A stretch of DNA of 25,756 bases from a virus: positions 1-25,756 of IMG/VR virus record IMGVR_UViG_3300037189_007938. One strand, given 5' to 3'. The first letter of the stretch is position 1, and each line of letters opens with the position of its first letter. Below, piece after piece: positions 1 through 25,756 of the stretch. Both the position numbers and the translations under genes were made by a program. Below the pieces are notes generated by a model that saw only the letters and a program-made list of their open reading frames with translations, was not told the origin of the DNA and searched no databases.

Positions 1-1
1 T

Positions 2-835
2 TCAAGTCTTGCGGCAACTCAGTATGCAACTGTACGTCAAGGTATTGAGGGGTATAACACCGCTGATTTGATGTGGGGTACTGCTTCCGCCGCTACGATA
101 ACCATATCTTTTTGGGTTAAATCTAGTTTAACTGGGACGTTTGGCGGTGTTGCCGGGAACAGTGCTTTCAATAGGTCTTATCCTTTTACGTACACAATTT
201 CTGCCGCAAATACGTGGGAACAGAAAACCGTAACTATTGCAGGAGATACGACAGGAACGTGGGAAACCACAAATAGTGCGGGCATTCAACTTTATTTTGG
301 CCTTGGAGCTGGTTCAACTTATAGTGGAACTGCTGGCGCTTGGACAGGATCAGGTTTAATTTCTGCAACCGGTGCAGTAAATGTGATGGGGACGCTAAAC
401 GCCACATGGCAAATCACCGGCGTACAACTCGAAAAAGGCAGCACAGCCACCAGCTTTGACTACAGGCCGTATGGTACGGAGTTGGCGTTATGCCAGCGGT
501 ATTACTATACGACAGGCGGCGATGCGACGCTCCAATTTTTTGGAACAGGTGCAGCTTTCTCAACCAGTCAAGTTAATGGCATAGTAATTCCGTTTCCAGT
601 GACGATGAGAACAACGCCTACATTTTCCGTATCTGCTGTATCGGATTTTTATTTACAAAACGCGGCTGGTACTGGCGGCGTTACTAGCGCAATTAGCCAA
701 GATGCAGCTGAGGCATCAGCCAAGTCAGGAAATCTTCGCGCTACTAGAAGTGCTGCAGGTCTTACTGCTGGAAACGCTTCTGTGCTTATCGCTGTAAATA
801 CTTCTTCGCGTCTTAACTGGTCTTCGGAGCTATAA
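2..835 (+). CDS. Phage tail appendage/adhesin protein, C-terminal part (5' end outside window)
   Basis: The reading frame is open from base 2 to the TAA at 833-835, so this is the last 277 codons of a longer gene. An internal ATG at 68 is not a convincing start because in-frame coding runs upstream of it. The segment is rich in Gly, Ser, Thr and aromatic residues and looks all-beta. It contains TISFWVKSSLTGTFGG and, further on, a WQITGVQLEKGSTATSFDYRPYG stretch (starting near base 412). That kind of stretch closes a carbohydrate-binding-like domain common in phage tail appendages. The last ~110 residues form a second domain beginning at the CQRYYY motif. The protein probably sits at a tail tip or baseplate and binds host surface glycan. 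This is inferred from the domain type, and no specific receptor can be named. GC is visibly higher than in genes 13-23 downstream. Confidence 0.75.
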   Translation, partial: SSLAATQYATVRQGIEGYNTADLMWGTASAATITISFWVKSSLTGTFGGVAGNSAFNRSYPFTYTISAANTWEQKTVTIAGDTTGTWETTNSAGIQLYFGLGAGSTYSGTAGAWTGSGLISATGAVNVMGTLNATWQITGVQLEKGSTATSFDYRPYGTELALCQRYYYTTGGDATLQFFGTGAAFSTSQVNGIVIPFPVTMRTTPTFSVSAVSDFYLQNAAGTGGVTSAISQDAAEASAKSGNLRATRSAAGLTAGNASVLIAVNTSSRLNWSSEL

Positions 836-1000
836 ATGTACAAGTTATTTAAAAGCGAAAGAACAGGTGAAGTAGTTACTGTTATTCGCCTTGAAGACAT
901 CGCTTATATCCCATTCGACCCAGCCAACACGGATTATCAAGCATATCTGAAATGGCTAGCCGAGGGCAATACTCCAGAACCTGCTGATACACCAGAATAA
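836..1000 (+). CDS. Small 54-residue protein that follows phage appendage genes
   Basis: A short gene of 54 codons starts with the ATG directly after the upstream stop (TAAATG). GGAG at 826-829 is well placed as its ribosome binding site. The protein begins [19 protein letters not shown] and contains [16 protein letters not shown], then ends with [14 protein letters not shown]. This '[25 protein letters not shown]' pattern is a recurrent small protein next to phage tail fibre genes. Its biochemical role is not established as far as I know. Adjacency to an adhesin gene suggests a fibre-assembly or capping helper. No transmembrane segment or signal peptide is visible. Confidence 0.75.
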
Positions 1001-1003
1001 ATA
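996..1003 (+). promoter_or_regulatory. Candidate T4-type late promoter (AATAAATA)
   Basis: AATAAATA overlaps the stop of the preceding small gene and lies 23 bases before the TTG start of the next. It differs by one base from the T4 late consensus TATAAATA, and predicted transcription would start near 1009. The call rests on sequence match and position only. A-rich surroundings raise the chance of coincidence. Confidence 0.35.
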
Positions 1004-1026
1004 AAAGAAAACATTAAGGAAATACA

Positions 1027-1449
1027 TTGGCATATCTCGGTAATCAACTCATCAATGGATCGTTTCAATCTGAATACTTTTCAGGTGATGGTTCTACGAC
1101 TGAATATAATCTAGCGTATCCACACGGAAACGAACCGTCGGTTATCGTTTCAATTTCTGGTGTCAAGCAGAAAACAGATTCATATGCACTCATTGCAGGT
1201 AAACTTGTGTTTACTGAAGCACCACCAGCGGGTTCAAATAACATTGAAGTTGTTTACTTAGGTAATCGTGTTCTGACAAATCCTTACTTGTCAGCAGATA
1301 CATATGGTATCATTCGGATCAATCCAAACACAATTTCAGAGAACGTTACGATTCCAACATTATACAATGCAAGTTCCGCTGGACCATTAACGATTGCAAA
1401 TAACAGAACAGTAACCGTAGCAAATGGTGCTACATGGGTCATCATTTAA
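1027..1449 (+). CDS. Small tail fibre/appendage structural protein (140 aa, TTG start)
   Basis: The start is TTG, chosen because AAGGA at 1016-1020 sits at proper spacing and the protein then begins MAYLGNQLINGSFQS, a typical phage structural N-terminus. The N-terminal half contains FSGDGSTTEYNLAYP and IEVVYLG, a small beta-domain common in phage tail proteins. The C-terminal ~45 residues contain NTISENVTIP and end with the ANNRTVTVANGATWVII type of motif often seen at the tips of fibre and spike proteins. The gene lies in the adhesin cluster between a 54-residue companion and another fibre-like gene. The likely role is a virion tail component or fibre tip, with function inferred from family resemblance only. 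Confidence 0.7.
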   Translation: MAYLGNQLINGSFQSEYFSGDGSTTEYNLAYPHGNEPSVIVSISGVKQKTDSYALIAGKLVFTEAPPAGSNNIEVVYLGNRVLTNPYLSADTYGIIRINPNTISENVTIPTLYNASSAGPLTIANNRTVTVANGATWVII

Positions 1450-1465
1450 TTTTTAGGAAAACAAA

Positions 1466-1858
1466 ATGGCAGGTTCACTTAAAATAGACGCAATAACGAC
1501 AGACAACGGATTGACGCTGACTGGTGGCGCAAGATCAACGCCCTGCACGACTGTTCCCGGAATCACTTATGCTGGTGGTACGATTACACTTGATTTGAAT
1601 GCAGCGAACAATTTTGAAGTCGGTCTTGCAAACAATGCGACACTAACAAATCCAACTAACATCAAATTAGGTCAATCAGGTTGTATCTTTGTTCGTCAGA
1701 CACTTGGATCAAATACAATTTCATATGGTTCGTACTACAAGTTTCAGTCAAACTCAGCACCTGTATTATCAACAGCAGTTAATGCAATTGATCTACTCAC
1801 ATATTATGTCGCAAACTCAACAACAATTATTGTTGATGCAATCACTGGTCTAGTCTAA
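1466..1858 (+). CDS. Small tail fibre-like structural protein (130 aa)
   Basis: The ATG is preceded by AGGA at 1455-1458. The protein begins MAGSLKIDAITTDNGLTLTGG, a start also seen in phage fibre proteins and echoed by the 251-residue protein at 4749 (MAGTLVVDKIQ). The C-terminal part contains GQSGCIFVRQTLGSNTISYG and then LLTYYVANSTTIIVDAI. This resembles a fibre C-terminal domain in which a segment of beta-strands ends in a 'YYV.SSTxIxxxxI' tail. The stop overlaps the next start as TAATG, so expression of the adhesin at 1858 is probably translationally coupled. It is likely an appendage subunit or fibre tip. Confidence 0.65.
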   Translation: MAGSLKIDAITTDNGLTLTGGARSTPCTTVPGITYAGGTITLDLNAANNFEVGLANNATLTNPTNIKLGQSGCIFVRQTLGSNTISYGSYYKFQSNSAPVLSTAVNAIDLLTYYVANSTTIIVDAITGLV

Positions 1859-4257
1859 TGAGTTCATTATTCAATTTAGCTACTGCAACAGCAGCTGGTG
1901 GACATCGTAATCGGTTAGGTTATCAAATTAGCCGCAGCGTAAGACTTCGTGCAAGTGCGACTGGATATTTTAGTCGTTCAGCTTATCCAGTTGCATCGGC
2001 TGGTACGCAATGGACGCTTTCAATGTGGGTAAAGCGTGGTACACTTGGAACGCAAACCGATCTGTTTTCATTTGTTTCCACTGCTGGTTCAGCACAACAA
2101 GCCGGTATTCAGTTTGATTCAAATAATAATATTCGTTGGTGGCAATATGTTTCGCCAAGTTATGCTTTCCAAAAAATCACAACGGCGGTTTTTCGTGATC
2201 CATCTGCTTGGTATCATTTAGTTTTTGTTTACGATACAACTCTAGCAACGGCAGCAGATCGTTGTCAAGTTTGGGTAAATGGTGTTCGTCTAACTGCGTT
2301 TTCAACAAGCACTGATCCAACACAAAATCTTGTTACTTATTACAAAAACGGAACACACTATCCCCATCTTGGCGCAGAAAACAGAAATGCTTCTTCTGCA
2401 CTTTCTCCGTTTGATGGTTACATGACCGAAGTCAACTTCATTGACGGTCAGGCTTTAACACCATCTTCGTTCGGTGAAACTAGTCTTGTTACTGGTGTAT
2501 GGCAACCAAAAAGATACACCGGCACTTACGGCACTAATGGTTTTGACATAGACTTTAGTGATAACTCCGCAGCAACAGCAGCAGCGATTGGTAAAGACTA
2601 TAGCGGCAACGGCAACAACTGGACACCGAACAACATCAGCGTGACTGCTGGCGTGACGTTTGACTCAATGTTGGATGTGCCTACACAGTTTGGTGATGGC
2701 GGCAATGGGCGGGGGAATTATGTTGTGTTTAATCCAGTTAATGTTTCTGGTGGAGGCACAACAACAATTACAGATGGCAGTCTTGCCACCTCTGTTGGCT
2801 CAACTACCACTTATGGAAAAGTGCTTGGAAGCATAGGTATGTCAACAGGAAAATGGTATTGGGAAGTTACGGTCACTGCTGTTGGTGGTGCTGGCAATAT
2901 TGGCATTGGTGATGGAACTGCTCCTTCAGCAAGTTTTGGTCTTGGGGGTGTGGCTGGTGAAATTGCATATCAAAGTAGCGGCAACAAGTACACGAACAAC
3001 TCAGGCACTGCCTACGGTGCAAGCTACACCACCAACGATGTGATTGGTGTTGCCTACGATGCTGATGCAGGAAGCATTACGTTCTATAAAAACAACGCGA
3101 GTCAGGGTGCTATCACTGGTTTCTCTGGAACCAAGTTCCCGGCTGTTGGCTCTGGCGGTGGAACCAACCCGCAGTACGCGGCCAACTTCGGCCAGCGCCC
3201 CTTCACCTACACACCACCGTCCGGCTTCAAAGCACTGAACACACAGAACTTGTCAACGCCGACTATTCTGAGGGGCAATCAGTATTTTGATGTGTCCACT
3301 TGGAGTGGCAATGCGTCCACGCGAAGCATAGTCAATGACGCTGCAATGCAGCCTGATCTGGTGTGGATCAAGAAACGCGGTGGTGGAACTACGCCGACAC
3401 GCGACCATAGGTTGTTTGATGCTGTGCGTGGAGCAACATTGTACTTGTCAAGCAATGCGACCGGCGCAGAAATTACTGAAACAGACGGGCTGACTGCATT
3501 TAACTCAAACGGATTTACACTTGGTGCGAGTGATGGCGTAAACGGCACTACCGGAGGCACAGGCACCTACGTCGGCTGGCAATGGAAAGAAGGCGCAACG
3601 CAGGGCTTTGATATTGTGACGTATACGGGAACGGGTGCGAACCGCACAGTGTCTCACTCGCTTGGCGTTACTCCGTCCATGATTATTGTCAAAGCACGAA
3701 ACTTACCAAATAGTATTGCTCGTTCGTGGTCGGTTTGGCATACCGCGCTGGCAGCGACAGAAGTTATTTTCCTGAATCAAACTTCGGCTAAACAGACTGG
3801 CGCAACAACTTACTGGAACAGCACACTGCCAACATCTTCTGTATTCTCACTTGGCGATGAGCCAACTGTCAATGGCGCAGTTGGAACTGTTGGTGAGTAT
3901 GTCGCTTATTTATTCTCCGAAGTCGCAGGCTTCTCCAAGTTCGGCAGTTACACAGGCAACGGCGCCGCTGACGGTCCGTTTGTGTTCACAGGATTTAGAC
4001 CGAGATTTGTAATGTGGAAACGATCAGATGCTACTGCAAATTGGTTTTTAATGGATTCATCTAGAACTCCAGCAAATCCAGTAAATCTTGAGTTGTATGC
4101 AGACCAATCTAACGCAGAGGTAACATTTACTGATTGTGATTTTGTGTCTAACGGCTTTAAGTTAAGAACATCAGATTCAAGCAGAAATGCCAGCGGCGGC
4201 ACATACATCTTTGCAGCTTTTGCCGAAAATCCATTCAAAAACGCTCTTGCTAGATAA
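1858..4257 (+). CDS. Large multidomain adhesin: LamG-like, SPRY-like and three C-terminal repeats
   Basis: This 799-residue protein has a clear modular build. Residues ~45-215 resemble a LamG/concanavalin-like lectin fold, with QWTLSMWVKRG, WYHLVFVYD, QVWVNGVRL and FDGYMTEVNFIDGQAL. Residues ~325-455 resemble a SPRY/B30.2-like sandwich, with GKWYWEVTV, IGIGDG and IGVAYDADAGSITFYKN. Residues ~498-580, ~604-690 and ~713-795 are three diverged copies of one ~90-residue module. Each starts with a 'P..V.WKR' type strand (LVWIKKR, MIIVKAR, FVMWKRS) and ends with a 'Y..WQWKEG / YVAYLFSEV / YIFAAFAEN' strand, similar to repeats in other aquatic phage adhesins. It probably displays glycan-binding surfaces on the virion tail. 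The middle (about 2500-3960) is markedly richer in GC than the two ends, suggesting mosaic origin. Confidence 0.8.
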   Translation: MSSLFNLATATAAGGHRNRLGYQISRSVRLRASATGYFSRSAYPVASAGTQWTLSMWVKRGTLGTQTDLFSFVSTAGSAQQAGIQFDSNNNIRWWQYVSPSYAFQKITTAVFRDPSAWYHLVFVYDTTLATAADRCQVWVNGVRLTAFSTSTDPTQNLVTYYKNGTHYPHLGAENRNASSALSPFDGYMTEVNFIDGQALTPSSFGETSLVTGVWQPKRYTGTYGTNGFDIDFSDNSAATAAAIGKDYSGNGNNWTPNNISVTAGVTFDSMLDVPTQFGDGGNGRGNYVVFNPVNVSGGGTTTITDGSLATSVGSTTTYGKVLGSIGMSTGKWYWEVTVTAVGGAGNIGIGDGTAPSASFGLGGVAGEIAYQSSGNKYTNNSGTAYGASYTTNDVIGVAYDADAGSITFYKNNASQGAITGFSGTKFPAVGSGGGTNPQYAANFGQRPFTYTPPSGFKALNTQNLSTPTILRGNQYFDVSTWSGNASTRSIVNDAAMQPDLVWIKKRGGGTTPTRDHRLFDAVRGATLYLSSNATGAEITETDGLTAFNSNGFTLGASDGVNGTTGGTGTYVGWQWKEGATQGFDIVTYTGTGANRTVSHSLGVTPSMIIVKARNLPNSIARSWSVWHTALAATEVIFLNQTSAKQTGATTYWNSTLPTSSVFSLGDEPTVNGAVGTVGEYVAYLFSEVAGFSKFGSYTGNGAADGPFVFTGFRPRFVMWKRSDATANWFLMDSSRTPANPVNLELYADQSNAEVTFTDCDFVSNGFKLRTSDSSRNASGGTYIFAAFAENPFKNALAR

Positions 4258-4268
4258 CCAATATCGTG

Positions 4269-4276
4269 ACTAAATA
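4269..4276 (+). promoter_or_regulatory. Candidate late promoter variant (ACTAAATA)
   Basis: ACTAAATA lies in the 42-base gap between the adhesin stop and the start at 4300. The same octamer recurs in two other intergenic gaps (5574-5581 and 17263-17270). It differs from the T4 late consensus TATAAATA at two positions. Recurrence at gene boundaries is the main support. Confidence 0.45.
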
Positions 4277-4299
4277 AAGAACAACATAGGAACAAAAAA

Positions 4300-4749
4300 A
4301 TGTTTTTACTGAACGACAAACCTCTATCAACAGACGTAGCATTTACAGTAAACGGTATTCAATATCCAGCCAACTGGCTCAGACTTTCTTCAGCAGCAGA
4401 AAAAGCTGCAATCGGAATTACTGAAGTCGCTGATCCTGTTCGTGAAGATGATCGCTTTTACTGGAACGGCGTCAAAACAAATCCACGCCCACTTGAAACG
4501 CTCAAAGAACAATTCTCTGCACAAGTCAAAGATACTGCAAACAAACTGTTAGCATCTACTGATTGGATGATTATCAGAAAGATTGAACGTCAAGTCAATG
4601 TTCCTACAGCAATTGCATCGTATCGTGCAGCAGTTATTTCTTCAGCAGAAACAAATGAAACTGCTATCAATGAAGCAGAAGATGTTGAAGCACTTCAGCA
4701 AGTTGTATATTCATTGACATGGCCTACACTTGAAACTGAGGAAGAATAA
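4300..4749 (+). CDS. Phage tail assembly chaperone-like protein (149 aa)
   Basis: ATG is preceded by AGGA at 4288-4291. The N-terminal ~60 residues include VNGIQYPANWLRLSSAAEKA and RFYWNGV, resembling a segment found in many phage fibre-assembly proteins. Residues ~70-115 contain the 'LLxxTDWxxxR' element (LLASTDWMIIRKIERQV) followed by IASYRAAV, which resembles phage tail-assembly chaperone families. The C-terminus is acidic and predicted helical. No catalytic motif is visible. Its place between an adhesin and another tail gene fits a chaperone for folding or attachment of the neighbouring fibre proteins. The gene stop overlaps the next start (TAATG). The assignment to a chaperone role is inference from this motif and context. 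Confidence 0.6.
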   Translation: MFLLNDKPLSTDVAFTVNGIQYPANWLRLSSAAEKAAIGITEVADPVREDDRFYWNGVKTNPRPLETLKEQFSAQVKDTANKLLASTDWMIIRKIERQVNVPTAIASYRAAVISSAETNETAINEAEDVEALQQVVYSLTWPTLETEEE

Positions 4750-5504
4750 TGGCAGGTACTCTTGTTGTAGATAAAATTCAGCTTGATATTGGTAATACTT
4801 TTCAAATAGTAAGTAATACCGGTGGTCTAATTTTATCTGCAAATAATGCTGGCTTACAAACAGGTATTGCAGCGAACAGCATTACTTATGGAATGATTTC
4901 GCCTAGTATTCTTGCAACACAGAATAATGTCTATAATGTTGTTTCTGCAAATGCAAATACTGGTGTGGGTAATTCTACAGTAACATTTACAAGCAATACT
5001 GGAGCAATCAGTGCCGGCATGATTGTTTATGGTGCAGGATTTGGCACAGGCACAACTGTTTCTTCTGTAATCAATGCAAACACAATTCTGCTTTCAACAG
5101 CCGCAGCAAATACATCAACGAATACAAGACTTTCATTTGTTGAACCTAACAAATTAGTTACCGCAGAAATCGTTGGTCCTGGACTATGTAAAGCATGGGT
5201 GAACTTTAGCGGTACAGGCACCGTTGCAATTCGTGCTGCATTCAATGTGAGTAGTATTCAAGACAACGGAACAGGTGATTATACGGTCAACTTTACAACT
5301 GCAATGCCGGATGTGAATTATTCTATTGCAGCTAATTCAGACACTACAAACTCCAGCGGGCCACAATCGGTAGTAATAAACTATTCAACCGTAATTAATA
5401 ACAAAGTAACCCCAACAGCATCCGCCTTTCGCTTGGCTTGTATGATTATGGGTACTGGTGCTGGTGTTGACAACCCATATATAAATGCTTCAGTCTTCCG
5501 CTAA
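4749..5504 (+). CDS. Tail appendage structural protein (251 aa), function not recognised
   Basis: Starts as TAATG overlap with GAGGAA just upstream. The N-terminus MAGTLVVDKIQLDIGNTFQIVS resembles other appendage proteins that begin with a 'TLxVDxIQ' strand. A middle region (residues ~55-130) has a beta-repeat pattern with GNSTVTFTSNTGAISAGMIV and TTVSSVINANTILLS, a fold common in phage tail proteins. The last third contains CKAWVNFSGTGTVAIRAAFN followed by YTVNFTTAMPD and YSIAA, a combination often found at the receptor-binding ends of phage fibres. It is the last gene before a strong terminator, closing the adhesin cluster. It is probably a fibre tip or side fibre. The exact partner is unknown. 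Confidence 0.65.
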   Translation: MAGTLVVDKIQLDIGNTFQIVSNTGGLILSANNAGLQTGIAANSITYGMISPSILATQNNVYNVVSANANTGVGNSTVTFTSNTGAISAGMIVYGAGFGTGTTVSSVINANTILLSTAAANTSTNTRLSFVEPNKLVTAEIVGPGLCKAWVNFSGTGTVAIRAAFNVSSIQDNGTGDYTVNFTTAMPDVNYSIAANSDTTNSSGPQSVVINYSTVINNKVTPTASAFRLACMIMGTGAGVDNPYINASVFR

Positions 5505-5527
5505 AAGTAAACACACCAATAATCAAC

Positions 5528-5551
5528 GACCCCGCTTCGGCGGGGTTTTTT
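5528..5551 (+). terminator. Intrinsic terminator after the adhesin cluster
   Basis: A GC-only stem CCCCGC / GCGGGG (5530-5535 and 5540-5545) closes on a stable TTCG tetraloop and is followed by six T residues (5546-5551). A5529 can also pair with T5546. It lies 24 bases after the stop at 5504, so it most likely ends transcripts of the adhesin genes. Confidence 0.92.
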
Positions 5552-5573
5552 GTTTCTACCAATTCCGCATTTG

Positions 5574-5581
5574 ACTAAATA
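5574..5581 (+). promoter_or_regulatory. Candidate late promoter variant (ACTAAATA)
   Basis: ACTAAATA lies between the intrinsic terminator and the AAGGAG ribosome site (5591-5596) of the next gene. Transcription would be restarted here after termination, giving a start near 5587. It is the second of three identical intergenic copies of the octamer in the window, and the position makes this the most persuasive one. Confidence 0.55.
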
Positions 5582-5604
5582 CTACATTATAAGGAGAAAA
5601 CACT

Positions 5605-5940
5605 TTGGCAGCTTATTTGGAACTTACACTTGAGCAGGGTGCTAATCTAACATCAGTCGTGACTGTAAATAATGCACAAGGTGATGCAGTGAATCTGACA
5701 ACATACTCAGCAGCATCTCAGCTCCGCAAATCTTATTACTCTTCATCTGCAAATACACTTGCAGCAACAATCACGGGTAATGCAAATGGTGAAATAACAC
5801 TGACAATGACTGCGGCAAATACTGCATTGCTTACTCCAGGAAGATATGTCTACGATTTAGTCATTACAAATAGCACAGACAATTCAAAAACTAGAGTTAT
5901 TGAAGGTACAGCAATTGTATTACCATCTGTAACGAGGTAA
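5605..5940 (+). CDS. Small beta-sandwich virion protein (111 aa, TTG start)
   Basis: The TTG start is chosen because a perfect AAGGAG (5591-5596) lies at good spacing and the protein then begins MAAYLELTLEQGANLTSVV. The sequence carries the pattern 'EQGANLTSVVTVNNAQGDAVN', SAASQLRKSYYSS, then GEITLTMTAANTALLTPGRY and YVYDLVI. This is a small Ig-like fold seen in phage baseplate and appendage proteins (the BppU N-terminal type is the nearest one I recognise). It is followed at three bases by another small gene and then by the giant fibre. A role in attaching or organising the fibre is plausible but not shown. Confidence 0.65.
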   Translation: MAAYLELTLEQGANLTSVVTVNNAQGDAVNLTTYSAASQLRKSYYSSSANTLAATITGNANGEITLTMTAANTALLTPGRYVYDLVITNSTDNSKTRVIEGTAIVLPSVTR

Positions 5941-5943
5941 TAA

Positions 5944-6198
5944 ATGCCATTGACATTAGGCTCTGTTTCACTCAGAAACAACACACTAGGAACAATTACA
6001 GTACAGCAACCAAATAGAACTACACTTGCTGCATCTGATTTTGCTCCTAAACCAAATATTACTCTTGCTGAAATCAATGATGTCTCAACTGTAGGTGTTG
6101 AAGATGGCGAATCATTAGTTTTTAGTTCAGCAAATAATCGGTACGAATTCAAAATTGCCTCTGCGGCTGTTACTAGTATTGACGGCGGCACATTCTAA
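5944..6198 (+). CDS. Small virion-associated protein (84 aa)
   Basis: ATG follows the upstream stop by three bases, with AGG at 5935-5937. The C-terminal half has ITLAEINDVSTVGVEDGESL then VFSSANNRYEF. This is the 'DV....DG..LV......YEF' signature that recurs in phage tail fibre and collar-associated proteins, usually near repeat-rich fibres. The remainder is beta-rich with no recognised domain. It sits between the 111-residue Ig-like protein and the 1895-residue fibre, and the three probably act together on the same structure. No enzymatic residues are apparent. Confidence 0.6.
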   Translation: MPLTLGSVSLRNNTLGTITVQQPNRTTLAASDFAPKPNITLAEINDVSTVGVEDGESLVFSSANNRYEFKIASAAVTSIDGGTF

Positions 6199-6209
6199 GC
6201 TCTAAAAAA

Positions 6210-9200
6210 ATGGCAAATTCATCTATTCAAATAAAACGTTCGTTAGTAACAAGCACACCAACTAAACTAAATGTTGGTGAACCAGCATATTCATACACAA
6301 GCAATACATTATTCATTGGTACTCCAGACAGTAATGGTGCGATTGCAATTGGTGGTTATGATTTATTTACTCGTCAAACTTCTGGATATGCACAAGCAAA
6401 CGCTGCATTCATTCGTGCGAACAATTCACTGAATGCAAATGTTGGCGGCACAATCACTGGTGATATTACGATTCAAGGTAATCTAAACATCATTGGTGGT
6501 TCAATTGCAGCAAACGTTCCTACAGTATTGATTGGTGATAATATCATTACGTTGAATACTGCAATCAGTCAGTCGGGTCAGCCGACAATGAATGCTGGTA
6601 TTGAAATTGATCGTGGCGCACAACCGAATGTTTATTTGCTTTGGAATGAGACTGCTGACAAATGGCAATTTACAAATGACGGAACAAGTTACGATGATCT
6701 AGGTGGTTCTGCAACTGCATCATATGCAAACTCAGCATTCATCAAAGCTAACGCAGCATTTGATCATGCAAACGCTTCTTTTGCTGCTGCTAACAATGTA
6801 TTTCCACAAATTCAACCTGCATTCAATACAGCAAATGCAGGATTCATTCATGCAAACTCAGCGTTCATAAAAACAAACGCAGCATTTGATCACGCTAATT
6901 CTGGATTCATCCAAGCTAACTCATCATATCATCATGCAAATGCAGCATACATTCGTGCGAACAATTCGCTCAATGCAAATGTTGGTGGTCTAGTTACAGG
7001 TAATATTTCTGTTGGCGGTACAATTACCCCAAATAGTGATCTCACATGGAATTTAGGTAACACAGAGTATCGTTGGCATTCATTGTTCTTAGGACCAGGC
7101 ACACTGAATATCGGTGGTTTGACGATCAGCAATTCAAGCGGCATAGCAACATTTGATGGTGAAGTTTTAGACTTCACGTTATCAAATACACTTTTACCTA
7201 CTTTTGTTGGCGCAGTTTATCAAGCAAACGCTTCATTCAATCACGCAAATTCTGGATTCATCCAAGCTAACGCTGCATACAATCACGCTAACGGTGGATT
7301 TATCCACGCAAATTCTGCGTTCATAAAAACAAATTCTGCATTCAATCATGCAAATGCCTCTTTTGCAAACGCTAACGGTGCTTTTGCAAAAGCTAATGTA
7401 AGTTATAATCATGCCAACAGTGGATTCATCCAAGCTAATGCTGCATTCAATACAGGTAACGCTGCATTTGTTCGTGCAAACAACTCACTGAATGCAAATG
7501 TTGGTGGTACAATTACTGGCGATGTAATTGTTGTTGGTAATGTTACATCAAACAGTCTGACAACAACAGGCACAAACGGTAGCATTACAGGTGCAAATGC
7601 AATTTTCTCTAACTACATTTTTGCTTCTAATGTAGATTTGAGTATCTTCTCTGCACTAGCTTTTGCAAACGCAAACGCTGGGCTTGCAATGGCAAATGCT
7701 GCATTCGCAAACGCTAACGGTGCTTTTGCTAAAGCAAACGGCGCTTATAATCACGTAAACGTAGCGTTCAATCATGCAAACTCTGGCTTTACTCAAGCTA
7801 ATTCAAGTTTCTTCCGTGCTAATTCTGGATTCATTCAAGCAAACTCTGCATATGCACAAGCAAATGCTGCTTATATTTCACAGAATGCATCTGGTCAATA
7901 TGCAAATGCTGCATACGTTCGTGCAAACAATTCTTTAGATGCAAACGTTGGCGGCACAGTAACTGGTGATGTTCGCATTACTGGTAATCTGACTGTTACT
8001 GGAAATACCACATACGTCAACACACAGACGGTCTTGATCGGTGATAATATCATCACACTCAATGCTGCTATCAATCAAGCATCTGCTCCTGTACTAGATG
8101 CTGGTATTGAAGTTGATCGTGGTTCAGAAGCAAATGTTTATTTACTTTGGAATGAAACTACAAATAAATGGACAGTAACAAATGATGGCGTAGGTTATTT
8201 TGATATTGGTTCTGCTGATGCTGAACACTATGCAAACTCTGCATTCATCAAAGCAAATGCATCTTTTGATCATGCAAATGCTGCATATATCTCACAGAAT
8301 GCAACTGGTCAGTATGCTAATGCTGCGTTTACGGTAGCGAATGGTGCATTCATTCATGCAAACTCTGCATATAAAAGTCAGAACGCAACTGGTCAATATG
8401 CGAATGCTGCATTCATTCACGCAAACTCTGGATTTATTCAAGCTAACGCAGCATTCATTCACGCAAATGCATCATACCAATCACAGAATGCAACTGGTCA
8501 GTATGCAAATGCTGCATTCATTCATGCAAATAGCGCATATCAAAGTCAAAATGCAACTGGTCAATACGCCAATGCTGCATTTGTTCATGCAAACAGTGCA
8601 TATCAATCTCAAAATGCAACCGGTCAATATGCAAATTCTGCTTTTATACACGCAAATTCTGCTTATCAATCTCAGAATGCAACTGGACAATACGCCAATG
8701 CTGCGTTAATTCATGCAAATTCTTCATTTGATTTTGCAAACACAGTAAATGTATTTTCGTATTCAGCATATCATCATGCTAATGCTGCATTTGTTGCAGC
8801 TAACGTTGCCGATAGTAAAGCAGTAGCGTCAGGTAACTACGCAAATGCTGCTTTCATTCATGCAAACTCTGCATTTGAATTAGCAAACGGTACAGCAATT
8901 GCTGCAAATACACCATCGCATGTCGCAAACTCTGCTAGTGTATATGCAAACGGAGCATTCATTGCTGCTAATACAGCCGATTCAAAAGCAATCTCTGCTG
9001 GCTCATATGCAAACTCCGCATTTGCACAATCAAATGTAGCATTCATTCACGCAAATTCTGGTTTTATTCATGCGAATGCAGCATATCAATCTCAGAATGC
9101 GACGGGTCAATATGCTAATGCCGCATTTGTTCGTGCAAACAATTCTATTGATGCAAATGTTGGCGGCACAATTACTGGTAGTTTGACTGTTACTCAAAAT

Positions 9201-11897
9201 CTTTCTGTTGGTAATCTTTTTGTTACTGGTCAAGTTGTTAGTATCAACTCAAGCACTCTAGTTGCAAACGATACTCTTATTGTTCTTGGTTCTGGTAATT
9301 ATTTTAGTGACACAAAAGACTTGGGTTTTGCTGGTCATTATAATGATGGCACAAATGCACATTCTGGTATCATTCGTGATTTTGCAGAAAAAGAATGGTA
9401 TTTGTTTAAAGGATATACACCAGAAGTTGGTGGTAATAATAACGTTGATTTAACTGATCCATCGTTTGAAATTGACACGCTGAATGCTAATTTACGCTCA
9501 ACATTTATCACAATCAAAAAGATTGATATTTTACCTAGAACAAATATCATTTTTGATTTAACAAACTCAGCATTCATTCAAGCAAACTCTGGATATATCC
9601 ACGCTAATGCTGCGTATCTTTCACAGAACGCAACTGGTCAGTATGCTAATGCTGCATTCATTCATGCAAATAGCGCATATCAATCACAGAACGCAACTGG
9701 TCAGTATGCTAATGCCGCGTTTATACACGCAAATAGTGCATTCATACATGCCAATGCTGCTTTTGTATTTGCTAATGATGTCAGTGCTAATGCAAATTCC
9801 GCTGGAACATATGCTAATGCTGCATTTATTCACGCTAACGCTGCTTACCAATCTCAAAATACAACTGGTCAGTATGCAAATGCAGCATTCATTCATGCAA
9901 ACTCAAGCTTTATCCAAGCAAACGCTGTTTTTGTTCACGCTAACGCTGCTTATCAATCTCAAAATACAACTGGTCAGTATGCTAATGATGCATTTATTCA
10001 AGCAAACAGTGGATACAATTTAGCAAACTCAATTGCTAATAATAGTGTCGTTGCTGGCACTGCGAATGTGGCGAATTATGTAAGAGTAGAAGTCAAATCT
10101 GGTGCTAGAAACTATAATGTTGCTCTAGTTGACGCTACAACTGGTAATCTCATCATTGGTGCTAACACAGGACTGACATATCATCCCACACTACAAACAC
10201 TTTCTGCTCAACTAGGATCATTTGGTCAATCTGTAACAACTTCATCTATACTTGCTGCATCACCTACTGGCTTAATATTCAATACAACTGCTACAGCAAT
10301 TCGTATGGGTGGTGCAGCAACGACTGTCAATATTGGTAATGTTGGTGGTACTACAAATGTATTTGGCACACTTGCTGTCAATGGTGTAAGTGTAATTGGA
10401 TTTACACGAGGTGCATATGACACAGGCAACTCAGCATTCATTCAAGCCAACGCATCATTCAATCATGCCAATGCGGCTTTTGTTGCAGCTAATAATGTAT
10501 TTCCACAGATTCAGCCAGCATTTAACACAGCAAACGCTGCATTTATTCGTGCAAACAATTCACTGAATGCAAATGTTGGTGGTCAAATTACTGGTGATCT
10601 TACAATTACCGGTAATCTTGTAATTGTTGGTAATACTGTTTATGCAAACACACAAACTGTTCTGATTGCAGACAATATTATTACACTGAATGCTGCAATT
10701 GATCAGACTGCTGCACCAACACTCAATGCTGGTTTAGAAGTAGATCGTGGTTCTTCTGCAAATGTTTACTTACTCTGGAATGAAAGTGAACTGAAGTGGA
10801 AATATACCACTGATGGTGTTGCATATGAAGACGTTGGTGCGGGTGCAACAGCAACTTATGCAAACTCAGCATTTACGGTAGCCAACGGAGCATTCAATCA
10901 CGCAAACGCTGCATTTATCGCTGCAAATACAGCCGATTCAAAAGCAGTAACAGCAGGTAGTTATGCTAATGCTGCTTTCATTGTCGCAAATGCTGCAACT
11001 TTACAAGCAAATGCAGCATTCAGTCACGCAAATGCTGGCTTCATTCAAGCTAACGCTGCTATACTTCACGCACAGTCTGCATTTTCTGCACAGAACACAA
11101 CTGGTCAATATGCAAACTCTGCATTTGCAACAGCAAACTCTGCTGGTATTGCAGCAAACACGCCAAGTCATGTTGCAAACTCGGCAGCATCTTATGCTAA
11201 TAGCGCATTTATTCATGCAAACTCATCGTTCAATTTTGCAAATGGTGCAGCAGTCGCAGCAAACACGCCAAGTCATGTTGCAAACTCTGCTGCGATTTAT
11301 GCTAACGGCGCTTTTGCTGCTGCTAACGCTGCTAATGCAACAGACGTAACACAAAATAATAGTATTACAGTAGCATTGAATACTGCTAATGCTGCATTCA
11401 TACAAGCTAATACACCGAGTCATGTTGCAAACTCTGCTGCGATTTATGCTAACGGCGCTTTTGCTGCTGCTAACGCTGCTACTGCAACAGACGTAACACA
11501 GAATAATAGTATTGCTGCTGTTTTTGTTCATGCGAACTCATCGTTCAATTTTGCGAACGGTGTTTCAATTGCAGCTAATACACCAAGCCATGTAGCAAAC
11601 TCGGCAGCAATTTATGCTAATGGTGCTTTTGCTGCTGCTAATGCTGCTACTGCTACTGACGCAACACAAAATAATAGTATTACTGCTGCATTTAATACAG
11701 CAAATGCTGCATTCTTGCAGGCAAATACACCAAGCCACGTAGCTAATTCTGCTGCTATTTACGCTAACGGCGCTTTTGCTGCTGCTAACGCTTCTGCTGC
11801 TATTGATGTAACACAAAACAATAGCATTACCGCTGCATTTAGTGCTGCAAACTCTGCAATTGATAGCGCAGTCGCTCTTGCAATTGCTCTTGGATAA
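6210..11897 (+). CDS. Giant heptad-repeat fibre protein (1895 aa), at the wac position
   Basis: Residues 1-60 form a non-repetitive N-terminus (MANSSIQIKRSLVTSTPTKL) likely to anchor the protein. The rest alternates long arrays of a seven-residue motif A-N-x-A-[F/Y]-x-x with globular beta-modules. A boundary element NNSLNANVGG occurs six times (starts near 6420, 6960, 7479, 7927, 9141 and 10555). A ~105-residue module with VLIGDNIITLN and VYLLWNE occurs three times (about 6396-6719, 7905-8230, 10533-10850). One insert (about 9140-9530) is distinct. It ends in heptads without a recognisable tip domain. It is most likely a long homotrimeric fibre. In T4 the gene just upstream of 13 is the whisker fibritin wac, so a neck-whisker analogue is as plausible as a long tail fibre. 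No good Shine-Dalgarno is seen before this ATG. Confidence 0.8.
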   Translation: MANSSIQIKRSLVTSTPTKLNVGEPAYSYTSNTLFIGTPDSNGAIAIGGYDLFTRQTSGYAQANAAFIRANNSLNANVGGTITGDITIQGNLNIIGGSIAANVPTVLIGDNIITLNTAISQSGQPTMNAGIEIDRGAQPNVYLLWNETADKWQFTNDGTSYDDLGGSATASYANSAFIKANAAFDHANASFAAANNVFPQIQPAFNTANAGFIHANSAFIKTNAAFDHANSGFIQANSSYHHANAAYIRANNSLNANVGGLVTGNISVGGTITPNSDLTWNLGNTEYRWHSLFLGPGTLNIGGLTISNSSGIATFDGEVLDFTLSNTLLPTFVGAVYQANASFNHANSGFIQANAAYNHANGGFIHANSAFIKTNSAFNHANASFANANGAFAKANVSYNHANSGFIQANAAFNTGNAAFVRANNSLNANVGGTITGDVIVVGNVTSNSLTTTGTNGSITGANAIFSNYIFASNVDLSIFSALAFANANAGLAMANAAFANANGAFAKANGAYNHVNVAFNHANSGFTQANSSFFRANSGFIQANSAYAQANAAYISQNASGQYANAAYVRANNSLDANVGGTVTGDVRITGNLTVTGNTTYVNTQTVLIGDNIITLNAAINQASAPVLDAGIEVDRGSEANVYLLWNETTNKWTVTNDGVGYFDIGSADAEHYANSAFIKANASFDHANAAYISQNATGQYANAAFTVANGAFIHANSAYKSQNATGQYANAAFIHANSGFIQANAAFIHANASYQSQNATGQYANAAFIHANSAYQSQNATGQYANAAFVHANSAYQSQNATGQYANSAFIHANSAYQSQNATGQYANAALIHANSSFDFANTVNVFSYSAYHHANAAFVAANVADSKAVASGNYANAAFIHANSAFELANGTAIAANTPSHVANSASVYANGAFIAANTADSKAISAGSYANSAFAQSNVAFIHANSGFIHANAAYQSQNATGQYANAAFVRANNSIDANVGGTITGSLTVTQNLSVGNLFVTGQVVSINSSTLVANDTLIVLGSGNYFSDTKDLGFAGHYNDGTNAHSGIIRDFAEKEWYLFKGYTPEVGGNNNVDLTDPSFEIDTLNANLRSTFITIKKIDILPRTNIIFDLTNSAFIQANSGYIHANAAYLSQNATGQYANAAFIHANSAYQSQNATGQYANAAFIHANSAFIHANAAFVFANDVSANANSAGTYANAAFIHANAAYQSQNTTGQYANAAFIHANSSFIQANAVFVHANAAYQSQNTTGQYANDAFIQANSGYNLANSIANNSVVAGTANVANYVRVEVKSGARNYNVALVDATTGNLIIGANTGLTYHPTLQTLSAQLGSFGQSVTTSSILAASPTGLIFNTTATAIRMGGAATTVNIGNVGGTTNVFGTLAVNGVSVIGFTRGAYDTGNSAFIQANASFNHANAAFVAANNVFPQIQPAFNTANAAFIRANNSLNANVGGQITGDLTITGNLVIVGNTVYANTQTVLIADNIITLNAAIDQTAAPTLNAGLEVDRGSSANVYLLWNESELKWKYTTDGVAYEDVGAGATATYANSAFTVANGAFNHANAAFIAANTADSKAVTAGSYANAAFIVANAATLQANAAFSHANAGFIQANAAILHAQSAFSAQNTTGQYANSAFATANSAGIAANTPSHVANSAASYANSAFIHANSSFNFANGAAVAANTPSHVANSAAIYANGAFAAANAANATDVTQNNSITVALNTANAAFIQANTPSHVANSAAIYANGAFAAANAATATDVTQNNSIAAVFVHANSSFNFANGVSIAANTPSHVANSAAIYANGAFAAANAATATDATQNNSITAAFNTANAAFLQANTPSHVANSAAIYANGAFAAANASAAIDVTQNNSITAAFSAANSAIDSAVALAIALG
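6396..6719 (+). repeat. Fibre beta-module, copy 1 of 3
   Basis: Residues ~63-170 of the fibre. It begins with NNSLNANVGGTITGD, followed by VLIGDNIITLN, GIEIDRG and VYLLWNETADKWQFTNDG. The same order of motifs is repeated at about 7905-8230 and 10533-10850 with moderate divergence. A 'VLIGDNIITLN...YLLWNE' module of this kind occurs in other large phage fibres. Confidence 0.8.
7905..8230 (+). repeat. Fibre beta-module, copy 2 of 3
   Basis: Carries NNSLDANVGGTVTGD, VLIGDNIITLNAAI, GIEVDRGSEANVYLLWNE and NKWTVTNDGVGYFDIG. It is closer to copy 3 than to copy 1 in the segment before VLIGDN (both have 'TGN..Y.NTQT'). Confidence 0.8.
8284..8712 (+). repeat. Heptad repeat array 1 in the fibre gene (63-base period)
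   Basis: Near-identical copies of a unit containing the codons for QNATGQY recur at 8295, 8379, 8484, 8547, 8610 and 8673. The spacings are 84, 105, 63, 63 and 63 bases, which are 4, 5, 3, 3 and 3 heptads. The core period is 21 residues made of three heptads, and DNA identity between units is high. Confidence 0.9.
9553..10005 (+). repeat. Heptad repeat array 2 in the fibre gene
   Basis: A second array of the same 21-residue unit (AFIHAN, AYQSQN, TGQYAN) as in array 1. Variants SAFIHAN and AVFVHAN and an insert with FANDVSANANSAGTY break the 63-base spacing. It is high-identity at DNA level with array 1, which makes it a substrate for recombination and a possible assembly hazard. Confidence 0.85.
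10533..10850 (+). repeat. Fibre beta-module, copy 3 of 3
   Basis: Carries NNSLNANVGGQITGD, VLIADNIITLNAAI, GLEVDRGSSANVYLLWNE and WKYTTDGVAYEDVG. It is flanked upstream by an element with VFPQIQPAFNTANA that also occurs downstream of copy 1 (about 6800-6840), so the shared segment is longer than the module alone. Confidence 0.8.
11160..11870 (+). repeat. C-terminal super-repeat of the fibre (TPSHVAN units)
   Basis: Units carrying TPSHVANSA, IYANGAFAAAN and DVTQNNSI recur with the Thr codon of TPSHVAN at 11160, 11265, 11412, 11580 and 11727. The spacings are 105, 147, 168 and 147 bases, i.e. 35, 49, 56 and 49 residues, all whole numbers of heptads. An isolated copy occurs at 8910. Confidence 0.9.
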
Positions 11898-11901
11898 CTA
11901 A

Positions 11902-11909
11902 AATAAATA
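11902..11909 (+). promoter_or_regulatory. Weak candidate late promoter (AATAAATA)
   Basis: AATAAATA lies in the 19-base gap between the fibre gene and gene 13, one base off the T4 late consensus. The predicted transcript start would fall about two bases before the ATG of gene 13, which argues against strong use for that gene. Confidence 0.25.
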
Positions 11910-11916
11910 GACAACT

Positions 11917-12870
11917 ATGGCTAAAATAAACACAAGACAACAATTCAAAGAATATTGCTTACGCAGATTAGGATGGCCTGTTCTTGAAATCAACGTAGAT
12001 GATGATCAAGTAGAAGATCGCATTGATGATGCGTTAGCTTTTTGGCGCGATTATCATTATGATGGCAGTGAAAAAATATTCATGAAGCATCAAATTACAC
12101 AAGAAGATATTAGCCGTCAATGGATATATTGCCCAGATGCAGTTCAGTTCGTAATTGGTATAATGCCGTTCGATCAGTCAAATGCATCTATCAATATGTT
12201 TGACTTACGTTATCAATTACGTTTGCACGATCTATATGACTTTACATCTGTTTCATACGTGTCGTATGAGATTACAATGCAGCACTTGCGTACACTGAAT
12301 CTTTTATTCTCAGGTACACCACAGTTCCGTTTCAATCGTCACCAAAACAAAGTATTTTTAGATATTGATTGGACACGTGATGTTCAACCTGGAGATTTTG
12401 TAATCGTAGAATGCTATCGTGTATTGAATCCTGATACGGTAACTCTTACAGGAACACTGTCTGGAGATCCATCGTCTAATACAATAACTGGATATGGCAC
12501 AAAATTTGATCAAGAAATAGTTGCTTTTGATTTTATCAATATTGGAAATGAATCTAAACAAGTTGGTAACATTGTATCTCCTACCAGTTTGACATTGATA
12601 GGACCACCAACATTAACTCACAGCAATTCTACAGCAACGATATCTGGCACAACTGATTTATGGAATGACCGTTACCTGAAAAAACTTGCTACTGCTAAAA
12701 TCAAACAGCAGTGGGGAACAAACATGAAAAAGTTTGAAGGCATTCAAATGCCTGGTGGCGTAACACTCAATGGCCAAAAAATTTACGATGAAGCAACCGA
12801 AGAGATAGAAAAGATGGAAGAAGAAATCTATCAAATGGGTTCACTTCCTTCAGAAATATTTACTGGATAA
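11917..12870 (+). CDS. gp13: Neck protein gp13
   Basis: Head-completion/neck protein that joins the filled head to the tail, working with gp14. It is 317 residues, close to T4 gp13. The conserved N-terminus INTRQQFKEYCLRRLG and 'INVDDDQVEDRIDDAL' are typical of T4-like gp13. Conserved late elements are FVIVECYRVL (160-170) and DRYLKKLATAKIKQQWG (251-267), followed by KKFEGIQMPGGVTLNGQKIY. Residues ~173-245 form an extra segment rich in Thr, Ser and Gly between these two conserved parts, apparently an inserted small beta-domain. It is followed after three bases by gene 14. The start is ATG, with no strong ribosome site. Assignment is firm from sequence and from order. Confidence 0.9.
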   Translation: MAKINTRQQFKEYCLRRLGWPVLEINVDDDQVEDRIDDALAFWRDYHYDGSEKIFMKHQITQEDISRQWIYCPDAVQFVIGIMPFDQSNASINMFDLRYQLRLHDLYDFTSVSYVSYEITMQHLRTLNLLFSGTPQFRFNRHQNKVFLDIDWTRDVQPGDFVIVECYRVLNPDTVTLTGTLSGDPSSNTITGYGTKFDQEIVAFDFINIGNESKQVGNIVSPTSLTLIGPPTLTHSNSTATISGTTDLWNDRYLKKLATAKIKQQWGTNMKKFEGIQMPGGVTLNGQKIYDEATEEIEKMEEEIYQMGSLPSEIFTG

Positions 12871-12873
12871 ATT

Positions 12874-13782
12874 TTGGCTACCAACTTCTATTTTAATAAT
12901 TTCCCATCTCGGCTAGGTGACGTTAGTGCAGTCACGCCAGAGCAGTTGCTTGTCGAAAATTTGGTAATTGAGGCTCTACAGATTTATGGCATGGATGCAT
13001 ATTACCTACCAAGAACAACAAGAGATGAAGTTGATTATTTGTTTGGAGAAGACACACTCAAAGAGTATCGCACAGCTCATCCTATTGAAATGTATCTTGA
13101 AAACTTTACAGGAATGGAAGGTGAAAGTGATTTTATTTCCAAGTTTGGTTTGGAAATTAAAAGCGAAATTACTTTATTAGTTTCAAGACTTCGTTTCAGA
13201 TATACAGTTAATGGTTACACTCGTCCACGTGAGGGCGATCTTGTTTACATTCCAATGGTAACAGGATTATTTGAAATTACTCATGTTGAGCATGAAAAAG
13301 ATCAAGCAATGTTTTATACATTAGGAAGAGGTCGTGGCGGTAACGTATATGTTTATGGATTGAGATTAAAACAATATGTCTTCTCTTCAGAGATTATTCA
13401 AACAGGCGTTGCTGAAATTGATAACGCTATGAGAGTTTACTATCCAAGAACTCGTATTTCTCTTACTTCTGGTGGAACAGGTAAGTTTGTAAATGATGAA
13501 ATTGTATATCAAGGTTCTAGCCTTGCTACAGCAACGGCACAAGCACTTGTTCTTGATTTTGTTCCGAACACACATATTGATATTTACAGAACTCAAGGTA
13601 GCTTTATATCAACAACAAACGTAAAAGGCAATACATCAAATGCAAGTTGGGGAATTACACTTGTTTCTGATGCTGCCACACAGAACAATGCATTTGAAGA
13701 CATTATTGACAACGCTCGGATTGAAGCTGCAAGTGATGGTATTATTGACTTCTCCGAAACAAACCCTTTTGGTGAGCCATAA
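12874..13782 (+). CDS. gp14: Neck protein gp14 with extra C-terminal beta-domain
   Basis: Partner of gp13 at the head-tail neck. The start is TTG (12874), three bases after the gp13 stop, and the protein then begins MATNFYFNN as gp14 proteins do. Conserved parts are LLVENLVIEALQIYGMDAYY, FGEDTLKEY, GMEGESDFISKFGL and TRPREGDLVYIPM...LFEITHVEHE. Residues ~194-268 form a compact domain with GTGKFVNDEIVYQG and SFISTTNVKGNTSNASWG, absent from the shorter T4 gp14 (about 256 residues) and similar to a segment in gp15 next door. The C-terminus (DNARIEAASDGIIDFSETNPFG) is again gp14-like. The stop overlaps the next start (TAATG). Confidence 0.92.
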   Translation: MATNFYFNNFPSRLGDVSAVTPEQLLVENLVIEALQIYGMDAYYLPRTTRDEVDYLFGEDTLKEYRTAHPIEMYLENFTGMEGESDFISKFGLEIKSEITLLVSRLRFRYTVNGYTRPREGDLVYIPMVTGLFEITHVEHEKDQAMFYTLGRGRGGNVYVYGLRLKQYVFSSEIIQTGVAEIDNAMRVYYPRTRISLTSGGTGKFVNDEIVYQGSSLATATAQALVLDFVPNTHIDIYRTQGSFISTTNVKGNTSNASWGITLVSDAATQNNAFEDIIDNARIEAASDGIIDFSETNPFGEP

Positions 13783-14780
13783 TGCTAGGTAACGCACAAT
13801 TCTATCATCGTACCATCAGAAAGATGGTCGTGACTTTTGGAACACTCTTCAATGATATTGAGATTGTTCGGTACACACAAGCAGGTGCGCCAAAAGAAAA
13901 ACTTAAAATTCCATTATCATATGGAGCAAAAGAAAGATATCTGACACGATTAACATCTAATCCTAATTTGATAAAAACAATTAATGTTCTTGTTCCAAGA
14001 ATGTCATTTAATTTAGAAAACTTGGAATATGATGTTAGCCGTAAACAGATATCAACCCTTCGTAATTTTTCAAACGATACAGACTCGACTGTAAAGACAC
14101 AGTTTGTTCCTGTACCATATAATTATGAATTTTCTCTATCAATATATGTAAGAAATACAGAAGATGGCACACAAATATTGGAACAGATATTGCCATTTTT
14201 TACGCCAGATTTTAGTGTTGTCGTGGATTTTATTCCTTCAATGAATCAGAAATATACTGTTCCTATTATATTAAATTCGGTATCATCAACGGTTGACTAT
14301 GAAGGATCTGATGAAGATGGTACAACACGCTTGATCGTTTGGGATTTAAACTTCACAGCAAAAAGCTTTATCTGGCCACCAGTCAAAACTGGTGATCTTA
14401 TCACACGTGCGAATACTCAATTGTTTATTGATTTGACGAATAATGCTGAACAAAAAGCTTATGTTGATTTTGCAAATGGAAACGGAGTGTTCACTCAAGG
14501 AGAAACTGTTCGTGATGCTGCAAATAATTTTGTTGGAACTGTTGACTATTTCTCTAATACGAATACTGGAATAATTATTGTTACTGGAGCAAATAAGGCA
14601 CTTGAAACACGTTATGTTCTTACTGGCGATTATTCTAACTCAAGATATGTTATAGAATCTTTAGAGCAAAACTCTATAAAGGCAGTCAAAGTTATAACCG
14701 AACCAGATCCATTAACAGCTGGTCCCGAAGAAGACTTTGGATTTACTGAAACTATTATTACTTATCCTAATACATTATAA
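13782..14780 (+). CDS. gp15: Tail completion and sheath stabiliser gp15
   Basis: Forms the terminator ring at the head-proximal end of the tail. The protein begins MLGNAQFYHRTIRKMVVTFG and includes GTLFNDIEIVR, KIPLSYGAKERYL and LVPRMSFNLENLEYDVSRKQ. These are characteristic of gp15 in T4-like phages. At 332 residues it is longer than T4 gp15 (about 272). The excess is largely a C-terminal domain at ~225-295 (GVFTQGETVRDAANNFVGTV, DYSNSRYVIESL) that resembles the additional domain of gp14. Start and stop both overlap neighbours as TAATG, so genes 14-15-16 are translationally coupled. Confidence 0.92.
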   Translation: MLGNAQFYHRTIRKMVVTFGTLFNDIEIVRYTQAGAPKEKLKIPLSYGAKERYLTRLTSNPNLIKTINVLVPRMSFNLENLEYDVSRKQISTLRNFSNDTDSTVKTQFVPVPYNYEFSLSIYVRNTEDGTQILEQILPFFTPDFSVVVDFIPSMNQKYTVPIILNSVSSTVDYEGSDEDGTTRLIVWDLNFTAKSFIWPPVKTGDLITRANTQLFIDLTNNAEQKAYVDFANGNGVFTQGETVRDAANNFVGTVDYFSNTNTGIIIVTGANKALETRYVLTGDYSNSRYVIESLEQNSIKAVKVITEPDPLTAGPEEDFGFTETIITYPNTL

Positions 14781-15178
14781 TGAAAAAGTTAAATGAAAAT
14801 TTGTCAGAAATATTTGACATAGAGCCTATTGAAATAAAAGAAAATCGGACAACCGAAGTTGTTGTGGTTGAAACTAGTAATGATATTGATTCAGACACCA
14901 GTTTTGCCAGAGAAAATATTAAACAACTTATTACTAAAGGTAACAAATCACTTGAGGAGCTGTCTACAGTTGCGAATCAATCTGAATCACCACGTGCATA
15001 TGAAGTTCTTGCTACGATGATGAAAAATCTAGCGGACATGAACAAAGATTTATTGGAACTTCAAAAACGAAAAAGAGATTTGCAGCCAAAAGAGTCAACG
15101 CAAAATCTGAATATAGATAAAGCAGTCTTTGTTGGTTCAACAGCCGAACTTGTAAAAATGATTAAATCAAACAAATAA
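14780..15178 (+). CDS. gp16: Terminase small subunit gp16
   Basis: Regulates DNA recognition and the activity of the gp17 packaging motor. It is 132 residues, a little shorter than T4 gp16 (about 164). The first ~45 residues are acidic and low-complexity. The central part (residues ~45-105) is predicted helical, with ARENIKQLITKGNKSLEELS and YEVLATMMKNLADMNKDLLE followed by LQKRKRDLQ. This fits the coiled-coil core that makes gp16 rings. The C-terminus contains KAVFVGSTAELVKMIKS, a motif found in gp16 homologues. In T4 gene 17 follows directly. Here a Dps-like gene lies between. Confidence 0.88.
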   Translation: MKKLNENLSEIFDIEPIEIKENRTTEVVVVETSNDIDSDTSFARENIKQLITKGNKSLEELSTVANQSESPRAYEVLATMMKNLADMNKDLLELQKRKRDLQPKESTQNLNIDKAVFVGSTAELVKMIKSNK

Positions 15179-15186
15179 TTGGAGAA

Positions 15187-15624
15187 ATGATGGAACAGTT
15201 AATAGAACAAATGAAAGTTATTCTTGGTACGAACTTTGGTTTGTATTTCAAAGCACACAATTTTCACTGGAACGTAGAGGGTCCTAACTTTGCGGAGTAT
15301 CACAACTTTTTAGGTGCATTCTACGAAGCAGTGTTTGACCAAACAGATTCAATCGCGGAACATATTCGTGCATTGGGTTCATATACTCCAACATCATTAG
15401 GAAGAATGATGGAGTTATCAAAAGTCGTTGATTTGGTAGCCATTCCTTCACCGCTTATTATGATGAGTGAACTTGCAAATGATAACGATAAGTTTATCAT
15501 GGAACTTCGTGCAGGAATTGCACTTGCTGATGCTGCTGATGAACCAGCAGTAGGAAACTTTTTACAAGACATTTTAGATGCTCATCAAAAACACGGATGG
15601 ATGTTGAAGAGTTTTACAAGATAA
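15187..15624 (+). CDS. dps: Dps-type ferritin-like protein inserted between terminase genes
   Basis: Dps proteins form 12-subunit shells that oxidise and store iron and protect DNA from peroxide. This is 145 residues. If the second Met at 15190 is used it is 144, and this is favoured because GGAG at 15181-15184 is only two bases from the first ATG but five from the second. Dps signature elements are LYFKAHNFHWNVEGPNF, then YHNFLGAFYEAVFDQTDSIA and EHIRALGSYTP, with a C-terminal helix DAHQKHGWMLKSF. Aligning to E. coli Dps gives His27 (H51), His39 (H63), Asp54 (D78) and Glu58 (E82). The position of D67 is Gly43. The Lys/Arg-rich DNA-binding N-tail of E. coli Dps is absent. It lies 8 bases after gp16 and 3 before gp17. 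Confidence 0.92.
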   Translation: MMEQLIEQMKVILGTNFGLYFKAHNFHWNVEGPNFAEYHNFLGAFYEAVFDQTDSIAEHIRALGSYTPTSLGRMMELSKVVDLVAIPSPLIMMSELANDNDKFIMELRAGIALADAADEPAVGNFLQDILDAHQKHGWMLKSFTR

Positions 15625-15627
15625 AAG

Positions 15628-17259
15628 ATGGAAGACGGATATCTTGGTAATGCAAGGCTTAAAAAAGTCGGTGTTGAATTATCCTATACAAAAGAACAGT
15701 TAGAAGAAATTGTAAAGTGTACTGAAGATCCAGTATATTTTATACGTAACTATGTAAAGATTGTCAACGTTGACCGTGGTCTTGTTCCATTTGAAATGTG
15801 GGACTTTCAAGAAAACATGGTCCGCACGTTTCATGACAATCGTTTTTGCATTGCAAAAATGCCACGACAGGTTGGTAAGACAACAACAACTGTTGGCTAT
15901 ATGCTTTGGTCAGCATTATTCAATGAAGATTATGTCATTGGTATTCTTGCAAACAAACTTCAACTTGCACAAGATATTCTAGGTAAGATTCAAAAAGCTT
16001 ATGAGTATCTTCCATCTTGGTTGCAACAAGGCATCATCAATTGGAATAAACGTTCAATTGAATTAGAGAATGGCTCAAAGATTTTTGCGTATGCAACATC
16101 TTCAGCAGGTGTTCGTGGTGGTACATACAATCTGATTTTTCTTGATGAGTTTGCGTTCGTTCCACACAACATGGCTGTAGACTTCTTTACTTCTACTTAT
16201 CCTGTTATCTCATCTGGTAAAACGTCAAAAGTAATTATTGTTTCTACTCCAAATGGTCTAAATCTGTTCTATAAAATGTGGACAGATGCTATTGAGAATC
16301 GCTCCACATACAAAACGCTTGAAGTTCACTGGTCAATGGTGCCAGGGCGTGACGAAAAGTGGAGAGAAGAAACGATCCGAAACACGTCGGAAGAACAGTT
16401 CAGACAAGAGTTTGAAACGGAGTTCATCGGTTCAGCAGCGACACTTATTTCTGGTGCTAAACTTCGTTCTCTGGCATTTCATGATCCAATCCGAATTGAA
16501 GATGATGGTAATTTATCGATATATGAAGATCCAAAACCAGGAAGAATATATATTGCGACTGTAGACTGTTCCGAAGGTGTAAGTTTAGACTATCACACAA
16601 TCAATATTATTGATGCTACTGAAGCGCCTTACAGACAAGTTGCGTTGTATAGAAACAATAAACTGCCTCTTCTGTTTTTGCCTACTGTTATATACGCTCT
16701 AGCAAATAGGTATAATGAAGCTTTTGTTTTGATAGAAACCAATAACATAGGTCAACAAGTTGTGGACATTCTACACTATGATCTTGAATATGGAAATATC
16801 TACAGAATTGAGCATCATCATATCAAAGGACAAAGCATTTCTGCTGGTTTTAAACGATCGGTTTCTTTTGGTATTAAGACTACTAAATCAGTCAAGAAAA
16901 TTGGTTGTGCTAACCTAAAGACGCTGATTGAAAATGATAAGTTAATTATCAACGATTTTAATACGATTGCAGAACTGAATACATTTGTTCGCACTAAAGA
17001 CTCATATAAAGCCGAAGAGGGTAATAATGACGATATTGTCATGGGATTGGTTACTTTTGCTTGGCTGACAGCACAGACTTTTTTCAAAGATGAGACTCGG
17101 ATTGACATTCGTAAAGTTATGTTGGATGAGCAAAATATGCTCGGAGAAGAAAGTATGCTTCCTTTTGGATTTATTGAAGACGGATTAGCAAGGGAAGCAG
17201 AAATTGCTGATGGAGATATGTGGGAGCCGCCGGCTGGCTATTTATCATCAAGTTTCTAA
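15628..17259 (+). CDS. gp17: Terminase large subunit gp17 (ATPase and nuclease)
   Basis: The ATP-driven motor that cuts and packages phage DNA through the gp20 portal. It is 543 residues against about 610 in T4. The ATPase part shows a Walker A at 79-86 (PRQVGKTT, equivalent to the T4 SRQLGKT region), Walker B with catalytic Glu at 168-175 (NLIFLDEF) and a coupling motif STPNG at 206-210. The nuclease part shows the RNase H-fold acids: Asp313 in IATVDCSEG, Glu370 in FVLIETNN and Asp468/Asp469 in GNNDDIVMG. All catalytic positions are intact. It starts three bases after the Dps gene and ends 56 bases before gene 18. Confidence 0.97.
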   Translation: MEDGYLGNARLKKVGVELSYTKEQLEEIVKCTEDPVYFIRNYVKIVNVDRGLVPFEMWDFQENMVRTFHDNRFCIAKMPRQVGKTTTTVGYMLWSALFNEDYVIGILANKLQLAQDILGKIQKAYEYLPSWLQQGIINWNKRSIELENGSKIFAYATSSAGVRGGTYNLIFLDEFAFVPHNMAVDFFTSTYPVISSGKTSKVIIVSTPNGLNLFYKMWTDAIENRSTYKTLEVHWSMVPGRDEKWREETIRNTSEEQFRQEFETEFIGSAATLISGAKLRSLAFHDPIRIEDDGNLSIYEDPKPGRIYIATVDCSEGVSLDYHTINIIDATEAPYRQVALYRNNKLPLLFLPTVIYALANRYNEAFVLIETNNIGQQVVDILHYDLEYGNIYRIEHHHIKGQSISAGFKRSVSFGIKTTKSVKKIGCANLKTLIENDKLIINDFNTIAELNTFVRTKDSYKAEEGNNDDIVMGLVTFAWLTAQTFFKDETRIDIRKVMLDEQNMLGEESMLPFGFIEDGLAREAEIADGDMWEPPAGYLSSSF

Positions 17260-17262
17260 AAA

Positions 17263-17270
17263 ACTAAATA
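17263..17270 (+). promoter_or_regulatory. Candidate late promoter variant (ACTAAATA)
   Basis: Third intergenic copy of ACTAAATA, in the 56-base gap between gp17 and gp18. It lies 33 bases upstream of a perfect AAGGAG (17303-17308), giving a leader of about 40 bases. Sheath protein is needed in large amounts, so its own late promoter is expected. Confidence 0.5.
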
Positions 17271-17315
17271 CAATATCAAAAAGAAAATTGACCCAAACAA
17301 TAAAGGAGAAATCCA

Positions 17316-19004
17316 ATGGCATTTCAATTATCACCTGGAGTAAATGTATCAGAGATCGATCTGACTACAGTTATTCCTTCAGTAGGCACTTCTACAGGTG
17401 CTTTCGTAGGACCTTTTGCTTGGGGACCATGTGGCGAAGTTACTACTATTTCTGACGAAGTTCGTCTAGCAAGCACCTTTGGTAATCCAAACAGCGATAA
17501 TTATGAATACTGGTTCTCGGCAGCAAACTTTTTAGCTTATGGTAATAATCTAAAAATCGTTCGTGCTTTTAATGCATCAACAACACTAAATGCAACAGCA
17601 AACGGAAGTGGTCTTCTGATTAAAAATCAAGATGACTATGTAGAAAATCATACAGGTTATTCAGCAAACTCTTACAACGGTTTTGGCGCACGTTGGGCAG
17701 GTGCTTTAGGTAACTCACTCAGCGTTTCTATGGCAGATGCAAACTCATATAGCACATGGGCATATAAGACACAATTCACATCTGCTCCTTCTACATCATC
17801 ATATGTTGCAAAGAAAGGCGGTTCTTTTGACGAAGTTCACGTAATTGTTGTTGACGAAGATGGTCTGTTTACAGGAACAAAAGGAACAGTTCTGGAAAAG
17901 TATCCTTTCGTTTCAAAAGCTTCTGATGCAAGAGATGACTCTGGTAACTCAAGTTACTATAAGAATGCTATTCAAAATCAATCTCAGTACATCTGGTGGC
18001 TGTCACACCCAACACAAAACACTACAGGTGGAACAGCTTGGGGTTCAACAGCAAATGCATCATCATTTGCAAACACAACTGGTAATGTATCATTCTCATT
18101 ATCAGGTGGTGCAGATGGTACAGTAGGTACATCACAAATTACAACTGGTTGGGATAGATTTAAGAATGCGGAAGCAGTAGATATTTCTCTGTGCGTAACT
18201 GGTACAGGCAACTCTACAATTGCAGCATACGTTATCGATAATATAGCAGGCACACGTAAAGACTGCGTTGCATTCGTTTCACCAACAAAAGCAAGCGTTG
18301 TTGACAATGCGGGTAGCGAAGTTTCAGACATTACTACTTTCCGCAACGGTCTAACATCTTCGTCATATGCTGTGTTGGATTCAGGATACAAATATCAGTA
18401 CGACAAATACAATGATGTGTATCGTTGGATACCACTGAACGGTGACATTGCTGGTCTATGCGTAAGAACAGATCAAGAGCGTGACCCATGGTTCTCACCA
18501 GGTGGTTTAAATCGTGGCGTTATCAAGAACGTTGTAAAACTTGCTTGGAATCCACTAAAATCAGAACGTGATTCGTTATATTCTGTTGGCGTAAATCCTG
18601 TTGTTTCTTTCCCAGGAGAAGGCACAGTTCTGTTTGGTGATAAAACATTACTGAGCAAGCCAAGTGCATTTGATCGTATCAATGTTCGTCGTTTATTCAT
18701 CACTCTTGAAAAAGCAATTTCACGTGCAGCACGTTTCTCGTTGTTTGAATTTAATGATCAATTCACACGCGCACAGTTTGTTGCTCTAGTTGAGCCATTC
18801 TTACGTGACGTTCAAGGTCGTCGTGGTATCACTGATTACCGTGTTGTGTGTGACGAAACAAACAACACTGGAGAAGTTATTGATCGTAATGAGTTTGTTG
18901 GTGACATCTATATTAAACCAGCACGTTCTATCAACTTCATTCAATTGAACTTCGTAGCAGTTCGTACAGGAGTATCATTTAATGAAGTCGTAGGTGCGGC
19001 ATAA
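17316..19004 (+). CDS. gp18: Tail sheath protein gp18
   Basis: Contractile sheath subunit that surrounds the gp19 tube and drives DNA injection. It is 562 residues, against 659 in T4. The N-terminal QLSPGVNVSEIDLTTVIPSV is the diagnostic start of T4-like sheaths, followed by GAFVGPFAWGP and SAANFLAYGNNLKIVRAF. The C-terminal domain has WFSPGGLNRG, VVSFPGEGTVLFGDKTL, the FDRINVRRLFITLEKAI helix and the IKPARSINFIQLNFVAVRTG ending, all conserved. The middle (about residues 105-300) is more variable, as expected for the exposed domains. The ribosome site is AAGGAG at 17303-17308 (perfect). Confidence 0.97.
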   Translation: MAFQLSPGVNVSEIDLTTVIPSVGTSTGAFVGPFAWGPCGEVTTISDEVRLASTFGNPNSDNYEYWFSAANFLAYGNNLKIVRAFNASTTLNATANGSGLLIKNQDDYVENHTGYSANSYNGFGARWAGALGNSLSVSMADANSYSTWAYKTQFTSAPSTSSYVAKKGGSFDEVHVIVVDEDGLFTGTKGTVLEKYPFVSKASDARDDSGNSSYYKNAIQNQSQYIWWLSHPTQNTTGGTAWGSTANASSFANTTGNVSFSLSGGADGTVGTSQITTGWDRFKNAEAVDISLCVTGTGNSTIAAYVIDNIAGTRKDCVAFVSPTKASVVDNAGSEVSDITTFRNGLTSSSYAVLDSGYKYQYDKYNDVYRWIPLNGDIAGLCVRTDQERDPWFSPGGLNRGVIKNVVKLAWNPLKSERDSLYSVGVNPVVSFPGEGTVLFGDKTLLSKPSAFDRINVRRLFITLEKAISRAARFSLFEFNDQFTRAQFVALVEPFLRDVQGRRGITDYRVVCDETNNTGEVIDRNEFVGDIYIKPARSINFIQLNFVAVRTGVSFNEVVGAA

Positions 19005-19007
19005 ATA
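19000..19007 (+). promoter_or_regulatory. Candidate late promoter (CATAAATA)
   Basis: CATAAATA spans the end of gene 18 and lies 23 bases before the gene 19 ATG, one base off the T4 consensus. A transcript starting near 19013 would just include the AGGAG ribosome site at 19018-19022. This position relative to gene 19 resembles the placement of late promoters in T4. Confidence 0.5.
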
Positions 19008-19029
19008 AGAGAGACACAGGAGAAAATAA

Positions 19030-19575
19030 ATGGCATTTAACGTAAATCAATTCCGCTCTCAACTTCAAAGTGACGGCGCACGTCCAAATCTATTTGAAGT
19101 GAGTTTGCCGTTTCCTACATTCTCGGTGCCAGGAAACGCACAAACAAAAATGACGTTCATGTGTAAGACAGCACAACTTCCAGGTTCAACTCTGGGCGTT
19201 GTGCCTGTTCAATACTTTGGTCGTGAATTAAAGTTTGTGGGCAATCGTACTTTTGCAGACTGGACAGTAACAATCATTAACGATGAAGACTTTGCTGTTC
19301 GTAATGCGTTTGAGCGTTGGATGAACGGTATCAATAGTCATAATCTAAACGTTCGTAATCCAATTGCGGGAACACCACTCGGATACAGTGTTGATGGTCA
19401 AGTTACACAGTTTGGAAAAGCCGGAAACACAATTAAAAAATATAACTTTGTTGGTATGTTCCCAACAGATATTACTCCAATTGATGTTGATTGGGGTTCA
19501 AATGATACCATTGAAGAATTTTCTGTAACCCTGACGTATCAGTTCTGGGAAGCAGTAGCAGACGGTGTGGTTTAA
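19030..19575 (+). CDS. gp19: Tail tube protein gp19
   Basis: Subunit of the inner tail tube. It is 181 residues (T4 gp19 is 163). Conserved parts include MAFNVNQFRSQLQSDGARPN at the start, the KTAQLPGSTLGVVPVQYFGR and VGNRTFADWTVTIIND strands, the FERWMNGINSH helix and the YNFVGMFPTDITPIDVDW segment. These are found throughout T4-like tube proteins and define the beta-barrel that polymerises into the tube. AGGAG at 19018-19022 supports the ATG. It is followed by an intrinsic terminator, so gp18 and gp19 transcripts can end here rather than read into gp20. Confidence 0.97.
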   Translation: MAFNVNQFRSQLQSDGARPNLFEVSLPFPTFSVPGNAQTKMTFMCKTAQLPGSTLGVVPVQYFGRELKFVGNRTFADWTVTIINDEDFAVRNAFERWMNGINSHNLNVRNPIAGTPLGYSVDGQVTQFGKAGNTIKKYNFVGMFPTDITPIDVDWGSNDTIEEFSVTLTYQFWEAVADGVV

Positions 19576-19576
19576 G

Positions 19577-19605
19577 AGTAGGGGGAACAACCCCTACTTT
19601 TTATT
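19577..19605 (+). terminator. Intrinsic terminator between tube and portal genes
   Basis: An eight-base-pair stem AGTAGGGG / CCCCTACT (19577-19584 and 19591-19598) with a GAACAA loop precedes a T-rich run TTTTATT. It begins two bases after the gp19 stop. It would separate heavily made tail mRNA from the portal and prohead genes. Confidence 0.88.
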
Positions 19606-19627
19606 ATAGAATGAAAGGAAAATTCTA

Positions 19628-21328
19628 GTGGCAATTAAGCTGTTTGGCTTTACTTTAGGTACGAAAGATGTTGTTCAGAAAGAAAAACCTGAGCAACAAT
19701 CTTTCGTTCTTCCTTCCGCTGCACAACTAGATGACGGTGCTGTTACCATTACGCAAAATGCGTACTATGGTACCTACGTTGATTTAGAAGGTTCAGTCCG
19801 TAATGAGATTGAACTCATCACACGTTATCGTGAAATGTCCAATCATCCAGAATGTCAGATGGCGATTGATGAAATCGTCAACGAAGCTATTACACATGAT
19901 GATAGAGGCAAAGTAGTTGATCTTGTTTTAGATAATCTGAAACAGCCAGAATCAATTAAGAAAAAAATTATTGAAGAATTTGAAAACATTCAGAAGATGT
20001 TGAACTTCAATAATCTGGCAGATGACTTATTCAAGCGTTGGTACATTGACGGTCGCATGTTCTATCATGTGGTAGTTAATGATAAGAATCCAAAAGAAGG
20101 TATTCAAGAATTAAGATATATTGACCCACGTAAAATTCGTAAAGTACGTGAAGTCAAAAAAGAAAGAGATCCAAAAACAGGTGCTTTAGTTGTTGATTCT
20201 GTTGCAGAATACTACGTGTTCAATGATCGTGGTACAACGACTCAAACATTTACCGCAAATGTAACTCAAGGTCTTCGTATTGCGCCAGAGTCTATTATTA
20301 ACATCAATTCTGGTTTGATGGATGCAAAGAATACTTTTGTTATTTCATATCTACATAAAGCAATTAAGCCACTCAATCAGTTACGTATGATTGAAGATGC
20401 GATTGTTATCTATCGTATTTCACGTGCGCCAGAACGCCGTATTTTCTATATTGACGTTGGTAACTTACCAAAAGGTAAAGCAGAACAATATCTGCGTGAC
20501 ATCATGATCAAGTATCGTAACAAAATGGTCTACGATGCAAACACAGGTGAACTGCGTGACGAACGTAAACATATGTCAATGTTGGAAGATTTCTGGTTAC
20601 CTCGTCGGGAAGGTGGTAAAGGTACAGAAATTACCACACTACCAGCTGGACAAAACTTAGGTGAATTGGAAGATGTTAAATACTTCCAGAAAAAACTTCT
20701 TCAGTCGTTGAATGTACCGTATTCACGACTTGAATCACAAGAGGGTGGAATGGCTGGTTTAGGTCGTTCACAAGAAGTTACCCGTGACGAATTAAAGTTT
20801 GCAAAGTTTGTTATTCGTCTGCGTAATAAGTTTGCACAGATATTCGATGAAGCTTTAAAGATTCAGTTAGTATTAAAAGGTATCTGTACACGCGAAGAGT
20901 GGGATGAATTTAAAGAAGACATCTATTATGACTTCCGTAAAGATAACAACTTCACAGAACTTCGTGAGGCAGAACTATTGCAGAATAGATTACAAATGGT
21001 AGGCATGGTTGATCCGTTTGTTGGTCGTTATTTCTCCAATCATTATGTCATGAACAAAATATTGATGATGACGGATGAAGAAATTGAAAAGATGCAAGAA
21101 GAAATAAAGGAAGAAAAAGATACTCTTCCTCCAGAAATGCAAGGTCCTATGGCAATGCAACAAGCACAAGCGGAACAAGAACAACAACCTGCTGAAGATG
21201 AACAATCTGCTCAACAAGCAGAGCCGCAAGATAACACAATAGATAATGAAGACACTGAATCACTGACACCTCAACTTGATGATGAGGTAAACAAGTCGGT
21301 GGTTAGTATAAATAATAGACGTAGATAA
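19628..21328 (+). CDS. gp20: Portal vertex protein gp20
   Basis: Dodecameric channel at the special capsid vertex, the site of scaffold nucleation and DNA entry. It is 566 residues (T4 524). The start is GTG with AAAGGAAA at 19614-19621. Conserved portal segments are LEGSVRNEIELITRYREMSN, CQMAIDEIVNEAI, LADDLFKRWYIDGRMFYHV, ELRYIDPRKIRKVREV, IEDAIVIYRISRAPERRIFY, KHMSMLEDFWLPRREGGKGT and YSRLESQEGG. The C-terminal ~70 residues (from about Pro495) are Gln- and Glu-rich and look disordered; this extension is longer than I expect for T4. The last codons overlap a late promoter candidate at 21307. Confidence 0.97.
   Translation: MAIKLFGFTLGTKDVVQKEKPEQQSFVLPSAAQLDDGAVTITQNAYYGTYVDLEGSVRNEIELITRYREMSNHPECQMAIDEIVNEAITHDDRGKVVDLVLDNLKQPESIKKKIIEEFENIQKMLNFNNLADDLFKRWYIDGRMFYHVVVNDKNPKEGIQELRYIDPRKIRKVREVKKERDPKTGALVVDSVAEYYVFNDRGTTTQTFTANVTQGLRIAPESIININSGLMDAKNTFVISYLHKAIKPLNQLRMIEDAIVIYRISRAPERRIFYIDVGNLPKGKAEQYLRDIMIKYRNKMVYDANTGELRDERKHMSMLEDFWLPRREGGKGTEITTLPAGQNLGELEDVKYFQKKLLQSLNVPYSRLESQEGGMAGLGRSQEVTRDELKFAKFVIRLRNKFAQIFDEALKIQLVLKGICTREEWDEFKEDIYYDFRKDNNFTELREAELLQNRLQMVGMVDPFVGRYFSNHYVMNKILMMTDEEIEKMQEEIKEEKDTLPPEMQGPMAMQQAQAEQEQQPAEDEQSAQQAEPQDNTIDNEDTESLTPQLDDEVNKSVVSINNRRR
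21307..21314 (+). promoter_or_regulatory. Late promoter, exact T4 consensus (TATAAATA)
   Basis: An exact TATAAATA lies inside the last codons of gp20 and 26 bases before the gp67 ATG. Transcription would begin near 21320, upstream of the GAAAGG ribosome site at 21329-21334. T4 itself has late promoters of this class ahead of its head genes, and the position fits. Confidence 0.6.
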
Positions 21329-21339
21329 GAAAGGTTATT

Positions 21340-21543
21340 ATGAATATAAACGACATCATTAACAACATTGCTGCTGGAGATAACTTAGCGGCAAAAGAAA
21401 GTATAGAAAATGTCTTATCAGCAAAAGCGTTCGATGCGCTCCAAGGCCGTAAGCAAGAAATCGCTTCAACTCTTTTTGGCGGGCAAGACCAAGAAGCTGA
21501 AGAAAACGCAAACAACGAAGATTCGGAAGAAATAAATCAATAA
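21340..21543 (+). CDS. gp67: Prohead core protein gp67-like (67 aa)
   Basis: Small internal core protein that helps nucleate and shape the prohead. In T4 it is gp67 (PIP), encoded between 20 and 68/21, matching the position here. Residues 1-46 are helical and moderately charged (MNINDIINNIAAGDNLAAKE, AFDALQGRKQEIASTLFG), like the N-terminal domain of gp67 with the KKEIAxxLF type element. Residues ~48-67 are strongly acidic (QDQEAEENANNEDSEEINQ), matching the acidic tail from which T4 releases internal peptide II. It is preceded by GAAAGG. The stop overlaps the next start (TAATG). Confidence 0.82.
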   Translation: MNINDIINNIAAGDNLAAKESIENVLSAKAFDALQGRKQEIASTLFGGQDQEAEENANNEDSEEINQ

Positions 21544-22214
21544 TGAAATCTTTAGTAAAGTTCAAATCTATCGTTGAAGAAGAAAAGTCCGACTACTCAA
21601 AGTTGGACATTCTTGTTCGTGCAGGTTTGGCTAACAAAGCACAGTTACAGCGTATTCATAAAATAATGGACAAGATGGGCGAAGAACGTCCAGTGTTCAA
21701 TAATGCTGATCGTGAAATCATGCGTAATCTTTTCAACCGTATGGCGGATTTGGTTACTAGCAATAAACAAATTTTTACACGTGCAAGACAAGCAGTACGT
21801 GAAGATTTAAACGAAGCAAAAGCAGATAGTGTTGGAAGTGCATTTCCATTATTACCAGATCCACCGGTTGTTCTGGTAATTAAACGTCGAGCAGTGAGAT
21901 TATATCCAGACGGCACTAGAGTTGCACTCTATTGGAGCGATAAGCTTAAAAAATATTTCAGCGTTCCCTATGGACCAGCTATCGATTCTACAATTCAGGC
22001 TGAAGAATATGTCAGAGAATTTTTAGAATCTGATGAAATTGGATTGAACGATGGTAACAATGTTTCCCTCAATGAAGAAACAAAAGAAATGTTTATAAAT
22101 GTTTATGACCGTTTAGATGAACAGAATAAAGAATATTTTTGGAATCAATTAACAGAATCAGCATCAACATTTGGAAAACTCTATGAATTTTGTAGAACTA
22201 ATTCTTCAGAATAA
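21543..22214 (+). CDS. Hypothetical prohead-region protein (223 aa)
   Basis: I do not recognise a family. The first ~95 residues are helical and charged with LDILVRAGLANKAQLQRIHK, KIMDKM and REIMRNLFNRMADLVTSN. The middle (about 99-150) is a small beta-like element with FPLLPDPPVVLVIKRRAVRL, PDGTRVALYWSDKLKKYFSV and PYGPAIDST. The last ~60 residues are acidic and helical. It starts in a TAATG overlap with gp67 and its last 32-44 bases overlap the gp68-like gene in another frame. T4 has no gene of this kind between 67 and 68. The place between core genes suggests a role in the prohead core or portal vertex. Confidence 0.6.
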   Translation: MKSLVKFKSIVEEEKSDYSKLDILVRAGLANKAQLQRIHKIMDKMGEERPVFNNADREIMRNLFNRMADLVTSNKQIFTRARQAVREDLNEAKADSVGSAFPLLPDPPVVLVIKRRAVRLYPDGTRVALYWSDKLKKYFSVPYGPAIDSTIQAEEYVREFLESDEIGLNDGNNVSLNEETKEMFINVYDRLDEQNKEYFWNQLTESASTFGKLYEFCRTNSSE

Positions 22215-22644
22215 ATTAGACGAAGCCAAAGAACTCATCTATGAAAAATTGGATGAGATAGCTTCTATTAAATTAGAAGAGGTAAAGCCATTTGTTGTTG
22301 ATGAGATGTTTGAAGAGATTGAAGTTGACGAAGAAGTATTAGAAGAAGCAGCAAAGAAACGAAACCCAAATATCGTAAAGATGGGTAGAGTTCAAAAGAT
22401 TCGTCGCCGTATTCGTCGTAACAAAAAAGGTAAAATCATCGTACAAAAAAATGTACGTAGATCAGCAATAAAAGGATATCGTTTGTCTGGCAATACAGTA
22501 AAGCGTATACCAGCAACAACAAGATTACGTAAAGCACGTTTATTGAAACGTGCATGGAAAACAACAAGAAGAGCAAAACTTAGACGCACATTGTTAAAGA
22601 GAAAGATGTCAATGCGCCGTCGTAAATCTATGGGACTAAAATAA
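22183..22644 (+). CDS. gp68: Prohead core protein, gp68-like (153 aa, acidic N-half and very basic C-half)
   Basis: Position between 67 and 21 and the strongly basic composition fit the minor prohead core protein gp68. I choose ATG at 22183 (MNFVELILQNKLDEAKEL) over an in-frame TTG at 22171, because the TTG gives only four extra residues and no better ribosome site. Residues 1-60 form an acidic helical part with KLEEVKPFVVDEMFEEIEVD. Residues ~65-153 are extremely rich in Arg and Lys (KMGRVQKIRRRIRRNKKGKI, KGYRLSGNTVKR, RLRKARLLKRAWKTTRRAKL). The basic half may bind DNA or the acidic gp67 and gp22. Identity as gp68 is inferred from charge and order. Confidence 0.6.
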   Translation: MNFVELILQNKLDEAKELIYEKLDEIASIKLEEVKPFVVDEMFEEIEVDEEVLEEAAKKRNPNIVKMGRVQKIRRRIRRNKKGKIIVQKNVRRSAIKGYRLSGNTVKRIPATTRLRKARLLKRAWKTTRRAKLRRTLLKRKMSMRRRKSMGLK

Positions 22645-22645
22645 A

Positions 22646-23008
22646 ATGCCATTTGAAATAACTAATAGTTTAAGAGGCACATCAGTCATTCGTGGTGTTG
22701 ATGCGGGTACTTATACGATCACACTGAATGATCTGAGGGCCAATGCAACAATTGAAGCGGTAAGTGCTGCCGACATCAAACGAATTATGTGGTCAACAAA
22801 CGGAAGCATTACTGTTATTAGAAACGGTGTACCGCAAGTTGCTTTACATACTGGTGGCGTTATGGACTTTGCAGACTTTGCTTATTCCCTTGCCAATAAT
22901 AATAATCAAAGCATTGTGGTAACAATTACTACGGGCGGTTCATTCGTTATGGAAGTATCTAAAGTTGCGACATACAATGTTGATCCATACACAGGAGTAA
23001 CTCTATAA
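22646..23008 (+). CDS. Small beta-rich virion protein (120 aa), between core and protease genes
   Basis: Starts one base after the stop of the gp68-like gene. The sequence MPFEITNSLRGTSVIRGVDA, TYTITLNDLRANATIE, DIKRIMWSTNGSITVIRNG and FAYSLANNNNQSIVVTITTG is all-beta. I know similar short proteins from T4-like phages of aquatic bacteria at nearly this position but cannot give them an established role. T4 has no counterpart here. It could be a capsid decoration or head-associated protein, given a location inside the prohead gene group. The stop overlaps the gp21 start (TAATG), so production is coupled to the protease. Confidence 0.65.
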   Translation: MPFEITNSLRGTSVIRGVDAGTYTITLNDLRANATIEAVSAADIKRIMWSTNGSITVIRNGVPQVALHTGGVMDFADFAYSLANNNNQSIVVTITTGGSFVMEVSKVATYNVDPYTGVTL

Positions 23009-23658
23009 TGAAACTCATCAAAGAACATATTGAAGCAGTAAGATATCTTACCGAGAAAACAGAAGACGGTAAAAAACACATGTTTATCGAAGGAATCTTT
23101 CTGGTCGGTGATGCGGTTAATCGTAACAATCGTATGTACAAAATGGATACTTTACGTAACGAAGTCGCACGATATACAAAAGACCTTATTGAATCAAATC
23201 GTGCGCTTGGAGAATTAGGACATCCTGATACACCATCACTTAATCTTGAACGTGTATCTCATAAGATTGTTAGTCTTAAAGAAGACGGAAATACTTTTGT
23301 AGGTAAAGCACTTATTATGGAAACACCCTACGGTTTGATTGCAAAGAATCTTATTGAATCTGGCGTCAACCTTGGTGTTTCTTCACGTGCCCTTGGCTCA
23401 GTTGTCATGACTAAAGAGGGTTATAATCTGGTTCAAGATGATTTACGTCTTGCAACAGCGGCAGATATTGTTGCTGATCCTTCAGCTCCAGGGGCATTTG
23501 TACAGGGAATTATGGAAAACAAAGAGTGGATGTACGTTGAGGGTCGTTTCGTTGAGTCACATATTGACTACGCTAAAAAACAGATTCGTCAAGCATCTCG
23601 TAAAGAAGTTGAGTCTGTCGGACTTCAACTTTTTGAAAATTTTCTACGAAAACTTTAA
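23008..23658 (+). CDS. gp21: Prohead core protease gp21
   Basis: Serine protease that removes the scaffold and trims gp23 after prohead assembly. It is 216 residues (T4 gp21 is 212). It contains MKLIKEHIEAVRYLTEKTED, HMFIEGIFLVGDAVNRNNRMY, the conserved RALGELGHPDTPSLNLERVS with His72 and VSHKI with His85, and GVNLGVSSRALGSV containing Ser125/Ser126 as the catalytic serine candidates. Asp145 and Asp156 lie in the following block. AGGAG at 22993-22997 precedes the ATG, and the gene is coupled to the upstream 120-residue protein. Order 21-22-23 is as in T4. Confidence 0.95.
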   Translation: MKLIKEHIEAVRYLTEKTEDGKKHMFIEGIFLVGDAVNRNNRMYKMDTLRNEVARYTKDLIESNRALGELGHPDTPSLNLERVSHKIVSLKEDGNTFVGKALIMETPYGLIAKNLIESGVNLGVSSRALGSVVMTKEGYNLVQDDLRLATAADIVADPSAPGAFVQGIMENKEWMYVEGRFVESHIDYAKKQIRQASRKEVESVGLQLFENFLRKL

Positions 23659-23662
23659 AATT

Positions 23663-23670
23663 TATAAATA
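23663..23670 (+). promoter_or_regulatory. Late promoter, exact T4 consensus (TATAAATA)
   Basis: An exact TATAAATA sits in the 34-base gap between gp21 and gp22. A start near 23676 would give a short leader holding AAGGAG at 23680-23685 before the ATG at 23693. Together with the site at 21307 it would serve the abundant scaffold and capsid genes. Confidence 0.65.
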
Positions 23671-23692
23671 AGAAATCATAAGGAGATATTCA

Positions 23693-24991
23693 ATGGCAAC
23701 AAACAAACTAATGGAAGCAGCGGCAGAAATTCTTGCATCAAGCAAGTCTTCAGCTCCTGGTATGCCAATGCCTAAGTTACAGCACGACACTCCAGGTAAC
23801 TCTGGAACACCTGAAGACTTGGGCGGTCCAACACCACAAAACAACAAAGCAACTGATGATTCCAACAAGGTGTCAAACAAAGCTAGTGCTAAGAGTGCTT
23901 CTGCACCTACCACTAAGCCTTCCGATGCATCACCAGACACTCAGAACCGTGTTGGTAAAAACAGTATGCATGAAGAAGAAGATCGTGAAGATGAAGATCA
24001 AGATCAACTTGATGAAGTTTCTATGAAATTGGCAAGCAAAGTTTATAGAACAAGATTGGATAATGCTGAAGCACATGATAAGGGTGGTCGTTCTGGTGCC
24101 GATAAACAATATACAAAAAGTGGTGAACATAAAGCCGGTATATCACAAAAAGCAATTGCTAAAAAACCGGGCGGTGAAACAAGATTGAATAGAATTCATA
24201 GTGTACATTATAATGATGTTCAATATGAAGATGATTCATTGGTTGAAGAACTCAGAAATCAAATGCATGATGATATGCAAGCATTGTTTTCTGATGATGA
24301 AACAATCTCTGAAGATTTCAAAATTAAAGCTGCAACTATTTTTGAAGCGCGTGTCTTTGACCGTGTTGCTCAAATCCAAGAACAGATTGAAGAAGAATAT
24401 GCTGGTCAGTTAGTTGAAGCTGTTGAAGTAATCAAAGCAGAACTAACAGAAAAAGTTGATGACTACCTCAACTATGTTGTTGAGCAGTGGATGGATGATA
24501 ATGAAATCGCGGTTGAAAGCGGTCTCCGTTCTGAAATCACAGAAGACTTTATCGCAGGCTTGCGTAATCTGTTTGCTGAAAACTACATTAATGTTCCAGA
24601 AGACAAAGTTGACCTCGTAGAAGAACTTGCTTCTAAGGTTGAAGAACTGGAAGAAAAATTAAACGAAGAAATTGAAACTAACATTCAGTATAAGAAACAA
24701 CTTACTGAAGCAGTTAAAGTACAACTAGTAAATGAAGTTTGCGAAGGTCTCACAGCAACTCAAGTTGAAAAGATCAAATCACTCGCAGAGAGTGTTGAAT
24801 TCTCCACAGAGGAAGAGTTCGTAGAGAAACTTGAAACAATTCGTGAGAATTACTTTCCATCAGGCATGAAAAAAGCCAATGCAGCACAACTTCACGAAAC
24901 AGTTGATGACACAGATGGTAACGATAAGAAGGTCTCTTCAGATCCTTATGTTGCATCAGTCATGCAAGCAATTTCTAAAACAAAAATCTAA
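23693..24991 (+). CDS. gp22: Prohead scaffold (core) protein gp22
   Basis: Major internal scaffold around which gp23 assembles and which gp21 later degrades. It is 432 residues, much longer than T4 gp22 (269). Residues 1-105 are low-complexity, Ser/Pro/Ala-rich and then acidic (HEEEDREDEDQDQLDE). Residues ~110-168 form an unusual basic segment (YRTRLDNAEAHDKGG, KAGISQKAIAKKPGG). Residues ~180-405 are typical gp22: helical and acidic, with LVEELRNQMHDDMQALFSDD, VDLVEELASKVEELEEKLNE coiled coil and the NYFPSG element near 387. It ends DPYVASVMQAISKTKI, the classic gp22 tail. Many Leu-x-Glu sites are available to the protease. Confidence 0.93.
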   Translation: MATNKLMEAAAEILASSKSSAPGMPMPKLQHDTPGNSGTPEDLGGPTPQNNKATDDSNKVSNKASAKSASAPTTKPSDASPDTQNRVGKNSMHEEEDREDEDQDQLDEVSMKLASKVYRTRLDNAEAHDKGGRSGADKQYTKSGEHKAGISQKAIAKKPGGETRLNRIHSVHYNDVQYEDDSLVEELRNQMHDDMQALFSDDETISEDFKIKAATIFEARVFDRVAQIQEQIEEEYAGQLVEAVEVIKAELTEKVDDYLNYVVEQWMDDNEIAVESGLRSEITEDFIAGLRNLFAENYINVPEDKVDLVEELASKVEELEEKLNEEIETNIQYKKQLTEAVKVQLVNEVCEGLTATQVEKIKSLAESVEFSTEEEFVEKLETIRENYFPSGMKKANAAQLHETVDDTDGNDKKVSSDPYVASVMQAISKTKI

Positions 24992-25014
24992 TAATAAACT
25001 AAGGAGATACAAAG

Positions 25015-25756
25015 ATGTATTTGTCTGAAAATCTACAAAACAAATGGGAAGGCGTCCTGGACCACCCAGACCTCCCAAAAATTGCTGATCCATACCGTAA
25101 AGCGGTTACAGCAGTTATCCTGGAAAACCAGGCTACAGAAATGATCAAAGAATCTGGTATGCTGCAAGAAACAGGTTCACCAACAAACTTTGCTGGTACA
25201 GGCGGTTTTGGTGGTGGTGCTGCTGCTGCAGGCCCAGTTGCTGGTTTTGATCCAATTCTTATCAGCTTAGTTCGTCGTTCACTTCCTAACTTGATTGCAT
25301 ACGATGTTTGCGGCGTTCAGCCAATGACAGGTCCTACAGGCCTTATCTTTGCAATGCGTACACGTTACGCTGGTCAAAACGGTACAGAAGCATTCTACAA
25401 CGAAGCTAACACAGCATTCTCTGGTGCTAACGGCGCAATCGTTGCATCTTCAATGACAATCGCTGGTAACACAACAGATTATCTGTTTACTGGTAACGCT
25501 GCTCCTACAGGCGCAATGACTACTGGTTCTGCTGAAGCATTGGGCGACGGCGCTGCTGGTAATACATTCCAAGAAATGGCATTCTCAATTGAGAAAGTTA
25601 CTGTTACAGCACGTACACGTGCATTGAAAGCAGAATACTCAATGGAACTTGCACAAGACTTGAAAGCAGTTCATGGTCTTGACGCAGAAACAGAATTGGC
25701 TAACATTCTGTCCGCAGAAATTCTTGCTGAAATCAACCGTGAAGTTATCCGTACAA
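25015..25756 (+). CDS. gp23: Major capsid protein gp23 (5' part, cut by window end)
   Basis: First 247 codons of the main capsid protein. AAGGAG at 25001-25006 precedes the ATG. MYLSENLQNKWEGVLDHPDL and KIADPYRKAVTAVILENQ match the cleaved propeptide, and LVRRSLPNLIAYDVCGVQPM with PTGLIFAMRTRY is the gp23 signature. Leu50-Gln51-Glu52 followed by Thr53 fits the gp21 cleavage rule (Leu or Ile, any residue, Glu). It aligns in position with the cleavage site of T4 gp23 (after Glu65 in FLTE). A Gly/Ala-rich stretch follows, as in aquatic T4-likes. The gene continues beyond 25756. Confidence 0.97.
   Translation, partial: MYLSENLQNKWEGVLDHPDLPKIADPYRKAVTAVILENQATEMIKESGMLQETGSPTNFAGTGGFGGGAAAAGPVAGFDPILISLVRRSLPNLIAYDVCGVQPMTGPTGLIFAMRTRYAGQNGTEAFYNEANTAFSGANGAIVASSMTIAGNTTDYLFTGNAAPTGAMTTGSAEALGDGAAGNTFQEMAFSIEKVTVTARTRALKAEYSMELAQDLKAVHGLDAETELANILSAEILAEINREVIRT

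Follow-up and report, generated by a model that had tools for sequence, protein, structure and literature searches.

The window, that is, the whole 25,756-nucleotide stretch of viral DNA that was analysed (IMG/VR record IMGVR_UViG_3300037189_007938), carries a T4-like structural module with the gene order gp14, gp13, gp15, gp16, dps, gp17, gp18, gp19, gp20, prohead protease and scaffold. The dps gene, an ORF for a Dps/mini-ferritin of 145 aa recognised from profile, structure and sequence evidence (positions 15187-15624), is separated from gp16 by 8 bases (15179-15186), with a Shine-Dalgarno-like GGAG just 5' of the dps ATG, and from gp17 by 3 bases (15625-15627). The small terminase gene gp16 (14780-15178; PF11053, 1.9e-11; PHROG 445) and the large terminase gene gp17 (15628-17259; PF03237, 1e-30; PF17289) thus form the left and right edges of the slot occupied by dps, which itself lies within the interval that starts with the tail sheath stabiliser gene gp15 (13782-14780; PF16724, 4.7e-62) and ends with the tail sheath gene gp18 (17316-19004; PF04984/PF17482). 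All these features are on the plus strand, and the coordinates agree with the sequence-only reading, which had placed a complete Dps-like ORF 8 bases past gp16 and 3 bases before gp17. The nearest annotated phage homologues of the window gp17 belong to Kyanoviridae (~53-55% identical), and the source phage is a lake-type, T4-like relative of this family. A T4-type late promoter, TATAAATA, was absent just before dps, and its two matches in the window (21307 and 23663) are at chance level; from its place in the structural operon, dps is probably co-transcribed with the late genes, in line with the late-stage expression proposed earlier. Upstream of gp14, a 1895 aa ORF (6210-11897) had no confident Pfam match. 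The gp14-gp20 proteins of contig L070 are identical to those of the window over 10 kb, and this contig probably derives from the window phage itself or from one very close to it.

The product of the window ORF is a genuine member of the Dps (mini-ferritin) family, as judged from profile searches and a predicted structure. It matches PF00210 over its full length (2e-20; 73.6 bits against a cut-off of 24.5), PHROG 3636 (2e-31) and Dps chains in the PDB (best 5.5e-19), as well as the NCBIfam Dps equivalog models, the latter below their cut-offs. The AlphaFold monomer model (pLDDT 96.2, pTM 0.91) is a four-helix ferritin-like monomer with a short BC-loop helix (residues 71-77), and Foldseek aligned it to Dps structures with TM scores of 0.93-0.96, so that the ferritin-like fold, on which the earlier proposal depended, stands. 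Whole-length fold matches (TM 0.93-0.95) include Dps of Brevibacillus brevis (1N1Q), Pseudomonas aeruginosa PA0962 (8FF9), Bacillus anthracis Dlp-1/2 and Staphylococcus aureus 2D5K, which have four ferroxidase ligands in common with the window Dps and, like it, need no long basic tail; however, the window Dps is only ~27-31% identical to these proteins and has Gly where they have the site-B Asp/Glu. The similarity in base composition between dps and its neighbours was also borne out: GC and GC3 are 0.377 and 0.31 for dps and 0.372 and 0.29 for gp17, and dps codon usage is in line with that of the neighbouring genes (z 0.6).

The ferroxidase ligands of the window Dps are H27, H39, D54 and E58, all of which are invariant across 158 distinct viral and 80 cellular sequences. 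The protein departs from the canonical five-ligand ferroxidase centre (His, His, Asp plus Asp, Glu) at the fifth position, H39+4, which is G43. This site-B position (E. coli position 67) is Asp/Glu in just 14 of the 116 slot sequences, being usually Gly or Asn in the slot relatives of both Dps lineages found there, and Glu in 59 of the 80 sampled cellular relatives. The site-B Asp/Glu residue helps to bind iron at site B, and it is also replaced in Nostoc Dps4 (NpDps4, Asn67) and Thermosynechococcus DpsA; for NpDps4, O2 was found to serve as the oxidant of Fe2+, with no sign of H2O2 use (PMC6675082). Unlike those two proteins, which have the substitutes His78 and His164, the window Dps retains Asp54, and inspection by eye did not recognise a substitute His at its 164 position. 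With Gly in place of the site-B carboxylate, the window Dps may have a weak or modified ferroxidase activity; we infer that iron oxidation is retained in altered form. Alternatively, the site could have decayed or been repurposed, leaving a scaffold or metal binder, perhaps one that deprives a host defence of iron or one that uses O2. The prevalence of Gly or Asn at site B beside four invariant ligands in both slot lineages, together with the NpDps4 precedent, speaks for such a change, but the invariance of those same four ligands indicates that metal chemistry was kept, and we regard this alternative as unlikely. The altered site poses a concrete question for biochemistry. As for DNA, the window Dps starts in helix A, its first four residues include no Lys or Arg, and it stops with helix D; neither the sequence nor the model has a basic N- or C-terminal tail of the E. 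coli type. Given the lack of a tail past the helices and the acidic pI of 4.9, protection through E. coli-style DNA coating is unlikely.

The arrangement is widespread: within one gp17 clade, ~180 viral loci have dps in the gp16-gp17 gap, contrary to the possibility that homologues would never adjoin terminase genes, although the IMG/VR records behind this and the following counts may all be fragments. A scan of viral contigs with Dps as the query returned 80 loci, in which dps was always between gp16 and gp17 when either gene was on the contig, while nine more distant Dps were located elsewhere; as these loci were selected for Dps, scans led by gp17 give the fairer count. With the gp17 of a relative, dps adjoined gp17 in 63 of 74 decidable loci, and gp16 and gp17 were 1-16 bases apart in the other 11. 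With the gp17 of pelagiphage Mosig, dps was found in none of 80 loci; contigs that covered both genes had either other ORFs or nothing between them. Across all loci, 129 distinct gp17 sequences were accompanied by dps, 43 by other inserts and 29 by an empty gap. The gp17 tree groups the dps loci in a single clade with good support, in which several members without dps are interspersed. The gene is under strong purifying selection, with a median pairwise dN/dS among relatives of 0.074, compared with 0.046 for gp17, 0.092 for gp19 and 0.123 for gp16. This value, together with the GC content and codon usage matching those of the neighbours, marks dps as a long-resident, selected gene.

Other phages use the same gap for unrelated genes. 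The gp16-gp17 slot of HTVC008M contains PhyH and tryptophan halogenase genes, that of Mosig one small ORF, and S-CAM3 has genes for the sugar dehydrogenases G6PDH/6PGDH and small ORFs upstream of gp17; on other contigs the gap holds 2OG-Fe oxygenases, an SNase or DUF5661 proteins. The interval between g15 and g18 is known as a hyperplastic region of cyanomyoviruses, where auxiliary genes lie among structural genes (PMC2984593; Millard 2009 reviewed there). Situated between g15 and g18 and replaced or absent in relatives, the window dps belongs to the T4-like version of this region: it occupies the same spot in the structural module and is likewise an auxiliary insert, but the cargo of the window clade is a single Dps, which the majority of one gp17 clade has kept. 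The turnover is seen most directly in loci L281 (empty) and L283 (dps), with flanks 93.6% and 95.4% identical, which differ by the clean presence or absence of dps from the gp16 stop to the gp17 start. Two Dps lineages, A and B, occur in the slot, both of them among phages with gp17 90% identical; two independent entries into the slot were considered, but a single origin is not rejected (p-AU 0.375), and the data fit one origin as well as two. In four loci (L043, L044, L219, L220), dps and gp17 are separated by an ORF of 190 aa that has a NUMOD3 motif and begins in a GIY-YIG-like manner (YVYQH...FYVGKG). It probably encodes a homing endonuclease, judging by these motifs, and such an ORF beside dps is a plausible means of slot exchange. 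Inserts of several hundred bases are present between gp19 and gp20 in L042 and L058 and between gp17 and gp18 in L194, L202 and L206; these are maybe further homing endonucleases.

Since the slot is empty or filled with unrelated cargo in relatives, the neighbourhood of dps is evidence of late-operon cargo rather than of a part in the packaging motor. These comparisons, with clean dps-less neighbours among them, do not support the earlier claim of a placement too specific for a cargo insertion, nor the packaging role at which it hinted. A Dps working with the motor, by binding gp16, gp17 or the concatemer, would be in keeping with adjacency conserved in one clade and with the strength of purifying selection; yet close relatives lack dps at this position, related Dps are encoded away from the terminase genes in dozens of other phages, and the protein is acidic and devoid of basic tails, making this explanation highly improbable. 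More generally, where a site is a cargo slot, even one in a packaging operon, the neighbours of a gene say little by themselves about its function. Still, Dps is far commoner than other cargo in one gp17 clade, and the slot may therefore not be neutral for Dps.

Internal, capsid-targeted proteins of T4 carry an N-terminal capsid-targeting sequence, MK.F..FI.E(A). Neither the window Dps nor any of 229 viral Dps has this motif, leaving virion packaging, one of the earlier suggestions, without sequence support. Carriage in the capsid interior or the tail, with Dps guarding packaged DNA or acting as iron bait for uptake by the host (Ferrojan horse), would accord with the ferritin-like protein detected by mass spectrometry in Vi01-like phage preparations, but TonB/FeoB mutants were infected normally in the same study (PMC10892097). 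T4-like capsid-targeting starts do occur in DUF5661-type proteins of the gap and, in other phages, in proteins encoded close to Dps, and the BFVD lists Dps domains in proteins that bear the name 'prohead protease'; no fused Dps ORF was present among 80 further Dps loci. On balance, carriage in the virion is unlikely. The BFVD entries in question (A0A6J7WPK9, A0A6J7XDU5 and A0A6J7WIS1) are predicted viral proteins of 333-763 aa and offer a possible capsid link, by name; fusions of this kind were sought in the 80 loci and not found there. Starts of the form MK.F..FI.EA/ES were observed in proteins of the gp16-gp17 gap in L351, L359, L362 and L363 and in Dps-neighbour proteins in L072, L078, L374, L380 and L405, some of which end in a Cys-containing tail (YCARSSGQ...NYWSRRAWNC). 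By this signature, they may be internal virion proteins.

In a phylogenetic tree, all viral Dps are on one side and 20 cellular Dps on the other, suggesting that, for the limited set of cellular Dps sampled, the viral proteins are a separate branch. With the same limit on sampling, recent capture of dps from a host, a question the sequence-only reading had left to phylogeny, was rejected: the best cellular matches are 30-40% identical, the best plasmid match is 38% identical, and the viral branch is separate. A cellular Dps, from Massilia, retrieved no relative when used to scan viral contigs. The marker for a cyanobacterial host, psbA, had no match in the Dps-clade contigs, its positive control matching in L363, nor did the actinobacterial marker WhiB; as the larger contigs lack psbA, the Dps clade probably does not consist of cyanophages. 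Phage Dps are already annotated in GenBank for Synechococcus phages S-SRM01 and S-EIVl and Salmonella phages 7-11/SE131, and PHROG 3636 carries the annotation 'DNA binding protein'. These Dps are phage-encoded like that of the window, but are at most 33% identical to it over the full length, and the S-SRM01 gene, unlike the window dps, is not adjacent to terminase genes. Phage dps genes and the g15-g18 slot are thus known. Literature searches on viral Dps found little. Measured against the papers searched, what is new is how widely dps occurs between gp16 and gp17, how the arrangement turns over as a module, that viral Dps branch separately from the cellular ones (of which few were sampled), and that a ferroxidase ligand has been lost. 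What viral Dps is used for becomes testable. Dps of the viral branch are also encoded on contigs L500, L501, L512 and L449 (235-345 kb), so that the branch probably extends to jumbo phages.

The fold, four of the five ligands, the conserved placement, purifying selection, modular gain and loss, and rubrerythrin in some relatives are the observations from which a role can be proposed. We think it probable that the window gene is auxiliary cargo of the gp16-gp17 slot, serving in late protection against iron and oxidants rather than in DNA coating or terminase work. Expressed late, as its position inside the structural operon suggests, the product would most likely assemble into a 12-mer cage; this cage would take up Fe2+ in the infected cell and oxidise it, presumably with some oxidant preference, and the removal of iron and oxidants could, late in infection, keep Fenton damage to phage DNA low, both while it replicates and once it is packaged. 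It is also conceivable, with low probability, that a long-lived phage Dps branch with an altered iron site and a dedicated late slot performs a task absent in cellular Dps, for instance removing iron by means of O2 during packaging, or delivering an iron cage along with the virion.

Rubrerythrins are diiron proteins of a family linked to peroxide, and their presence in some relatives fits the iron and oxidant role proposed for Dps. Among 23 large contigs, all possibly incomplete, 19 have no rubrerythrin, which counts against this role, and four, which carry Dps, encode one (L435:6734-7162, L436:7179-7613, L437:8080-8517 and L438:6012-6446). On three of these four contigs (G003, G006 and G011), dps is in the gp16-gp17 slot.
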